In this document: one piece after another, positions 1 to 64,000 of the stretch
Layout: every line of letters begins with the position of its first letter
Position numbering within the stretch: position 1 is the stretch's first letter
From: Bifidobacterium sp. ESL0732
Lineage (GTDB): Bacteria > Actinomycetota > Actinomycetes > Actinomycetales > Bifidobacteriaceae
Direction of reading: 5' to 3'
DNA: 64,000 bases
NCBI RefSeq assembly: GCF_029395535.1
Contig: NZ_CP113920.1
Span: 1,736,001 to 1,800,000 of the forward strand
Position numbers and translations under genes: made by a program
The notes under the pieces: generated by a model
What the model was told of the DNA's origin: nothing
What the model saw: only the letters and a program-made list of their open reading frames with translations
Databases searched by the model: none

Positions 1-508
1 TACTCGAATTAAGATCGGCGAGATCCTTGGCCTCGTCGCTGCTCATCGACCTGACGCCCAAATCGTCGGCCGACTTGGTGATGATCTGGTCAATCAGTCG
101 ATCAACCTGCTTGACATCGTAGGAAGGATGCTTCCTCTCCCCACGGATGAAGCGGTCGCTGTGGCTACGCTTGGCGTGGGCGCTAATCATGCTGTAAAGC
201 TGCTGGGTACGAGCCTGCCAGGCGACACTTCCATTGCCGGCAATCTGACGGGCCGTCTCCTTATCGACTACGGCGTGCTCGAGACGAGCCAACGCAGCGT
301 CGACCTCGGCTATGACGTAGCCACCCTTGGTGAAAGTGAACGCAGCGCTCTGAATGTCCTGCTGGGTAAGTTCTCCATCGTTCCTGTCATACATCTCATG
401 GGCGCGCTCCAGGAAATCGTTCACCTGATCAACGTCATATCCCCACTTACGCTTCCCCGCATATTCTATTCCTGTCGAGCTTTGGTTGTTCTCCGACTCT
501 TCAGCCAT
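1..508 (-). CDS. DivIVA-domain protein, C-terminus outside window
   Basis: The reverse strand is open from an ATG at 508 to the window edge, about 169 codons. The start is set by an AGGAGG ribosome binding site (517-522) eight bases upstream. Two similar segments, KWGYDVDQVNDFLERA near the N-terminus and HPSYDVKQVDRLIDQI near residue 135, match the DivIVA/DivIVA-like signature that binds curved membrane and organises polar growth or division in actinobacteria. The protein is charged and predicted helical, with no signal peptide or membrane segment. A TATACT -10-like hexamer lies about 45 bases upstream. The C-terminus is cut by the window, so the total length and any coiled coil cannot be judged. 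Which DivIVA-family member this is remains open; it is probably not the main Wag31 homologue. Confidence 0.8.
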   Translation of the reverse strand, partial: MAEESENNQSSTGIEYAGKRKWGYDVDQVNDFLERAHEMYDRNDGELTQQDIQSAAFTFTKGGYVIAEVDAALARLEHAVVDKETARQIAGNGSVAWQARTQQLYSMISAHAKRSHSDRFIRGERKHPSYDVKQVDRLIDQIITKSADDLGVRSMSSDEAKDLADLNSS

Positions 509-913
509 CAGTTCTGCCTCCTGAGGTGGTCTATGCATCTGTGCCAGTATACGTGGCCGTTACGACGCAATACGATTGCCTTCACCTAAATATCGCAAAC
601 GTTCTATAACACACCTTAATACTACTTGACGAAATAGGGCAGCACGACTTTCAAGACAAATTATAAAAAAACGTCTCAAACAATCCCGATGCATCACATT
701 TGTTGCATTTGCTAGGCATTTGCTATCTCTTACGTTGTATTAGATTCAGCCATGAAAAAATGCCTGCTACATCGCGAAAATACCGTAAAGCCTTACGGCA
801 ATGCTTTCTTATTTTACTTTTGAGAACGTTTCTTCAACCGTTGGATAACAATCATGTTCGCTATCCTCGACACCCCGCTGGGCAACGGTTGCGGTAAGCT
901 AGACGAGGTCTTC
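509..913. other. intergenic region upstream of tRNA-Val
   Basis: There is no convincing gene here. The stretch is AT-rich compared with its surroundings and holds the divergent promoters of the DivIVA-domain gene and the tRNA. A small open frame (700-897) lacks a ribosome binding site and resembles no family I know, so I leave it out. Confidence 0.5.
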
Positions 914-989
914 GGGCAATTAGCTCAGTTGGTTAGAGCGCCACCTTTACACGGTGGATGTCAGGGGTTCGAATCCCTTATTGCCCACC
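914..989 (+). tRNA. tRNA-Val (anticodon TAC)
   Basis: The sequence folds as a full cloverleaf. The 7-bp acceptor stem is GGGCAAT (914-920) with ATTGCCC (980-986). A GCTC/GAGC D-stem, a CCACC/GGTGG anticodon stem around the loop TTTACAC, and a T arm with GGTTCGAATCC follow. The anticodon TAC reads GTA valine codons. The 3' CCA is not fully encoded (A-C-C-T follows the acceptor stem). Confidence 0.97.
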
Positions 990-1229
990 TTCTCAATCCC
1001 TTGCTTTTAACGGATTATCAATTCTTGCGATAGCTGTTTGTCCATAAATAGAACAGACCAGGCGCGTTCCGGCTTCTTTCTGGCATAATAATTTTGTGCA
1101 GCAATGAGGCAAAATCCCCCTGACTGCGCAATCCGTAGAATCCATTCCTTTAATAAGGACGACGAAGCGGAAGCAACCTACCGAATTTCCGGCAGGTCAT
1201 GAGTATTAACGAGTATTAAGGAGTTCGAA

Positions 1230-2549
1230 ATGGCTGAACCATTTAAAGCCGACACATCCAACCCTGCAGTCGTGCAGAGTTCGTCGGACGTGTTCAATGC
1301 ACCCATCGCACAAGCGGACCCCGAAATCTCGTCGCTGATTCAGGACGAACTCAAGCGTCAGCAGAACGGCCTTGAGATGATCGCTTCCGAAAACTTCGTG
1401 CCCCGCGCCGTTCTGGACGCGCAGGGTTCCGTCTTGACCAACAAATACGCGGAAGGCTACCCCGGACGCCGCTACTACGGCGGCTGCGAATTCGTCGATG
1501 GCATCGAGACGCTCGCACGCAACCGCGCCAAAGAGCTCTTTGGCGCCGAGTTCGCCAACGTGCAGCCTCATTCCGGAGCTCAGGCCAACGCCGCGGTCTA
1601 TCAGGCGCTCATCAAGCCGGGCGACACCGTGCTGGGCCTGGCGCTCGACCATGGCGGCCACCTGACCCACGGCACCAAGATGAACTTCTCCGGCAAGTTC
1701 TATCACGCCGAATCCTACGGCGTGAATCCTGATACTTTCCTGATCGATCCCGAAATCGTGCGCCAGCGAGCGCTCGAAGTCCACCCGCAGCTCATCATCG
1801 GCGGCTGGAGCGCCTACCCGCGCATCGAGGACTTCAAGGCGATGAAGGAGATCGCCGATGAGGTCGGCGCGAAGTTCTGGGTCGATATGGCCCACTTCGC
1901 CGGTATGGTGGCCGCGGGCCTGCACCCGAGCCCGGTCCCCTACGCCGACGTGGTTTCTTCGACCGCGCACAAGACGCTCGGCGGGCCACGTTCCGGCTTT
2001 ATCCTGGCCAAGAAAGAATACGGCAAGAAGATCAATTCCGCCGTCTTCCCGGGACAGCAGGGCGGGCCGCTGATGCACATCATCGCCGCCAAGGCCGTTG
2101 CCTTCAAGGTCGCCGGCACCGAGGCATTCAAGCACCGCATGGAGCGCACGTTGGAAGGCGCGAAAATTCTCGCCGACCGCCTCAACGCCGATGATGTCAA
2201 AGCTCAGGGCATTACCGTGCTGACCGGCGGCACCGACGTGCACCTGGTCATGGTCGACTTGCGAAACAGCGAGATGGACGGGCTGACCGGCGAAAACCTG
2301 CTGGCGCAATGCGGCATCACCGTCAACCGCAACACCGTGCCGTTCGACCCGCGTCCGGCTTCCGTAGCGTCCGGCCTGCGCATCGGTACTTCGGCGCTGG
2401 CCACCCGCGGTTTCGCCGCCCCGCAATACGAAGAGGTCGCCGACATCATCGGCACCGCCCTCGCTCAAGGCAAGGATGCGGATGTCGAGGCACTGCACGC
2501 CCGCGTCACCAAGCTGACCGAAGACTTCCCGCTTTATCCGGGTCTCTAA
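1230..2549 (+). CDS. glyA: serine hydroxymethyltransferase
   Basis: This is a 439-residue PLP enzyme that interconverts serine and glycine while charging tetrahydrofolate with a one-carbon unit in the cytosol. Family signatures are clear: [11 protein letters not shown] in the substrate-binding region, HLTHG, the [12 protein letters not shown] block that stacks on PLP, and [14 protein letters not shown] carrying the Schiff-base lysine. Length is usual, with about 25 extra N-terminal residues. The ATG follows AAGGAG eight bases upstream. A -10-like CATAAT lies near 1085. The gene stands alone and ends at a strong bidirectional hairpin shared with the convergent DUF3052 gene. No glycine or folate riboswitch was recognised in the 240-base leader. 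Confidence 0.97.
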
Positions 2550-2571
2550 AGCAGTAGCTGAAACCCAATAA

Positions 2572-2610
2572 CTAAAGTCCCCACCGGTTCATCGCCGGTG
2601 GGGACTTTAG
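2572..2610. terminator. bidirectional hairpin terminator, glyA / DUF3052
   Basis: A perfect 16-bp stem (2572-2587 with 2595-2610) encloses a 7-base loop. The A-rich and T-rich ends of the stem supply short U-tracts on both strands between two convergent genes. Confidence 0.85.
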
Positions 2611-2634
2611 CATAACTAGTTATAAAACCTGATT

Positions 2635-3051
2635 TTAGCGGCCCTTACCGAAGGCACGGAGACGAATGCCATTCCAGTCTTCGGAAATCGTCAGCGGGGT
2701 GGCTGCGTTCATGCCCGCGGTCTTGGCGGCTGACTGCACCGTATTGGAGGCAGGAGCGCCCGGTCGACCCGGCTTGGGGGTAAGAATCCAGAGCGGACCG
2801 TCTTCACCGATGACCCCATGCGCATCCATGATGGTATCGGCCAAGGCGTCCTCGTCATCGCCGTCGCGCCACCAGATGATGACGCCATCGACAGCAGAAT
2901 CATAATCCTCATCGACCAGATCCTGACCGGTCAAATCCATGATTTTCTCTCGAGTGGATTCACTCACGTCGTCATCCCACAGCCATTCCTGCACGATGTC
3001 GCCTTTTTGGAAACCGAACTCTTCAGCGTTTTTTGATGCCGTTTCATTCAC
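2635..3051 (-). CDS. DUF3052 family protein
   Basis: This is a small acidic cytosolic protein (about 138 residues from GTG 3051) of the actinobacterial DUF3052 family. Recognisable features are the N-terminal GFQKGDIVQEWLWDDD, the VDGVIIWWRDGDDEDALAD segment and LWILTPKPGRPG. The function is unknown; in other actinobacteria the family is often found near peroxiredoxin or pyruvate dehydrogenase genes, which is not so here. Longer starts up to 3150 exist, but the family homology begins at VNETASKNAEEFG. A TATATT hexamer sits six bases before the GTG and no ribosome binding site is present, so the mRNA is probably leaderless. It converges on glyA. Confidence 0.85.
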   Translation of the reverse strand: MNETASKNAEEFGFQKGDIVQEWLWDDDVSESTREKIMDLTGQDLVDEDYDSAVDGVIIWWRDGDDEDALADTIMDAHGVIGEDGPLWILTPKPGRPGAPASNTVQSAAKTAGMNAATPLTISEDWNGIRLRAFGKGR

Positions 3052-3224
3052 ACTTCTAATATAGCAAAGATACGGAACAGCACGCGCAACAAGGCTATGG
3101 GGTATCCACATTGCGGGCACTATCAAACGGGGGGACGTCTTGCAATTCACAGATTTTTGATGTTGCTTTCAACCATTTGATGCCGTTATGGTGACAGCTA
3201 AAAAATGATATGAATGGATAGGTA

Positions 3225-4286
3225 TCAAGCCGTGCAATGTGGAAGGTTGTCGGCCTTGCTTTGCCCGATGGCAACCAAAGCGCGATAAGCTTCTTCCAGC
3301 GTCGAGACCTTCACATCACGCAAGCCGTTCGGTACGTGCCCTACCACCTCGTCACAATTGGAGGCAGGAGCAAGGAAATAAGTAGCACCGTCGCGCTTGG
3401 CGGCGAGCATTTTCAGCTGGATGCCGCCGATTTTGCCGACCTGGCCCTTCTTGTCGATGGTGCCGGTGCCGGCTATCGTTTTCCCTCCGGTTTCATCTTG
3501 CGGGGTGAGCTTATTAATGACACCAAGCGCATACATCATGCCGGCAGACGGACCACCGATATCATCGACATGCATTTCGATTTTGGCGGTTTTGGCCCCC
3601 GCTATCTTGTGTTTTTGGGCAAAGGCGAGCGCCGCGGCGGTGGCGGAGTCCTGTGAACCAGTCATCTCCTTAGCGGAGGTCTTTTTATATTCCTGCGAAT
3701 TCTGTCCAATCGGGAACACGGCTTCCTTGGGCATCACCTGTTGATTCGGATCAAGCCAAGCGATCAAAGTCTGGATGCCAGGCACGGGCGAACCTGGCAC
3801 ACCTTGCGCGTTGACGGTCAACAGGAGCAATTTGCCCCGGCTTTTGTGCGTGGTCGCGCCGGTGATGGCGATGACCTCTTTGCTGTCCGCTTTGCCCAGC
3901 ACGTCCTGGGTAGGGCCGGGCGTTTCGATGACGTAGGGGCTCGGGAGCAGCAATACCAGAAAACACAGCACCGCACAGATAAGCCCCGCAAAATATCGCA
4001 GCGAATGACGTGACCAGTAGCGGGTGAAGCGATGCCAGATTCCATAATGGCCACGATCGGCAATGGCCGTCTGCCCACCTTCGGCAATGACATCGAAAAC
4101 AGAATCCCCGTCGGTTTTGCTCGTGCTTTCGCTGGTTTCGGTGGCGCTACTCTCCGTTTTGGAAGCGCCGATAATGCTATTGAAATCAACATTGCCGTAA
4201 GACGAAGAATCCGCCATGCCCTTGCCGGCCGGTGATATCGGCGTTTGATCGCCCGAATACCGTTGGTCCTGATTGCTGCGTGCCAT
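3225..4286 (-). CDS. membrane-anchored Lon-type (S16) protease, PDZ domain missing
   Basis: The 353-residue product has a roughly 90-residue N-terminal cytosolic segment rich in Ser, Thr and Asp. One membrane helix follows at about 100-120 (LICAVLCFLVLLLPSPY), and the rest should be extracytoplasmic. The C-terminal half is the Lon-like proteolytic domain: DDIGGPSAGMMYALGVIN carries the catalytic Ser, and GTGTIDKKGQVGKIGG with the following KMLAAKRDGA region supplies the Lys. It resembles YlbL-type proteases, but the PDZ domain that normally precedes the S16 domain is absent: the helix around SQDSATAAALAFAQ runs almost directly into KIEMHVDDIGG. It is divergent from the zincin-like gene. A CATACT hexamer eight bases before the ATG suggests a leaderless transcript. 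Confidence 0.85.
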   Translation of the reverse strand: MARSNQDQRYSGDQTPISPAGKGMADSSSYGNVDFNSIIGASKTESSATETSESTSKTDGDSVFDVIAEGGQTAIADRGHYGIWHRFTRYWSRHSLRYFAGLICAVLCFLVLLLPSPYVIETPGPTQDVLGKADSKEVIAITGATTHKSRGKLLLLTVNAQGVPGSPVPGIQTLIAWLDPNQQVMPKEAVFPIGQNSQEYKKTSAKEMTGSQDSATAAALAFAQKHKIAGAKTAKIEMHVDDIGGPSAGMMYALGVINKLTPQDETGGKTIAGTGTIDKKGQVGKIGGIQLKMLAAKRDGATYFLAPASNCDEVVGHVPNGLRDVKVSTLEEAYRALVAIGQSKADNLPHCTA

Positions 4287-4502
4287 AGTCTACCAGTATG
4301 GTGCCTCGCCCAGACGCAACGCATCAACCAAACATGGCAGCAAAAGAACGAAATATCGCCGGACTCGCAGCATATTCCCGACTTTGCCGCAATCTCGTCG
4401 CCAGCGGAAGATTGCGCCGATAAGACCATAGAAGACCATAATATGGAATCAACATACGGACGCTATATTACTAGTGGGACTTCAAGATAAAGGACGATAC
4501 CG

Positions 4503-6143
4503 ATGGACGAAAACGCGATTCACCAATGGCTGATCGATTGCTTCGGTCAGGTTCAAGGCGACATGGCCTTCCAGCAGCTGAGCGCGCTGCCCGACGCGGT
4601 CAAAGACCAGCTCCTTGGCCAGGATCCTTCCAAGCTGCCCAAACCCGCTGAAGTAAAGGCACTGATGAACGCATTCACCACCAGCGGGCTCAACACGATG
4701 GGCGACATGCAGCAAAGCGCCGACCAAGGACCGGTCAACGTGAAACTGGCGACTTCCCTGGCTTTGGCCATCGCCAACGACGAGGGCAGTGAACAGACTG
4801 TCACCGCGAGCGAAGGCGAAGCCGTGCGACAGGCGATGAGCGAGGCGAACCTTTGGCTTGACACGGCCAGCAGCATCGATCCGGCCCCGGGTGAGCCACA
4901 GGTGTTCACACGCGCCGACTGGGTGAATGCGACCGTCGATTCCTGGGCGAAATTCGCCAGCCCGGTCGAGCAATCGATGAGCGACGCGCTTTCCAGCGTC
5001 GTTTCCCAACGTTTCGGCGACGCGTTTGGTAACGGCGAAATCGCAGGCGTTTTCGCCGGCCCGATTCCTGTGCCGATTCCCGACAATATGAAAGACCCTG
5101 CCAATCTCATCAAGATTCTCGGCAACACCGCTTTCTCGACGCAGCTCGGGCACGCCGCAGGCCAGCTTTCCCACGAGGTGCGCGGCAGTTTCGATCAGGG
5201 CATCGCCTTGCAGAAGAACCCCGCCGGGGCTTTGATTGCCCAAAACTCGATTGAGTATGCCAAAACGTTGGAAATCGACCAGTCTGAAGTGCTTGCGTTC
5301 CTCGCACTTGAGGAGGTGGCGCATGCCCGTCTCTTCGCGCACGTGCCGTGGCTCATGCCCCGTTTCGAGGCGTTGATTGGCAAGTATGCGCGCGGCATCA
5401 ACATCGATCTGGACGCGATGGAAGAGCAATTGCGCGACGCGACTTCGATGGATCCTGATTCGATTTCCGGTGCCGTTGATCTGACCAAGGTCGGCATCGC
5501 GGACACTCCCGAGCAGAAAGAGGCGCTCGAAAGCCTCGAAACGCTGCTGGCATTGGTCGAAGGATGGGTCGATGCCGTGACATGGAAAGCTGGAGTGGCC
5601 CATATCCCGCATATCGAACAGCTGCGTGAGATGCTGCGCCGTGAGCGCGCGGTGGGCGGCCCTGCAGAACGCACCTTCGAGAGCCTGCTTGGCATGGAAC
5701 TGCGCCCGAAGCGCATGCGCGAGGCGGCCGACATCTGGGAGAGGATCGGTGCCCAAGAAGGAGACCAGGCTCGCGACGAGAAGTGGTCGCACCCAGATCT
5801 GTTGCCGAAGTTGCCGGATATCGATGGCGAAAAAGCCGAAGTCGAGAAGCCGGAAACCTCCGAGTCTGACAGTAATACAAACCCTGACGCGAACATCACC
5901 ACGTTCGCCGCCGACGGCAGTGACACCTCATCGTCCAAGCACAGCATCGACTGGGATGCTGAACTCGAAAAATTGCTTGACGCCCAAGGCGACGATGATG
6001 CAGACGAGAAAGATACCAATTCGTCATCGAAACCCGGTGATTCAGAGAAACCCGATGATTCAGAGAAGCCCGATGCAGGCGATAACACACCCGGCAAAAC
6101 CGATGGCAATGAACCCAATGACAGCGACAAATCACAAAGCTGA
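4503..6143 (+). CDS. zinc-metalloprotease-like protein (TIGR03624/DUF2342 type)
   Basis: This 546-residue actinobacterial protein belongs to the family annotated as zinc-dependent metalloprotease or putative hydrolase (zincin_2 fold). The hallmark block is FLALEEVAHARLFAHVPWL near residue 263, followed by an mostly helical domain. The first His of a true HExxH motif is Glu here (EEVAH), as I recall for the REAAH subgroup of this family, so catalytic activity is doubtful. Residues from about 440 to the end form a disordered acidic tail with repeated SEKPDD/SEKPDA units. The start has AAAGGA ten bases upstream, and a TATATT -10 lies near 4464. No signal peptide is seen. The neighbouring UvrD-like gene is convergent across a shared terminator. 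Confidence 0.8.
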   Translation: MDENAIHQWLIDCFGQVQGDMAFQQLSALPDAVKDQLLGQDPSKLPKPAEVKALMNAFTTSGLNTMGDMQQSADQGPVNVKLATSLALAIANDEGSEQTVTASEGEAVRQAMSEANLWLDTASSIDPAPGEPQVFTRADWVNATVDSWAKFASPVEQSMSDALSSVVSQRFGDAFGNGEIAGVFAGPIPVPIPDNMKDPANLIKILGNTAFSTQLGHAAGQLSHEVRGSFDQGIALQKNPAGALIAQNSIEYAKTLEIDQSEVLAFLALEEVAHARLFAHVPWLMPRFEALIGKYARGINIDLDAMEEQLRDATSMDPDSISGAVDLTKVGIADTPEQKEALESLETLLALVEGWVDAVTWKAGVAHIPHIEQLREMLRRERAVGGPAERTFESLLGMELRPKRMREAADIWERIGAQEGDQARDEKWSHPDLLPKLPDIDGEKAEVEKPETSESDSNTNPDANITTFAADGSDTSSSKHSIDWDAELEKLLDAQGDDDADEKDTNSSSKPGDSEKPDDSEKPDAGDNTPGKTDGNEPNDSDKSQS

Positions 6144-6184
6144 AGTCACGCCTGAAATCCAACAAACGATATAACTGCAACGGA

Positions 6185-6230
6185 AAAGGCCGGTACCGAC
6201 TTATCAAAAGTCGGTACCGGCCTTTCTTAT
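6185..6230. terminator. bidirectional hairpin terminator
   Basis: A perfect 18-bp inverted repeat (6185-6202 with 6208-6225) with a 5-base loop is followed by a T-rich run. It lies between the convergent zincin-like and helicase genes. Confidence 0.9.
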
Positions 6231-6267
6231 TATTTCAGCATCATCGTCACTCCAGTATCATCGAGCA

Positions 6268-7773
6268 TTACCAGAAACGACTCGGGGTGCGCGAAAAGGT
6301 CGAGGCTCCGTCCTTGCTGCGGGCGTAGGAAAGATGCAGCGAGTCTTCGGCACGGGTGACGGCCACATAAAAGAGGCGACGTTCCTCTTCCAAGGCGTCC
6401 CCCGGTGCTGGGGAACCGTATGGCAAGAGGCCTTCCGAACAACCGATGATGAAGACGTGTTTGAATTCCAGACCTTTCGCGGCGTGAATCGAGGAAATCA
6501 TGACACCGGGCTCACGTCGGCTGGCAAGTATTTCCAAGGCTTCGCGCCGGCTTTCGTTATTGTCTTCCAGCACCGTGTCCTGCCCGCTGGCATCGCGACG
6601 GGTTCGGTACGCGATTCCCTGCGCTTTCAGGGCCTTGCAGACCACCTGCTGTTGGGCGTTGAGCCGCGTCAAAACCGCACATTCCGAGGGTTTCGCACCC
6701 TCGGTGACAAATTGGGCGATGCGTTTGGCCACGCCCTGTGCCTCTTGCTCGTCGCTTTCATACGCGGTTTTGACTACCCGCATGCCTTCGCCTTTGCTCC
6801 TTGCGGAGATCAGGCGCAAATACTGATCGCGGTCAGGCGCGGCGGCCAGCACGCGATTGGCCATCGAAACGACCTGAGGGGTGGAACGGTAATCGGTATT
6901 GAGATTGATGTCGACGCTCAACTTGCCGAACTCCCCCGCGAAATTAAGCAGGTCGTAGCTCGAAGCCCCGGCGAAGGAATAAATCGTCTGGGCCGGGTCT
7001 CCGACTACGCAAACGTTACGGTTGTCGCTTCCCAACCACAGGTCCATCAGACGGTGTTGCAGGGGCGAGACGTCCTGGTATTCGTCGACGGTGAGCCAGC
7101 CGACCGACTGCCGAATCTGCTCGGCCTGCTCGTCGAAGGCCTCGAGCACATGGCAGTCTAGCAACAGGATATCGTTGAAATCCATCTCGCCGCGCGAGGT
7201 CTTTTCCTGCTCATAGGCCGTATAGACGTCCGTGAACCGTTGCGGGTCAAGTTCGGCGGGAGGAACGCGATGGGTGGCCGCGCAGACCCGAACGTAATCC
7301 TCCGGAGCAATCAGCGAGACCTTCGCCCAGTTGATTTCAGCAAGCAGATTGCGCCTGGCAATGCCGTCGTATTCATCGGTTCCTGTGGCGCGCTTGAGCG
7401 CCCGAGCCATGATTTCCTGCGAGTCCTCGATGACATGCGGAAACGGAGCGACGCTGACGTCGTACCAAACTCGACGCAACTGGTGCAATGCGGCGGAATG
7501 GAAGGTGGCGGCGGTGACCTTATCCCCCACGCCAAGCGCCACCAGACGCTGCTTCATCTCGTCGGCCGCCTTCACCGAAAAAGTGACCGCGAGCGCAAGG
7601 CTTGGGTCCCACTCGCCTTTCGCGCATGCATAGGCGATTCGCCGCGTGACGGTTCGCGTCTTGCCCGCGCCGGCTCCCGCAATGATGCGAACCGGACCGT
7701 CAAGGGCGGTGGCGGCGGCACGCTGGGCGTCGTCAAGCCCCTCGAGCATCGTCTCGGCATCAATGGTGGTCAT
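6268..7773 (-). CDS. UvrD/PcrA-like superfamily 1 DNA helicase
   Basis: This ATP-dependent 3'-5' helicase of about 501 residues has the SF1A motifs in order: Walker A AGAGAGKTRT near residue 28, the DEYQDVSPLQ motif II near 232, YRSTPQVV (motif IV), the ISSIHAAKGLEFKHVFIIG block (motif V) and FYVAVTRAEDSLHLSYAR (motif VI). It is shorter than UvrD or PcrA because the 2B subdomain is reduced and there is no HRDC domain, so it is closer to UvrD2-like actinobacterial proteins than to the main UvrD. ATG 7773 is chosen because homology begins at LDDAQRAAAT; ATG 7782 is three codons upstream. It is divergent from the phosphotransferase-like gene. Role: DNA repair or replication restart (inferred). 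Confidence 0.9.
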   Translation of the reverse strand: MTTIDAETMLEGLDDAQRAAATALDGPVRIIAGAGAGKTRTVTRRIAYACAKGEWDPSLALAVTFSVKAADEMKQRLVALGVGDKVTAATFHSAALHQLRRVWYDVSVAPFPHVIEDSQEIMARALKRATGTDEYDGIARRNLLAEINWAKVSLIAPEDYVRVCAATHRVPPAELDPQRFTDVYTAYEQEKTSRGEMDFNDILLLDCHVLEAFDEQAEQIRQSVGWLTVDEYQDVSPLQHRLMDLWLGSDNRNVCVVGDPAQTIYSFAGASSYDLLNFAGEFGKLSVDINLNTDYRSTPQVVSMANRVLAAAPDRDQYLRLISARSKGEGMRVVKTAYESDEQEAQGVAKRIAQFVTEGAKPSECAVLTRLNAQQQVVCKALKAQGIAYRTRRDASGQDTVLEDNNESRREALEILASRREPGVMISSIHAAKGLEFKHVFIIGCSEGLLPYGSPAPGDALEEERRLFYVAVTRAEDSLHLSYARSKDGASTFSRTPSRFW

Positions 7774-7864
7774 ATTCCTCATTGTGCCAGCCACACCCGA
7801 TAGTCGGCCAATCCCTTGAAAGCCCACAAACTCTAGGACATAGGGGTGTATTAATCTGGTAGAT

Positions 7865-9571
7865 GTGACTTTACGAAGCAAGTTTATGCTGGCGGCGCTC
7901 GCCTCGGCCGCCATGCCGGAGACCTCCATGGCCGGTGTGTGCGAACACAACCGCAGCGACAACGCCGACAATGCCGTCGGTATCGATTACGCCGTGGTGC
8001 AGGATACCGCAGGACGGCAGTACGATGTATTCGTTTCCAGCGAGGCAAAAGGTAAAAAGCTTCTTGCGGCGCGCGCCAAAGCCGCGAAAGTACTGGCCAA
8101 ATCCCATGAAATGAGCGGGCTCGGCTTCGCCGTGGACCGCGCACTGGCGTTCAGCGCGGCGGGAACCGGCAGCCCGACCGGCAAGAATTCGGTACTGGTT
8201 GGCCCGCATGTGGAAGGCGAAGCGCGCCAACTTGATTTGTTGACCATTCAGGACGCCGCAAGCGTTGGCACGGCCATCGGCGCCATTCACCGGCAGCGCA
8301 CTGATTTCTTGACGGAAGCGAAATATCCGGCGTTCACCACCGGCCAGATTCGGGCCCAGCTGACAGGCTGGATCAAACGTCTGCAACAGGCCGGTCATGT
8401 GCCGCCCGCCATCACTTCCAGCTGGGCGAAAATCATCGAGACAGAAGGCCTTTGGTCCTTCTCCACCATGCTAACCCACGGGGGCTTTGCGGACGGTGAT
8501 TTTCTCTTCGCCGGTTCCACCATCACGCAAGTTCGCAACTGGCAGGATATGCAGATTAACGACCCTGCGCGCGACCTGGCATGGATGTTTGCAAAAATGG
8601 ATGAAGCTCATCGCAATGCATTGATGAATGCCTACGGTGGGATGATGGGTTCGCGTGTGGATGACCTCATCCTCCTCCGCGCCAATCTGTGGCTGCAGAT
8701 GGAGCAGGTGGGTGATTTCATCGAGGCGCTCGGCCGCGCAGACAACACCAGGATTTTGCAGTTCAAGGCACAGGTCGAGCATTTGGCTCATCAGTTGACC
8801 GTCGTGGCCAACAAGGCCGCAGGTGCCGCCACAGCGGCCTCGGCCGTTGTCCCGCCAAAAGACGATAAAAATTCTCCCGCAGCCAAACGCCAGAATTCGG
8901 GGCATCCTTTAAGCCAGGAAGACGATGAGACTGGGGAAAGCGACAAAACCGGTTCCGCCGAAGTCACCAAACTTGTCGAGTCCAGCGACAGCACTGCCGA
9001 CCATCCGGTACGTTTCAGCCCCTCACGTTCGCACTCGTTCAACGAGGACGATGACCGGACCGACGACAAACAGAAACCAGCCAAACAATCCAAGCCGCTC
9101 TACCCCGACATGCCCGATCCTTCATCTTCCGCCACGATAACGTTGAGCGAAACCGAGAAAAACCCTGATTTTCTCGATGATGACGATGCCGATGCCGAAA
9201 GTGCCAAAGACAAGCACGGCGCCGAGGCCCTGGAAGAAGACAAGAAGGACGAAACGGGGGAAGCCAAGGTTTCGTGGCATGCCCAGTATTCAGAGGAAGA
9301 CGACATCTACAACGGAGCGGCAAAGACGAGCGATGTCGACCACGATGCGCCCACGGCTCTCATTCCCTTGCTGGAACAGGAACAGCAGGCCTTGCATGAC
9401 GCTCAGCTGGGACTTGAGGAAGTCGAAGAAAAGGCCGATAAAGAGCGCGAGACATCAAGAACCGACATCGAGGCTCAAGACGGCCAGACCGATGGGGATG
9501 TCTCGGAATCGGATGTAGCCAAAGAACTGGATGACGCAGCCGAAAAGCCAGAAAAGGAAGATGCCGATTGA
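7865..9571 (+). CDS. APH-fold phosphotransferase-like protein, probably catalytically degenerate
   Basis: Residues 1-320 resemble an aminoglycoside/choline-kinase fold. The catalytic-loop region reads LTHGGFADGDFLF where active enzymes have HGDxxxxN, and the following metal-binding Asp is replaced in VRNWQDMQINDPARDLAWM. Both catalytic Asp positions therefore appear lost, which suggests a pseudokinase or binding protein. Residues from about 325 on are a long low-complexity acidic tail rich in Glu, Asp, Ser and Lys, similar in style to the tail of the zincin-like protein nearby. The GTG start at 7865 has no good ribosome binding site. A DUF3107 gene follows 110 bases downstream, an order I recall from other actinobacteria beside UvrD-like helicases. 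The substrate is unknown. Confidence 0.7.
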   Translation: MTLRSKFMLAALASAAMPETSMAGVCEHNRSDNADNAVGIDYAVVQDTAGRQYDVFVSSEAKGKKLLAARAKAAKVLAKSHEMSGLGFAVDRALAFSAAGTGSPTGKNSVLVGPHVEGEARQLDLLTIQDAASVGTAIGAIHRQRTDFLTEAKYPAFTTGQIRAQLTGWIKRLQQAGHVPPAITSSWAKIIETEGLWSFSTMLTHGGFADGDFLFAGSTITQVRNWQDMQINDPARDLAWMFAKMDEAHRNALMNAYGGMMGSRVDDLILLRANLWLQMEQVGDFIEALGRADNTRILQFKAQVEHLAHQLTVVANKAAGAATAASAVVPPKDDKNSPAAKRQNSGHPLSQEDDETGESDKTGSAEVTKLVESSDSTADHPVRFSPSRSHSFNEDDDRTDDKQKPAKQSKPLYPDMPDPSSSATITLSETEKNPDFLDDDDADAESAKDKHGAEALEEDKKDETGEAKVSWHAQYSEEDDIYNGAAKTSDVDHDAPTALIPLLEQEQQALHDAQLGLEEVEEKADKERETSRTDIEAQDGQTDGDVSESDVAKELDDAAEKPEKEDAD

Positions 9572-9681
9572 CTTCATTCTCCAGCCAATGGACAAGCATG
9601 AGAATCATAGCCAGAAGCGTAATGACCAGCCTTCGGGCAGAATAAAACCTAAGAATAATTCCTAAAGGAAAGAGATTACAC

Positions 9682-9906
9682 ATGGATGTCGAACTCGGAA
9701 TTCAGAACGTGGCACGTCCGGTCAATTTCACGACCGAGCAAAGCGCCGATGAAGTTAGCAAGGCCATTTCGAACGCGGTGACGCAAGGCGAGCCTATCGA
9801 TCTGGTGGACGACAAAGACCGTCATATCATGGTGCCGGCCGGTGCCTTGGGCTATGCCATCGTCGGCTCGGAAACGAAGCACGCCGTCGGCTTCGGAGCT
9901 CTTTAG
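9682..9906 (+). CDS. DUF3107 family protein
   Basis: This is a 74-residue actinobacterial protein of unknown function. The conserved N-terminus ELGIQNVARPV, the central helix around SADEVSKAISNAV and the C-terminal HIMVPAGALGYAIVG match the family. It has AGGAAAG about ten bases before the ATG and a terminator after the stop. It lies downstream of the phosphotransferase-like gene and may be read through from it or from its own promoter (AATAAT near 9655). Confidence 0.88.
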   Translation: MDVELGIQNVARPVNFTTEQSADEVSKAISNAVTQGEPIDLVDDKDRHIMVPAGALGYAIVGSETKHAVGFGAL

Positions 9907-9960
9907 GCAAAACAACCACAGGTTTATAATTACGCCTGTGGAATAATATTTCCAAGTAAC

Positions 9961-10006
9961 GCCCAGTCTTTTGTGACACATGTCACAAACTGGGCATTTT
10001 CTTTTC
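9961..10006 (+). terminator. rho-independent terminator after DUF3107
   Basis: GCCCAGT (9961-9967) pairs with ACTGGGC (9989-9995). An inner palindrome TTTGTGAC/GTCACAAA lies within, and the run ATTTTCTTTTCTT follows. A smaller CCACAGG/CCTGTGG hairpin precedes it at about 9917-9942. Confidence 0.85.
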
Positions 10007-10101
10007 TTAAGCCTATTTTCTTGACTATGAAACCTCTACTACCGGCTACGTTTCCGGCTGATAGGCACCTTAAGAACTACTGCCTATCGTCATTTCTAAG
10101 T

Positions 10102-10986
10102 TCAGGAAACCAGCCCGATGGTCCCGCGCTCAACGATTTGCGCTACGACATCGTCGGCAGTCAAATTCTCCCCCAACTTGTTGGGTTTGCCGTCACCGTG
10201 CCAATCCGAGCCTCCGGTGACCAACAGGCCAAACTTGCGAGCGAGTCCCGAGAGACGTTCGCGATCTTCGGTGCCGTTGCCGCGATGCCAGACCTCAAGT
10301 CCACCAAGCCCCGCATCGGCCAGCCTTCCAATCTGCTCGTCAGAAAGCAACACCCTGTTGCGGCTGTAATCCGCCGGATGGGCGACCACACTCACTCCGC
10401 CTGCCTGCTCGACCACCTCAACGACTTGCAAAGCACTCGGCGAAGGGGTCGGTATGTAATACTTACTCGAGGATGAAATGGCTCCGGCAAAGGCCTCGGA
10501 ACGCGTGCGATAGAACCCAGCCGTCACCAATGCATCGGCCATATGCGGCCTGCCCACCGTCGTCTCATCGCCCTTTTTGGTTTGACCCATCACATCGTCC
10601 CACGTGATGGGAAAGTCCTTCGACAACAGCGACACCATACGCTTCGCCCGCTCGACGCGAGCCTCACGAGTGGAACGAAACAGGTCCACAATACCCTCAT
10701 TTTCGGGGTCATATTGGTAGGCGAGCATGTGCACCGAAACATGATGGTCCTGTGCGGTGATCTCGCTGCCACGCAGCAACGGAAGACCGCAACTCTCGGC
10801 GGCTTTTTGAGCATCCGCCCAACCTGCGGTGGTATCATGGTCTGTGATTGCAACACCATGCAGGCCATTTGCGCATGCCAGGTCGACAAGTTCGGCAGGG
10901 GTCTTGGTACCATCGGAAAAGACCGTATGACAGTGAAGGTCCCAGCCGAGTGCCGGACCGCAATCGTTATATTTGTCGCTAGTCAT
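10102..10986 (-). CDS. PHP-domain metal-dependent phosphoesterase
   Basis: The 294-residue protein belongs to the PHP superfamily (TrpH/YciV group, nucleoside 3',5'-bisphosphate phosphatase or 5'-exonuclease-like). N-terminal WDLHCHTVFSDG gives the first metal-binding histidines, ITDHDTT the next, and LRGSEITAQ, VVAHPADYSR and TGGSDWHGDGK supply further ligands. Length is normal and there is no membrane segment. No ribosome binding site precedes the ATG; a TACGAT hexamer lies six bases before it, consistent with a leaderless mRNA. It starts only 17 bases from the possible start of the divergent VKOR gene. Likely role: nucleotide turnover (pAp removal or RNA end trimming); the precise substrate is uncertain. 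Confidence 0.9.
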   Translation of the reverse strand: MTSDKYNDCGPALGWDLHCHTVFSDGTKTPAELVDLACANGLHGVAITDHDTTAGWADAQKAAESCGLPLLRGSEITAQDHHVSVHMLAYQYDPENEGIVDLFRSTREARVERAKRMVSLLSKDFPITWDDVMGQTKKGDETTVGRPHMADALVTAGFYRTRSEAFAGAISSSSKYYIPTPSPSALQVVEVVEQAGGVSVVAHPADYSRNRVLLSDEQIGRLADAGLGGLEVWHRGNGTEDRERLSGLARKFGLLVTGGSDWHGDGKPNKLGENLTADDVVAQIVERGTIGLVS

Positions 10987-11006
10987 AGACCTATCGTAGG
11001 CCTATG
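10984..11006. promoter_or_regulatory. divergent overlapping promoter on a 23-bp near-palindrome
   Basis: The interval from CATAGACCTA through TAGGCCTATG is an inverted repeat with one mismatch. The two ATG codons of the PHP (10986, minus) and VKOR (11004, plus) genes form its ends. Weak -10 hexamers (TACGAT and TATCGT) lie six bases before each ATG. Confidence 0.4.
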
Positions 11007-11765
11007 AGCCTGACAGCCGATGAAATGTTAGGGGAAAAGAAAGCAGGGATATGCATGCCGACTAAACACAGCGCTGCAGCCGTGAGGAACATGGAAAGTG
11101 CGTCGAAAGACTTCAACGGCCAACTGCCTCCCGAATTGAGCGACAACCGCGAACCCACAGGATTCTTCCACGGACCCATCTGGAACTACGGGGTGATGTG
11201 CCTGGGAGCAGGCATCGGTCTGTTCGCCTCGCTGATGCTGGCCGCAGATACCCTGAAGCTCGCCCGTAACCCCAACAAGGCGTTGGGCTGCGATGTGAAC
11301 TCCGTGCTTTCCTGCTCCACCGTCGCAGAATCCTGGCAGGCCGAAATCATCAAGTTCGGAGGCCTGAGCTTCCCGAACGCGTTCTTCGGCATCTGCTTCT
11401 ATTCGGTCTTCGTCACTGTCGCCGTGGTCGGCGCCTGCAACGTCAAACTTCCCTACTGGTTCTCGGCAGCCGCCTGGATCGGCGGAGTCACTGCAATCAG
11501 CTACGCCTATTGGCTGATGAGCCAGTCCATGTTCGTCATCAAGGCGCTCTGCCCTTGGTGCATGACCATGATGTTCGCCACCACGTTCATGTTCATGGGG
11601 CTGACGCATGCCACGGTAACGGTACAGAAAATCCCGCGCAAGCATTGGCGTAAGGGCCTCAATACCTACTATCGCATGCGTTACGACTGGATGGTCGACA
11701 TCGTCTGGATCTTCGCGATCATCGCGCTCATCTTCGTCAAGGAAGGCGCCGCGATCTTCGCCTGA
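11004..11765 (+). CDS. vitamin K epoxide reductase (VKOR) family protein
   Basis: This integral membrane thiol oxidoreductase reoxidises DsbA-like partners and passes electrons to quinone, so it supports disulfide formation outside the cell. Of 253 residues, the first 55 are cytosolic. Four to five membrane helices follow. The loop Cys pair appears in GCDVNSVLSCSTVAESWQA and the active-site pair in KALCPWCMTMMF. There is no fused thioredoxin domain. The C-terminus has a further helix (VDIVWIFAIIALIFV). The start at 11004 lacks a ribosome binding site; ATG 11055 with GCAGGG upstream is an alternative. A terminator follows. Confidence 0.9.
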   Translation: MSLTADEMLGEKKAGICMPTKHSAAAVRNMESASKDFNGQLPPELSDNREPTGFFHGPIWNYGVMCLGAGIGLFASLMLAADTLKLARNPNKALGCDVNSVLSCSTVAESWQAEIIKFGGLSFPNAFFGICFYSVFVTVAVVGACNVKLPYWFSAAAWIGGVTAISYAYWLMSQSMFVIKALCPWCMTMMFATTFMFMGLTHATVTVQKIPRKHWRKGLNTYYRMRYDWMVDIVWIFAIIALIFVKEGAAIFA

Positions 11766-11794
11766 GCGTTTTCAAGCCTTTATCAGGTATCAGG

Positions 11795-11836
11795 AACCCG
11801 CATGTTCGTCACGATAGACGGATATGCGGGTTTCTT
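11795..11836 (+). terminator. hairpin terminator after VKOR gene
   Basis: AACCCGCAT (11795-11803) pairs with ATGCGGGTT (11824-11832) across a 20-base loop and TTCTT follows. It touches the stop of the convergent dapF gene. Confidence 0.7.
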
Positions 11837-12734
11837 ACAACAGTTCCACTTTTGCCACGATGACCGCGGCACCGGTAAGCTGCACGTCATCATCGCTCAC
11901 ATCGACCCGCAGCAATCCTCCACGTACTGAGATGTCCCAACGGCTCACACCGGTTTTCGCACACAACGTCACCGCCGTGGCACCCAGGCCGGTACCGCAG
12001 GAAAGCGTCTCCCCGCAACCGCGCTCGTTAACACGCATCGTGGCACGGCCCATATTAGTGGCCTTATCACACTCGTCGATACGCACGAATTCGGCGTTTT
12101 GATCGGTCTCAAGCGCGGGACTTACCATCGGCTTGACAGTCAAATTCAGGTTCTCTACAGCCGGCAGTGTGGCTTTTCCGTCTTCCAAGACGGAGACGAC
12201 ATGGGGATTGCCCATATCGACAAACGTTCCAGCAGCCTCGCCGGCCGTACCGGGAATCGTAACCTTGAAGGTATCCAGAGCCCCGATCTTGCCAGCACCA
12301 AGGCTCACTTGGAACACATCTTGACCATAAGGCTCAAGTGCTCCCAGAGAGCGCAGGGTCTTGACCCCCGCTCTTGTACCGAGCTTGAAAGGCGCGCCAC
12401 CGGGAGCCTCCGCTATGAAGGCACGTTGGGCGAGCAATGTGGTCACTCGGGTCCCGTTGCCGCACATCTCTGCGAGTGTTCCGTCGGCATTGCGGTAATC
12501 CATGAACCATTCGGCCCCGCCGTCACGGCAAAGAGCTATCTGACCGGCCGAAAGGTCACCGACATATTCCGGCCTGGTCAAGCGAATAAGACCGTCGGCA
12601 CCAATGCCGAAATGACGGTCGCAGATATGGCGAACCTCGTCGGCGGTCGGCTCAAGCTTGCCGTCACGGTCGATGTAGAGGATGAAATCATTGCCGGTAC
12701 CGTGACCTTTATAAACGAATTGCGGAAGACTCAT
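11835..12734 (-). CDS. dapF: diaminopimelate epimerase
   Basis: The enzyme converts LL- to meso-diaminopimelate in the lysine branch. Two mirrored domains carry the catalytic cysteines, seen in EMCGNGTRVTT and RGCGETLSCGTGLGATAV. KGHGTGNDF is the N-terminal substrate motif, and MGNPHVV is also conserved. From ATG 12734 the protein has 299 residues; the nine residues upstream do not match the family. A TAGACT hexamer eight bases before this ATG and the lack of a nearby ribosome binding site suggest a leaderless mRNA. Bifidobacteria often have Lys- or Orn-type peptidoglycan, so the main role is probably lysine synthesis (inference). Confidence 0.95.
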   Translation of the reverse strand: MSLPQFVYKGHGTGNDFILYIDRDGKLEPTADEVRHICDRHFGIGADGLIRLTRPEYVGDLSAGQIALCRDGGAEWFMDYRNADGTLAEMCGNGTRVTTLLAQRAFIAEAPGGAPFKLGTRAGVKTLRSLGALEPYGQDVFQVSLGAGKIGALDTFKVTIPGTAGEAAGTFVDMGNPHVVSVLEDGKATLPAVENLNLTVKPMVSPALETDQNAEFVRIDECDKATNMGRATMRVNERGCGETLSCGTGLGATAVTLCAKTGVSRWDISVRGGLLRVDVSDDDVQLTGAAVIVAKVELL

Positions 12735-12941
12735 AAGAAACCAGTCTACCTGCTCCCGCACCTCATGCCGCGAACCCGAGCCACGAGCTAATAATTTTTG
12801 AGATTACGAGTCAAAACGCCATCGCTGCACTCGGGGTAGTTGGGCTATCGTGTGGATGTTCAAGCGAAGCACTGCGAGGCAACGGCAAAATCGCTAGGCT
12901 TACAATCAGATTGGTTGAAAATCGCGCTGAAAGAGGACGGC

Positions 12942-13718
12942 ATGGCATTAAACGCTCCCATTGGTGTGTTCGATTCGGGGCTGGGCGGCATCTCTGTCGT
13001 GCGTGAAATCCGCAAGGAGATGCCGAATGAGCGCATCATCTATTTCGGAGACTCCGCCAACGCACCATACGGCACCAAGACCCCGGAAGAGGTGCGCAAG
13101 CTCTCGTTCGCCATCGTCGAGCGATTCATCACCATGGGTGTCAAAGCCATCGTCATCGCCTGCAACACCGCCACCTCGGCCGCCGTCAATGACCTTCGCG
13201 CGACTTATGATCTACCCATCATCAGCATGGAACCGGCACTGAAAGTAGCTTGTGACAGGGGACACGGGGAACCTCAACGGGTCATCGTGGCTGCCACTCC
13301 ACTGACGCTTCGCGAAAGGAAATTCACGGCGTTGATGCAGCGTTTCAGCGCCACCAACACCATCTACCGCCAGCCCTGCCCCGATCTGGTGGAAATCGTG
13401 GAACACGACCAGCTCGAGGATCACGACCTCGTGATGCACACGTTGCATCGTTATTTCGACAGTTATGATCTCGACACCATCGACTCCGTGGTGCTCGGTT
13501 GCACGCATTTCGTTTTTTACCGCGACTATTTCCGCGAGCTGCTTCCGGCCTCCACCGCCATCATCGACGGCAACGAAGGCACTGCCCGCCATCTGCACGA
13601 CCTGCTCGACGCCTCCGACAAACTGGCTACCCTAGACGCCAAAGGCAGCGTTACGCTGGAAAACTCGGACAAAAGCGAGAGTATGGCCGCTTTGGCCGCC
13701 AAGCGCCTCAACTCCTGA
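12942..13718 (+). CDS. murI: glutamate racemase
   Basis: This cytosolic enzyme makes D-glutamate for peptidoglycan. The product has 258 residues from ATG 12942, supported by GAGGA five bases upstream; upstream in-frame codons do not match the family. Signatures are GVFDSGLGG with the first catalytic residues, [21 protein letters not shown] with one catalytic Cys, and [12 protein letters not shown] with the second Cys. Length is normal. It is divergent from dapF, another cell-wall/lysine gene, with 207 bases between the starts. Confidence 0.96.
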
Positions 13719-13890
13719 CAACCAGCGAAACCGTGCTTCCACCTCATACGAATTATTACGCATTGCGAAAATTCATCATATTCCCATTGTTTATATAATC
13801 CCCGACTAAAGCCGAAATAATGTCCGTAAGGCAGACGTATGCTCGGTTAACTAAAGATAGTGACTTTGGCCATAAAGGAAAGGTGAGACG

Positions 13891-14736
13891 ATGACGAAAA
13901 CTGCTTTGATCGATGTCGGCGGGGGCTTCCGTTCCATTTACGGAGCGGGGGTGATGGACGGGCTGATAGATAAAGACATCACCTTCGACAAATGCTACGG
14001 CGTTTCCGCAGGCAGCGCGAACATGATTTCCTACATTTCCGGCCAGCGCGGGCGCACCCACAAATTCTATACGGAGTACGCCTTCCGTCCGGAATACGCG
14101 AGCGCCAACAACTTCTTCAAGTTGCACAATTACGCCAATCTGGACTATATCTACGGCACCCTTTCCAATTCCGACGGCGAGTACCCCGTCGACTACCCAG
14201 CCTTCGCAGCCTCACCCACCGAATTCACCGTGGTGGCCTGCGACGCACGCAATGGCTACGCACGCTATTTTGACAAGTCGGATGTGTACCAAGACAATTA
14301 CGACGTGATGAAAGCCTCCAGCGCGGTGCCGGTGGCCTGCGAACCGTACATCATCGACGGAATCCCCTATTACGATGGTGGCATCGCCGACCCGATTCCG
14401 GTCCAGCTGGCAGCGGACGAGGGCTACGACCGCATCGTGCTCATCCTCACCCACCAGCGCGATTTCGTACGCGAGGCCAAGAAAGACGCTGCTCCTGCGG
14501 CACTGCTGAAGCGCTCCTACCCAGCCGCTGCGGAACGGCTCAAGAACCGTTACCGCACCTACAACGAGGAGATGAAAGTGGCGGAAAAACTCGCCTCCGA
14601 GGGCAAAGTCCTGATCCTGGCTCCCGACGACCTGTGCGGACTGGACACATTGAGCAAGAATTCCGAGGGCCTGGAAAAGATGTATCAGAAAGGGCTCGAC
14701 GCGGCCGAAGCCGTGCCGGAATTCCTTGCGAGCTGA
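13891..14736 (+). CDS. patatin-like phospholipase family protein (YjjU-like)
   Basis: This 281-residue cytosolic Ser/Asp-dyad hydrolase has the glycine-rich oxyanion loop DVGGGFRSIYGAGVMDG, the nucleophile elbow YGVSAGSAN, and the second catalytic residue in YYDGGIADPIPV. Such bacterial proteins are lipid acyl hydrolases or related esterases; the substrate is not known. GGAAAGGTGAG precedes the ATG. An upstream AT-rich stretch (13740-13870) is its likely promoter region. It stands alone between murI and the SPFH gene. Confidence 0.9.
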   Translation: MTKTALIDVGGGFRSIYGAGVMDGLIDKDITFDKCYGVSAGSANMISYISGQRGRTHKFYTEYAFRPEYASANNFFKLHNYANLDYIYGTLSNSDGEYPVDYPAFAASPTEFTVVACDARNGYARYFDKSDVYQDNYDVMKASSAVPVACEPYIIDGIPYYDGGIADPIPVQLAADEGYDRIVLILTHQRDFVREAKKDAAPAALLKRSYPAAAERLKNRYRTYNEEMKVAEKLASEGKVLILAPDDLCGLDTLSKNSEGLEKMYQKGLDAAEAVPEFLAS

Positions 14737-14766
14737 GAATAACTGAAAATAGCTGCAAGCATAAGT

Positions 14767-14806
14767 GTTGGGCAGTTTCCTCGGGTGAGTGAGGAAACCG
14801 CCCAAC
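14767..14806. terminator. hairpin between convergent patatin and SPFH genes
   Basis: A 16-bp stem with one mismatch (14767-14782 with 14791-14806) encloses GGGTGAGT. There is no strong U-tract, so it may be a transcript-end structure rather than a classical terminator. Confidence 0.55.
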
Positions 14807-14951
14807 GTAACGACACACCCTTGTGCCCAGATCAAGACACTGGATTTGTTGGGCATCTTGACCAGTGTTGCTCATTATAGTAGATATATTGTAATCTCGC
14901 TCACAAATCCATCGGCGTGGCAGACTGCAAACTCATACAACATATCAGATT

Positions 14952-15848
14952 TTATTTCGTTTCATTGGAAGTGACCATCGCCTTGGTGACTTCATCGAAA
15001 AGCTGTTGGTAACCGCCCGGCGTCGAGGCCGGAAGCACGACCGTCTTGGCATTGCCGGATTCGCTCAGCGAACGCATCACGTCGAGATACTGGTTAAAAA
15101 GCACGACGTTATTGACATCGGCGATGTTCATGCCCACGGCCTGCAGGCTCTTGATCTGATCGACGATGCCGTTGGCGATCTCACGGCGGTAGTTGGCTTG
15201 GCCCTCGCCTTGCAGACGGGTCTTCTCGGCATCGGCGGTGGCCTGCGTCTCGATCTGGATGCGCTGGGCGTCGGCACGCTGGCGGGTGGCTTCCTTCTCG
15301 CGCTGTGCGGCATTGATGGAATCCATAGCGGTTTTGACCGCGGGGCTCGGGTCGATGGCGGTGATCAGGGTCTTGACGACGGTAAAGCCGAACTTCGACA
15401 TCTCGCCGCCCACGGTCTTCTGCACATCGGCGGCCACATCGTCCTTCTTGGCGAAGGCATCATCGAGGGAAAGCGCGGGAATGGCACTACGCAACGCATC
15501 CTCGACGTAGCTGCGCAGCTGGCCGGCCGGGTCACGAAGTTCGTAATAGGCCGTGGCCACGTTGTTGGGGTCCACACGGAACTGGGTGGAGGCCACGACA
15601 GTGACGAAGACGTTGTCGAGCGTCTTGGTCTCAAGCTTGACATTCAGTTGGTTGACACGCATGTTCGTCTTGGTGGCGATGCGGTCGACGACCGGAATCT
15701 TCAAGTGGATGCCCGCCAGCTCAACCTTGAGGAACTTGCCAAAGCGCTCGATGACATACGCCTGCTGCTGCGGCACCACGAAGATGCCCGCGATAATCAA
15801 CGCGATGATAATTATCAGAACCACAATCAGAAAAATTAGCCCTACCAT
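14952..15848 (-). CDS. SPFH/Band 7 (stomatin-like) membrane protein
   Basis: The 298-residue protein starts with one strongly hydrophobic helix (residues 2-25, VGLIFLIVVLIIIIALIIAG). It is followed by the SPFH domain (QQQAYVIERFGKF, GIHLKIPVVDRI), then an Ala/Glu/Gln-rich coiled coil around residues 190-240. Such proteins oligomerise into membrane microdomain scaffolds. ATG 15848 is preferred over 15863 because AAAGGA lies eight bases before it. No NfeD partner gene is adjacent, unlike many SPFH operons. Confidence 0.92.
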   Translation of the reverse strand: MVGLIFLIVVLIIIIALIIAGIFVVPQQQAYVIERFGKFLKVELAGIHLKIPVVDRIATKTNMRVNQLNVKLETKTLDNVFVTVVASTQFRVDPNNVATAYYELRDPAGQLRSYVEDALRSAIPALSLDDAFAKKDDVAADVQKTVGGEMSKFGFTVVKTLITAIDPSPAVKTAMDSINAAQREKEATRQRADAQRIQIETQATADAEKTRLQGEGQANYRREIANGIVDQIKSLQAVGMNIADVNNVVLFNQYLDVMRSLSESGNAKTVVLPASTPGGYQQLFDEVTKAMVTSNETK

Positions 15849-16139
15849 AATGTTTCCTTTCAAACCCTTAGGTGTAACGACCGCAACAAAGCAATGAGCG
15901 TGGGCACAAAATCTTCAACCACGCACCGGCACATCTTTAATCAAATCGTAGCAGAACCTCGGGCGGCTTTTTGGAACAGATTTCCGAGTTTGTCGAAATA
16001 ACCGATATCGAAAATTCGAGCACCTGACCGAATCCCCACCGAAACGAGCCCATCGCCCGCACCTCCGATCACAGAATCGGAGGAAAATTGTTCCGCACGC
16101 CTGCCCGGCCTTTGCTGATCGGCAGGTCGGCGGAAGCAC

Positions 16140-17051
16140 CTAGATAAGCATGCCAAGTAGGAGCGCGGCAAGGCATAGCGCCATCATGCCCGCCGTATGG
16201 ACGAAAGCCCATAACGGCTTGCGGCCATCCACCAGTTTCGCGCCTTCCACACTGGCGGTGCTGAACGTCGAATAACCCCCGAGGAACCCGGAAGCAAGCA
16301 GGTACTGCAATGTCGCCAGGCCGGCGTGCGTCCCGCACCAGCCGGCTACGAGGCCCATGGCCAAACAGGCGGTGAGGTTGACGACGATAGTGCCGCAAGG
16401 GAACGGAAGATGAACGCGATTGTTGACCCAAGCGTCAACGCTGTATCGCGCGAACGCACCCAATCCGCCGATAAGCGATGCAGCAAAAAGCAGACCGAAA
16501 GCGGCGACATGACCTCGCCAATGCGGATTAATCAGCAAGGAAACAATCGCGACGCAGGCAAAAAGCATGAAGGCAACGCCAATCAACGGGCCTCGCCTGG
16601 GCTCGAGGAAATCGCCATTGCGCAGGGCACGACGCTTGCCAAGGGCCTTGCCAATTGCAAGTCCCAGCATCGCGCACAAAAGCCCAAAAACGATACTGAC
16701 CAGCAGATATCCCACGGCTATTGCCACTTCGCCGCTTTTGATGCGCTTGCCCACCTCGAGCATGAACGTGCTATACGTGGTGTATCCGCCGATCAGACCG
16801 GTCCCCAGGCCGAGTCTGGTCACCCTCCAGACACCGATATCAGGCCCGAGTGCGGCCATATATGCGGTGATGAACCCCAACAGGAAGGCACCGGTGAGAT
16901 TGATAATCGTGGTCATGAAAGGCCAGGTGACATCGCTAGGCTGCAACGCGCTCAACGCCAGACGCACGAGGGATCCACACGCCCCGCCGATGAACAGACT
17001 TGCGGCGACCATCATTGTGGAAACAGTAACCGAATTCGACTTGCGTGCCAT
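16140..17051 (-). CDS. crcB: tandem-fused Fluc/CrcB fluoride channel
   Basis: The 303-residue product contains two complete CrcB domains. Domain 1 (about 10-130) has GGACGSLVRLAL, TTIINLTGAFLLG (pore Asn51) and GGYTTYSTFMLE. Domain 2 (about 190-303) has GGLGAFARYSV, GTIVVNLTACLAMG (Asn225) and GGYSTFSTASVE. Each has four hydrophobic helices, and an extra helix (about 156-176) links them, which would place the domains antiparallel. Ordinary bacterial Fluc proteins are about 125 residues and dimerise. The two pore-lining Phe positions are Tyr93/Phe96 in domain 1 and Phe263/Ala266 in domain 2. Role: fluoride efflux. ATG 17051 follows GGAGGG by seven bases; 73 upstream in-frame residues do not look coding. 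No fluoride riboswitch was recognised upstream. Confidence 0.92.
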   Translation of the reverse strand: MARKSNSVTVSTMMVAASLFIGGACGSLVRLALSALQPSDVTWPFMTTIINLTGAFLLGFITAYMAALGPDIGVWRVTRLGLGTGLIGGYTTYSTFMLEVGKRIKSGEVAIAVGYLLVSIVFGLLCAMLGLAIGKALGKRRALRNGDFLEPRRGPLIGVAFMLFACVAIVSLLINPHWRGHVAAFGLLFAASLIGGLGAFARYSVDAWVNNRVHLPFPCGTIVVNLTACLAMGLVAGWCGTHAGLATLQYLLASGFLGGYSTFSTASVEGAKLVDGRKPLWAFVHTAGMMALCLAALLLGMLI

Positions 17052-17460
17052 GACCGGCCCTCCATTCACACCGCCGGCATCCGTTTTCACCGGATACGCG
17101 TCATTCCGCCTGTAGACGAAAACATCATTCGGACCTCTAAAAAAATAATCCTTCAAGCTGACAAAACGATTTATATATACATCTATTGTTCTAATGTCGT
17201 ATATTCGTTTGTATTTCTTTACGACCTTTGAAAAAACTTTATACTTATAGAAAGTCAAACAAGATCGCAAAATCTGCTAAAATATTTGATGTTATTGATT
17301 TTTCAACGAAAACCCAACGACAAATCTTACTAAAAACGTTTTAATAATCCCACGTTTGCAAGGCATTCGTCGAGCCTTCTAGCTATTCTTTTAGAAAGGC
17401 TTACGTTTTACTCGTTTCCAAGTTCAACGCGGCATCGAGGAATTATCAGAGGGAATTGTC
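17052..17460. other. AT-rich divergent intergenic region (crcB / nox)
   Basis: There is no gene here. The centre (17155-17345) is much richer in A and T than its neighbours and should hold the divergent promoters. A small hairpin AAGGC/GCCTT lies at 17360-17378. I looked for a fluoride riboswitch on the minus strand and a Rex-type TTGTNA palindrome on the plus strand and could not support either. Confidence 0.4.
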
Positions 17461-18876
17461 ATGACTACAGTTGCTGTTATCGGATGCACACACGCAGGTA
17501 CGTATGCTGCCAATTCCATTCTTAAAAACCATCCTGACTGGACGGTCGACGTCTTCGAGAAAAATGACACCGTTTCCTTCCTCTCTTGTGGCATCGCCCT
17601 ATGGGCAGGCAACCATGTCAGCAGCACGGAAAAGATGTTCTACACCACCCCCGAAGAGCTTGAAAAAAACGGGGCGAGCATGCACATGCGCCACGAGGTC
17701 ACCGACGTCGACATCAAGGCGAAGAAACTGGATGCCACCGATCTTGAAACCGGCAAATCGAAACAATACCGGTTCGATAAACTCGTCATCACCACGGGTT
17801 CCTCGCCGGCGGCGCCCTTCATCCAAGGTCTCAAAGAGGCACTCGAGAACGGCCAGGCGATGCTGTGCAAAGACTTCAACGACGGCAAACGTATCGTTGA
17901 ACGCGCCAAGAAGATCAAGTCGGTCGTGCTGGTCGGAGCCGGCTATATCGGCTGCGAGCTGGCGGAACAGCTGAGCACGCGCGGCATCAAAGTGACGCTC
18001 GTCGACGCGCTGCCGCATGTGCTCGACAACAATTACGACCAGTCCGTTACCGATCAGGCCGAGACTGCGTTCAAGGAGCACGACGTCACCCTGGCTATGA
18101 ACCAGAAAGTCGTCGCCTTCCGCCCTGAGACCGGCAGCGACGGGGCCGAGGATTCCGGAGTCACCGTGGTCACCGAACTTGGAGAATACACCGCCGATCT
18201 CGCGGTGATGGGCGCAGGCTTCGTACCGAATACCCGCCTGGTCGCCTCCCAGCTGCGCACATTGGGCTACGGCGCCATCATCGTCGACCAATACATGCAC
18301 GCGGCAACGCCTGAAAACGATATCCTCGATGACGTGTTCGCCGCCGGCGACTGCGCGACCGTACATTTCAACCCGACGAACAGCAACGAATACCGGCCGC
18401 TGGCCACGAACGCCATCCGCGAGGCGATGCTGATCGGCGAGAACATTGAAGAACCCACCAAAGCCTATGCAGGCACGCAAGCTACCAGCGCCATCCAGCT
18501 TTACGACCTGTCGATGTCTTCCAGCGGCATGACCTTGGATCTGGCTGACCGGCGTCATATCGAAGCCGACTCCGCGACCATCCAAGAAAACTACCGTCCG
18601 GAATTCATGCTTTCCACCACCCCGGTGACGGCGACCATCGTCTATGAGAAAGCGACCGGGCGCATTCTGGGCGCACAGTTCGCCGCGAAACACGACATCT
18701 CGATGGCGGCCAATCTCATTTCCGTGGCCATCCAAGCGGGATTCACCGTCGAACAGCTGGCCTCGACCGATATGCTTTTCCAGCCCAACTTCGACCAGCC
18801 GGTCAATTTCGTCAGCTCCGTTGCAATGGCCGCTGCCGACAAGCGCAGCAAAGCGGCTGAAAGCGCCAAAGAGTAA
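17461..18876 (+). CDS. nox: FAD-dependent NADH oxidase (water-forming type)
   Basis: This 471-residue flavoprotein disulfide reductase family enzyme reduces O2 with NADH, regenerating NAD+ and protecting an anaerobe from oxygen. VAVIGCTHAGTYAA is the FAD-binding Rossmann motif. FLSCGIALW holds the redox Cys near residue 42, expected as a sulfenic acid. VVLVGAGYIGCELAEQL is the NADH-binding motif and DDVFAAGDCA the second FAD contact. A C-terminal dimerisation domain follows (ISMAANLISVAIQ). AGAGGG precedes the ATG by about nine bases. CoA-disulfide reductase or NADH peroxidase are alternatives in the same family; the motif set favours Nox. Confidence 0.88.
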   Translation: MTTVAVIGCTHAGTYAANSILKNHPDWTVDVFEKNDTVSFLSCGIALWAGNHVSSTEKMFYTTPEELEKNGASMHMRHEVTDVDIKAKKLDATDLETGKSKQYRFDKLVITTGSSPAAPFIQGLKEALENGQAMLCKDFNDGKRIVERAKKIKSVVLVGAGYIGCELAEQLSTRGIKVTLVDALPHVLDNNYDQSVTDQAETAFKEHDVTLAMNQKVVAFRPETGSDGAEDSGVTVVTELGEYTADLAVMGAGFVPNTRLVASQLRTLGYGAIIVDQYMHAATPENDILDDVFAAGDCATVHFNPTNSNEYRPLATNAIREAMLIGENIEEPTKAYAGTQATSAIQLYDLSMSSSGMTLDLADRRHIEADSATIQENYRPEFMLSTTPVTATIVYEKATGRILGAQFAAKHDISMAANLISVAIQAGFTVEQLASTDMLFQPNFDQPVNFVSSVAMAAADKRSKAAESAKE

Positions 18877-19003
18877 GCGGGATCAGCTTAAGAATAACCG
18901 GGAAATGACCATTGAGCTGCCACAAAACGGTAAAGGCCGACCTCGAAAGTTGAAATGACGGCTTAGCACCATCCTCACAGGGTTATTTCATCCGTCAACG
19001 TTC

Positions 19004-19052
19004 CAGCCCGGTCCGCAAGTCAACGATGCGAATCGGGCTGAATTGTTTCTTT
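19004..19052 (+). terminator. hairpin terminator after nox
   Basis: CAGCCCG (19004-19010) pairs with CGGGCTG (19034-19040), and AATTGTTTCTTT follows. It also lies just beyond the stop of the convergent metY gene. Confidence 0.65.
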
Positions 19053-19070
19053 GGTCAGCGCGTCACCGCT

Positions 19071-20462
19071 TTAGTATGCGCCGGCGATGACCCGGTCGAG
19101 ATCGGCAATAAGGTCGGAAGGTTTTTCCAAACCGATGGAAAGTCTGAGCAAATGGTCGTCGACACCGGCCGCGCGACGATAGTCCCCCGGAACCTCGCGG
19201 TGCGTGATGCGCGCCGGATTGACGATCAGCGAATGTGTGTCGCCGATGTTGGGAACGTAGGAAAACACACGAACGGCATTAACGACGCGGTTGATATGCG
19301 ATTCGTCACCTTCCAGCCTGAAGGAAAGCACCGGGCCGATGCCGTGGGGGAAATAGCGGTCGGCAAGCGGCTTGTCAGCGCTGGAATCAAGCCCGGAGTA
19401 ATTGACTTGGGTGACATGCGGCACCGTTTCAAGGTGGCGCGCGATTTCAAGAGCGGTATCGGTTTCGCGGCGGAAACGCTGCGGCAGCGTCTCCAAGCCG
19501 ATCAGCTGAAGGTAGGCGTTGGTCGGCGACATCACCGCGCCGAGATTGTGCAGGTATTTGATGCGTACGCGGCCGGCAAAAGCGGCATTGCCGTAGGCTT
19601 CGGCGAAACTTTTCCAGATGCCTTTCCGTTCGTCACTGACGACCAGCTCTTTTTGGGTGAATTGCGGGAAACGGCCGTTGGTCCAATCGAAATTGCCGGA
19701 ATCGACGACCACTCCGCCCAGGGCGTCGCCGTGGCCGCTGATGCCTTTGGTGGTGGAATGGACGACGACATCGGCACCGAACTCGATTGGACGGAACAAA
19801 TACGGCGTCGGCACAGTGTTGTCGACGATGAGGGCAACGCCGTGGCGATGGAGCATGTCGGCAAGGGCTTTGATGTCGGTGATATTGGTGGAGGGGTTCG
19901 CCACGGATTCTGCGAAAACGGCGCGGGTATCGGGCGTTATTTTCGACTCGACCTCGGCAATGTCGTTGATGTCCTCAACGAAATCGGTGTGGATACCGAA
20001 CTGCGGGAAGAAGCTTTCCATAGCATCGACGGAGGCACCATAGAGGTCTTTGGGAGCGATAAGCCTGCCGCCGCCTTCGGCCGCACAGAGCAGTGCGAAC
20101 GAGACCGCTGCCATGCCCGAGGCGAGCGCCACCGCTGAAACCCCACCTTCAAGGTCAGCCAGGCGACGTTCCAGCGCATCAACCGTGGGGTTGGCGCAGC
20201 GGGAGTAGGAGAATCCCTCGATTTCACCAGAGGAAAGGCCGTCGCCGCGGACCGCGTCGTGCATGGCGAAAGCGGCGCTCTGGTAGATGGGGATACTCAC
20301 CGAACCGTTGTGCTCGTATGGATTGTAGCCGGCGTGAACGGCACGGGTTTCGAAGGCCAGTTGCGGCTGTGCACTTGGGGAATCGGCAGTCCCTGCATCG
20401 TAGGCTTGGGAATCGTTGGACTTTGGACAGCCCGCCAAACCGTTTTCGGTGTCACTGGACAT
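19071..20462 (-). CDS. metY: O-acetylhomoserine sulfhydrylase-type PLP enzyme
   Basis: This 463-residue enzyme of the Cys/Met metabolism PLP family (fold type I) probably makes homocysteine, or a related product, from O-acetylhomoserine and sulfide. An N-terminal extension of about 30 residues precedes FETRAVHAGYNP. Then come YSRCANPTVDALE, ALASGMAAVSFA, DNTVPTPYLFRPIEFGAD and the PLP lysine in VHSTTKGISGHGDALGG. SLIVNPARITHREV near the C-terminus is typical of the MetY group rather than MetB/MetC. The start has GGGGGAG six bases upstream, and a consensus -35 TTGACA lies at 20518-20523 on the minus strand. No SAM riboswitch was seen. The ABC gene upstream is on the same strand but 210 bases away. 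Confidence 0.93.
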   Translation of the reverse strand: MSSDTENGLAGCPKSNDSQAYDAGTADSPSAQPQLAFETRAVHAGYNPYEHNGSVSIPIYQSAAFAMHDAVRGDGLSSGEIEGFSYSRCANPTVDALERRLADLEGGVSAVALASGMAAVSFALLCAAEGGGRLIAPKDLYGASVDAMESFFPQFGIHTDFVEDINDIAEVESKITPDTRAVFAESVANPSTNITDIKALADMLHRHGVALIVDNTVPTPYLFRPIEFGADVVVHSTTKGISGHGDALGGVVVDSGNFDWTNGRFPQFTQKELVVSDERKGIWKSFAEAYGNAAFAGRVRIKYLHNLGAVMSPTNAYLQLIGLETLPQRFRRETDTALEIARHLETVPHVTQVNYSGLDSSADKPLADRYFPHGIGPVLSFRLEGDESHINRVVNAVRVFSYVPNIGDTHSLIVNPARITHREVPGDYRRAAGVDDHLLRLSIGLEKPSDLIADLDRVIAGAY

Positions 20463-20672
20463 AGTGCTCCCCCAATATCTTGTCGCTTTCGATAAATGTT
20501 TTGATACTACGTTACCGTGTCAAACCTTCGCCGCCACGCATCCCGCCATATCAAAAATCTATACATGGTTCATTTGGCTACAAGACACAACGGGAATGAT
20601 TGATTCCACAGACGAAAACACGTGCGCATACATCTTGGAATGTAGGCGCGCGTGCAATGACTGTGCAGAAGG

Positions 20673-23549
20673 TTATTCGGTACGCAGCGCGGTGGCTGGG
20701 TCCTGTTTCGCGGCCTTGTGCGACGGAATGAGCCCGCCGATCAAGGTCAGCACTACCGACAGAATAATGAGAATGATTGCGCCGGAAAGCGGCAGCGCGG
20801 CGTTGACGCGATCCGTGCCCATGAAGTGGTGCATCACCGCATTGCCAGGCACGATCAGTATCAGCGTCACCACAATGCCTATCACCCCGGCGCACAGGCC
20901 GATGATGCCCGTCTCGGCGTTGAAGACCGTGGAAACGTTGTGCTTCGAGGCGCCCATCGCGCGCAGGATACCGATCTCCTTGGTGCGTTCAAGCACCGAG
21001 ATGTAGGTGATGATGCCGATCATGATCGACGAGACCACCAGCGAGACCGCCACGAAGGCGATCAGCACGTAGGTGATGACGTTGATGATGGTGGTCACCG
21101 AGTTCATCATCAGGCCCGCGTAGTCGGTGTAGACGATGCGGTCCTTCTTTTTGGCGCCGTCGTTGTATTGCTTGATGGCGTCCTCGATTTTGTTCTTGGA
21201 ATCAAAGCTGTCCGCGTAGATCTTGATGGAACTCGGGGCATCGCGGCCGATGACGCCGAAGTCGGCAAGATTGCCGTTGTAGGTGCCCGTGGAGACGTAC
21301 TGGTTGTAGATCGAGACCAGAACGTTTTCGGGAGCCGTGGCGAGATAGTTGCTGAAAGCCTGCGCCACCTGCTGCTCTCCCATGCCGGAAATCGCTTCCT
21401 GCGGGTTGCTGGCTACAGCCGAGTTGCCGGCCGCCGCCGCAGCCGCGCTACGCTGCTGGGTGACCTCGGCGGACTGATTGGCGCTCGCGGCACCCATGCC
21501 GCCCGGAGCCTGGGTCATCAGGCTTTTGGCCATGTTGGCTTGGTCGGAGACAGGGAGTGAGGCCACATAGGCCTTGGCATTGGCGGCCTTGGTCGCATCA
21601 TCGGAAGGGGCGAAGGTCATGCCGTTCAAGATGTTATGGCTCGGGTCGGCCTTCTGAGCGTCGACGATTTCGCTCGATTTCGCATGGTCGATCAAGGAGT
21701 CGGTGAGCATACGTGTGTATCCGATGCCTGGCGCAAGCGGGGTCGTCTTGGCATTGGCATCAGCACGGATGACACCTACCACCTTGAGTTTGACTGCCGA
21801 CTGGGAGTCCATAAGTTTGCCGACTTGGTCGGCATCGTTACCCACATATTTGTAGTGTCCGTCCGCACCTTTGACGTACTGGTCGGCCGCGGGCAACAGC
21901 GTCAACGACTGGCTCATCGCCTTGGAATAGTCGATGCGCGTTGTGTTGGTCTTGACCTTTTCACCGCTGTTGAGCCGGTTCATCATGTCGTTGTAGTCGG
22001 CTGCAGGAAGCAGGCCGAGCTCATAGACCTGGGTCAGCGGGATCTGGTTGTTCTTGTCGAGTACGAGGACTACCTGGTTGCTCGACTTGGGCCAATGGCC
22101 TTTGACCATCTGGTAGTTGTCGGTGATCACCGAGCTGATGGGCTGCTTGTCGGCGTGCTCACCTGGCATGATCTCGGCAAAGGCGGAAGGAGCCTTGTTG
22201 TTGTCGGTTTTGCCAGTAAGCTTCGACATCTGCAGGGATTGAATGCTTGAGAAATCGGTCGAGGACGAATTGAGGCCGGCGATGGTGCCTGCGATGGACT
22301 GAGATGCGGAACCTCCCATCTTCACACCATCCACGTCCACAAGCGTGTCCTTGGAATCATGCGTGAACACGGAGAACTTGGGCGCGTATGAATACTGGAT
22401 GCCGATGTCGCCAACATACTTGCGCACATCGTTGCCTGGCTTATCGAGATACTGCTTGAACGGGCTTAGATTGTTGCTGGTGATGCCATTGGTGACCGAC
22501 GAAGCACCCTTGACGCTCGAATCGTCGGGGTAGATGCCGTTGCGCGGCTTGGCTTTGGCCTTGGAATCTACCGCGGCCTGGGCAGTGTCCATGATCTTGT
22601 TCATGTCGAAGGTCTGCTCGTTGATCTCGATGGGGTACGAGGTCAGCGTCTCCTTTTGGATGTCGGCGATATAGCGGTTCACGCCGGTGGAGACGGAAAG
22701 AATCAGCGCGATGCCGATAATGCCGATGGAACCGGCAAAGGAGGTCAGAATGGTGCGAGCCTTCTTGCTTTTGAGGTTGTTGAAGCTCAGCGCTACCGCG
22801 GTGGCGAACGACATCGACGCCTTGCCCATCGTGCGGTGGACGGCAGGCTTTTCGTCCACCATTTCCTCAGGCTCGACGGGGCGTGAATCACCACGAATCA
22901 CACCGTCCTTGAGTTCGACGATGCGGTTGGCGTATTGATGGGCGAGGTCTGGGTTGTGGGTGACCATGACGACCAAGCGGTCCTGCGCCACTTCCTTCAG
23001 AAGGTCCATAATCTGCACGGAAGTCTCGGAATCGAGCGCACCCGTAGGCTCGTCGGCCAGGACGATGCTCGGATCGTTGACCAACGCACGGGCGATGGCC
23101 ACGCGCTGCATCTGACCGCCGGAAAGCTGGTTCGGTTTTTTGTTGATATGCTCGCCCAAGCCAACCTTTTTCAGCGCTTCTTTGGCACGCCTGCGACGCT
23201 CGACACGGGAGACGCCCGAGATTGTCAGTGCCAGCTCGACGTTGGAGAGGATGGTCTGGTGCGGGATGAGGTTGTAGCTCTGGAAGACAAAGCCGACCGT
23301 GTGGTTGCGATAGGAGTCCCAGTCTCGGTCCTTGTATTGCCGGGTCGAGGTGCCGTTGATCACCAGATCGCCAGAATCATAGCGGTCTAGCCCACCGATG
23401 ATGTTCAAGAGGGTGGTCTTGCCGGAACCGGACGGGCCCAGAATGGCGACGAATTCGTTGTCGCGCAGGGTCAGGCTCACGTGGTCGAGCGCCTTCTGGA
23501 CGAAATCGCCGGTCTTGTATTGCTTGCTGATGTCTTTAATCTGTAGCAC
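20673..23549 (-). CDS. MacB-like ABC transporter, ATPase fused to FtsX-type permease
   Basis: In this 958-residue fusion, residues 1-230 are the ATPase: LGPSGSGKTTLLNIIGG Walker [16 protein letters not shown] signature and [11 protein letters not shown] Walker B. A membrane helix follows at about 265-295 (ILTSFAGSIGIIGIALILS). Then comes a large extracytoplasmic domain (about 300-790), including a Gln/Ala-rich stretch. Three C-terminal FtsX-type helices end at SHKAAKQDPATALRTE. Such proteins drive mechanotransmission or export of lipids, peptides or drugs rather than moving substrate through a membrane channel. The GTG at 23549 follows GGGGAATTC; longer in-frame starts run through the repeat region and are unlikely. 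A TetR gene is divergent 635 bases away. Confidence 0.92.
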   Translation of the reverse strand: MLQIKDISKQYKTGDFVQKALDHVSLTLRDNEFVAILGPSGSGKTTLLNIIGGLDRYDSGDLVINGTSTRQYKDRDWDSYRNHTVGFVFQSYNLIPHQTILSNVELALTISGVSRVERRRRAKEALKKVGLGEHINKKPNQLSGGQMQRVAIARALVNDPSIVLADEPTGALDSETSVQIMDLLKEVAQDRLVVMVTHNPDLAHQYANRIVELKDGVIRGDSRPVEPEEMVDEKPAVHRTMGKASMSFATAVALSFNNLKSKKARTILTSFAGSIGIIGIALILSVSTGVNRYIADIQKETLTSYPIEINEQTFDMNKIMDTAQAAVDSKAKAKPRNGIYPDDSSVKGASSVTNGITSNNLSPFKQYLDKPGNDVRKYVGDIGIQYSYAPKFSVFTHDSKDTLVDVDGVKMGGSASQSIAGTIAGLNSSSTDFSSIQSLQMSKLTGKTDNNKAPSAFAEIMPGEHADKQPISSVITDNYQMVKGHWPKSSNQVVLVLDKNNQIPLTQVYELGLLPAADYNDMMNRLNSGEKVKTNTTRIDYSKAMSQSLTLLPAADQYVKGADGHYKYVGNDADQVGKLMDSQSAVKLKVVGVIRADANAKTTPLAPGIGYTRMLTDSLIDHAKSSEIVDAQKADPSHNILNGMTFAPSDDATKAANAKAYVASLPVSDQANMAKSLMTQAPGGMGAASANQSAEVTQQRSAAAAAAGNSAVASNPQEAISGMGEQQVAQAFSNYLATAPENVLVSIYNQYVSTGTYNGNLADFGVIGRDAPSSIKIYADSFDSKNKIEDAIKQYNDGAKKKDRIVYTDYAGLMMNSVTTIINVITYVLIAFVAVSLVVSSIMIGIITYISVLERTKEIGILRAMGASKHNVSTVFNAETGIIGLCAGVIGIVVTLILIVPGNAVMHHFMGTDRVNAALPLSGAIILIILSVVLTLIGGLIPSHKAAKQDPATALRTE

Positions 23550-23670
23550 GAATTCCCCGCTGCCTCTATGTATATGCGTGCCTTCACGACACCGCACGTC
23601 GTCCTGCCACTCTACCCCGACGCACGGCCCGGTTCGCCGTCGGCGGGCGATATGGAGAAATTGCGCCGCC

Positions 23671-23840
23671 GCGTCGAAAAGCAGGAAAATCACGTGCGGA
23701 ATCTGCTTTTGAACGCGCTGAGTCAATGCGATGCGTCAAAAAGCAGAGTAATCACCCTTGCAATCTGCTTTTTGACGCAATCACACACTTCCCTGCGTCG
23801 AAAAGCAGTGAAAGGCGGCGCGGCTGCCGCTTTTTGACGC
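23671..23840. repeat. six-site alternating palindromic array, 62-bp period
   Basis: The motif GCGTCRAAAAGCAG occurs at 23671-23684, 23733-23746 and 23795-23808. Its reverse complement (with variants) occurs at 23703-23716, 23765-23778 and 23827-23840. Both the forward and the reverse copies repeat every 62 bases exactly, so sites of opposite orientation alternate every 32 and 30 bases. Intervening sequences are not conserved. It could be a REP/BIME-like element or an operator array. Confidence 0.85.
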
Positions 23841-23931
23841 GATGAGTCCGATACCGCTCACACAGAACACCCGATTATCGCCGTGAGCGAACAGAGCCGC
23901 CCTCGTTGCAAACAGTATTAGCATCCGTTGT

Positions 23932-24111
23932 GTGAACACTGTTAACATCAGGCAGCGCGATACCTCACACGGTCTCGCGATTGACTGCCAGAAGCTCAAA
24001 AAATCATTCGGCGATATCCTCAAACCGACGGGCATCATTGTAGCCGTGAGCGTAGTATTGGCACTATTGGTTCTCGCCGGATACCGCAGGCAGACCAAAG
24101 TGGACAGATAA
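23932..24111 (+). CDS. possible small single-pass membrane protein
   Basis: A GTG-initiated frame of 59 codons ends in a membrane helix (IIVAVSVVLALLVLAGY, about 35-51) and a basic tail RRQTKVDR. No ribosome binding site is clear, and the frame opens only a little upstream of the GTG. It may be a genuine small protein, the remnant of a lost membrane-protein gene, or chance. It lies between the palindromic array and the TetR gene. Confidence 0.25.
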   Translation: MNTVNIRQRDTSHGLAIDCQKLKKSFGDILKPTGIIVAVSVVLALLVLAGYRRQTKVDR

Positions 24112-24183
24112 CAACAGCAAAACGTCCGATGTCCGGCTATCTGATCAGCAACCGGGCATCGTGTGACGGGTAGTGAGGGATGT

Positions 24184-24966
24184 ATGGCACGCAAGGCCGA
24201 AACCGCAAAAACCGGCACAAACAGAGGCACGCTCAACCGCGAAACGCTTTTGAAGAACGCTCTGGCCATTGTGGATGAGGACGGCCTTGACGCCTTGAGC
24301 CTGCGGGCGTTGGGCAAACGGATCGGTGTTTCCTACACGGCCCTTTACCGACATCTACCCGACAAGAACGCACTGCTCGACGGCATCGCCGAACAAATCT
24401 GGCGCGAGACACTTTCCGGACTTGAGGATAGCAATCCCGACACAAAGCGTGACACAACCACTCATACAGCTTCGAAAACAGAGTCAAAGAAGACACCAGA
24501 TACCGCAGACACCGCCATCGACCGCGATTGGAAAAGCCATGTGAAACGCTACGCGATGAAGTTGCATGCCACGCTGCTCAAACACCCCAACGCGGCGATT
24601 TTGGTGGCAACACATCCTATCGATACCTTGGAGCAATACCAACTCCTCGCCGCTGCCATCAAACCTTTCATGACTGTTCTTGCCGGAAAGAATCCACCCG
24701 ACGACCTGGTGGGGCTGATCCAAGGCGCCACCATCCTGACTACTGGCTATGTGCTGGCCGAAGCCGTCGCCCCCTTCGGCGACACAGGACGGTCCACCCC
24801 CGACCCATCAGACGCGACACGCGACGAGGCCATGCGTCAATTCCCTGAACTCGCCAAGTTGCTGGCACCACTGGCCGACACCTCCACGCCCTGGAGGATG
24901 AAGGACGAATACCAAAAAGCCCTTGACGCGTTGATCGATGGTTGGGGCCCAGGTACGTCCAAGTAA
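24184..24966 (+). CDS. TetR/AcrR family transcriptional regulator
   Basis: This is a 260-residue repressor. An N-terminal basic segment precedes the helix-turn-helix LSLRALGKRIGVSYTALYRHLPDKNALL (read as two adjacent helices, residues about 40-68). The C-terminal ligand-binding domain (about 115-255) resembles the TetR_C group. A Thr/Lys-rich linker (about 85-110) is unusual. ATG 24184 has GAGGG about five bases upstream; an earlier GTG at 24163 is less likely. It is divergent from the MacB-like exporter, which suggests control of that exporter (inference). Confidence 0.88.
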   Translation: MARKAETAKTGTNRGTLNRETLLKNALAIVDEDGLDALSLRALGKRIGVSYTALYRHLPDKNALLDGIAEQIWRETLSGLEDSNPDTKRDTTTHTASKTESKKTPDTADTAIDRDWKSHVKRYAMKLHATLLKHPNAAILVATHPIDTLEQYQLLAAAIKPFMTVLAGKNPPDDLVGLIQGATILTTGYVLAEAVAPFGDTGRSTPDPSDATRDEAMRQFPELAKLLAPLADTSTPWRMKDEYQKALDALIDGWGPGTSK

Positions 24967-25045
24967 CTTTACGGTTTCACCGACCCGACAATCGGCCTTG
25001 TCTCGGTCCGCTCCATTTCGCGGCTCCGTCCCACCACTTCGCCAA

Positions 25046-25399
25046 TCAGTCAACCGGCTGGCCCATGGCCTCTTTATAGCTCGTTCCCCACGAACGCAAG
25101 GCGTCGATGACCGTCTTCAGGCTGCGGCCGGTATCGGTGAGCGAATACTCGACACGCGGCGGTACCTCGGCATAGACCTTGCGATTGACCAAACCGTCGG
25201 CTTCCATCTCACGCAGATTCGAGGTGAGCACCTTCTGCGAAACGTCGCCGACCGAACGTTGCAGTTCACTGAACCGCTTGGTGCCTTGCAACAGATCGCG
25301 GACAATCAGCACCGTCCACTTGTTGCCGATCAATGTCATCGTGGTCTCCACCGGACACGCCGGCAACGCGTTTTTATCGAATTTTCCTCGCATCGTCAT
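25046..25399 (-). CDS. HxlR family winged-helix regulator
   Basis: This 117-residue dimeric regulator matches the HxlR family: CPVETTMTLIGNKWTVLIVRDLL with the family Cys near residue 15, RFSELQRSVGDVSQKVLTSNLREMEADGLV with the recognition helix (read as consecutive segments) and VEYSLTDTGRSL as the wing. Several members (YodB, HypR, QorR) sense quinones, diamide or hypochlorite through that N-terminal Cys. It is divergent from two NAD(P)-binding oxidoreductase-like genes, which fits redox or electrophile control. The usual length supports this start. Confidence 0.93.
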   Translation of the reverse strand: MTMRGKFDKNALPACPVETTMTLIGNKWTVLIVRDLLQGTKRFSELQRSVGDVSQKVLTSNLREMEADGLVNRKVYAEVPPRVEYSLTDTGRSLKTVIDALRSWGTSYKEAMGQPVD

Positions 25400-25827
25400 T
25401 TCCCTATTCCTTTTAACGCACGTGCCATATGCCGATCAAACCGTAGAGGCACGTACTCCATTCCGAACCCCGACGACTTATTGTCGGCAACAATTCAGCG
25501 GATATCCTGCGTTTGTACACTTTCAATAGTTATTTTAAGATACTAAAGATATTTTTAGACACTATCAACTTAAAAGATGGTTCCTCTAGTAGCGTAATAC
25601 CGGATTTATTATTCATCTTTTCTGTTGGAAATCCACAAAGCTTACTTTAAAGTTCCTATACTTCCTTTTTGTAACTACCAACTTTTACTACTGTTCTCCG
25701 CTATAGTGAAAGCAACAACGACATCAACACAGCCGTTGACACCATCAGCCGGCAAAGCGGCAATGACCACAGACACGGCATCATCAGAAACAACCACAGC
25801 ACAGGTATCAAAACAAGGAGCATCATC
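25400..25827. promoter_or_regulatory. divergent regulatory region, HxlR / oxidoreductases
   Basis: There is no gene in these 428 bases. The region is AT-rich between 25530 and 25690. An imperfect inverted repeat ATACTTCCTTTTTGTAACTA (25658-25677) resembles HxlR-type operators, and an AT-rich repeat near 25536-25556 may be a second site. The leader 25700-25827 is rich in ACA/ACC codon-like triplets and is not coding in a convincing way. Confidence 0.4.
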
Positions 25828-26442
25828 ATGGCAACAGTAACCGTTTTCGGAGCAGGCAACATCGGATCAGGCGTGGCGGGCCTCGCCGTAAAAGCGGGCG
25901 CCGACGTACAGGTCATCAACCGCGACAAGGCCAAGGCTGAGGCGATCGGCGGCGTGAAGGCGGCGGCATGGGGCGAGCCGATCACCGGCGACATCGTCGT
26001 GCTGGCACTCCCCCAGGCCGCCGAGGCCAGCGTAGTGGCCGACTACGGCGAGCAACTGGCCGGCAAGACCGTAGTCGATCCGAGCAACCCCGTCGATTTC
26101 AACACTATGGACCTCGCCTTGCCGAACGGCGCCGATTCCGCAGCCGAAGACCTCGCAGCCAAGTTGCCGGACAGCAACGTGGTCAAGGCGTTCAACACCA
26201 CCTTCGCCGCCACTCTGGCGTCGGGCACCATCGACGGCAAACCGGTGACCGTGATGGCCGCCTCTGACTCGAGCGAGGCCAAAACCGCGCTGAAGTCTCT
26301 AGTTGAGGCCGCGGGACTGCGTTTCGTGGATGTCGGCGCTCTCAAGCGCGCCAGCTACATGGAAGCGTTCGGCGCCTTGCAGATGGTCGTCGCGATGGGC
26401 GGCGGCACCCCGTGGACCGGCGGATTCAAGGTCGTCGAGTAA
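25828..26442 (+). CDS. NAD(P)-binding F420-reductase-like oxidoreductase
   Basis: The 204-residue Rossmann-fold protein begins with VTVFGAGNIGSGVAGLAVKAG, the dinucleotide-binding loop. DIVVLALPQAA, KTVVDPSNPVDF and NVVKAFNTTFAATLASG follow. This pattern fits the NADPH-dependent F420 reductase (Fno) / STEAP-like family (NAD-binding F420-oxidoreductase). F420 is not expected in bifidobacteria, so another acceptor such as a flavin, quinone or ferric iron is more likely (inference). The HxlR gene is divergent and a second oxidoreductase-like gene lies downstream. Confidence 0.88.
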   Translation: MATVTVFGAGNIGSGVAGLAVKAGADVQVINRDKAKAEAIGGVKAAAWGEPITGDIVVLALPQAAEASVVADYGEQLAGKTVVDPSNPVDFNTMDLALPNGADSAAEDLAAKLPDSNVVKAFNTTFAATLASGTIDGKPVTVMAASDSSEAKTALKSLVEAAGLRFVDVGALKRASYMEAFGALQMVVAMGGGTPWTGGFKVVE

Positions 26443-26636
26443 CTTGATGGCAACTTGTCGTGGGTGAATCGATCCAACAATCATTCACCCGCAACGTCGA
26501 TATCAGCACCTCACGTAACCGCAGTAAACGCAATGCGGCCATCTGCACCAACACGAAGTCCAATTCCACATTCGCCTATCAATCACTTTTACGCCAATTC
26601 TCAACCCACCAATCATTTCAACAAAGGAACATGTTT

Positions 26637-27266
26637 ATGAGCAAGAACATCGCAGTAGTCGCGGCCAACGGCAAGGCCGGACGGCTGATCGTCGCCGAAG
26701 CCGTCAATCGCGGCATGGACGTCACCGCAGTCGTGCGCAGCGAAAACAAGACCGCCGCCCAGCACGCCATCATCAAGGACCTTTACAATCTCACAGCCGA
26801 CGACCTCGCTGGTTTTGACGCAGTAGTGAGCGCTTTCGGCGTCTTCGACCCGGCGAAGTTCGACGAATACGGCACCTCGCTGAAGCACTTGGCCGACCTT
26901 GTTTCCGGCACCGACACGTGCCTGCTAGTGGTCGGCGGCGCGGGCAGCCTTTACACAAACAAGGAACACACCGCCCAACTTTCGGACACGTTCCCTGAAG
27001 AGATCAAAGGTGTGCCGCTGGCAATGGGTAAGGCGCTTGACGCGCTGCGCGGGCGTGACGACGTGCATTGGACCTATATCAGCCCCGCCGGCGACTTCCA
27101 GGCCGACGGCGAACGTACCGGTCACTATGTGCTTGCGGGCGAGGATTACACCACCGACAAGGACGGCAAGAGCGCCATCAGCTACGCCGACTATGCCATC
27201 GCGATGGTTGACGAGATCGAAACCGACCGTCCGCATGACCGCGAGCGCATCTCCGTACGATGGTAA
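26637..27266 (+). CDS. NAD(P)H-binding atypical short-chain dehydrogenase (YwnB/NmrA-like)
   Basis: This single-domain Rossmann protein of about 209 residues has the N-terminal VVAANGKAGRLIVAEAVNRG, FDAVVSAFGVFDP, LLVVGGAGSLY, the WTYISPAGDFQADG block and a C-terminal YADYAIAMVDEIE. This is the pattern of NmrA-like or YwnB-like NAD(P)-dependent proteins. ATG 26637 is preferred, with AAAGGA nine bases upstream; ATG 26631 is too close. It follows the F420-reductase-like gene by 194 bases on the same strand and probably shares its HxlR-linked regulation. Confidence 0.85.
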   Translation: MSKNIAVVAANGKAGRLIVAEAVNRGMDVTAVVRSENKTAAQHAIIKDLYNLTADDLAGFDAVVSAFGVFDPAKFDEYGTSLKHLADLVSGTDTCLLVVGGAGSLYTNKEHTAQLSDTFPEEIKGVPLAMGKALDALRGRDDVHWTYISPAGDFQADGERTGHYVLAGEDYTTDKDGKSAISYADYAIAMVDEIETDRPHDRERISVRW

Positions 27267-27309
27267 TGACGTCCTAAATCAACAAATAGCATCAGACCTT
27301 CACTTTGAC

Positions 27310-27359
27310 TGTGCCTCTGACCTATCCAGAAATTATGTTTCTAAAGGGTCAGAGGCACA
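27310..27359 (+). terminator. long hairpin after oxidoreductase gene
   Basis: TGTGCCTCTGACC (27310-27322) pairs perfectly with 27347-27359. A second small stem lies within the 24-base loop. It lacks a run of T afterwards, so its role as a terminator is likely but not certain. Confidence 0.6.
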
Positions 27360-27446
27360 TTCATGCCACATTGCCACCAGACTGCCGGAGCGCGAGAATA
27401 TAAAGCGACCGACCGACACGACCATGCTGCTTGTCTCCGTCCAACG

Positions 27447-27464
27447 GAACGCAACGTTGCGTTC
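27447..27464. promoter_or_regulatory. 18-bp perfect palindrome, possible operator
   Basis: GAACGCAAC and GTTGCGTTC abut without a spacer, about 110-130 bases upstream of the riboswitch aptamer. A dimeric regulator site is possible. Roughly a quarter of such palindromes would be expected by chance in 64 kb. Confidence 0.3.
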
Positions 27465-27575
27465 TCATTTTCAAACACAGTTTTACTATTGCATTGCATA
27501 AAGAAACACTATGGATGGCCGCCAATGAGCACAGCTGTAATGAACCCAAATCACCCTTGTCCAATGAAGCGCATA

Positions 27576-27693
27576 GCGTCGTGACTTGTAAGTGCAGGGG
27601 AACCTGCGGTCCGCTTCGGCGGGCGCGCAAGTTGAGACGGACACAACGCCCGACCCTTGGAACCTGTTGGTTAATACCATCGTAGGGAGACGC
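27576..27693 (+). ncRNA. thiamine pyrophosphate (TPP) riboswitch
   Basis: The aptamer is recognised by GTGCAGGGGAACCTGCGGT, a GTTGAGAC (CUGAGA-like) turn, ACCCTTGGAACCTG and GGTTAATACCATCGTAGGGA. P1 pairs GCGTC (27576-27580) with GACGC (27689-27693). The conserved GTAGGGAGA at its 3' end also serves as the ribosome binding site of thiM, whose ATG is only four bases beyond P1, so TPP binding should mask the Shine-Dalgarno sequence. No separate terminator stem is needed. Confidence 0.93.
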
Positions 27694-27697
27694 GAAT

Positions 27698-28630
27698 ATG
27701 GTCAATGACGCATACTCATCAACAAACAACAATCTCGGCAATCTCAAGGATCTGGCGGCGGATAATCCGTTGCGATTAAGCATTCGTACGGCTGCGCAAA
27801 CCGTGCGTGACACCACGCCGCTGGCCCAGTCTTTCACTAACTTCGTGACCATCAACCTTGTGGCCAATGCGCAGCTGGCGGCGGGCGGCACCGCAGCGAT
27901 GAGCTTCCTGCCCGACGACATCGCGGGCGGCGAGGCGGCGAGCGGCGCCAGCTACATCAACGTGGGCACGCTGCTGCCGTTCTACAAGGACGCGCTGAAG
28001 CAGATCACCGAGAAATTCCATGCCGACCACCATCGTTGGGTACTCGACCCGGTGGCTGCGGGAATGGGGACCACGCGCACCGCCATTTTGAAGTCGTTCA
28101 AGGCGGCACCGCCGACCATTATCCGCGGCAACGCCTCCGAAGTCATCAAACTGCGCGAGATGTGGGAGCTGCCGCTTCAGGAAAACGACAATGCGCTGGA
28201 CAGCATTGCACGGCAGTCCAGCGGACCGGTCGGCGTGGAATCCGCAGACGACGTCGAAGCGGCTGAAGCCTCGGCCAAGGCACTGGCCCGATTCATCGCC
28301 AAGTCCGACGCTCAGGGCCAAGGCGCCGTCGCCGTTTCCGGCGAAACCGATCTGGTTACCGACGGCGAACACACCTATCGTCTGCCCGGCGGCAGTGCGA
28401 TGATGACCAAGATCACCGGAGCCGGCTGCTCACTGGGCGGTGTGACCGCGACCTATCTGGCCGTTGCTGACCCGCTGACCGCAGCCCTCGCCGCAAGCGC
28501 CCTCTATAACCGTGCCAGCGAAACCGGCGAAGCCAACTCCCACGGCCCCGGCTCCTTCCAGGTCGCCTTCCTCGACGGACTCTGGTCGACCACACCCGCG
28601 CAGATCGCCGCCTCGCCGATTCTCGCCTGA
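27698..28630 (+). CDS. thiM: hydroxyethylthiazole kinase
   Basis: This enzyme phosphorylates 4-methyl-5-(2-hydroxyethyl)thiazole with ATP for thiamine salvage. The 310-residue ribokinase-like protein shows QSFTNFVTINLVANAQLAAG near the N-terminus, WVLDPVAAGMGTTR, IIRGNASEVIKL, VAVSGETDLVTDG and the catalytic GAGCSLGGVTATYLAV. Length is slightly above typical because of an N-terminal extension. It is the first gene of the riboswitch operon, and thiE follows 46 bases later. Confidence 0.95.
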   Translation: MVNDAYSSTNNNLGNLKDLAADNPLRLSIRTAAQTVRDTTPLAQSFTNFVTINLVANAQLAAGGTAAMSFLPDDIAGGEAASGASYINVGTLLPFYKDALKQITEKFHADHHRWVLDPVAAGMGTTRTAILKSFKAAPPTIIRGNASEVIKLREMWELPLQENDNALDSIARQSSGPVGVESADDVEAAEASAKALARFIAKSDAQGQGAVAVSGETDLVTDGEHTYRLPGGSAMMTKITGAGCSLGGVTATYLAVADPLTAALAASALYNRASETGEANSHGPGSFQVAFLDGLWSTTPAQIAASPILA

Positions 28631-28676
28631 ATACACCACACAACGTATTTCTTAACCATAGAGAATCGAGACAATT

Positions 28677-29414
28677 ATGACTACCAACAATTCATCATTT
28701 GCTTCCATGCGCCATAACTTCGACCTGAGCTCTTACCTCGTGCTCGGGCCGGCCGACACCAAATCGCGGCCTGTCCCCGACATCGTGCGACAGGCGCTGG
28801 CCGGTGGCATCACCTTCGTCCAGATTCGCGTCAAGCCCGGAGACGCCAGGGATATCACCGAAATTGCACGGCGGAGTGCCGAAGTCATCGCACAGGCCGG
28901 AGCGTCCGAGTCCGTCCCGCTGGTCATCGACGACCGCGTGGATGCGGCTTGGCAGTGCCGTGATCTGGGGATCAAGGTTGACGGCGTTCACATCGGGCAG
29001 GACGATATGAACCCGGAAGAGGCGCGCAAGCTGCTCGGCCCGGACGCCATCATCGGGCTGAGCTGCAAGGTGCTCGACGAAGTGAAGACCGCCAACGCCC
29101 TGCCCGACGGCACCATCGACTACATCGGTGCCGGCCCGCTGCACCCCAGCACCACCAAGCCCGACTGTATCGTCTTCGGCGCCGACCACAAACGTCACAC
29201 GCAGGACACGGAATCCATCAACGCGCTGTGCCGTGAATCGAACTATCCCATTGTCGTGGGCGGCGGAGTGAAACTCGAAGACCTGCCGGAGCTGGCGCAA
29301 ACCGAAGCCGCCGGCTGGTTCGTGGTCTCGGCCATCGCCGGAGCCGACAATCCGCAAGCCACGACAAAAGCTATGGTGAGCTCATGGAACGCCGCACGCG
29401 CAAAACGTGGCTGA
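28677..29414 (+). CDS. thiE: thiamine-phosphate synthase
   Basis: The enzyme joins HMP-PP and thiazole phosphate to make thiamine phosphate. It is a 245-residue TIM barrel. SYLVLGPADTKSRPVPDIV, GITFVQIRVKPGDARDI, VPLVIDDRVDAAWQ, GVHIGQDDMNPEEAR, IIGLSCKV, DYIGAGPLHPSTTKPD and PIVVGGGVKLEDL are the expected phosphate- and substrate-binding blocks. The stop overlaps the start of thiD by one base (TGATG), which implies translational coupling. It is the second gene of the TPP operon. Confidence 0.96.
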   Translation: MTTNNSSFASMRHNFDLSSYLVLGPADTKSRPVPDIVRQALAGGITFVQIRVKPGDARDITEIARRSAEVIAQAGASESVPLVIDDRVDAAWQCRDLGIKVDGVHIGQDDMNPEEARKLLGPDAIIGLSCKVLDEVKTANALPDGTIDYIGAGPLHPSTTKPDCIVFGADHKRHTQDTESINALCRESNYPIVVGGGVKLEDLPELAQTEAAGWFVVSAIAGADNPQATTKAMVSSWNAARAKRG

Positions 29415-30412
29415 TGATGTCGCAGGATGCATCGCTAAGCGGCGAGCATGAAACAAAGGCAGAAAACCATCTTTCGAATGATACTGGGATAAACGAAACA
29501 TCCGAGACTCATACGAATCCGGCCAAGTGCAATTCAACGGACACCGTCGGTGTCCACCCATACAAGCTGCCTGCAGTGCTCTCCATCGCAGGCAGCGATT
29601 CTTCGGGTGGGGCCGGCATTCAAGCCGATCTCAAGACGTTCATGGCTTGCGGGGTTTATGGAATGAGCGCCATCACCTCGTTGACCGCACAGAACACGAC
29701 CGGCGTAAGGGCTTCCGCGGCTCCTTCGCCGGACATGTTGGCAGCGCAGATTGCTGCCGTCTTCGAAGACATCCGGCCAGACGCCGTCAAAATCGGTATG
29801 GTGCCGAACGCCGAACTCATCGGAGTCATTGCCGATCGGCTTAAGTATTACAATGCTGTCAACGTTGTGGTCGACCCGGTGATGATCGCTTCCAGCGGCG
29901 ACCGGTTGAGCAGCAAGGCTTCGATCGACACACTGTGCACGAAGCTTCTACCGCTTGCCACCCTGGTGACGCCGAACATCCCCGAAGCCGAAACCATCGC
30001 AAATCTCGGGACCCGACCTGTTCGCGATCGCGACACCACATCAGCACACAACCTCGCCATCAGCGACGAAGCGAGCACCATCAATGCTGCCCGCACCATC
30101 GTCGAACGTTGTGGCGGCTGTGCAGTGCTCATCAAAGGCGGGCATCGGCAAGGCGCGGCCAACGACCTGCTCTTCGAGAACGGTGAGACCACATGGTTTC
30201 GCCACACTCGCATCAACAATCCCAATACCCACGGCACTGGCTGCACTCTTTCCAGCGCCATCGCCGCAGGCCTAGCCAAACACGAATCGTTGACCGAGGC
30301 CGTACAAAACGCCAAGGACTACCTCACCGGTTGCATCGCTGCCGGCCTTGACCTCGGGGCCGGCTCGGGACCGATGGACCATGCGTGGAAATGGCGCGAC
30401 AGTCAAAATTAG
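29414..30412 (+). CDS. thiD: hydroxymethylpyrimidine / HMP-phosphate kinase
   Basis: This enzyme phosphorylates HMP twice to give HMP-PP. The ribokinase-like domain starts near residue 50 with VLSIAGSDSSGGAGIQADLK, followed by GMSAITSLTAQNTTGV, VVDPVMIASSGDRL, TLVTPNIPEAETI, VLIKGGHRQG and the catalytic NPNTHGTGCTLSSAIA. About 50 N-terminal residues are an unusual polar extension. The start ATG at 29414 overlaps the thiE stop. The product has 332 residues. A second, divergent ThiD domain is encoded by the next gene. Confidence 0.95.
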   Translation: MMSQDASLSGEHETKAENHLSNDTGINETSETHTNPAKCNSTDTVGVHPYKLPAVLSIAGSDSSGGAGIQADLKTFMACGVYGMSAITSLTAQNTTGVRASAAPSPDMLAAQIAAVFEDIRPDAVKIGMVPNAELIGVIADRLKYYNAVNVVVDPVMIASSGDRLSSKASIDTLCTKLLPLATLVTPNIPEAETIANLGTRPVRDRDTTSAHNLAISDEASTINAARTIVERCGGCAVLIKGGHRQGAANDLLFENGETTWFRHTRINNPNTHGTGCTLSSAIAAGLAKHESLTEAVQNAKDYLTGCIAAGLDLGAGSGPMDHAWKWRDSQN

Positions 30413-30426
30413 ACAGAGAAGGTTTT

Positions 30427-32295
30427 ATGATGACCAACACCATCAATTCCAATGATTCCAATACCATCACGAATAGTTCAGAGACAGAAATAACCACAAA
30501 TACGACAGAGGCATTGGATGCCGATTCGGCGCAGGCCATAGCCAAGCTGCTCGATATGCAGCAACGTTACGATAGCGACTTGGAACAAACCAAACCCTCG
30601 CGCCTCCGCGTGCTGTCCATCGAAGGCTCCGACCCGATCGGTGGGGCGGGCACGATGGCGGATATGAAAGCATTCACTGCGCAAGGCGTCTTCGGCTATG
30701 CGGCGATGACCAGCGTCCTGGCGCAGAACACGCAAGGCGTCACGGACATCGTCAACGTCGAACCGTCGTTCCTGCTCGCCCAGCTCAAAGCCGTAAGCGA
30801 CGATGCGGACATTGATGCCATGAAAATCGGGATGCTCGGCACACCGGAATTGGTCGATACCGTGCGTCTTTGGCTGGAAGAGCTACTGCGGGATTATGAG
30901 GCTCGCGGCAAACTCCGGCCCGCGATCGTGCTCGACCCAGTGATGTATGCGAAATCCGGAGACCGTCTGCTCACCGCCGAGGCCGAGCGCGCGCTGACCA
31001 CCTTGATCCCGTTGGTCGATATCATCACGCCGAATGTGATGGAACTGGCCGCGCTCGATGCAATGAGCCACGAAACGAAATTAGACAGCAAAAGCTCACA
31101 CGGAAAAATCGATGGGAACAAGCCCTCAGCCACCGCCATGACGTCCGATACACCAGCGAAAACTAGACACTCTGTTCCCCACGCGCCCAAGTCCTATGGG
31201 GACATAGAACGACTGGCGACATCTGTAGCCGCTCACTTCGGCGTCGCCGTCTACGCAAAGGGCGGGGCTTTGGCGTTGAACGGCAGCGCGGAATGCACCG
31301 ATATCCTCGCGGTTCCGGCATCGTACGGCGAAACAGGTACAACCGATACAACGACAACCGATCAACCGACCGGACCCGTTTCGAAGCAGCCGGCAGCATC
31401 GGTAACCGTCACCCGCATCGAAGGCGCGGCCGTTCACACCCGTAACGTCCACGGCACCGGCGATACGCTTTCCAGCACGTTGGCGGCCTTGCGCCCACAG
31501 TGCGACGATTGGATCGAAACCGCGAAACAGGCCAAAGCGTGGATGACCGGTGCCATCGCCGCCGCCGACAATCTGCACGTCGGGCACGGACACGGACCCG
31601 TCGATTTCACTTGGCAGCACTCCCCCACCGGACTGAGCTTCACCGAGGACTATTGGCGCCGCACCGCCGAAATCCGCAAGCGCATCGCCACGATGCCGTT
31701 CCTCGAACGCATGCTCGACGGGACGTTGCCGCTTGACGACTTCTCGTTCTACCTGCATCAGGACGACATCTACCTGACCGATTACACCTCGCTGCTGGCG
31801 CTGGCGAGCAGCCGTGCCGCCGACCCGCATGAACGCGCGTTCTTCGCCGACGCCGCCTCGTACGGGTTGGAGGAAGGATTGACGTTTCATCGGCAGTGGT
31901 ACCGTGAACACGGCTTCGACGTCGGGCGTGCTCCGATGAACGAAACGACCGCCGCCTACCTCGGCCATGAGCACCGTTTCACCGACACCGGCTCCTACTC
32001 TGCGTTGGTCGCCGTGGTCATGCCCTGTTATTGGGTCTATTCTGTGGTCGGGCAGGAGATGGAAGCGCAGGTCCGTGAGCGCCGGCTCGACCTCGGCCAC
32101 CATCCATACGGCCTGTGGATCCGCATGTACTCTGACCCCGGTTTCGCCTCGCGCACGCTCGAGGAACTGCGCATTTGCGACCGACTGGCCGGCAGCGCCA
32201 CCATGGCCGACTACAACCGGATGATGGACGCAGCCCTGGGCTCCACGGAGCACGAATACCGTTTCTTCAATCAAGCCCTGACACGCCATGCGTGA
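30427..32295 (+). CDS. ThiD-TenA fusion (HMP kinase-like plus aminopyrimidine aminohydrolase)
   Basis: This is a 622-residue two-domain protein. The ThiD-like part (about 45-385) has VLSIEGSDPIGGAGTMADMK, VLDPVMYAKSGDRLLT, TPNVMELAAL and VHGTGDTLSSTLA. Its HMP-binding N-motif differs from the adjacent thiD (EGSDPIGG versus AGSDSSGG), and it carries two low-complexity insertions rich in Ser, Thr and Lys. The TenA part (about 400-622) has FLERMLDGTLPLDDFSFYLH, LEEGLTFHRQWYR, the catalytic Cys in VMPCYWVYSVVGQ and WIRMYSDPGF. It is therefore the Cys-type TenA that removes the amino group from degraded thiamine pyrimidine. The start follows AGAAGG. It closes the operon. Confidence 0.92.
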   Translation: MMTNTINSNDSNTITNSSETEITTNTTEALDADSAQAIAKLLDMQQRYDSDLEQTKPSRLRVLSIEGSDPIGGAGTMADMKAFTAQGVFGYAAMTSVLAQNTQGVTDIVNVEPSFLLAQLKAVSDDADIDAMKIGMLGTPELVDTVRLWLEELLRDYEARGKLRPAIVLDPVMYAKSGDRLLTAEAERALTTLIPLVDIITPNVMELAALDAMSHETKLDSKSSHGKIDGNKPSATAMTSDTPAKTRHSVPHAPKSYGDIERLATSVAAHFGVAVYAKGGALALNGSAECTDILAVPASYGETGTTDTTTTDQPTGPVSKQPAASVTVTRIEGAAVHTRNVHGTGDTLSSTLAALRPQCDDWIETAKQAKAWMTGAIAAADNLHVGHGHGPVDFTWQHSPTGLSFTEDYWRRTAEIRKRIATMPFLERMLDGTLPLDDFSFYLHQDDIYLTDYTSLLALASSRAADPHERAFFADAASYGLEEGLTFHRQWYREHGFDVGRAPMNETTAAYLGHEHRFTDTGSYSALVAVVMPCYWVYSVVGQEMEAQVRERRLDLGHHPYGLWIRMYSDPGFASRTLEELRICDRLAGSATMADYNRMMDAALGSTEHEYRFFNQALTRHA

Positions 32296-32336
32296 CTGAT
32301 TGCGCATGGCCTTACATTCGCACGGCCACAGTGTTC

Positions 32337-32434
32337 CGTCGAGAAAGTGCATCTACGGTCGGCAAAGGTGCACTTTCTCGACGCCACCGTCAAAAATGTG
32401 CACCTATGTCCCGCTTAAACGCACTTTTTTGACG
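32337..32434. repeat. two palindromic pairs related to the 23.7-kb array
   Basis: CGTCGAGAAAGTGC (32337-32350) is matched by its reverse complement at 32370-32383. CGTCAAAAATGTGC (32388-32401) is matched by GCACTTTTTTGACG (32421-32434). Each pair is offset 33 bases. The core CGTCRANAAA is shared with the array at 23671-23840. It lies between the convergent thiD-tenA and permease genes. Confidence 0.75.
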
Positions 32435-32499
32435 GGAACCCGCGAGCAACACAGGACAAAAGTACGGGCGTATGCCGATGCACACAGTCCGGCACGCAT

Positions 32500-35400
32500 T
32501 CAGTCCACGGACTTCAGGGCCTCAAGCATGTCGAGGTGCTTCATCTTGGAGTTGACGAACCAGCCGAGGGCGGCGGTAATGAGTCCGACCACGACCACTG
32601 GTACCACGAACGGCAGCCAGCCGATCGACGGATCGAACATGACATCGTCCGGCGGGACGGCGGTGATGATGTATCGGTGCAGCCAAGCACCGAATCCGTA
32701 GCCGACGACGATTCCGAGCATCGAAAGCAGAATCGTTTCACGATAGATGTACATTGTGGTCTCGCCGTTGTAGAAGCCCAGCACCTTGATGGTGGAAAGC
32801 TCGCGGACACGCTCCGAGACGTTGAGGTTGGTCAGGTTGTAGAGGATGACCACGCCGAGCATAGTCGCCACGATGATGAGCACCCACATGATCTGGTTGA
32901 GGGCTTTGACCACCACGTCGATTTGATGCATCAGCGTCGTGTTCTGCACCACGCCTTGGATACCGCCCAGCCGCATGAACGAGGCCGCCTGCCGTTTGGT
33001 GTTGGACATGCTCCCATCCTTGAGTGTGACCATATAGGCGTTGGTCTGGTAGCGTTGCCCGAAGACGGAACGATAGGCCGACGGACTCATCACCATGAAA
33101 TGGCCGAGATACATCTCGCAGATGCCGGTGACCTTGACGCGGTAGGTCTTGCCGGCACTGTTCTGGAAGTCGATGGCATCGCCCTTTTTGGCGTGCACGA
33201 GGTTCGCAAAGCGTTCGGAAATCACGGCCCCGTTCTTCTCGAGCGAAAGCGGGTGGTGGCCACGACGCGTGTTGAGTTTGATGTAATCGTTGAAGGTTGC
33301 GGTATCGCGCGGTACGAGCATCGTGACGGATTGCTTGTCGCCATTGCGTCCGGCGACCTTGCTCACCGATTCGTAGTGGACCGGCAACGAACGCTTGATG
33401 TCGGACTTCTCAAGACGGCTGTCGATGGCCTTGCTTTGCTGGTCGGTGACGTGGGCATTCTCAGCCGCAATGAGGTTGTAATGCATCACGCCGCCGAACT
33501 GGTGCTCGTTGATACCGGAGATCGAACCCTGCACCGCGAATCCTGCCGTCAGGAGCGCCACCGAACCACACACGCCGAAGATGGTCATGAACATGCGCTG
33601 CTTATAACGGAAGATGTTGCGTGCGGTCACCTTGTGAGTGAAGTTCAGGCGGTTCCAGATAAGGGGAATGCGTTCCAGCAGGATCTTGGACCCGGCGCTC
33701 GGCGGTTTTGGCAGCATGAGCGCGGCCGGCCGTTCCTTCAGCTCGCGAGCGGCGCTCCAGACCGCGGGCACCACGGCGCTCAGCATGGCCAGCACAAAGG
33801 CAAGCAACGTGACCTGCCAGTGGAATCCGAGGCGGATAATCGGCACGTTGAAGCCGACCTTGTAGGCGTTGTAGACGATCATCGGCAGGAGCGTATGTCC
33901 GGCGAAGATGCCGATTGCCGCACCCAGAATCGAGGCGATGAAACCGTAGACGACGAATTTCTTCATCACATCGCGGTCGGAATAGCCCAGCCCTTTGAGC
34001 GTGCCGGCGTTGATACGCTCTTCGTCGACGAAACGGGTCATCGTGGTGAACGTGACCAGCGCCGCGACCAGATACATGAAGTACGGGAAGATATGCGAAA
34101 GCGAGTCGACGATCACGGAAATCGAATCGTAAATCTTGTAGCCGTCTGAGCCGGGAGTCTCGCGCTTGGAATCCACGGAATAGACAGGGTCCTCGACGGC
34201 ATTGAGCATCGCCGTGGCATCGTTGAGCTTGTGTTCGGCATCCTTGATTTTCTGTTGCGCACCTGGCTCGGCCTGATCGAACTGCGCCTTTTTGGTGTTG
34301 TATTCGTTGGTTTTATCGGTGAGCTGCGTTTGGGCAGCGTCAATTTGCGCCTGAGCCTGCTGCTGCGTGGTGGCCAGCTGTTGCTGTGATTGCTGAATCT
34401 GCGCGGCACCTTGCGTCAGTTGTGCCGCCGCCTGATCGAGCTGGGTCTTGGCCGCGGCAAGCTGCTGTTGCTTTTGCTGGAGTTGGGCATTGCCGGAGTC
34501 CGCCTGAGCACGTTTGGCGTTGAGTTGCGCCTGAGCCGCCTGGATCTGTGCAATACCCGGATTGTACGTTCCAGTCATAAAGGCAGATTGGGCAGCCTGC
34601 GCCGAGGCAAGTTGGCCTTCAAAGGTTGCTTTCTGGGTTTCCAAAGTACTCAGTTGAGCTTGCAGTGGCCCCCACTGCGGGTCGGACGAGGTGATGGCCG
34701 AAATTTGCGCTTGCACGTTTGCGATGGCATTTACCACAGCAGTATGTGCCTGCTGCAATTGCGCCACAGCATCATCGGCCTGCTGCTTGCCCGCGGCAAG
34801 TTTGGCCGAGTTAGTATCGATCTGAGATTGCCCGGCATTGATTTGTGCATAGGCATCGTTGACCTGCTGCGTGGCCGCCCCAGCCTGTGCGACCCCGGCA
34901 TCATACTGCTGCTTGTTCGCATTGTATTGGCTCTGGCCCTGTGTGAGCTTGACTTGCGCCGAGGCAATCTGCTGTTGCGCCGAAGCAACCTGAGTGGCCA
35001 ACTGCTGCTTGGAATCGGCGAGCTGCTGGTTGCCGTCGTCAAGTTGCTTCTTACCGTCGGCCAATTGCTGCCGTGCGTCGGCAAGCTGCTGCTTGGCATC
35101 GATGACCTGTTGCCGCCCGGAATCAATCTGCGGCTTGACCTGTTTTTCGATGGCCTGTCGCCTCGCCTTGGGACGTCCGGCAAGGATCTTATCGAGCGTT
35201 TTCTTGTGCGCCTGCAACGCGTCATTATATTTGGTTGAATAATGGTCGCGCATATGGTCAAGGTCGGTGTAGGTCAGCCTCGCCATCATATAATCTTCGG
35301 ATTTGAACGCACCCGGTGTCACCACCGCGTACCCGTCCAACGAGCCTGAACCCGAGGTCGAAGGCCCCATGTTCACCGAACTGAGGATTTCAGTGGAATC

Positions 35401-35976
35401 GACAGACCCGACGACCTTGAAGTTGTCGTGACGTAACACCTTGCGCCCCAACGCGTCCGGTTTTTCGGTCAGCCGCAAGGTCGAACCTATCGGATATTTG
35501 CCTTGATGGGAAGAATCGATAACCGTCTCATTCGCGTTTTTCGGCATCCGTCCCGCCACCAGATGGTAGGTGGAGATATCTTTCGGCGCGGAAAGCACAC
35601 GAACGCTTTCGTCGCTCCCTCTTACAACGACATCCTTCAGATACCCGTATTCGATTCGCGAGGCTCCAGGTGCCTTGTCAATCTGCTGCCGGTCGGCCTT
35701 GTCCAAGCCGTAGCTGGAGATGACACTCAAGTCGGCCAGATGGTGTTCGGCAAAGTAGGCATTGCCTGTATCACGCATATCAGGTCCAGAAACGCTCAAG
35801 CCAACCAGCGCAAAGGACCCCAGCGCCACGAGGCAGACAATGGAGAAGAAACGGCCTTTCGATTTCGAGAACGCCTGCCAGATGTCGTGCCAGAGCATAC
35901 GTTTAGAACCGCGGAATCGAGTGTCGTCCGCGTTGTCCTGTCTGGAATCTGAACGCATGATATTGTCGTCCGCCAT
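32500..35976 (-). CDS. FtsX-like ABC permease with long Gln-rich coiled coil
   Basis: This 1158-residue membrane protein has a first helix near residue 45 (FFSIVCLVALGSFALVGLS). An extracytoplasmic segment follows, then about 350 residues (roughly 245-600) of Gln/Ala/Lys-rich heptad sequence with many repeats of the QQLADxKQQL type. FtsX-type helices come at about 645-790, a second extracytoplasmic domain follows, and three C-terminal helices close the protein. The coiled coil should project from the membrane and could reach into or across the wall. It is cotranscribed with the ATPase gene upstream, whose stop is five bases before this ATG; GGTGAG serves as ribosome binding site. Role: export, or mechanical signalling to a cell-wall enzyme; the substrate is unknown. 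Confidence 0.92.
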   Translation of the reverse strand: MADDNIMRSDSRQDNADDTRFRGSKRMLWHDIWQAFSKSKGRFFSIVCLVALGSFALVGLSVSGPDMRDTGNAYFAEHHLADLSVISSYGLDKADRQQIDKAPGASRIEYGYLKDVVVRGSDESVRVLSAPKDISTYHLVAGRMPKNANETVIDSSHQGKYPIGSTLRLTEKPDALGRKVLRHDNFKVVGSVDSTEILSSVNMGPSTSGSGSLDGYAVVTPGAFKSEDYMMARLTYTDLDHMRDHYSTKYNDALQAHKKTLDKILAGRPKARRQAIEKQVKPQIDSGRQQVIDAKQQLADARQQLADGKKQLDDGNQQLADSKQQLATQVASAQQQIASAQVKLTQGQSQYNANKQQYDAGVAQAGAATQQVNDAYAQINAGQSQIDTNSAKLAAGKQQADDAVAQLQQAHTAVVNAIANVQAQISAITSSDPQWGPLQAQLSTLETQKATFEGQLASAQAAQSAFMTGTYNPGIAQIQAAQAQLNAKRAQADSGNAQLQQKQQQLAAAKTQLDQAAAQLTQGAAQIQQSQQQLATTQQQAQAQIDAAQTQLTDKTNEYNTKKAQFDQAEPGAQQKIKDAEHKLNDATAMLNAVEDPVYSVDSKRETPGSDGYKIYDSISVIVDSLSHIFPYFMYLVAALVTFTTMTRFVDEERINAGTLKGLGYSDRDVMKKFVVYGFIASILGAAIGIFAGHTLLPMIVYNAYKVGFNVPIIRLGFHWQVTLLAFVLAMLSAVVPAVWSAARELKERPAALMLPKPPSAGSKILLERIPLIWNRLNFTHKVTARNIFRYKQRMFMTIFGVCGSVALLTAGFAVQGSISGINEHQFGGVMHYNLIAAENAHVTDQQSKAIDSRLEKSDIKRSLPVHYESVSKVAGRNGDKQSVTMLVPRDTATFNDYIKLNTRRGHHPLSLEKNGAVISERFANLVHAKKGDAIDFQNSAGKTYRVKVTGICEMYLGHFMVMSPSAYRSVFGQRYQTNAYMVTLKDGSMSNTKRQAASFMRLGGIQGVVQNTTLMHQIDVVVKALNQIMWVLIIVATMLGVVILYNLTNLNVSERVRELSTIKVLGFYNGETTMYIYRETILLSMLGIVVGYGFGAWLHRYIITAVPPDDVMFDPSIGWLPFVVPVVVVGLITAALGWFVNSKMKHLDMLEALKSVD

Positions 35977-35981
35977 GCCGC

Positions 35982-36683
35982 TCACCATTCGATGTCGTTG
36001 ATGTCGGCCGGTGTTGCGTGGTCTTCGATAGACTGCACCCTAGCGTCGCGCATGTGGATGACACGATCAGCGATAGGCGCGATGGCCGCGTTATGGGTAA
36101 CGATGATGACGGTCGAGCCGAATTTTCGGGATTGGTCCTGCAGGATGCGCAACACCTGTTTGCCGGTACTGTAGTCCAACGCTCCCGTCGGTTCGTCACA
36201 AAGCAGGATTTTCGGTTTCTTCGCCACCGCTCGTGCGATGGCTACACGTTGCTGCTCACCGCCGGAAAGCTGCGCCGGGAAATTGTCAAGACGATTTTCG
36301 AGTCCGACGTCGATCAGCGTCTGGGTCGGATCGGCGGCGTGCGGCACGATTTCGGCGGAAAGCTCGACGTTCTCGCGTGCAGTCAGGTTGGAGATGAGGT
36401 TGTAGAACTGGAAAACGAAGCCGACATCGTAACGACGGTACGTCGTCAGCTCCCGTGCATTGTATTGCGCGATGTCATTACCATCGATGATCACCTGACC
36501 CGAGTCGCAGGTATCCATCCCGCCGAGGATGTTCAGAAGCGTGGATTTACCAGCGCCGGAAGCGCCAAGAATGACCACCAGCTCGCCTTGGTTGATGGAA
36601 AAAGTCACGTCGTGATTCGCGTAGATGGTTGTATCACCGGTTTTATATTGCTTCGTCTCGCTTCGAACGTCGATATATGCCAT
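35982..36683 (-). CDS. LolD/MacB-type ABC ATPase
   Basis: This is the ATPase partner of the long permease just downstream. Its 233 residues show [18 protein letters not shown] (Walker A), [20 protein letters not shown] (Q-loop), [16 protein letters not shown] (signature), [12 protein letters not shown] (Walker B with catalytic Glu) and IIVTHN (switch His). ATG 36683 has GGAGG eight bases upstream; the 16 codons before it do not fit the family. The two genes form an operon, and the promoter should lie in 36700-36830. Confidence 0.95.
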
Positions 36684-36848
36684 CGCTTTGCCTCCACAAC
36701 TCGATACGCGGTTGTGACGAAGACAAACCACGTCCTGACTATCGATGATAACGTCTTGCGAGGATGAAGTGTGTCACCGCTAAATCGTTAGAATATCAAC
36801 AAAAATACGTCTAGTTTTTATTCTGAATCATGCATTGTGCACAATAGA

Positions 36849-36882
36849 CGTGGGGACTGCAAGCACACCCGCAGTCCCCACG
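36849..36882 (-). terminator. hairpin downstream of alcohol dehydrogenase
   Basis: CGTGGGGACTGC (36849-36860) pairs perfectly with 36871-36882 around a 10-base loop. An ATTGTGCACAAT palindrome (36834-36845) adjoins it. The U-tract is poor. Confidence 0.6.
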
Positions 36883-36904
36883 CTATAAGTTGTCAATCGG
36901 ATAC

Positions 36905-37942
36905 TCAGTAAATCACAATCGCCTTGATCGTGTCCGGACCCTTGTCCGTCATATACTCGAACGACTCCGGAATCTTATCGAAACCGTGATAGGTCTTGGT
37001 GATGATGCGTTCCGGATGAATACGACCATAGCTGATCAGGCTCAACAAGCGCTCAAGGAACAGCCGCCCAGCACCGATGGTGATGGCCTGGTAGGCGATG
37101 TCGAACGTCTCGCCGCTGGTCGGAATCGCAAGTTCAGGGACAACGAACACGGCGACGTTGGCGATTTTGCCTCCCGGTCTGGTGACATTGAACGCGTCCT
37201 TGACCACATCCGTGTTGCCGCCGGCAATCAGAACCTTGTCCACTTTCTTGCCATCATTGGCTTTGATGATCTGATCGACAATAGGACCGTCATGATAGTC
37301 CAGAATGACACTGGCTCCATATTCTTTGGCGACGTTCTTGGTGATGGGGCGAGAACCGACAGCGATGATCTTTGCGGCGCCCTTGATGGACAGCCCCTCC
37401 ACACCTGTCAAGCCAACCGGGCCTATGCCGATAACCGCGACGGTTTCACCAAATTGGACATCAAGAAAATCAATGGCTTTGAAAGATGTCGGAACCATGT
37501 CCGCGACCATCAACGCCTGCTCATCCGTGACGTTGTCGGGAATATGCGCCAAACCTGAATCTGCGCGTTTGAACAACACCCTTTGGGTGAACAAGCCGTC
37601 CATATTGGGATCAAACATTCGCGAAGAATTCGGAGAACGGTTCGCCATGCCATCCTGGCTGGCGAAATCACCGAAATTAGGGCTGAAATCAGGAACCAGC
37701 ACACGGTCGCCCTTTTTGAAGTCCTTAACCGACTCCCCGACCTCACTGACAATGCCAATGGCCTCATGCCCAATGACGTTGCCCCTAAGAATCGAAACAC
37801 CGCTCTTCACCAAATGCACGTCCGTCGTGCATGGCGCTACCGCGGTGATATCAATCAGCACACCGGACGGATCGTCCAGCGTGGGTTCGGGAATGTCGAG
37901 CCAGCCGACTTTCCCAGTGTCAATCATGCCGAAACCCTTCAT
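36905..37942 (-). CDS. zinc-dependent secondary alcohol dehydrogenase-like protein
   Basis: This 345-residue medium-chain dehydrogenase is close in pattern to NADP-dependent secondary alcohol dehydrogenases of Clostridium beijerinckii and Thermoanaerobacter, which interconvert ketones and secondary alcohols. Its N-terminal MKGFGMIDTGKVGW is typical. Catalytic zinc ligands are Cys38 (AVAPCTTDVH), the His in VIGHEAIG and the Asp in MVADMVPTSF. The structural zinc lobe is absent, as in that group. VAVIGIGPVGLTGVEGLSIKG binds the cofactor and AVGSRPITKN follows where NADP-specific members have GSR. An ideal AAGGAGG precedes the ATG. It is monocistronic. Confidence 0.92.
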   Translation of the reverse strand: MKGFGMIDTGKVGWLDIPEPTLDDPSGVLIDITAVAPCTTDVHLVKSGVSILRGNVIGHEAIGIVSEVGESVKDFKKGDRVLVPDFSPNFGDFASQDGMANRSPNSSRMFDPNMDGLFTQRVLFKRADSGLAHIPDNVTDEQALMVADMVPTSFKAIDFLDVQFGETVAVIGIGPVGLTGVEGLSIKGAAKIIAVGSRPITKNVAKEYGASVILDYHDGPIVDQIIKANDGKKVDKVLIAGGNTDVVKDAFNVTRPGGKIANVAVFVVPELAIPTSGETFDIAYQAITIGAGRLFLERLLSLISYGRIHPERIITKTYHGFDKIPESFEYMTDKGPDTIKAIVIY

Positions 37943-38044
37943 CAATTACCTCCTTGAAATCGGTGAATATAATGTCACTAAATTATACACAGGAACCGCA
38001 AGCCTATTATATTTTCAACTATCAGATACAAAATGTTTCGACTA

Positions 38045-40225
38045 TTACACCAATCCGCTATCGATGTGGGCAAAATCGGGAACCTTGTTCCAACGCACCG
38101 TGTAGCCGGCACCATGGGCGCAGAAGACGGAATCGGGCGTGTTTTCAAGATCCGTTTCCGGGCCATAGGCGGTTTGCTTGATGACTTCGTCGGCATTATG
38201 GCAAGGCTGGTAGCCAGCGAAAACACAGGTGAGCGAGCCCTGGCCGTGGGTATAGGCGTTGACGTCCATCGAATAGTCGCGCATTTGCGAAACCGGAGCT
38301 GCACCCTCCAGCTGCGCGTAATCGCCATCGGATTCCGGGGCATCGAAACTGCCGCTCATCCGCTGAATATCGGACATCGCACGGCCCAGCAAGTCCTGCG
38401 GAACCTCGAGACGGAAGCTGTAGTAGGGTTCCAAAAGCCGGCACTCCCCTTTCGCCTTGAGCTCCATCAGGCCTTGCCGAACCGCGCGATAGGTGGCTTC
38501 GCGGAAATCCCCACCTTCCGTATGTTTTTCGTGACCCCGCCCAGCGATCAATGTTATCTTCATATCCGTGATCGGCGAACCCGTAAGGACGCCGAGATGT
38601 TCCTTTTCACGTAAATGGGTCAGAATCGCTCTCTGCCAGTTGCGGTCGAGATCGTCCAGACTGCAGCGGGACTCGAAATGCAGACCGCTGCCAGGTCTGC
38701 CCGGCTCAAGTTTGAGGTGGACTTCGGCATAGTGGCGCAACGGCTCGAAATGGCCGATGCCCTCCACCGGCGCAGTGATGGTCTCGCGATAAAGAATGCC
38801 GCCGGTGTCAAAATGGACGTCGAGGCCGAATCGGTCGTGCATCATCTGGGTGATGATCTCAATCTGCACCGCGCCCATCAGCTGCACGTGGATCTCGCCC
38901 AGCCTCGCCACCCAGCGCACATGCAAGGCCGGATCCTCGTCCTGGAGCGTGCGCAAAGCCACCAAGATCTTGTGCAACTGTGGCGTGACTTCGGCAGGCT
39001 TGGAGGATGGCGGAGTTGAAGACGAATCGTCATTTTGTGTTTCATTGACATGGTTTTGCGACTCGTCGCCCGTTCCCGTTTTGCCCGGCAGAACCGTATA
39101 GGTCAGCACCGGCTGAAGAACCGACTCCCCAGCGTCAGCCTCAAAGCCCAGGCCCTCTCCCGGGAAAGTTTTCGTCAAGCCGGTTACGGCGCACACGTCA
39201 CCGGCGGCGACTTCATCGGCCAGTTCGAACTTAGCGCCCGAATACCGCCGAATCTGGTCGACTTTCTCCTGCCAGATTTCAGTTTCGATTTCGGACAATC
39301 CACTCTCAGATTGAGCACCATTGTTCTTACTCTGATTATCGCTCCCAGAGTTGCCAGATGAGTCATCGCCGGCATGCTTATCGGCATTTTCTGGTTTCCC
39401 GAAATAATCGTCACGCTTATTGCTCAGCGTTTCCTTCACTTTGAGAGTGCCACCGGTGACTTTGAGCCAAGTGAGGCGATTGCCTTGCGCATCGTGGGAG
39501 ATTTTATAGACGCGAGCGCCAAACACACTCGAATAGTTTTTCCGCTTCGTGAATCGTTCGAGCCCAGCAAGGAACTCATCGATGCCCTCGAGCTTCAGCG
39601 CCGACCCGGAATAACAAGGAAAAATCTGACGCTCGGCGACCATCGAACGCAAGGTGTCATCCGAGATTTGGCCGTCGTCCAAAAGCTCGTCCATTGCCGT
39701 GCCGCTCTCGTCAAGCAACGCGACCTCTTCTTGTTCTCCCGGTTCAGCGTCCCCTTCGAAATCAACGCTACCTTCGGAAAACCGCTGTTTCATCTGCGCA
39801 ATCAGTCCGGCTTTATCGGCCCCAGCGGCATCCATTTTATTAATGAAAATAAACGTCGGTACATGGTAGCGGGCCAGCAGGCGCCACAACGTTTCGGTAT
39901 AGCCCTGCAGCCCGTCGTTCGCACCCACCACGAGAATCGCGTAATCCAATACGGTAAGAGTCCGTTCCATTTCGGCCGAAAAATCGACATGCCCAGGCGT
40001 ATCAAGCAAGGTGAATTCAAAATTGCCCTGCCGCAAAATGGCCTGCTTGGAGAAGATGGTGATGCCACGCCGCTTCTCCATCACGTCGGTGTCGAGGAAC
40101 GCGTCGCCGTGATCAACCCGCCCAAGCTTGCGGATGTCGCCGGCTCGATAGAGCATCGCCTCGCACAACGTGGTCTTCCCCGCGTCCACATGCGCCGCGA
40201 TCCCCACCACCGCTCGTCTTGCCAT
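38045..40225 (-). CDS. EF-G/TetM-like translational GTPase
   Basis: This 726-residue GTPase has the order of tetracycline ribosomal-protection proteins and EF-G: G1 AHVDAGKTTL, a RRGITIF G2 region, G3 DTPGHVDF, G4 NKMD and G5 YSGSALKLEG, then domains II-V. Instead of the YSPVS loop that TetM/TetO insert in domain IV, it has GRGHEKHTEGGDFREATYR, the pattern I recall for chromosomal TetM-like factors of unknown role. Two low-complexity inserts rich in Asp, Ser, Asn and Gly (about 280-325 and 385-410) interrupt it. It is divergent from a MarR gene. A real role in tetracycline resistance is unproven. Confidence 0.88.
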   Translation of the reverse strand: MARRAVVGIAAHVDAGKTTLCEAMLYRAGDIRKLGRVDHGDAFLDTDVMEKRRGITIFSKQAILRQGNFEFTLLDTPGHVDFSAEMERTLTVLDYAILVVGANDGLQGYTETLWRLLARYHVPTFIFINKMDAAGADKAGLIAQMKQRFSEGSVDFEGDAEPGEQEEVALLDESGTAMDELLDDGQISDDTLRSMVAERQIFPCYSGSALKLEGIDEFLAGLERFTKRKNYSSVFGARVYKISHDAQGNRLTWLKVTGGTLKVKETLSNKRDDYFGKPENADKHAGDDSSGNSGSDNQSKNNGAQSESGLSEIETEIWQEKVDQIRRYSGAKFELADEVAAGDVCAVTGLTKTFPGEGLGFEADAGESVLQPVLTYTVLPGKTGTGDESQNHVNETQNDDSSSTPPSSKPAEVTPQLHKILVALRTLQDEDPALHVRWVARLGEIHVQLMGAVQIEIITQMMHDRFGLDVHFDTGGILYRETITAPVEGIGHFEPLRHYAEVHLKLEPGRPGSGLHFESRCSLDDLDRNWQRAILTHLREKEHLGVLTGSPITDMKITLIAGRGHEKHTEGGDFREATYRAVRQGLMELKAKGECRLLEPYYSFRLEVPQDLLGRAMSDIQRMSGSFDAPESDGDYAQLEGAAPVSQMRDYSMDVNAYTHGQGSLTCVFAGYQPCHNADEVIKQTAYGPETDLENTPDSVFCAHGAGYTVRWNKVPDFAHIDSGLV

Positions 40226-40310
40226 CTCATCCTCCAGGCCGGTCGACGTTTCTTTATTGGCACACCGAGATTACCGCACGGTCTGGGCTCTTGATGAAAA
40301 AATGATGGAG

Positions 40311-40338
40311 AAGTCCATGAATTATATATAATGGACTT
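40311..40338. promoter_or_regulatory. probable MarR operator enclosing a -10 box
   Basis: AAGTCCAT (40311-40318) and ATGGACTT (40331-40338) form a perfect 8-bp inverted repeat. A consensus TATAAT (40327-40332) runs into the right arm, 31 bases before the MarR ATG. This geometry fits autorepression by MarR and may also affect the divergent GTPase gene. Confidence 0.6.
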
Positions 40339-40362
40339 ATCCACTAAATTTTGAAGGTCAGT

Positions 40363-40809
40363 ATGCATTATCACTATTTCAGCAAATACATCGCCAGCAT
40401 CTACCGTAAAACCAAAAGCAATATCAACCATCAGCTCGACTCCATGAATCTTCGCGCCACGCAAAGCGACCTGTTGATGTTCATCCACGAAAACCCGAAT
40501 CTGCAGCAATCGGCCATCGCCAAGCAAATGAGCGTGGATCCAAGCCTGCTAGCCAAGGACCTCACGGTTCTCGCCTCGCAGAATCTGGTAGTGCGCGAGA
40601 CTTCGACCACCGACAGACGGGCGAAAACCATATCGCTTACGCCATCTGGCGAACGAATGGCCGAGCAGCTCACCGACATCATGGACAAGGAATGGCACGA
40701 TTTGTTCGCCGCCATGCCCCATTTCGACGCGGAGCGATTCGCCGATGACCTCCATGCCACCTATCAGGCCTTGCTGGGACCCGACAAGCGACACAACCGA
40801 AACCAATGA
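40363..40809 (+). CDS. MarR family transcriptional regulator
   Basis: This 148-residue winged-helix dimer has the DNA-binding core LMFIHENPNLQQSAIAKQMS with VDPSLLAKDLTVLASQNLV, followed by RETSTTDRRAKTISLT as the wing. Flanking helices form the dimer interface. GAAGG six bases before ATG 40363 sets the start; the TTG at 40351 is less likely. It is followed by a YczE-like membrane protein gene on the same strand (268-base gap) and is divergent from the TetM-like GTPase. Confidence 0.93.
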   Translation: MHYHYFSKYIASIYRKTKSNINHQLDSMNLRATQSDLLMFIHENPNLQQSAIAKQMSVDPSLLAKDLTVLASQNLVVRETSTTDRRAKTISLTPSGERMAEQLTDIMDKEWHDLFAAMPHFDAERFADDLHATYQALLGPDKRHNRNQ

Positions 40810-41076
40810 GCCTTTAAGCGAATCCCAAACGCGTGCGCAACCGGCCGCAAGACGCCCAAAGTCCCATAGGCCAAAAGACCGTTCGGCATTGCCCAAACCC
40901 GCCCGCGCACACACAAACAAAACCAACCAACTACGCACACCAAGCACACCAAGCACAAAAAGGAACCGCATACGTTCAACTCAATAACAAAAAACAACAA
41001 GCACAACCAAAAACCGGAAAGCGAAATCTCCGACGAAGAAGCGACCATCAATCGTCCGCATATCTCAGCAGGGAAT

Positions 41077-41706
41077 TTGGCCAAGCGCATCATCACACTG
41101 GCATTCGGCATCACCGTCATGGGTTTCGCCGTAGCCCTTGCGAAAACAGCGTTGATCGGGACCTCGCCGATTTCCAGCGTTCCCAACGTCGTCAGCATCA
41201 TCACGCCCCTGACCATCGGCGAGGCAACCGTTCTTTTCATGCTCGTCATCGTGTTCCTGGAATGGGTGGTGCTCTGTCACGGATTCGGCTGGCACAACCT
41301 CATCCAGATCCTACCGTCACTCCTCTTCGGAGCCATCATCGACGTCTTCGTCTCCTTTTTGCGGCCCATCCATCCTCAGACCTACATCGCACAACTTTCC
41401 CTTAGTCTGGTAAGCATACCGATTCTTGCCATCGGCGTCTATTGCGAGGTCAATTCGAATCTGCTGATGATGCCGGGAGAGGGTATCGCGTCGGCTCTGG
41501 CACAACGGTTCCACAAAAAATTCGGAACCATGAAAATTCTCGCCGACAGCACCATGGTAGTGGCGGCGGCCCTTCTCGCACTTGTTTGTACCCATCGGCT
41601 CATCGGCGTACGAGAGGGTACCATTCTCTCGGCTTTGCTCACCGGCGAATGCGTCAGTCTCGTCGAACGCGGACTACCCAGATTCACCAATTTTCTGCGC
41701 CGTTGA
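41077..41706 (+). CDS. YczE/YitT-like integral membrane protein
   Basis: This 209-residue protein has about five hydrophobic helices (for example LAFGITVMGFAVALAKTAL, VLFMLVIVFLEWVVLC and MKILADSTMVVAAALLALVC). The sequence IGTSPISSVPNVVS near residue 28 and MMPGEGIASALAQRFHKKFG near 130 match the YczE family, whose function is unknown. The only standard start is TTG 41077, with CAGGGAA upstream. The open frame extends back to about 40870 with a Lys/His/Thr-rich sequence but no ATG or GTG, so the true start is uncertain. It is probably cotranscribed with marR. Confidence 0.8.
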   Translation: MAKRIITLAFGITVMGFAVALAKTALIGTSPISSVPNVVSIITPLTIGEATVLFMLVIVFLEWVVLCHGFGWHNLIQILPSLLFGAIIDVFVSFLRPIHPQTYIAQLSLSLVSIPILAIGVYCEVNSNLLMMPGEGIASALAQRFHKKFGTMKILADSTMVVAAALLALVCTHRLIGVREGTILSALLTGECVSLVERGLPRFTNFLRR

Positions 41707-42187
41707 AGCCAAGGAAAACGACGAGCACACGGAAAACAACATCACACGCGAAATGGGCATGGTGAAGCGAGCCAAAAGAATTTGGGAAGAAAGAACAAGC
41801 GACGCCGCTTCACCACACAACCTGCGGATATCCGATCCTCCAGTAAAACCGGACACCGCTTACAACAAGCGAAAGATAAGAGACAAGGCCTTCATCGAAT
41901 CACTGATTACAGTGTACACGCCCTTACCGTCTTTTGCGACACCTTAACAAAGTTTCGTCTCAAAATGCGGGAATTCATCATAAAAAAATAGAAATGCACC
42001 GTTTCGCGCTTTATTCAAGATAGACTGTCCAAAAGGAATTGCGGTAACCTGCCTGCGAATTCCTCAGTTAGCGGAACTTGCTGACGCGCAAACTTGCCGG
42101 ATTGCCGGGGCCGGATTGCCGAGTTGCCGGATTACGGGGACGATACCATACTCCGCTATCCGGCAACCACAACGCTGCGAATGCCTG
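41707..42187. other. intergenic region with GCCGGATT-type repeats
   Basis: No convincing gene lies in these 481 bases. An open frame continuing past the YczE-like gene has no matching family. At 42093-42137 the unit TTGCCGGA is repeated about five times in imperfect tandem, followed by ATCCGGCAA in inverse orientation (42158-42166). The repeats may form a hairpin at the 3' end of the cpfC operon. Confidence 0.45.
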
Positions 42188-43135
42188 CTACTCGGCTCCC
42201 AAAACGGCATCTTCCAACGCGGCGATCAGAAGCGGGTCTGCGTTCGGCATCCGCAGACGACGCAGCCTACCGCCGACGGATTCGATCTCATCCTTCAGCT
42301 CGATGTCGACATCGTCGAGAATTTCAAGATTGTCGGCAATGAAGCCAAGCGAAGCCGAAACGATGGTGGAGATGCCGCCATCTTGGATGAGGTCCTTGGC
42401 GGTTTCCTTGAAATCAGGGCCAATCCAAGGCTCACCGGTGCGTCCGGCGCTCTGCCATGCGATAGTGTATTGTCCATTGCTCAGACCGGCGGCTTTGGCC
42501 ACGGTTTTGGCATTGCCGGTAACCTCATCGAGATAGGGGTCACCACCATTGATGATGCGCATCGGCAGGCTATGGGCGCTGAAAATGACCTCGGTGTCGG
42601 CGCGATCGGTGAGGTCTTTCATGGCGGTCAGTTGGTCGGCCCAGAACCTGATGAGATTCTCGTCTTTCCACCAACTACGAATAGGATGGTAGGCGATTCC
42701 TGGGTGCTTCTTTAACGCCTCCTGCGCACGCTCGTGATAGTTCTCGACGGAGTACACGGAATACTGCGGGGCCAACGGAAGACCATAGACCTCGGTAATC
42801 CCGGCTTCGGCAAACTCGTCGACGGTATCGGCGATATAGGGCTTAATGTATTTGAATCCCTTGCGAACGACGTATTCGCCGGGATGATCGCGATCGAGCG
42901 CAGCCTGAAGGCCCGCGACCTGATCGTCAGTGATCTTGGCGAGCGGCGAGGTGCCGCCGATGGCTTCGTAACGACCGGCCAGTTCGTCGAACAGCGCTTG
43001 AGACGGCTTGACGCCATGACGGATATTGGTGTAATAACCCATCAGGTCCTCCGTTTTGTACGGGGTGCCGTAGGCCATTAGGAGCACCGCCTTTTTCTGG
43101 GCGGATGATGCGTTGTCGGAATGTTTACTTGTCAT
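42188..43135 (-). CDS. cpfC: coproporphyrin III ferrochelatase
   Basis: This enzyme inserts Fe(II) into coproporphyrin III to form coprohaem. The 315-residue protein has AVLLMAYGTPYKTEDLMGYY with the proximal Tyr region, RYEAIGGTSPLA, the catalytic His near 188 in FSAHSLPMRI, WQSAGRTGEPWIGPD and the conserved Glu in GFIADNLEIL. It contains no Cys at all, so it lacks the [2Fe-2S] cluster common in actinobacterial homologues. The overall pattern recalls Firmicute CpfC, which hints at horizontal acquisition. It is the last gene of an operon: its ATG lies inside the end of the MFS gene (11-base overlap). Confidence 0.93.
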   Translation of the reverse strand: MTSKHSDNASSAQKKAVLLMAYGTPYKTEDLMGYYTNIRHGVKPSQALFDELAGRYEAIGGTSPLAKITDDQVAGLQAALDRDHPGEYVVRKGFKYIKPYIADTVDEFAEAGITEVYGLPLAPQYSVYSVENYHERAQEALKKHPGIAYHPIRSWWKDENLIRFWADQLTAMKDLTDRADTEVIFSAHSLPMRIINGGDPYLDEVTGNAKTVAKAAGLSNGQYTIAWQSAGRTGEPWIGPDFKETAKDLIQDGGISTIVSASLGFIADNLEILDDVDIELKDEIESVGGRLRRLRMPNADPLLIAALEDAVLGAE

Positions 43136-44561
43136 AATCGATGTTTCCTTTGTTGAAGGGGATAAATAGGGTCAGCACAATGCACACCACGGCGACCGCC
43201 AGCGCGACCATGAACATGGCGCGGAAGGAGGTCAACGTCGGATTGCCGTTCACGCTGCCGACAAGCATGGCCGAGGCGAAGACGAGCGGAGCGATGGTCA
43301 TGCCGATTTTCTTGCAGGCCGAGACACCACCGATGGCCTGCATACGTTGGTCGGGTGCGGCCAAACGGCCGGCGATGACCTGCAGCGGCGAGGACATGAA
43401 GGCACCAAGGCCGAGGCCGAACAGCGTCGACAGCGCAAAGAACGCCGGCAGGCTACTGGAAGTCAGAAGAATGCCGATAACGGAAATACCATTGATGGCG
43501 CTCGAGACGATCAGAGCCTTCTTGTTGCCGAGTTTGTCGACGAAAACGCCGCCGACGTACGAACCGACCAGGCTGCCCAGCCCGGTGCCCATCATGGTCA
43601 TGCCGGAAAGCGCCTTGGAAAGGTGGAAGACGGCGTGGACGTAGGTGGGAATATAGATGAAAAGCGAGAAGAGACTGCCGCCGACCATCGCCAGTACAAG
43701 GGTCAGCACATAGGAACGATTGCGGAACAGGCTGATCGGCAGGAACGGCATCGTGCCCTTATCGAGCTTCTTTTCGGAGTATAGGAAGAGCAGAAACGCG
43801 ACCACGGCGACCGCGAAGAGTGCGAGGACGATGACCCAATACTGTCTGAAATGCTGGCTTAACGTGATGCCGAGCATCAACGTCAACAGCGCCACGGAGA
43901 AGGAGCACAGGCCAGCCAGATCCGTCTTGGTGCTCGTCGCCGCAAGCTGGTTGTCCATGACGAACCAGGCCATCACGAAGAGGATGAGCAGGACGGGAAG
44001 CATGCCGTAATAGAAGACACGCCAGTTTTTGGCCATCCCGATCGCCATGCCTGCCAGGGCCGGTCCGGCCACGGCGGAAAGTCCCGCGACCACGCCGACG
44101 AAGGAGACCCTGCGCCCTTGGTGGTTCTTGCGCGCGGCCTGCATCAGCTCGCTCATCGCGAGCACCATGATGCCGCTGTCGCCGATGGCCTGGATGAAGC
44201 GGCCCGCGAGCATCAGCGGGTATAGAGGTGCAAGCGCGATGATCAGGCAACCGACGAACCAGAGGCCGAGCTCCCAGAGGAAGACCTTCTTGGTGCCGCG
44301 GGTGTCGGAAAGGTTCGCCATGATCGGGGTGCCCACCACGAGACCCAGCGTGTAGATGCCTGCCACCCACGAGGAGCCCAGCGTGGTCAGACCGAAGGTC
44401 TTGCTAATCGAGGAAAGCAGGGTGCCGGCCGAACCGCTGTCAAGCTGCGTGACGAAAACGACCAGCGCATAGAACCAGATCGGGGTTTTGCGCACGGCTT
44501 TCCCCAAGGTCTTCGCCGCCTCGGATGCCTTGGCTTGAGCTTGGGGCACAGCATCACTCAT
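43125..44561 (-). CDS. MFS transporter within haem operon
   Basis: This 478-residue protein has 12-14 predicted helices. MFS motif A appears as IMANLSDTRGTKKVFLW after helix 2 and again as VFVDKLGNKKALIV, with GRFIQAIGDSGI at motif B. It resembles DHA-type drug/proton antiporters, yet it overlaps chdC upstream (8 bases, ATGAGTGA) and cpfC downstream (11 bases), so it is translated in step with the two haem enzymes. Uptake of coproporphyrin III or coproporphyrinogen, or export of haem or porphyrin, are the plausible roles (inference). The start ATG 44561 excludes 42 upstream Pro/His-rich codons. Confidence 0.88.
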   Translation of the reverse strand: MSDAVPQAQAKASEAAKTLGKAVRKTPIWFYALVVFVTQLDSGSAGTLLSSISKTFGLTTLGSSWVAGIYTLGLVVGTPIMANLSDTRGTKKVFLWELGLWFVGCLIIALAPLYPLMLAGRFIQAIGDSGIMVLAMSELMQAARKNHQGRRVSFVGVVAGLSAVAGPALAGMAIGMAKNWRVFYYGMLPVLLILFVMAWFVMDNQLAATSTKTDLAGLCSFSVALLTLMLGITLSQHFRQYWVIVLALFAVAVVAFLLFLYSEKKLDKGTMPFLPISLFRNRSYVLTLVLAMVGGSLFSLFIYIPTYVHAVFHLSKALSGMTMMGTGLGSLVGSYVGGVFVDKLGNKKALIVSSAINGISVIGILLTSSSLPAFFALSTLFGLGLGAFMSSPLQVIAGRLAAPDQRMQAIGGVSACKKIGMTIAPLVFASAMLVGSVNGNPTLTSFRAMFMVALAVAVVCIVLTLFIPFNKGNIDYDK

Positions 44562-45456
44562 GATGTTCGGCCCTTGGGGCTGACACGGATGGAGATGCGG
44601 AGGCGGATGCGGCAATGCCAGATGGCGAAGAAACAGGTTCTTCGGCCCCTGCGGCAATGATCTCGCCCTCCAGGGTGTGGCGGGCACCCGGCTTCGGGCG
44701 GCTTATTTCCCAGCCATCAAGGAAGAAGTGATCCAGATCTTCGACAGGAAGGTACGTGCCTGATACGAAATAAGGGAAATCACCATAAATGGAGCTGGCT
44801 TCGGCGTAACGCATCGCCTCGATAATCTTCTTGAAGACCAGCGGGTCATCGGCCAGCAGCAAGACGCCCCATTCGTGGTCGTCAAGGCCCATCGCGCCGG
44901 TAATGAACGGCAGCACACGGCCGCCGAACGACCGGCCGATCTTGCCGTGATCCTTCATATAGGCCTGCCGTTGCTCGAAGGGAAGCGTGTACCAGTTGGC
45001 ACCCGGGTTACGGGTTTTGGACATCGGGTAGAAGCAGACATATGGCTTCTTCGGCAGCTTCGGCTTGACCGCGCGGTTGACATAGGCCCAGCCGCGATCG
45101 CTTTTCGGCTTGCCAGAATAGGTGCCGGCTTCGCCGATGGAAACGAACGAACCAGCTCTGGTCAGATACGCCGAAAGTGGCAACTTTGCCAAGCGGTTTT
45201 CGATTTCGTTGAGCTCGTCAAGCGTCTCGCGGTAGAGAATGAGACCCAGGTCGCCCTTGGTGCCGCTGACATCGAAGAGGTACCAGCTGCCTTTGCCCGC
45301 CTCCTCGTTGGCCTCGAATTCGGCGAGCATCTGCTTGAACTGGCTGACTTCGTTGCGTTGCGCCTCGGGGCTCTGCTTTTGGAACGACGGCCAATCCATC
45401 TTCCACCACAGGTCCAGGCAGTACCAGCCATCCAATGTCGCTACTGGCTCTTGCAT
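44554..45456 (-). CDS. chdC: coprohaem decarboxylase (HemQ/ChdC, chlorite-dismutase family)
   Basis: The enzyme decarboxylates two propionates of coprohaem to give protohaem b, using peroxide. The 300-residue protein has the signature CFYPMSKTRNPGANWYTLP with the catalytic Tyr near 143, KDHGKIGRSFGGRV with the proximal His near 160, GLDDHEWGVLLLADDPL and MRYAEASSIYGDFPYFVSG. About 35 C-terminal residues form a Ser/Ala/Pro-rich tail. AGGAG lies about nine bases before the ATG. It is the first gene of the chdC-MFS-cpfC operon. A 16-bp near-palindrome about 170 bases upstream could be an operator. No earlier haem genes are present in the window. Confidence 0.93.
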   Translation of the reverse strand: MQEPVATLDGWYCLDLWWKMDWPSFQKQSPEAQRNEVSQFKQMLAEFEANEEAGKGSWYLFDVSGTKGDLGLILYRETLDELNEIENRLAKLPLSAYLTRAGSFVSIGEAGTYSGKPKSDRGWAYVNRAVKPKLPKKPYVCFYPMSKTRNPGANWYTLPFEQRQAYMKDHGKIGRSFGGRVLPFITGAMGLDDHEWGVLLLADDPLVFKKIIEAMRYAEASSIYGDFPYFVSGTYLPVEDLDHFFLDGWEISRPKPGARHTLEGEIIAAGAEEPVSSPSGIAASASASPSVSAPRAEHHE

Positions 45457-45995
45457 ATCTCATCTCTCCTTAGCTTGTATGCGGATATGCCCGCTGGACC
45501 ACGGCACGGCGCTGTTGCACGTCATTGTCGACAAGACCAGTCAGATACATCCGACAGGTTACGTCAAACCTTATATGCCACATCTATAATTGCATCGGCT
45601 ATTACCGCTTTACGACCAATGCAACTATCGATATCGACAGTGAAAACCTCAATAAAACAACGAAAACAGTCATCTTATCGAAAATCTTCAAATAAAATTA
45701 CCGCAGACAAATAAATAAAAGTCTGCTATAATAGCTATTAGAAGGTTTGACTTCTCAAGTCACAAGAGTTATGTTACACGTTCCAAATCACTTTTGAGAC
45801 GTTTCGATAATATTTAGTCTCAAAACAAGTTATTCCGCGGATTTTCCGGCGTGTCGCACTTTAGAAGGGCGACATCGCGTCGCAATCGAGAGACCAAAAA
45901 CGACTCATACTGACCCATAATTATCGAAAGATACCATGGATATTCGTACTGTATCTTTTAGCAAGGTGTGTTAGCGCAAGCGCTCAATACGAAAA
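45457..45995. other. long AT-rich intergenic region with inverted repeats
   Basis: No gene is seen. A near-palindrome CTATCGATATCGACAG (45625-45640) lies upstream of chdC. On the plus strand an extended -10 TGCTATAAT (45724-45732) is followed by several inverted repeats: TGACTT/AAGTCA at about 45749-45763, TTTGAGAC/GTCTCAAA at about 45795-45826 and AAGATAC/GTATCTT at about 45929-45958. A small structured RNA is possible but unproven. Confidence 0.4.
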
Positions 45996-46032
45996 AGGCT
46001 GTGACCATCCACAAAACAGATGGCCACAGCCT
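45996..46032 (-). terminator. rho-independent terminator of copA
   Basis: A 14-bp stem with one mismatch (45996-46009 with 46019-46032) is followed on the minus strand by TTTTTC. It lies 25 bases beyond the copA stop. Confidence 0.85.
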
Positions 46033-46056
46033 AAATTTCTAATGATTACCTAAGCG

Positions 46057-46230
46057 TCACTCCGCGTACTTGGCGGGGTCGGCGGCGAAGGACTTGGCGC
46101 AGTTGTCGCTGCAGAAGTAGTAGGTCTTGCCGTTGTAGTCCTGGCTTCCGGCTGCGCTCTTCGGGTCGATCATCATGCCGCAGACCGGGTCCTTGACGGT
46201 GCTGGCGCCGCTGTTCATGTTCATATCCAT
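46057..46230 (-). CDS. possible separately translated YHS domain inside copA
   Basis: The in-frame ATG at 46230 begins [10 protein letters not shown] and would give a 57-residue YHS protein with VCGMMID and FCSDNC metal-binding cysteines. A strong AGAAGGA (46237-46243) stands at ideal spacing, which is unexpected inside a coding sequence. It could be a relic of a former separate gene or an active internal start that yields a small copper carrier. E. coli copA makes a small chaperone from the same gene by frameshifting, so such dual output has a precedent. Confidence 0.4.
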
Positions 46231-48477
46231 GGTGGTTCCTTCTTTCGCTTTCGCGGGTTGGTTGTTGTTGTGCGACGCATCCGGGGACGCGTCAACAGAT
46301 TTTTGGCTACCTTTAAGCTCAACGTGACGTTCGCGGAGCTTGAAGGTGAACCGACGCGGCTTGACCGTGGCCGGATTGAACGAGCGCAGACGGTTCGCGT
46401 TCAGCACCACGGAAAGCGAGGAGAACGCCATCGCGGCGCCTGCGATCATCGGGTTCAACATGATGTGCCAGAGCGGGTAGAGGATGCCGGCGGCGATCGG
46501 GATGCCGATGCCGTTGTAGCCGAAGGCGAAGCCTAGATTTTGCTTGATGTTGCGCATGGCTGCACGTGACAGGTCAATTGCCGTCACCAAGCCGCTGAGG
46601 CTGCCGGACACCAACGTGATGTCCGAGGACTCGATGGCCACGTCGGTGCCGGTGCCGATGGCGAAGCCGACATCCGCAGCTGCGAGCGCCGGGGCGTCGT
46701 TGATGCCGTCGCCGACCATGCCGACCATGTGGCCCTCGTTCTGCAAGCGCACGATTTCCTCGGCCTTGCGTTCCGGACGGACACCAGCGATGACGCGGTC
46801 CACACCCACCTCATTGGCCATGGCCGAGGCGGTCGTCTTGTTGTCGCCAGTGAGCATGACCACTTGCAGCCCGCGCTCGCGTAGGGCTGCAACGGCCTTC
46901 GCCGAATCCGGTTTGACGGTGTCCGCGACGGCCAGCACGGCAACCAATTTGCCATCCACAGCGGCCAGAATCGGAGTCTTGCCTTTCTGGGCATAGTTTG
47001 AGAATATCGTTTCGGTTTTGCCAGATATCGAAGTACCAATTTGACGACTGTTCATCAGCTCGTCATTGCCGACAACGACATCGTGACCGGCCACTTTGGC
47101 CACTACCCCGCTACCCGGCACGGCCTCGAACGAATCCGCCTTCGGCACTTCCAGTTTGCGCTGTTCGGCGCCTTTGACGATGGCCTGTGCCAGCGGATGC
47201 TCGGAAACCTGTTCGGCTCCCGCTATCAAGGAGAGCAAATTGCCCTGTTGCGCTCGTACACCTGCGTTGTCGTTTGCGTTGTCGCTTTGAGCTTCGTTCG
47301 CAATGTCGCCCACCCAACCGATATCGGTCAGTTCCGGCTTGCCACGAGTGATGGTACCGGTTTTGTCGAGCACGACGGTATCGACGTCACGCGCGGTTTG
47401 CAGCGCCTCGGCAGAACGGATGAGCACACCGTATCGCGCGGCTTTGCCGGTCGAAATCGTCACGGAAAGCGGGGTGGCGATACCCAACGCGCAGGGGCAG
47501 GCGATGACCAAGACAGCCACGGCCGACACCAGACCGTAAAGCCCTTGCGGCGCGGGGCCGAAGACCCACCAGATGACGAAGGTCCAGATGGCGATGAGGA
47601 TGACTCCCGGCACGAAATAGCCGGAGATCTTGTCGGCGAGCTTCTGAATCGGTGCCTTCGAGGTCTGGGCGGTGCGAACGAGCTTGATAATCTGCGCGAG
47701 CACCGTGTCGCGCCCGACCTTCGTGGCACGATATCGCAGCGTTCCGTTGCCGTTGATAGTGGCACCGGTCACGGTATCACCCTCACCCTTAGCAACCGGC
47801 ATGGATTCGCCGGTGATCATGGATTCGTCGATGGAGGTCTGGCCGGAAATCACCTTGCCGTCAACCGGAAGCTGCTCCCCCGGCTTGATGACAACGATAT
47901 CGCCTACCTCGACCTGGTCGGCATTGATGTCAAGCTCCTTGCCATCGCGGACGACATGCGCGGTTTTCGGCGTGAGGTTAATGAGCGCCCGAATCGATTC
48001 GCCGGTACCGAGGCGGGCATGCGCTTCGAGCAGCTGGCCCAAAAGCATTAATGTGATGATGGTACCAACAGATTCGTAATACGGATCGCGCGCGCTCGGA
48101 GGCAGGATGCCCGGGGCAACAGTCACCACAACGCTATACGCATATGATGCTGCGGTTCCCAACGCCACCAGCGAGTTCATTTCGGGAGCGCGGTGCACGA
48201 GCGCCAGCCATCCGGTGCGATGAATCGGCCAGCCGGAATAGAACATGACCGGGGTGATGAAAAGGAACTCGACCCAGGGATTGGTAAAGAAGTCGATGAT
48301 GCCCATAGGGATGAACGCTTTGAGCCACATGCCGAACATGGCGAAGACGAACACGGGAATCGTCAGCACAGCAGCGACGATGAGTCTGCGTTCAAGCGTC
48401 TTGATTTCTTTTTTGCGCACTGCGTCCGGATCCGTACTTCCGCCGGCCACATCGGCACCTCTCATTTTATCGGTCAT
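46057..48477 (-). CDS. copA: copper-translocating P1B ATPase with C-terminal YHS domain
   Basis: This 806-residue Cu(I) exporter has no N-terminal HMA domain. Helices begin near residue 32, and the actuator loop has ITGESMPV. The CPCALG metal site follows near 338, then DKTGTITRG phosphorylation motif, [15 protein letters not shown] and [20 protein letters not shown]. After a Ser/Asn/Lys-rich linker the last 57 residues form a YHS domain ([23 protein letters not shown]), a small metal-binding module more often found N-terminally or alone. An AGAAGGA site six bases before the in-frame ATG 46230 could start this domain separately. The cupredoxin gene lies upstream on the same strand. Confidence 0.94.
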
Positions 48478-48662
48478 TTTCCAACTTTCGCTCGACTCGT
48501 AGCATTCGGCATTTTTTCAATGCCAACGCTATGGACTTTATTCGCTCCTCACTGCAGAAATAAATAACTCCGACGCCCTTCTTGCCATAAGCACGCCGCG
48601 GACAGCATCCAAAGGCACAATTGAGACGTTATGAGCATGTTTTCCCATCACGCCGCCATCCC

Positions 48663-49040
48663 TTATTGTTTCGGCAACACGTGCACTATGCCGTGCAGCA
48701 TGTTCATACCGCACGCATACGGCAGATCGCCGGGCTTGTTCGGCGTGAATTCGACGTCGGTCGTCTTGAATGGCGGCAGGGTCTGGTCGATGCCCAAGTC
48801 GCTGAAAACGACATGCGACGAGCATTCGCCGTCCTCCTGACGGTCGAATTGCAGACGGACCGGGGAACCGGCCTCCACGTCGATCTCGGCCGGCGTATAA
48901 CCGCCCTTCACCACGATATGCGCGGTCTGCAAAGCACCCTCACGGCTTGCTTGCGCCGCCTTGCGAGGTGCAAAGAAATACCATATGATGGCCACGCTTA
49001 CGATCAGAGCCACAAGAATCACTGCAATGTTGACAACCAT
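48663..49040 (-). CDS. membrane-anchored cupredoxin-like protein
   Basis: The 125-residue protein has an N-terminal membrane helix (residues 3-23, VNIAVILVALIVSVAIIWYFF) and an outside cupredoxin domain. Potential copper ligands are the His in CSSHVVF and the Cys, Met and His of LPYACGMNMLHG. Its GGYTPAEIDVEAGSPVRLQF strand is typical of the cupredoxin_1 family often linked to CopA. It may pass copper to the exporter or store it outside the cell (inference). It is divergent from csoR across the CsoR operator, and copA follows 185 bases downstream. Confidence 0.9.
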   Translation of the reverse strand: MVVNIAVILVALIVSVAIIWYFFAPRKAAQASREGALQTAHIVVKGGYTPAEIDVEAGSPVRLQFDRQEDGECSSHVVFSDLGIDQTLPPFKTTDVEFTPNKPGDLPYACGMNMLHGIVHVLPKQ

Positions 49041-49111
49041 ATTCCCCTCGCATTCCGTCGCCGGAGTCTTTTCCGGCAGCTTCTTCGTATTCGCTGTAAC
49101 TGAAATTTACC

Positions 49112-49128
49112 ATACCCCCCTAGGGTAT
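49112..49128. promoter_or_regulatory. CsoR operator
   Basis: The inverted repeat ATACCCCCCTAGGGTAT, with the C/G-run core typical of CsoR sites, lies between a -35-like TTTACC (49106-49111) and a consensus -10 TATAAT (49128-49133) on the plus strand. It sits between csoR and the divergent cupredoxin-copA genes, so one site can control both. Confidence 0.8.
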
Positions 49129-49216
49129 ATAATGTCAATATATTCAGCTCAGCATCGCAATGTTCGCCGCGCAAGGCCAATGGGCCAGCAACGTGCGATA
49201 ACGGAAAGCAATCACA

Positions 49217-49738
49217 ATGAAACACATGACAGACAACGAAACCAGACACAAGACGGACCCTGGTGCAGATACCGCCCAAAACCACGAATCGCGACGGGCC
49301 TTCACTGGCACGGCTTCAGCGAACCAACCCATAGCGACGATATCGACCGAGGCATCAGGCAAAACCCCGAAGCCGCCTGCTGCGAACGGCGGAGGAAGCG
49401 CCACCTGTGCCTGCGGCGACAACAAAGCAGCCGACGCATCATCGCAACATTGCACCCACGTCGGCTATGTCCACGACAAGAAAAAAATCGTCACGCGCTT
49501 GCGCCGCGTCGAAGGACAGGTGCGGGCCATCACGTCGATGGTCGAGAACGACACCTATTGCATCGATGTGCTGACCCAGATCGCCGCCTCGAACAGCGCT
49601 CTGAAATCAGTGGCGCTGCTTCTGCTCGAAGACCATCTCGACAGCTGCGTCGCAACGGCGGCGGCCAAAGGCGGACCAGTGGCCGACGAGAAGATGGACG
49701 AGGCCGTCACCGCCATCAAACGGCTGGTCAAGTCCTGA
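49217..49738 (+). CDS. csoR: CsoR family copper-sensing repressor with long N-terminal extension
   Basis: The C-terminal 90 residues are a classical CsoR helical domain: KKKIVTRLRRVEGQVRAI, then the Cu(I) ligands Cys (TYCIDVLTQ), His and Cys (EDHLDSCVA). Apo-CsoR represses copper export genes and releases DNA on Cu(I) binding. The N-terminal 85 residues are unusual: low complexity followed by a Cys/His cluster (ATCACGDNKA and SSQHCTHVGYVHDKK), which may add metal sites. Typical CsoR proteins have 85-120 residues, and this one has 173. The operator lies in its own promoter. An ATG three codons downstream (49226) is an alternative start. Confidence 0.92.
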   Translation: MKHMTDNETRHKTDPGADTAQNHESRRAFTGTASANQPIATISTEASGKTPKPPAANGGGSATCACGDNKAADASSQHCTHVGYVHDKKKIVTRLRRVEGQVRAITSMVENDTYCIDVLTQIAASNSALKSVALLLLEDHLDSCVATAAAKGGPVADEKMDEAVTAIKRLVKS

Positions 49739-49868
49739 TTCTTGCTCGAATAGCACTTCATGCAAGAAACCAGCCACTGACAGCCGCCAAGCGACACATT
49801 TCTTGCATCAATAACGCTTCATGCAAGAAACCGGCCACTAGCAACCGCTAGATGGCCGGTTTCTTGCT
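49739..49868 (+). repeat. 61-bp imperfect tandem duplication ending in a terminator
   Basis: The segment beginning TCTTGC near 49740 recurs at 49801 with the same ACTTCATGCAAGAAACC-type core (61-base offset). The second copy forms a 15-bp perfect stem (49823-49837 with 49853-49867) followed by TTT, which is a good terminator for csoR and probably also for the convergent ABC genes. Confidence 0.75.
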
Positions 49869-49907
49869 TTGAAGGCCCCGAATGCTATAAAAGAGCCGCC
49901 AACAGCT

Positions 49908-52007
49908 TTACTCCAGTTCGAGTTTGCCAGTGTAGAGCTGGTAGTACTCGCCGTGCTGGGCGATGAGCTCGTCGTGCGTGCCACGTTCGATGATGCGGCC
50001 GTGGTCGAGCACCATGATGATGTCGGAGTTGCGCACGGTGGAGAGACGGTGGGCGATGACGAAGACGGTGCGGCCGTTCATCAGCGCGTCCATGCCCTGT
50101 TCCACAACTTCCTCAGTGCGGGTGTCGATGGAGCTGGTGGCCTCGTCCAAAATCATGGCAGGCGGGTCGGCCACGGCGGCGCGGGCGATGGAAATCAGCT
50201 GACGCTGGCCTTGCGAAAGCCCGGAACCGTCGCCCTGCAACACGGTGTTGTAGCCTTGCGGCAGCATGCGAATGAAGCCGTCGGCGTTGGTGCGCTTGGC
50301 GGCATCGATGCACTCCTCATCGGTGGCGTCGAGTTTGCCGTAACGGATGTTGTCGAGCACTGTACCGGTGAAGAGGTTGACGTCCTGCAGCACGATGCCG
50401 AGCGAGCGGCGCAGGTCGGCCTTCTTGATGTTGTTGACATCGATGCCGTCGTAAAGGATCTGGCCTTCCTGCACGTCGTAGAAGCGATTTATGAGATTGG
50501 TAATAGTGGTCTTGCCGGCACCGGTGGCACCAACCAAAGCCATCTTCTGACCGGGCTTGGCGAACCAGGTGATGTCGTGCAGGACGGTCTTGTCCGGATT
50601 GTAGCCGAACGAAACGTTCGTGAAGCGCACGTCGCCACGCAGCAACGTCAAACGACCATCCGGAGAAGTAACAGCCTTCTCATGCGCCTTCATCGCAACC
50701 TCACGGGCCGAGCCCTTGAGTTTCTTGGCGGCCTCAAGGGAGCGTGTGCCATCGTCGTCCGCCGCGCGCTTCCATGCCCAGTGGCCGGTCTCGTGATCGG
50801 TTTCCGTCATTGTGCGGCCGTCCGAGCCAAGCTCGACGCTGACCAGACGCACGGTGCCGTTGTCGGATTCCACCGGCTCGTCAATCAGGTTGAAGATACG
50901 CGCCGCTCCGGCCAGCGACATCATGATCATGTTGATCTGCGAGGAAATCTGGCTGATCGGGTTGATCAACGCCTTGGAAAGCGTGAGGAACGAAACGATA
51001 GCGCCGAGCGTCAACGACCCGGAACCGCCGAAACCAAAGTTGAACCAGCCGTTGATGCCCGCTACGCCTCCGACAATGGCCAGCAGCACGTAGAGCACAT
51101 TGCCCATGTTGCCGATGACGGGCATGGTGATGTTCGCGTAGATGTTCGCCTTGGAAGAGGCCTCGAAAAGCTCTTCGTTCTTCTTGTCGAAACGGTTCTG
51201 CGTGGCATCCTCGTGGTTGAAGACCTTGATGACCTTCTGCCCGTTGACGGATTCCTCGACGAACGCGTTGACGTCGCCGATTTTCTCCTGCTGGCTGACG
51301 AAGTAGCGTCCGGAACGGCTGACGATCACACGCACCAGAAGCATCATCAGCGCCACGAAGACGATGGTGAAGATGGTAAACGGGACGGAAAGCCAGAGCA
51401 TGGCGAACAGGGCTGCCACCACAGACGCCGCGGAAATCAGCAACTGCGGCAGGGCCTGAGAGACCATCTGGCGCAAGGTGTCGGTGTCGTTGGTGTATCG
51501 GCTCATCATGTCGCCGTGCTCGTGCGTATCGAAATAGCGAATCGGCAGCTTTTGCTGGTGCTCGAACATCTCGTCACGCACCGTCTTGAGCACGCCCTGC
51601 TCGATGCCGACGACCATATAGTTCCAGACGAATGAGGCGACCATACCTAGCGCATAGATGGAACCGACGATGATTGTCATACGAATCAGCGGGCCCCAAT
51701 CCGGCGTCTGCGCGTGGATAAAGGGCATGATGCAGTTGTCGATCAGCGGCTGCAGCACGAACGAGGGCAGCGACTGCGTGCAGGCACAAATCAGGATGCC
51801 GATAATCACGACAACGCACTGCCAGCGGTAGTGGAAGATATAGCCGAGCAACCGCTTGGTGGTGCCTTTCGGCGCTTTCTGCACCGCGGGCATACCGGGC
51901 TTGCCAGCCTTGCGTTTCTTCATCGCGCCCTTGGTCTGGCCTTTGCCGTCTTTAGCAGTAACATTCTGCTCGTTGCTGTTCTTCGTAGTCATTGTTGCTT
52001 CGCTCAT
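49908..52007 (-). CDS. heterodimeric ABC exporter subunit with catalytic Glu
   Basis: This 699-residue half-transporter has a basic N-terminal tail, six membrane helices (about 50-330) and a C-terminal ATPase. Between them is an insert of about 80 residues (roughly 390-470), rich in charged residues. The ATPase has VGATGAGKTTITNLINRFYD, an atypical signature GLSQGQRQLISIARA, and a canonical Walker B AMILDEATSSIDTRTE with catalytic Glu. It pairs with the upstream gene product in the manner of LmrCD, BmrCD or TM287/288. ATG 52007 is chosen because AAGGGGG is nine bases upstream. The reading frames overlap by 56 bases, which implies coupling. The likely role is drug or lipid export. Confidence 0.93.
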   Translation of the reverse strand: MSEATMTTKNSNEQNVTAKDGKGQTKGAMKKRKAGKPGMPAVQKAPKGTTKRLLGYIFHYRWQCVVVIIGILICACTQSLPSFVLQPLIDNCIMPFIHAQTPDWGPLIRMTIIVGSIYALGMVASFVWNYMVVGIEQGVLKTVRDEMFEHQQKLPIRYFDTHEHGDMMSRYTNDTDTLRQMVSQALPQLLISAASVVAALFAMLWLSVPFTIFTIVFVALMMLLVRVIVSRSGRYFVSQQEKIGDVNAFVEESVNGQKVIKVFNHEDATQNRFDKKNEELFEASSKANIYANITMPVIGNMGNVLYVLLAIVGGVAGINGWFNFGFGGSGSLTLGAIVSFLTLSKALINPISQISSQINMIMMSLAGAARIFNLIDEPVESDNGTVRLVSVELGSDGRTMTETDHETGHWAWKRAADDDGTRSLEAAKKLKGSAREVAMKAHEKAVTSPDGRLTLLRGDVRFTNVSFGYNPDKTVLHDITWFAKPGQKMALVGATGAGKTTITNLINRFYDVQEGQILYDGIDVNNIKKADLRRSLGIVLQDVNLFTGTVLDNIRYGKLDATDEECIDAAKRTNADGFIRMLPQGYNTVLQGDGSGLSQGQRQLISIARAAVADPPAMILDEATSSIDTRTEEVVEQGMDALMNGRTVFVIAHRLSTVRNSDIIMVLDHGRIIERGTHDELIAQHGEYYQLYTGKLELE

Positions 52008-53832
52008 CGTCATCATCCCCCTTGCCCTGGTTCTTCGTCTGGGATTCGTAAATCGAGCGGTATTCCTCGCACGTTTTCAAGAGCTCATCGTGAGTGCCGT
52101 GGTCGAGGATCTTGCCTTCCTCCATCACGATGATCTCATCGGATTCCTGCACGGATGCAAGCCTCTGGGCGATGATGATCTTCGTGGTGTCGGGGATCTC
52201 GGTGGAGAAGGCGTTGCGAATCAGCTTGTCCGTCTTGGTATCGACGGCGCTGGTGGAGTCGTCGAGAATCAGAATCTGCGGCTTCTTCAACAGCGCTCGG
52301 GCGATGCACAAGCGTTGCCTCTGCCCACCGGAAACGTTCGAACCGCCTTCCTCGATATAGGTGTCGTAGCCCTTGGGGAATTCGCGAATGAACCCATCGG
52401 CCTGTGCCAACTTGCAGACGCGAACCACGTCCTCGTCGGTGGCGTCGGGATTGCCCCAGCGGATGTTCTCGGCGATGGTACCGGTAAAGAGGACGTTCTT
52501 CTGCAGCACCATGGCCACAGCGTCGCGCAAAGCGACCAGGTCGTAGTCGCGTACGTCGTGTCCGCCGACTTCAAGCGAGCCGGACGACACGTCATAAAGC
52601 CGCGGAATAAGCTGCACGAGACTGGACTTCGACGAGCCGGTGCCGCCGACGATGCCGATGGTCTTGCCGGACTTGATATCGAGATTGATGTCTTCGAGCA
52701 CCGGTCGCTCACTGCCTTCAGAGTAGCGGAAGGTGACATCGTTGAATTTGATGGATCCGTTGGGAACCTTGGTGATCGGGTGGCTGTTGTCGCGCACCGT
52801 GCTCACTTCGTTCAAGACCTGGCAGATACGTTCGGCGTCGGCGCGGGAGATGACGACCATGACCACGATCATCGAGACCATATTAAGGGACATCAATATC
52901 TGCATGGCGTAGGTGACCAGCGCGGTCAGATCGCCGGTGGTCAGGCCCAACATCGGATTGTTGTGCGAGGCGACAATCTGCTTGGTGCCCATCCAGGAGA
53001 TAATGAGCATCGCGCCGTAAACGCAGGTGTTCAGAATCGGCCAGTTGAAGGCCATGACGTGCTCGGCCCTGCAGTAAAGCCTGAAGATGCGCTGGGAGAC
53101 GCGGCCGAACTTGCGGTCCTCGTGCTCCTCTCGGTCATAGGACTTGACCACGCGGATACCCTGCAGGTTCTCGTCGACGATGTTGTTCAGGTGGTCGTAA
53201 GTATGGAAGACCTTTTCGAAAATCGGGTGTACGGAAAGCGCCAGCCCGGTAAGTGCCACCCCGAGGATCGGGATAATGACAAGGAACACCATCGAAATCG
53301 AATGGCTGATTCTAAAGGAGAAAATCCAGGCGACGATGACCATCATCGGAGCGCGCACGGCCACGCGGATGATCATCTGGAAAGCGAACTGGATGTTGGT
53401 GACATCGGTGGTCAAACGGGTGATGATTGAGCCGGTGGAGAACCGATCGATGTTGGTGAAGCTGAAGGACTGCACCTTCTCGAAGAGATCGTGGCGCAGG
53501 TTCTTGGCGAAACCGGACGAGCCAATAGCCGCGTAGCGCCCGGACATGAACCCGGCGAAGAGCGAAACCACAGCGCAGCCGAGCAAGATAAGGCCGAATT
53601 TCCAGATCGCCGGCATCGAGCCGCCGGAAACGCCTTGGTCGATCAGCTGGGCCATGATGGTGGGAATCACGATTTCGAGGATGCTCTCGACCATCACGAA
53701 AGCCGGGGCCAACAGGCTTTCGCGCTTGTATTCACGCAGACTGTGCAGCAACGTACGTATCAGGTGTTTGGGGTGTTCCTCACTCGTTGCCATCACCTGC
53801 GCGTTCTGGGGAGCATCAAGTGCCTTGCTCAT
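51952..53832 (-). CDS. heterodimeric ABC exporter subunit with degenerate Walker B
   Basis: This is the upstream, 626-residue partner. It has six membrane helices (about 40-320) and an ATPase with VGGTGSSKSSLVQLIPRLYD (Walker A), a canonical NVSGGQRQRLCIARALL signature, and Walker B ILILDDSTSAVDTKTD in which Asp replaces the catalytic Glu. The heterodimer would thus have one active and one degenerate nucleotide site. The C-terminal tail is acidic and ends in CYC, within the overlap with the next gene. ATG 53832 has GAGG five bases upstream; 17 earlier codons are unlikely. No regulator is adjacent. Confidence 0.93.
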   Translation of the reverse strand: MSKALDAPQNAQVMATSEEHPKHLIRTLLHSLREYKRESLLAPAFVMVESILEIVIPTIMAQLIDQGVSGGSMPAIWKFGLILLGCAVVSLFAGFMSGRYAAIGSSGFAKNLRHDLFEKVQSFSFTNIDRFSTGSIITRLTTDVTNIQFAFQMIIRVAVRAPMMVIVAWIFSFRISHSISMVFLVIIPILGVALTGLALSVHPIFEKVFHTYDHLNNIVDENLQGIRVVKSYDREEHEDRKFGRVSQRIFRLYCRAEHVMAFNWPILNTCVYGAMLIISWMGTKQIVASHNNPMLGLTTGDLTALVTYAMQILMSLNMVSMIVVMVVISRADAERICQVLNEVSTVRDNSHPITKVPNGSIKFNDVTFRYSEGSERPVLEDINLDIKSGKTIGIVGGTGSSKSSLVQLIPRLYDVSSGSLEVGGHDVRDYDLVALRDAVAMVLQKNVLFTGTIAENIRWGNPDATDEDVVRVCKLAQADGFIREFPKGYDTYIEEGGSNVSGGQRQRLCIARALLKKPQILILDDSTSAVDTKTDKLIRNAFSTEIPDTTKIIIAQRLASVQESDEIIVMEEGKILDHGTHDELLKTCEEYRSIYESQTKNQGKGDDDDERSNNDYEEQQRAECYC

Positions 53833-54250
53833 CCATTCCTCTTTCTTTTCTTGCTTTGACGTCAACCGTCGCTTCTCCCCCATGACTTTCGTCCCGCTTG
53901 ATGCCGATACGGCGTATGAAATTCGCGGCGTATATCCGGCCAGAAGCGAGGGACTACTGAAGCCGACAGACTATATAACGCTATTACGAACCGGCTACAT
54001 TATTGTTGAGAAAACACGTACCCGATAATTCAAAATTAGCCAGCCCCAAATGTTCTATCTGTTTACTTTTTTATGCTCTGAGAGTATTTCTTCACTGCGT
54101 CTTTTTCGTTTTTATTGTTTTTCCAATTAAGGGAATCAACAGGACCAGCGAAATTACGATAAACTTATTTTTCATCAACTATTACTCTGATACAATACTT
54201 ACCGACCGGACGGTAACTATGCTGTTGCCGTAAAAACAAGGAGGAAATGC
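53833..54250. promoter_or_regulatory. divergent promoter region, ABC exporter / MFS-1
   Basis: No gene lies in these 418 bases. The right half is AT-rich and carries the MFS-1 promoter and operator (separate entry). Promoter elements for the exporter genes on the minus strand were not clear. Confidence 0.45.
54191..54216 (+). promoter_or_regulatory. MFS-1 promoter -10 and 18-bp TetR-type operator
   Basis: A TACAAT -10 (54191-54196) is followed after two bases by TTACCGACCGGACGGTAA (54199-54216), a 6-bp inverted repeat with a 6-base centre. A repressor bound here would cover the transcription start. The same arrangement is found before the esterase and MFS-2 genes. Confidence 0.75.
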
Positions 54251-55531
54251 ATGGAAGCAGAAACACAACCAGAAATATTTGTGACTCCACCTAATCTGGC
54301 GCCTGATACGCAAAAGCCGCTGGAACACAAGATTCGCTTTGCTACTGGCTTTGCGCTGGTCTCGATTCTATGGGCTCTCCCCTTCAGCATGGGTTCCGGC
54401 GTACTGCTGCCACAGGTCTTCTCCGGTATCAAGGGCATCTCCGCTGAAGGAGCGCTCGGCACGATGAACGCAGTCAGCTCGATCTTCGCACTGGTCTCGA
54501 ACATCGTTTTCGGTACCTTCTCCGACGTCTCCAAATTCAAAATCGGCAAGCGCACCCCATGGATCGTCGCCGGCGGTGTCATCGGCGCCGCAGGTTACTT
54601 CCTGACAGCTCACTCCACTTCGCTGCTGTGGATGGTCATCGGCTGGTGTATCGTACAGATCGGCATCAACTGCCTCATCGCCCCTGCCGTCGCCGTACTT
54701 TCCGACCGCATCCCCGAGGATGTGCGCGGCACCTTCTCCGCTCTCTATGGCGCCGGCCAGATCGTCGGTATGCAGGCTGGCAACTTTATCGGCAGCTTCT
54801 TCCTGACCAAGCTCAACACCGGTCTGACCATCGGCACCTGCGTCTTCCTCTTCTCCGGCATCATCACCGTACTGATTTGGCCGCGTGAGAAGTCCGCTGA
54901 AAACAACACCAAAGCGACTTCCGTAACCGACATCCTCAAGTCGTTCATCCCGCCGACCAAGAACTGCCGCGACTTCTATCTCGCCCTCTTCGGCCGCCTC
55001 GCCTTCGTCATCGGCTCGTTCATGATCTCCGGCTACCAGCTTCTGATTCTCGAGCGCTACGTACATTTGAGCGTCAAAGATGCGGGTACCGCAATGCAGG
55101 TCATGGCCGTCATCACGCTGGTCGCCACCATTTTGGCCTCCGTGGTTTCCGGCCCGCTTTCCGATTTCTTGCATCGCCGTAAGTTCATCGTCGCCATCGC
55201 CTGCGTCATCATCGCCTTGGGCATGCTCGTGGCATGGCTGATCCCTACCACCACCGGCGTCTACATCTACGCGACGCTCGCAGGTCTCGGCAACGGCTGC
55301 TACATGTCCGTTGACCAGGCCTTGAACGTCGATGTCCTACCCAACCCGCAGGAAGCCGGCAAGGACCTCGGCATCCTGAACCTCGCCAACACCATCGGCC
55401 AGGCTCTCGCCCCCGCCTTCACCACCCTGTTCATCGGTATCACCGGTGGCTACAGGGGTGTCTTCCCTGTAGCCATCGTCTTCATGCTCGTCGGCACCAT
55501 CTTCATCATGATGATCCGCAAGGTCAAGTAA
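54251..55531 (+). CDS. GPH/sucrose-symporter-like MFS transporter (copy 1)
   Basis: This 426-residue protein with 12 predicted helices is probably a cation-coupled sugar or glycoside symporter. FGTFSDVSKFKIGKRTPWIV after helix 2 matches the SDxxxxxxGKRxPxI pattern of GPH/sucrose-type carriers. SGPLSDFLHRRKFIV is the equivalent loop in the second half, and GLGNGCYMSVDQALNVDVLP is shared with copy 2. AAGGAGG lies close to the ATG. It is controlled by the operator at 54199-54216 and ended by a hairpin at 55591-55619. The substrate is unknown; neighbouring esterase and GH3 genes suggest a plant glycoside. Confidence 0.9.
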   Translation: MEAETQPEIFVTPPNLAPDTQKPLEHKIRFATGFALVSILWALPFSMGSGVLLPQVFSGIKGISAEGALGTMNAVSSIFALVSNIVFGTFSDVSKFKIGKRTPWIVAGGVIGAAGYFLTAHSTSLLWMVIGWCIVQIGINCLIAPAVAVLSDRIPEDVRGTFSALYGAGQIVGMQAGNFIGSFFLTKLNTGLTIGTCVFLFSGIITVLIWPREKSAENNTKATSVTDILKSFIPPTKNCRDFYLALFGRLAFVIGSFMISGYQLLILERYVHLSVKDAGTAMQVMAVITLVATILASVVSGPLSDFLHRRKFIVAIACVIIALGMLVAWLIPTTTGVYIYATLAGLGNGCYMSVDQALNVDVLPNPQEAGKDLGILNLANTIGQALAPAFTTLFIGITGGYRGVFPVAIVFMLVGTIFIMMIRKVK

Positions 55532-55590
55532 GACCAGACAGTCCATAAATCAATATGTGGCGTTGCAAGCCTTGCACACCAACTTTCGAA

Positions 55591-55625
55591 AGCCCTTCCA
55601 GGATGTATCTGGAAGGGCTTTCGTT
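55591..55625 (+). terminator. terminator of MFS-1
   Basis: AGCCCTTCCA (55591-55600) pairs perfectly with 55610-55619 around a 9-base loop, and TTTCGTT follows. Confidence 0.85.
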
Positions 55626-55679
55626 GTACGTTACAGAATAAGACATGCAGAACAATCCAGACATTTTATACTTTCCTGC

Positions 55680-55705
55680 TATATTACTTACCGACCGAAA
55701 GGTAA
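55680..55705 (+). promoter_or_regulatory. esterase promoter -10 and TetR-type operator
   Basis: An extended -10 TGCTATATT (hexamer 55680-55685) is followed after two bases by TTACCGACCGAAAGGTAA (55688-55705), the second copy of the 18-bp operator. A further GGTAA/TTACC repeat adjoins it. Confidence 0.75.
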
Positions 55706-55747
55706 TGGTAAAGTTACCGATAACAATGAAGTGAAAGCTGGGTAATC

Positions 55748-56776
55748 ATGCCTATTGATTTGACCATCAGTGACGAAGAACGAAAGGTGCTGTCCACCTG
55801 GACGGAATTGGACGGAGACCTCGAAGGCTGCGACCCCAAATACGCCCAAGTAGCGCTTGGGCTGCGCTTGCTTTTCGGACGCGGAGACAGGTCACGTGCC
55901 GCCTACTGGGAGAATCCGGAAGGTATCGACCTGATTACCGACATCGACTATGCCGGAGACGGCATCCGGGCTCACAAGCTTGACCTGTATCTGCCGCACG
56001 ATGCTGTGGTCCGCGGCGGCAAAACCACCCCGGTCTATATCGACATCCACGGCGGCGGATTCATGTACGGGCACAAGGAACTCAACCGCAACTTCAACAC
56101 CCACCTTGCACAAAAGGGCTTCGCGGTGTTCTCGCTGAACTATCGTCCCGCACCGGAAACCGACTTCCTTGGTCAGCTCACCGATATCGAACAGGGATTC
56201 GCTTGGATTGCCGCCCACCTCGCCGACTATCCGGTGGATCCGAATTCGGTATTCATCACGGGCGACTCCGCAGGCGGCACGCTGGGCCTCTATTCGGTGG
56301 CGCTCGAACGCAGCGAGAAGATGGCCAAAGACTTCGGCATTGCCCAAGCTGGCCTCAACCTCAAGGGCGGTGCCTTCATCTCCGGGCTGTTCGACTTGAC
56401 CGACTATATGGCAGCGGTCGAAACGCCCGCAAGCGGCGAAGGCGGCGATCCGACCGATATCGTCGCGCTGATTGCTCCGTTCTTTTTCAAGTCGATTCAC
56501 GACAAGGCCATCCAATGGGCCGACCTCAACTATCTGGTAGCCAACGTCGACCTGCCGCCGCTTTTCCTCAACACCAGCAACGACGACTTCATCCAATTCA
56601 GCTCGTTGCAACTGGCTATGATGCTGAGCCAAAATGGCAAGGATTTCGAAATCCACGACCGCCACACCAAGCGCGGCGAATCGCTGGGCCACGTCTATCC
56701 GGTGGGAATGAGCTGGCTCGAAGAAAGCCAAGAGACGCTGCAACAGATCAAGGGTTTTTCCTATAACCTAATCTGA
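55748..56776 (+). CDS. alpha/beta hydrolase of the acetyl-esterase/HSL family
   Basis: This 342-residue cytosolic esterase has the oxyanion-hole motif DIHGGGFMYGHKE, the nucleophile elbow FITGDSAGGTLGL, a probable catalytic Asp in NTSNDDFIQF and the His in ESLGHVYPVGM. This is the HSL/acetyl-esterase order. There is no signal peptide, so it acts on imported substrates, for example removing acyl groups from a glycoside brought in by the adjacent transporter (inference). It is transcribed from its own operator-bearing promoter and ends at a strong terminator. Confidence 0.9.
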   Translation: MPIDLTISDEERKVLSTWTELDGDLEGCDPKYAQVALGLRLLFGRGDRSRAAYWENPEGIDLITDIDYAGDGIRAHKLDLYLPHDAVVRGGKTTPVYIDIHGGGFMYGHKELNRNFNTHLAQKGFAVFSLNYRPAPETDFLGQLTDIEQGFAWIAAHLADYPVDPNSVFITGDSAGGTLGLYSVALERSEKMAKDFGIAQAGLNLKGGAFISGLFDLTDYMAAVETPASGEGGDPTDIVALIAPFFFKSIHDKAIQWADLNYLVANVDLPPLFLNTSNDDFIQFSSLQLAMMLSQNGKDFEIHDRHTKRGESLGHVYPVGMSWLEESQETLQQIKGFSYNLI

Positions 56777-56802
56777 TTTAATCTGATTGTAAAAACGAAG
56801 TC

Positions 56803-56843
56803 GGGCCGCTGCACAGAATCGGTGCAGTGGCCCTTTTGTTTTC
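56803..56843 (+). terminator. terminator of esterase gene
   Basis: A 12-bp stem containing one G-T pair (56803-56814 with 56822-56833) is followed by TTTTGTTTT. Confidence 0.88.
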
Positions 56844-56883
56844 AAACATGCCGGACATTATTATCATCAAAGAATGGCATGCT

Positions 56884-56958
56884 GGCCGTTTGACAGTTGC
56901 CGTGGTCCGCCTGCTCGTCGGTACAATCTTCATCATGCTCATCCTCAACGTGAAGTAA
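56884..56958 (+). pseudogene. 3' remnant of a third MFS transporter gene
   Basis: The frame ends VRLLVGTIFIMLILNVK and stop. It is nearly the same as the last residues of MFS-1 and MFS-2 (FMLVGTIFIMMIRKVK and FLLVGTVFIMMIRKVK). Only about 25 codons remain, with no start or upstream body. It is followed by a terminator (56979-57016), as an intact gene would be. This shows a third copy once stood between the esterase and tetR-1 genes. Confidence 0.75.
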
Positions 56959-56978
56959 CGACAAACCGACCAATCAAA

Positions 56979-57016
56979 AATGCCGTGTTCTACGTTTCAC
57001 TGGACACGGCATTTTT
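56979..57016 (+). terminator. terminator behind the MFS remnant
   Basis: AATGCCGTGT pairs with ACACGGCATT across a loop of about 15 bases, and TTTTA follows. It is a leftover of the lost gene or now serves read-through from the esterase. Confidence 0.8.
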
Positions 57017-57073
57017 ATGCGGTTTCACAACCCATATCCGATAAAAAATATATACGACATCGAATATTCCAAC

Positions 57074-57095
57074 GGTCTAGCACATAGAGGATAAT
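57074..57095 (+). promoter_or_regulatory. tetR-1 promoter
   Basis: GGTCTAGCACATAG (57074-57087) is followed two bases later by GATAAT (57090-57095). The same 14-mer at the same distance from a GACAAT stands before tetR-2 (59282-59303), so the two promoters derive from one ancestor. Confidence 0.65.
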
Positions 57096-57129
57096 AGAAG
57101 ATTGTCGTATAAAAAAGAGGTCCATACAG

Positions 57130-57732
57130 ATGTTGCATCTTCCCCGTGCAAAGAAACACGATAACGGCGTCGACAGCCGCACTGCCATACTCAACGCCGC
57201 CGTCGTCTCTTTCGGAGAACTCGGATACTACGGAACCTCACTGCAGAAAATCGCCAACACCGTAGGCATGACCAAAGCAGGTGTGCTCCACCACGTCGGC
57301 AGCAAAGAGGGGTTGCTCGATATCGTGCTCAACGAAGTCTACGACGACGCAACCGATAGCATCGTAGTAGGCTATATCGATGCCAAACGGCCGCTCATCG
57401 CCGAAATGTGGCGCGCCGTCGTGGCTATCAATTCGAAACGGCCGGAACAAGTGCATATGTTCTCCACGCTTGACGCGGAATCCATCGACCCCAAACACCC
57501 AGCCCACAATTATTTCAAAAATCGCGATCAACACGTCGTCGACGTCACCCTGAAGACCAAATGGGTCGTTCCAGAGGGCATCGATATCAAGGACTTTGTT
57601 CAGGCCGGGTTCAGTATGATGGATGGCATCCAGTTGCGCTGGCTTCGCTCTCCGGAACGTGACTTGAACGAGATGTGGGCCGAATGCGAAGCCGAACTCA
57701 TGCCGATGCCGATGTGGGAAGGATACCGGTAA
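57130..57732 (+). CDS. TetR/AcrR family regulator (copy 1)
   Basis: This 200-residue repressor has the N-terminal helix-turn-helix FGELGYYGTSLQKIANTVGM with TKAGVLHHVGSKEGLLDIVL, then a ligand-binding domain ending QLRWLRSPERDLNEMWAECE and a short Met/Pro tail. AAGAGG precedes the ATG by about ten bases. It is very similar to copy 2 at 59336, especially in the DNA-binding half, so both may bind the same 18-bp operators. Likely targets are MFS-1, the esterase and MFS-2 (inference). The inducer is unknown, possibly an aglycone or phenolic. Confidence 0.92.
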   Translation: MLHLPRAKKHDNGVDSRTAILNAAVVSFGELGYYGTSLQKIANTVGMTKAGVLHHVGSKEGLLDIVLNEVYDDATDSIVVGYIDAKRPLIAEMWRAVVAINSKRPEQVHMFSTLDAESIDPKHPAHNYFKNRDQHVVDVTLKTKWVVPEGIDIKDFVQAGFSMMDGIQLRWLRSPERDLNEMWAECEAELMPMPMWEGYR

Positions 57733-57783
57733 GCCGGTTTACTCGATACCCAAACCGTAACCAATGCTTTTCCCAACAAAAAT

Positions 57784-57818
57784 GGCGGTGTTGCACCCCT
57801 AAAGAGTGCGACACCGCC
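57784..57818. terminator. bidirectional terminator, tetR-1 / MFS-2
   Basis: GGCGGTGT(T)GCAC and GTGC(G)ACACCGCC form a stem with one mismatch. On the minus strand it is followed by ATTTTTG. Confidence 0.82.
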
Positions 57819-57854
57819 ACCGTTAATCTATGGTTGAGTTTTGGACTATATGTA

Positions 57855-59123
57855 TTACTTCACCTTGCGAATCATCATGATGAAGACCGTGCCGACGAGC
57901 AGGAAGATGATGGCGACAGGGAAGACACCCTTGTATCCACCGGTCATGCCGATGAACGCAGTAGTGAGGATCGGGGCGATGATCTGGCCCAGGGTGTTGG
58001 AGAGGTTGAGGATGCCGAGGTCCTTGCCGGCTTCCTGCGGGTTTGGCAGGACGTCGACGTTCAGGGCCTGGTCGACGGACATGTAGCAGCCGTTGCCAAG
58101 ACCGGCGAGCAACGCGTAGATATACATACCCATAGTAGTCGGCATAATCCAAGGCACGAGCATGCCGATGGCGATGATGACGCAGGCGATGACGACAATG
58201 AGCTTGCGGCGATGCAGGAAGTCTGAAAGAGGACCGGAGAGCGCAGACGCAAGGAGGGTGGTGATCATCGTGATGATCGACATGATCTGCATGGCGGTAC
58301 CAGCACCTTTGACGCTCAGGTGGATGTACTTCTCAAGAATGAGCAGCTGGAAGCCCTGGATCATGAAACAGCCGAGCGTGAACGTGAGACGACCTAGCAG
58401 AGCAAGGTAGAAGTCACGTGCGTTCTTGGTCGGCGGGATGAAGGACTTGAGGATTTCGGAGACCGACGTCGCCTTCGTATTGTTTTCTGCGGACTGCTCG
58501 CGCGGCCACACCAAGACGGTGATGATGCCGGAGAACAGGAAGATAATGGTGCCTAGGACAAGGCCAGTGTTGAGCTTGGTGAGGAAGAAGCCACCGACGA
58601 AAATACCCAACTGAACGCCAATCATCGTAGCCGCGCCGTAAACGGCGGAATAGGTGCCGCGAACGTTTTCAGGGATACGGTCGGAAAGCACGGCGACCGC
58701 AGGCGCGATCAGAGCGTTGATGCCGATCTCGACGATGCACCAGCCGACAACGATCCACAGCAAAGTCTTGGATTGCGAGGTGATGAAATAGCCCACCGCA
58801 CTGATGACGCCGCCGGAGATGATCCACGGCGTACGCTTGCCGATCTTGAACTTCGAAACATCGGACAGGGCGCCGAAAACGATATTGGCAACGAGCGCGA
58901 AGAAGACGCTCACCGAGTTCATGGTGGCGAGTGCACCTTCAGCAGAGATGCCGTGGATACTGGTAAATACCTGAGGCAGGAGAACGCCGGAGCCCATGGT
59001 GGCCGGCAACGCCCCTAAAAGGGAGACCAGTGCGAATCCTAAGGCGAATCGCACTTTATGAGTCAGCGGTTTTCCTGTATCGGGTGCGAGATCCGACACG
59101 ACTTCTGTGTTAGATGTTTCCAT
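57855..59123 (-). CDS. GPH/sucrose-symporter-like MFS transporter (copy 2)
   Basis: This 422-residue paralogue of MFS-1 has the same landmarks: FGALSDVSKFKIGKRTPWII, SGPLSDFLHRRKLIV, GLGNGCYMSVDQALNVDVLP and VFIMMIRKVK at the end. It is in the opposite orientation, between the two tetR genes. Its promoter carries a third, slightly degenerate operator at 59169-59186. High overall similarity to MFS-1 suggests a recent duplication; differences cluster in the cytosolic termini and helices 4-7. Confidence 0.9.
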   Translation of the reverse strand: METSNTEVVSDLAPDTGKPLTHKVRFALGFALVSLLGALPATMGSGVLLPQVFTSIHGISAEGALATMNSVSVFFALVANIVFGALSDVSKFKIGKRTPWIISGGVISAVGYFITSQSKTLLWIVVGWCIVEIGINALIAPAVAVLSDRIPENVRGTYSAVYGAATMIGVQLGIFVGGFFLTKLNTGLVLGTIIFLFSGIITVLVWPREQSAENNTKATSVSEILKSFIPPTKNARDFYLALLGRLTFTLGCFMIQGFQLLILEKYIHLSVKGAGTAMQIMSIITMITTLLASALSGPLSDFLHRRKLIVVIACVIIAIGMLVPWIMPTTMGMYIYALLAGLGNGCYMSVDQALNVDVLPNPQEAGKDLGILNLSNTLGQIIAPILTTAFIGMTGGYKGVFPVAIIFLLVGTVFIMMIRKVK

Positions 59124-59168
59124 AATTGATACCTGTTTGAACCTTCCTTCGAAGCGGCAACTCCATAG

Positions 59169-59194
59169 TTGCCGCTTGGTCAGTAATTAGTCTA
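59169..59194 (-). promoter_or_regulatory. MFS-2 promoter -10 and TetR-type operator
   Basis: On the minus strand a TAGACT hexamer is followed after two bases by TTACTGACCAAGCGGCAA (59186 to 59169). This matches the MFS-1 operator at 13 of 18 positions, and the similarity continues downstream (AACTAT..GTTGCCG). Confidence 0.65.
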
Positions 59195-59281
59195 ACAGTT
59201 TCCAAATGAAAAGTAAAATCATCTAACTAATTATCTTTAGATGTTTCTCTATCTAAATGAATAGTTTTGCATAATTACCTA

Positions 59282-59303
59282 GGTCTAGCACATAGGAGAC
59301 AAT
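59282..59303 (+). promoter_or_regulatory. tetR-2 promoter
   Basis: GGTCTAGCACATAG (59282-59295) and GACAAT (59298-59303) repeat the tetR-1 promoter. TCGTATAAAAA downstream is also shared by both leaders. Confidence 0.65.
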
Positions 59304-59335
59304 GAGTGTTCTCGTATAAAAAGAGGCTTTTACAG

Positions 59336-59938
59336 ATGCTGCACCTTCCCCACGCAAAGAAACACGACAACGGCGCCGACAATCGCACCGCCATCCTCAA
59401 CGCCGCCGTCGTCTCCTTCGGAGAACTCGGATACTACGGCACCTCACTGCAGAAAATCGCCAACACCGTAGGCATGACCAAAGCAGGTGTGCTCCACCAC
59501 GTCGGCAGCAAAGAAGGCCTGCTCGACATCGTGCTCAACGAAATCTACGACCCCACCACCGAAAGCATCATGAACGGTTTCAGAATGACCGACCGCCCCA
59601 ATGTAGCACGCATGTGGCGCGAGGTCGTGGCCATCAACGCCGACCGTCCCGAGCAGGTCCACATGTTTTCTACATTGGACGCGGAAGCTATCGATCCCAA
59701 GCACCCTGCACACGAATACTTCAGAAAACGGGATCAAAATCTGGTGGAAGAAATGCTGCAGATTCCTTGGTACGTGCCGCAGAGCACCAATATCGGAGCC
59801 CTGCTACAGGCCGGATTCAGCATGATGGACGGCCTTCAACTGCGTTGGCTGCGCGCACCCGAACGTGACCTCAACAAGATGTGGGCCGAATGCGAAGCCG
59901 AGCTCATGCCGATACCTCAATGGGAAGGGTATCGGTAA
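59336..59938 (+). CDS. TetR/AcrR family regulator (copy 2)
   Basis: This 200-residue paralogue of the regulator at 57130 has a nearly identical DNA-binding domain (FGELGYYGTSLQKIANTVGM, TKAGVLHHVGSKEGLLDIVL). The ligand-binding half is more divergent between residues 75 and 160 (for example RMTDRPNVARMWREV), so the two may sense different inducers while sharing operators. AAGAGG lies about ten bases before ATG 59336; a GTG ten codons upstream is unlikely. It is convergent with the glutamate-cysteine ligase gene, with only five bases between the two stops. Confidence 0.92.
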   Translation: MLHLPHAKKHDNGADNRTAILNAAVVSFGELGYYGTSLQKIANTVGMTKAGVLHHVGSKEGLLDIVLNEIYDPTTESIMNGFRMTDRPNVARMWREVVAINADRPEQVHMFSTLDAEAIDPKHPAHEYFRKRDQNLVEEMLQIPWYVPQSTNIGALLQAGFSMMDGLQLRWLRAPERDLNKMWAECEAELMPIPQWEGYR

Positions 59939-59943
59939 GCCTC

Positions 59944-61218
59944 TCAGATCTGGAACACATCGGGATGGGCCGGATCGCCAGGGATGTCGGCCCGGATATT
60001 TTCCAGACCCAGCGCATCCTGCCACTCATCCATGGACTTTCCGAACGGGGTGGCCGCCATGCCTCGAGCCTGCAAATCGTCCTTCGCCAGCTCGACGTCG
60101 ACGATGGAAAGCCCCTCAACGAACGACTTCCAATGGACGAAATTGGCATCGTTGTAAAAGACGTTCCCGACGGTTTCGGTCAAGAGTTCCGCGCGTTCGA
60201 TGGGCAATGAATCCCAGTGCCGCAGCTCCACGAAATTCTTCAGACGCACGTCGTTGAAATGGGTCGAAAGAATGTGACTGACCTCGTAGGCATTGAGTTC
60301 GCGATCCGGGTAGATATCGGCGGCATTGCGCTTGAAGGCCGCGAATTCCTGCTCGTCTTCGCTCAAGCCCGCCGCTTCCGGCGTATGGGTCAGGTCGGCG
60401 AACATCATGGGCGTGGCCAGCACGTCACGGGCGTAATCCTCCCAACCAAAGCGTGGGTCGAAAAGCCCCGGCGTAATACCCGTGCGCTGCGGGTCGACCT
60501 TGTCCCAGATGCGTTGGCGCAGAAGCGGGAACGGGTTTTGCGCACCCTCGAAAAACGGGGAATTGCGGAAGAACATGGAGATGATGGGTCCTAGTGCGGA
60601 GCCGATACGCATTTTGGCGACGGCATCCTTCTCGTCGCTATAGTCGATGCTCACTTGCGTCGAGGCCGAGCAGCGCATCATGCAGGGCCCGTAGGCGCCG
60701 ACGCGCCCAAGATAGTCGTTCATCGCCGCGTAGCGACGCTTCGGATTGATCTTGATGTCCGCGAAGCTCGTGACCGGCTGGTAGCCGTAATGAATCAGAC
60801 GAAATCCGAGGTCGTCAAGAATCGGGTCGATTTCGCTGCGAAATTTCCCATAGACATCAAGCAACTCCTGCGGGGTATGCAGCACACCAATCGAGGTCTC
60901 GAACTGCCCGCCTGGCTCCAGCGACAGGCTGATACCCGGCCGCGCAAGCCCGAGCAGGTGGCCGTCCTCGACGAATTCCTTGTCGGGGTCATAGTATGGT
61001 CGCAACCGCTCCAACAATGTTTCGACGCCGTTCGGTTCAGCGTAACTGACCGCATGGTCGTTGCTGTTACGCACGGGAAGATGCTCAATCTCGACCCCAT
61101 AGCCATCATTGCGCTCAGGCTTGGCACCGGATTCGAAGAAGCGCAACAGACTGTCCACATGCTTGCTGTTCACCTTCGCGCCGACATGTGCGTAACTCAC
61201 CCGTGGAGTAGTATTCAT
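59944..61218 (-). CDS. glutamate-cysteine ligase family protein (GCS2/plant type)
   Basis: This 424-residue carboxylate-amine ligase probably makes gamma-glutamylcysteine or a related gamma-glutamyl compound. GYGVEIEHLPV holds metal-binding Glu residues, and ISLSLEPGGQFETSI and MMRCSASTQVSIDY are the typical strands. RNSPFFEGAQNPFPLLRQRI and ELRHWDSLP belong to the active site. No gshB or gshF partner lies in the window, so the final product is uncertain. ATG 61218 has a TATGAT hexamer seven bases upstream and no ribosome binding site, which suggests a leaderless mRNA; ATG 61230 is an alternative. Confidence 0.88.
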   Translation of the reverse strand: MNTTPRVSYAHVGAKVNSKHVDSLLRFFESGAKPERNDGYGVEIEHLPVRNSNDHAVSYAEPNGVETLLERLRPYYDPDKEFVEDGHLLGLARPGISLSLEPGGQFETSIGVLHTPQELLDVYGKFRSEIDPILDDLGFRLIHYGYQPVTSFADIKINPKRRYAAMNDYLGRVGAYGPCMMRCSASTQVSIDYSDEKDAVAKMRIGSALGPIISMFFRNSPFFEGAQNPFPLLRQRIWDKVDPQRTGITPGLFDPRFGWEDYARDVLATPMMFADLTHTPEAAGLSEDEQEFAAFKRNAADIYPDRELNAYEVSHILSTHFNDVRLKNFVELRHWDSLPIERAELLTETVGNVFYNDANFVHWKSFVEGLSIVDVELAKDDLQARGMAATPFGKSMDEWQDALGLENIRADIPGDPAHPDVFQI

Positions 61219-61327
61219 AATCTCTATCATATTCGCTCACGCCAGCTTCATTGAGTGATTACGCGGGTTGCGCAGTACTTTGAGTAGATAGTGAGCACAG
61301 CAAACCACAGAATAGAGAGCTGAACAA

Positions 61328-61374
61328 AAATGTGTGCGAATCCAACAGTAGTAGCAGTGGATTCACACACATTT
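61328..61374 (-). terminator. terminator of GH3 gene
   Basis: A stem of about 16 bp with one mismatch (61328-61343 with 61357-61374) is followed on the minus strand by TTTTTGTT. Confidence 0.85.
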
Positions 61375-61397
61375 CCTCAGATGATCGATACGGATAA

Positions 61398-63776
61398 TTA
61401 CTCGACGGTGAACGTGGTGCGCTTCAGGTCGCGGCGACGGGAAGAGTGGCCGACCAACAACTCGAATTCGCCAGGCTCGACGATGCGGTTGGCATCGGCG
61501 TCGACGATGGAACAGGCAGAAACCGGAATATCGAGAGTGACCGACTTGGTCTCCCCGGGCTTCAGATCGACCCTGCGGAAGGTCTTCAACTCACGGTCCG
61601 TCCAGCTTACCGACGTCACCAAATCACCGATGTAAGCCTGCACCACTTCAGTGCCAGCAGTGCCAGCGCGTTTGCCGGTATTGGTCACATCTATCGAAAT
61701 ATGCAAGATGTCATCGGCGCTAAACGGCGTATCGCCGCCTTCAATCTGCGGGGTGCCATAGGCGAAAGTGGTGTATCCCAAGCCCTCACCGAATGCAAAG
61801 GCCGGGTCCTGCGTGAGGTCGGCGTAACGCCAGCCGTGCTGTCCACGAATCTGGTTGTAGTAGACCGGCAGCTGACCAGCGTCGCGCGGGAAGGTGATGG
61901 GCAAACGGCCACTCGGGGCGGTGATGCCCATAATGATTTCAGCGATCGCACGGCCGCCTTCCATGCCCGGACTTGGGGCCCAAAGCAATGCATCAGCATT
62001 CAGGGCACTGTCCGGAAGCACCTGAGGCTTCGAGCTCATCAGGACCACGACAAATGGCTTGTGCTCGGCTTTGGCCACATCGGCGAGCGCATCGAGCAAC
62101 GCCACCTGGCCACCCTGCAGCTTGAGCGTTGCGGTGGAACGACCTTCACCGATCAGAGGGATGACATCGCCCACGACGGCGACCACGGCATCGGCCGCCT
62201 TGGCAGCGGCAACGGCTTCGTCAAGCTGGGCCCGATCGATCGGCGCGGATTGAGCCACCTTCGGACGCGGCTGGCCGTCGGGGAAGACGCGGCCGGCTGG
62301 GTCGTCGACAAGTTCCACCACTTCGGCGCCTTTGGCATAAGTGACTTCGAAATCGTCGTCCTTGCCAAGGTCTCGCAAGCCGTCGACCACCGTGGTAATC
62401 ATGTCGCGCGGCTGGCCTTCCGGCATCCATGAGACCTGGCCGGAATTGCCGGCCCAGTCTCCCAGCTGCGTCTGTGCATCATCGGCAAGAGGGCCGACAA
62501 CGGCGATACTGTGGATGGCCTTGCCGTCGAGCGGCAGCGCCGGCTTGTCACCCTTCGAGGAATCATCGGAATCATGGGAATCGTCTGCATCGTTCGTATT
62601 ACCGATAGATCCCCAAAACAGCGAACCGTTACGCAGCAGCACAATCGACTCACGGGTGAGTTCAAGATTGGTCTGGCGGTGCGCGGCACTGCCGATGACC
62701 GCATCGATGCGTTTCTGGTCGGGTAGCCTTGGGTCCTCGAAAAGCCCCAGACGGAACTTCACCGCAAGAATCCTCGAAACTGCTTCATCCAGTTCGCTTT
62801 CCTTGAGCAATCCGGTCTTGACGGCCTCAATTGCGCCATCGTAGAACTGCTCGGTGGTCATCACCAGGTCATTGCCTGCCTTGACGGCATCGGCAGCGGC
62901 GTGGATGAAATCGGGCTTGATCTTCTGCTCCCAGACCGAGCGGCCGACGTTGTCCCAATCGGTGACCAGCATGCCCTTATAACCCCAGTCGCCGCGCAGC
63001 TTCTTGCTCAACAGCCAGTGGTTATAGGTCACCGGCACGCCCTCGATGGATTCATAGCCAAGCATGAATGTGCCCGCACCCTCGCGCGCTACCCTTTCAA
63101 AGGGCGATAGGAACCACGAGGTCAACTTGCGGTGCGAAAGATCGGCTTCGCTGGCGTCACGTCCGCCCTGCGTTTCCGAATATCCCGCAAAATGTTTTGC
63201 ACAGGCCAGGATGGCGTCTTTGGCAAGTGGCTCCCCCGCCTTGGCACCGCCCTGATAGCCGCGTACCATGGCAGAACCAAATTCGCCGATCAACGTCGGA
63301 TCCTCGCCGAAGGTCTCCCCGACGCGGCCCCAACGGGTATCGCGCGCGATGCAAAGCACCGGCGAGAACGTCCAATGCACACCCGTGGTGGAAACCTCCT
63401 CTGCTGTGGCACGAGCCGCTTTTTCGACCTTGGCCGGGTCCCAAGAGGTTGCCATGCCGAGCTCTTCGGGGTAAATCGTGGCACCGGGCCAGAAGGAATA
63501 GCCGTGAATGCAATCGTCGCCGATGACCAGCGGAATGCCAAGCCGCGTCTGTGTGCGCACCATCTCAGCCGCCTTCGGCAAATCCTCAGGACTGGTGTGC
63601 AGAATCGAGCCGACGCGCCGCTCGACGATAAGGTGTTCCAAATCGCCTCCGCGGGCATCGAGCTGCAACATCTGCCCGACCTTTTCCTCAATCGTCATGC
63701 GCCCCAAAAGGTCGGCAATACGCTCGCCGTCGCTTAAGTTGGGGTTTTGATACGGCAGTTTTTCGTTTGTATTCAT
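61398..63776 (-). CDS. GH3 beta-glucosidase (BglX-like)
   Basis: This 792-residue intracellular glycoside hydrolase has no signal peptide. The N-terminal barrel has LARGGDLEHLIV-like strands, PLVIGDDCIHGYSFWPGAT, FSPVLCIARDTRWGRVGETFGEDP, ACAKHFAGYSETQGGRD and the catalytic nucleophile Asp in MLVTDWDNVG. The second domain has SIAVVGPLADD and a fibronectin-III-like C-terminal domain (VSWTDRELKTFRRVDLKPGET). It hydrolyses beta-glucosides or beta-xylosides taken up by transporters such as the nearby MFS proteins. ATG 63776 follows AAGGA by eight bases. A Ser/Asp-rich insert near residue 390 is unusual. Confidence 0.95.
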   Translation of the reverse strand: MNTNEKLPYQNPNLSDGERIADLLGRMTIEEKVGQMLQLDARGGDLEHLIVERRVGSILHTSPEDLPKAAEMVRTQTRLGIPLVIGDDCIHGYSFWPGATIYPEELGMATSWDPAKVEKAARATAEEVSTTGVHWTFSPVLCIARDTRWGRVGETFGEDPTLIGEFGSAMVRGYQGGAKAGEPLAKDAILACAKHFAGYSETQGGRDASEADLSHRKLTSWFLSPFERVAREGAGTFMLGYESIEGVPVTYNHWLLSKKLRGDWGYKGMLVTDWDNVGRSVWEQKIKPDFIHAAADAVKAGNDLVMTTEQFYDGAIEAVKTGLLKESELDEAVSRILAVKFRLGLFEDPRLPDQKRIDAVIGSAAHRQTNLELTRESIVLLRNGSLFWGSIGNTNDADDSHDSDDSSKGDKPALPLDGKAIHSIAVVGPLADDAQTQLGDWAGNSGQVSWMPEGQPRDMITTVVDGLRDLGKDDDFEVTYAKGAEVVELVDDPAGRVFPDGQPRPKVAQSAPIDRAQLDEAVAAAKAADAVVAVVGDVIPLIGEGRSTATLKLQGGQVALLDALADVAKAEHKPFVVVLMSSKPQVLPDSALNADALLWAPSPGMEGGRAIAEIIMGITAPSGRLPITFPRDAGQLPVYYNQIRGQHGWRYADLTQDPAFAFGEGLGYTTFAYGTPQIEGGDTPFSADDILHISIDVTNTGKRAGTAGTEVVQAYIGDLVTSVSWTDRELKTFRRVDLKPGETKSVTLDIPVSACSIVDADANRIVEPGEFELLVGHSSRRRDLKRTTFTVE

Positions 63777-63901
63777 TATTATCATCCTTGACTTTTGCTT
63801 GAAGGTCAATACTTTCTGCAGCGCCGATAAGAGATTGATCTGATGCGATTCAATGGCGCCAATCACCACAAGACTTAGTATCAGCGTATATCAATATTCA
63901 A

Positions 63902-64000
63902 TTAGGCATTGGCGCTGTCCTCTTGGCAGACGGCAACAACCAGATTCCAAGGGCCGATTCTCAATTCATCCCCGGTTTCAATCCGCGTTCCGGTCGCCGG
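63902..64000 (-). CDS. C-terminal fragment of an unidentified protein, probably a glycoside hydrolase
   Basis: An open frame enters from the window edge and stops at 63902 (32 residues visible). It ends TRIETGDELRIGPWNLVVAV followed by CQEDSANA. The pattern of a beta strand with LxxGPWNLVV at the extreme C-terminus recalls the final beta-domain of several glycoside hydrolases, including GH13 enzymes. The family cannot be fixed from this piece. It lies upstream of the GH3 gene on the same strand, with 125 bases between them. Confidence 0.45.
   Translation of the reverse strand, partial: PATGTRIETGDELRIGPWNLVVAVCQEDSANA

What the first reader, a model, noticed from the sequence alone, without database searches (positions are those of the whole stretch)
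42188..45456. Haem made from scavenged coproporphyrin: a chdC-MFS-cpfC operon
Seen: three reading frames overlap (8 and 11 bases) in the order ChdC, MFS carrier, CpfC. Known: CpfC and ChdC are the iron-insertion and decarboxylation steps of the coproporphyrin-dependent haem pathway. Bifidobacteria are generally regarded as unable to make haem. Inference: the organism imports coproporphyrin III released by neighbours, using the coupled MFS protein, and finishes haem b itself. CpfC has no Cys and looks Firmicute-like, so the operon may have been acquired. The MFS could instead export surplus porphyrin.
Basis: partly seen in the sequence, partly recalled or inferred. Interest (0 to 1): 0.8.

Follow-up and report, generated by a model that had tools for sequence, protein, structure and literature searches.

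The report
Partial haem operon with MFS carrier
This bifidobacterium lacks key genes for making porphyrins but carries the last two haem-making enzymes in one operon with an uncharacterised membrane carrier, a three-gene set also seen on plasmids of lactic acid bacteria, so the carrier is a good, still untested, candidate for importing the missing porphyrin.

Summary
The operon is real: chdC (45456-44554), an MFS carrier (ATG 44561-43125) and cpfC (43135-42188), overlapping by 8 and 11 bases. CpfC and ChdC keep their main catalytic residues. The single-contig genome (2.39 Mb) gave no match for HemB or HemE and none over cut-off for CgoX, but has catalase and cytochrome bd. So the named refutation (a complete upstream pathway) fails, and porphyrin should come from outside. 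ChdC occurs in 9 of 112 genomes of the genus (one copy decayed); all 9 have the MFS and cydA. The same gene order occurs in 13 genomes of a second Bifidobacteriaceae genus, and intact on plasmids of Lactococcus and Enterococcus. The MFS was not found in 395 other sampled Actinomycetota. This suggests a transferable haem-finishing cassette. Import of coproporphyrin III by the MFS is the best reading (about 0.55) but is not shown: its nearest solved relatives are mostly exporters, and in all four Lactobacillaceae plasmids opened chdC is broken while MFS and cpfC are open. That Bifidobacterium asteroides holds final haem steps was printed in 2012. New here are the linked carrier, its distribution and the plasmid versions. 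Four relatives carry two extra cpfC paralogues that lost three coproporphyrin-contacting residues.

The parts
44554..45456 (-). chdC: coproheme decarboxylase (300 aa, Bacillota type, with a ~50-aa Ser/Ala/Pro-rich C-terminal tail)
   Evidence: PF06778 and NCBIfam PRK12276; catalytic Tyr, Lys and proximal His kept; phmmer 7e-60 to Geobacillus HemQ
43125..44561 (-). MFS carrier (478 aa), proposed porphyrin transporter; substrate and direction not shown
   Evidence: PF07690; found in the same 9 of 112 genomes as chdC; lies between chdC and cpfC in the 8 intact g1 loci and 13 g5 loci examined
42188..43135 (-). cpfC: coproporphyrin III ferrochelatase (315 aa, no Cys)
   Evidence: PF00762/TIGR00109; 41% identical to B. 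subtilis CpfC, metal-site and propionate-binding residues kept
45457..45825 (-). leader/promoter region of the operon, with ribosome-binding site AAGGAG, a palindrome GACTTGAGAAGTC (45749-45761) and a 34-bp palindrome (45792-45825)
   Evidence: blocks conserved in relatives; motif positions
41932..41965 (.). second copy of the 34-bp palindrome TTTTG(A/C)GAC-N16-GTCTCAAAA, on the EF-G side of the operon
   Evidence: only two places in the whole genome match the pattern used; an operon-free site in G087 keeps a copy here

Best explanation
The operon is a haem-finishing salvage cassette. The MFS protein takes up coproporphyrin III (or a metal chelate of it) released by other cells. CpfC inserts ferrous iron to give coproheme, and ChdC removes two propionates with hydrogen peroxide to give haem b, which serves catalase and cytochrome bd. 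Shown by sequence: the three linked genes, the catalytic residues of both enzymes, no match for HemB and HemE and none over cut-off for CgoX, and the presence of haem users. Inferred: both enzyme activities (from the families), the external porphyrin source (from the missing genes), and the substrate and direction of the MFS (from linkage, co-occurrence and distribution only).
For: No de novo route found: HemB 0 of 112 genus genomes with 11 of 14 controls ringing; HemE not in own genome, 7 of 14 controls ringing; CgoX model 0 of 112 over cut-off, 4 of 14 controls over it. Haem users: cydA and catalase in own genome. All 9 ChdC genomes (G082, decayed, counted) have cydA against 16 of 103 without ChdC, and 8 of 9 have catalase against 6 of 103 (Fisher 4e-7 and 5e-8; relatedness not corrected). 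MFS matches at E <= 1e-60 in the genus are exactly the 9 ChdC genomes. The MFS is in 23 of 189 family genomes and in none of the 7 that have HemB; of 396 sampled Actinomycetota only own genome has it (at most 8 and 4 best candidates per genome were scored). The same order stands intact on one L. lactis and one E. faecalis plasmid. CpfC Tyr13, Arg30, Arg46, Tyr47, Ser54, His183 and Glu264 are kept in 25 of 25 cassette CpfC1 rows, 24 of them distinct; Listeria Tyr12, Arg29, Arg45, Tyr46, Ser53, His182 and Glu263, which I take as their equivalents, are described as ring-, metal- or propionate-contacting in PMC7340540 (passages). ChdC Tyr, Lys and His are kept in 23 of 23 full-length ChdC. The MFS has a Lys pair (K417-K418) kept in 25 of 25 rows, even in the L. 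lactis copy 31% identical.
Against: The structures nearest the MFS by profile are QacA, EmrB and EfpA exporters and a triacylglyceride transporter. The Asp at position 41 that I recall as the DHA2 proton-coupling residue is in 25 of 25 rows, and the Gly-Pro that I recall as part of the antiporter motif is kept in the window protein and its 6 close relatives, though lost in the other 18 of 25 rows. In all 4 Lactobacillaceae plasmids opened chdC is truncated or interrupted while MFS and cpfC are open (and, for the stop in L. reuteri), so the pair is kept without a working neighbouring chdC. Another L. reuteri strain, HDB, is listed with chromosomal hemA, hemL, hemB, hemC and hemH in PMC13132842 (passages), so that plasmid's host is not necessarily porphyrin-free. 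16 of 103 genomes without ChdC have cydA, so other bifidobacteria must obtain haem some other way, perhaps as haem itself. ChdC Arg130 (0 of 23) and Gln184 (2 of 23; chain numbering) are not kept. A haem importer in own genome was not searched for.
Confidence: 0.55

Rival explanations
1. The MFS is an exporter that removes surplus or toxic porphyrin, coproheme or haem, while the porphyrin enters by another route and CpfC and ChdC complete haem.
For: Nearest solved relatives are mostly efflux proteins; Asp41 is in 25 of 25 rows and the window protein keeps the Gly-Pro of the recalled antiporter motif. In decayed cassettes the MFS outlives chdC: 4 of 4 Lactobacillaceae plasmids opened, and G082, whose chdC has a stop and whose cpfC is a fragment, keeps an MFS frame without stops.
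Against: A cell without HemB makes no porphyrin surplus of its own. The Gly before Pro in that motif is Ala or Ser in 18 of 25 rows. The gene was not found in the 395 other Actinomycetota sampled, where complete haem makers that would need such an exporter should be common; HemB was not checked in those genomes.
Confidence: 0.25
2. The MFS carries another ligand (for instance haem itself, an iron chelate or an unrelated drug), and its place in the operon is only co-regulation.
For: No member with a known substrate was met here; the NCBIfam scan gives 44 families, and the 25 shown are all below their curated cut-offs.
Against: The MFS is linked with chdC and cpfC across two Bifidobacteriaceae genera and, counting remnants of chdC, in Lactobacillaceae, Lactococcus and Enterococcus, down to 31% MFS identity.
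Confidence: 0.15
3. The operon is a non-functional relic and the organism imports finished haem.
For: One relative (G082, a metagenome assembly) has a broken chdC and only a cpfC fragment. Catalase- and cydA-bearing relatives without ChdC exist, so haem import in the genus is likely.
Against: In own genome all three frames are open and overlapping and catalytic residues are intact. Against three g1 relatives compared, ChdC is 88-90%, MFS 84-92% and CpfC 73-91% identical.
Confidence: 0.05

Closest known systems
Coproporphyrin-dependent (CPD) haem pathway of Bacillota and Actinomycetota (CgoX/CgoN, CpfC, ChdC)
   Same: CpfC and ChdC with their active-site residues
   Different: Only the last two enzymes were found; no match for HemB and HemE, CgoX not over cut-off; a carrier sits inside the operon
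Bifidobacterium asteroides PRL2011 respiratory gene set (PMC3447821, passages read)
   Same: cytochrome bd, catalase and final haem steps in an insect bifidobacterium
   Different: The text speaks of final steps from coproporphyrinogen III and of tests with protoporphyrin and hemin; the word ferrochelatase does not occur in it, and the passages seen name no carrier or coproporphyrin uptake
Leucobacter sp. ASN212, which needs heme or coproporphyrins released by Sphingopyxis (known to me only as cited in PMC6868719 and PMC12285269, passages)
   Same: An actinobacterium said to grow on externally supplied coproporphyrin
   Different: Its genes were not examined here. Two other Leucobacter strains, GP and HA-1, were not rescued by such supplements (same passages)
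chdC-MFS-cpfC on plasmids of Lactococcus lactis and Enterococcus faecalis, and MFS-cpfC with a broken chdC on four Lactobacillaceae plasmids
   Same: Same gene order and families
   Different: MFS 47-48% (Lactobacillaceae) and 31% (L. lactis) identical to the window's; plasmid-borne, with insertion sequences nearby in the annotated records
DHA2 multidrug exporters (EmrB, QacA, EfpA)
   Same: MFS fold, weak profile similarity
   Different: Scores below the curated cut-off of the EmrB model (123 against 230 bits)

Membership tests
Coproporphyrin III ferrochelatase (CpfC) | Ferrochelatase family match over cut-off | tested here: met
   PF00762 245.4 bits (27) and TIGR00109 213 (124.6); below the stricter PRK12435 subfamily cut-off (295.5 against 455)
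Coproporphyrin III ferrochelatase (CpfC) | Metal-site His/Glu, proximal Tyr and the propionate-binding residues described for Listeria CpfC | tested here: met
   His183, Glu264, Tyr13, Arg30, Arg46, Tyr47, Ser54 and Tyr125 (B. subtilis numbering) are all present in the window protein; residue roles from PMC7340540 (passages), the shift by one between the numberings is mine
Coproheme decarboxylase (ChdC/HemQ) | Family match over cut-off | tested here: met
   PF06778 166.4 (25); NCBIfam PRK12276 254.3 (253), narrowly over; the actinobacterial HemQ model only 55.8 (235)
Coproheme decarboxylase (ChdC/HemQ) | Catalytic Tyr and proximal His | tested here: met
   Tyr, Lys and His kept in 23 of 23 full-length proteins; Arg130 in 0 of 23 and Gln184 in 2 of 23; residue roles recalled
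Complete CPD haem pathway | Porphobilinogen synthase HemB and uroporphyrinogen decarboxylase HemE | tested here: not met
   No match in own genome
Complete CPD haem pathway | Coproporphyrinogen oxidase CgoX or CgoN | tested here: inconclusive
   TIGR00562 matches all 112 genomes weakly but none over cut-off; own genome's listed match covers positions 2-73 of 470 (list cut). CgoN (YtpQ) was not searched
EmrB/QacA-type DHA2 drug exporters | EmrB subfamily score over curated cut-off | tested here: not met
   TIGR00711 123.2 bits against 230.2
Coproporphyrin importer | Measured porphyrin uptake | not testable with these tools
   Needs transport or growth assays

The most novel reading that the evidence does not exclude
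The MFS protein is a dedicated coproporphyrin importer, and chdC-MFS-cpfC is a transferable haem-completion kit shared between lactic acid bacteria plasmids and bifidobacteria, letting fermenters without porphyrin synthesis switch on respiration and catalase by scavenging a neighbour's coproporphyrin. In some bifidobacteria the kit has grown two further ferrochelatase paralogues that may take other tetrapyrroles.
Probability: 0.42. Interest if true: 0.82.

Novelty: new variant of a known kind. Interest (0 to 1): 0.64.

Why it matters
Coproporphyrin has been reported as a growth factor passed between bacteria (as cited in PMC6868719 and PMC11139205, passages), but none of the titles and abstract starts listed in my searches (long lists were cut) announces a coproporphyrin importer. 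This operon supplies a specific candidate gene in cultivable genera. It would give a genetic basis for porphyrin cross-feeding in bifidobacteria and dairy lactic acid bacteria, and could explain strain-to-strain differences in haem-dependent respiration and catalase.

Tried and rejected
Idea that the two 34-bp palindromes are the ends of a mobile element: the operon-free site in G087 keeps one copy, but its long similarity to operon-bearing sites is on the EF-G side (88% over 191 bp to own genome, 87% over 229 bp to G085), with only short matches on the copA side. G093 gives only short matches. The palindrome lies 336 bp before the chdC start in the window and 267-349 bp before the EF-G frame in G083, G085, G090, G091 and G087, but 911 bp in G093 and 1707 bp in the window, where a MarR and a YczE-like gene lie between. 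An operator or leader element is therefore likelier, unproven. Idea that the 1199-aa ORF inside the bracket in G085 (1240 aa in G090) is a surface porphyrin receptor: no family match over cut-off and no surface signature that I saw. Shared motif with the stretches around cydA and catalase: none found. The weak CgoX matches in all 112 genomes were read as FAD-binding starts of other proteins, an inference. URO-D matches in 20 of 112 genomes include none of the ChdC genomes. Structure prediction was not run: the folds are known and the tool offers no coordinates for a cavity analysis. Lactobacillales genomes at large could not be searched for the MFS, because the search centre must be a genome handle. 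A literature search for strain ESL0784 found nothing.
Full report
What is there. On the minus strand, chdC (45456-44554), an MFS gene (ATG 44561 to 43125) and cpfC (43135-42188) overlap by 8 and 11 bases. Pfam and NCBIfam agree on both enzymes and place the carrier in the MFS. ChdC scores 254 bits (cut-off 253) on the model PRK12276, which I recall as the Bacillota type, and 56 (235) on the actinobacterial HemQ model. CpfC is 41% identical to B. subtilis CpfC and has no cysteine. Of the 11 CpfC positions tested, the window protein matches B. subtilis at 10; Arg31 is His, as in 23 of 25 rows. ChdC keeps the catalytic Tyr, Lys and proximal His in 23 of 23 full-length proteins, but not Arg130 (0 of 23) or Gln184 (2 of 23).

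Can the organism make porphyrin? The window lies in a single-contig 2.39 Mb genome of 98.9% completeness. HemB was found in 0 of 112 genomes of the genus, with 11 of 14 controls positive. HemE was not found in own genome, with 7 of 14 controls positive. The CgoX model gave weak matches in 112 of 112 but none over cut-off; 13 of 14 controls match and 4 are over it. Own genome has cytochrome bd subunit I and catalase. HemA, HemL, HemC, HemD and the oxygen-independent oxidase CgoN (PMC10965808, passages) were not searched.

Who else has it? ChdC and ferrochelatase models match the same 9 of 112 genomes, ferrochelatase over cut-off in 8. The MFS profile at E <= 1e-60 matches exactly these 9 in the genus, plus 14 genomes of a second genus (23 of 189 family genomes), and only own genome among 396 Actinomycetota drawn across the phylum. 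In these two searches only the best 8 and 4 candidates of each genome were scored, so a missed orthologue is possible. Of the 14, 13 have complete chdC-MFS-cpfC and one (G125) a truncated MFS, a cpfC and no chdC beside it. HemB occurs in 7 of the 189 family genomes, all of another genus, and none of these has the MFS. All 9 ChdC genomes have cydA against 16 of 103 others; 8 of 9 have catalase against 6 of 103. These tests ignore relatedness. The 16 cydA genomes without ChdC show that haem can be obtained otherwise.

Plasmids. ChdC matches 31 plasmid records, all under 60% identity, led by Lactococcus (11) and Lactiplantibacillus (8). The MFS matches 200 records, of which 20 were listed: 11 Lactobacillaceae records at about 48%, then Lactococcus and Enterococcus at about 30%. 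I opened six records. One L. lactis and one E. faecalis plasmid carry intact chdC-MFS-cpfC; four Lactobacillaceae plasmids carry MFS-cpfC with chdC truncated (three) or, in L. reuteri, interrupted by a stop, and insertion sequences are annotated nearby. The CpfC tree joins Lactobacillaceae plasmid copies with the bifidobacterial ones (100/98 for the 31-row group) apart from L. lactis, E. faecalis and B. subtilis, and puts G002 with the second genus rather than with its own (99/97); identities of all three genes say the same of G002. This points to horizontal spread of the whole set, with the direction unresolved. No tree of ChdC or MFS was built.

The carrier. It is a DHA2-like MFS protein that does not reach the EmrB cut-off. 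Its nearest structures are a triacylglyceride transporter, QacA, EmrB and EfpA. Asp41, Arg121 and a Lys pair 417-418 are invariant in 25 of 25 cassette members. The Lys pair could bind carboxylates, but that is inference. The Gly-Pro that I recall from the antiporter motif is kept in the window protein and six close relatives and lost in 18 of 25 rows, so it does not decide the direction. The decay of chdC beside open MFS and cpfC on Lactobacillaceae plasmids argues that MFS plus CpfC is useful without the neighbouring chdC; it fits import if chdC lies elsewhere, and also fits other roles. I therefore put import at 0.55 and export at 0.25.

Extra paralogues. G083, G085, G090 and G091 have two more ferrochelatase genes behind cpfC. 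They form one clade. They keep His183, Glu264, Ser54, Lys87 and Tyr125 but lost Tyr13, Arg30 and Arg46; the Listeria equivalents of the lost three contact the ring or propionates 6 and 7 (PMC7340540, passages). A different tetrapyrrole or metal is the obvious guess, untested.

What was known. PMC3447821 (passages) says B. [quoted passage not shown] Coproporphyrin as a growth factor for Leucobacter ASN212 is cited in PMC6868719 (passages) and PMC12285269 (passages), which also report two other Leucobacter strains that were not rescued. PMC10991733 (passages) treats regulation of the pathway; the word export does not occur in it. In the listings of searches I saw no title or abstract start on this MFS or on a bifidobacterial chdC. 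Three of those lists were cut (20 of 28, 15 of 56 and 15 of 2,328 papers shown), most listed papers were not opened, and the library holds open-licence papers only.

Verdict. A real, conserved, probably transferred haem-finishing operon in organisms without a found route to porphyrin; enzymes ordinary, carrier new and testable.

Noticed in passing
L067, L069, L071, L072 (G083, G085, G090, G091), behind cpfC: Two extra ferrochelatase paralogues in tandem that keep the metal-site His and Glu but lost Tyr13, Arg30 and Arg46 (B. subtilis numbering); they form a separate clade.
   Followed up: partly
window 41932-41965 and 45792-45825: A 34-bp palindrome TTTTG(A/C)GAC-N16-GTCTCAAAA matches at exactly two places in the 2.39 Mb genome, one upstream of chdC and one on the EF-G side; relatives G087 and G093 without the operon keep one copy between copA and the EF-G gene. 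It looks like an operator or leader element.
   Followed up: partly
L127 and L133 (G082, G090): The same palindrome lies about 115-175 bp before the listed start of an unidentified frame that contains MG(K/R)LSE, suggesting a small shared regulon; the frame was not matched to a family.
   Followed up: no
window 45749-45761: Perfect 13-bp palindrome GACTTGAGAAGTC in the chdC leader, conserved in six of the seven genomes aligned, own included.
   Followed up: no
window 38045-40225: EF-G-like protein resembling tetracycline ribosomal protection proteins but far below their cut-off (381 against 775 bits); it lies near the operon in the seven g1 relatives other than G002.
   Followed up: no
L068:13066-17074 (G084): A SIR2-like and HerA-like anti-phage type gene pair sits about 600 bp beyond the palindrome beside the operon.
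   Followed up: no
window 44554-44700: ChdC of the window's clade is 289-313 aa with a low-complexity C-terminal tail; G002, second-genus and L. lactis copies are 249-252 aa.
   Followed up: no
seven genomes among G152-G160 (genus g6), e.g. L122: 7 of 189 Bifidobacteriaceae genomes carry HemB at E 1e-143 to 1e-146, so one genus of the family may keep a tetrapyrrole pathway.
   Followed up: no
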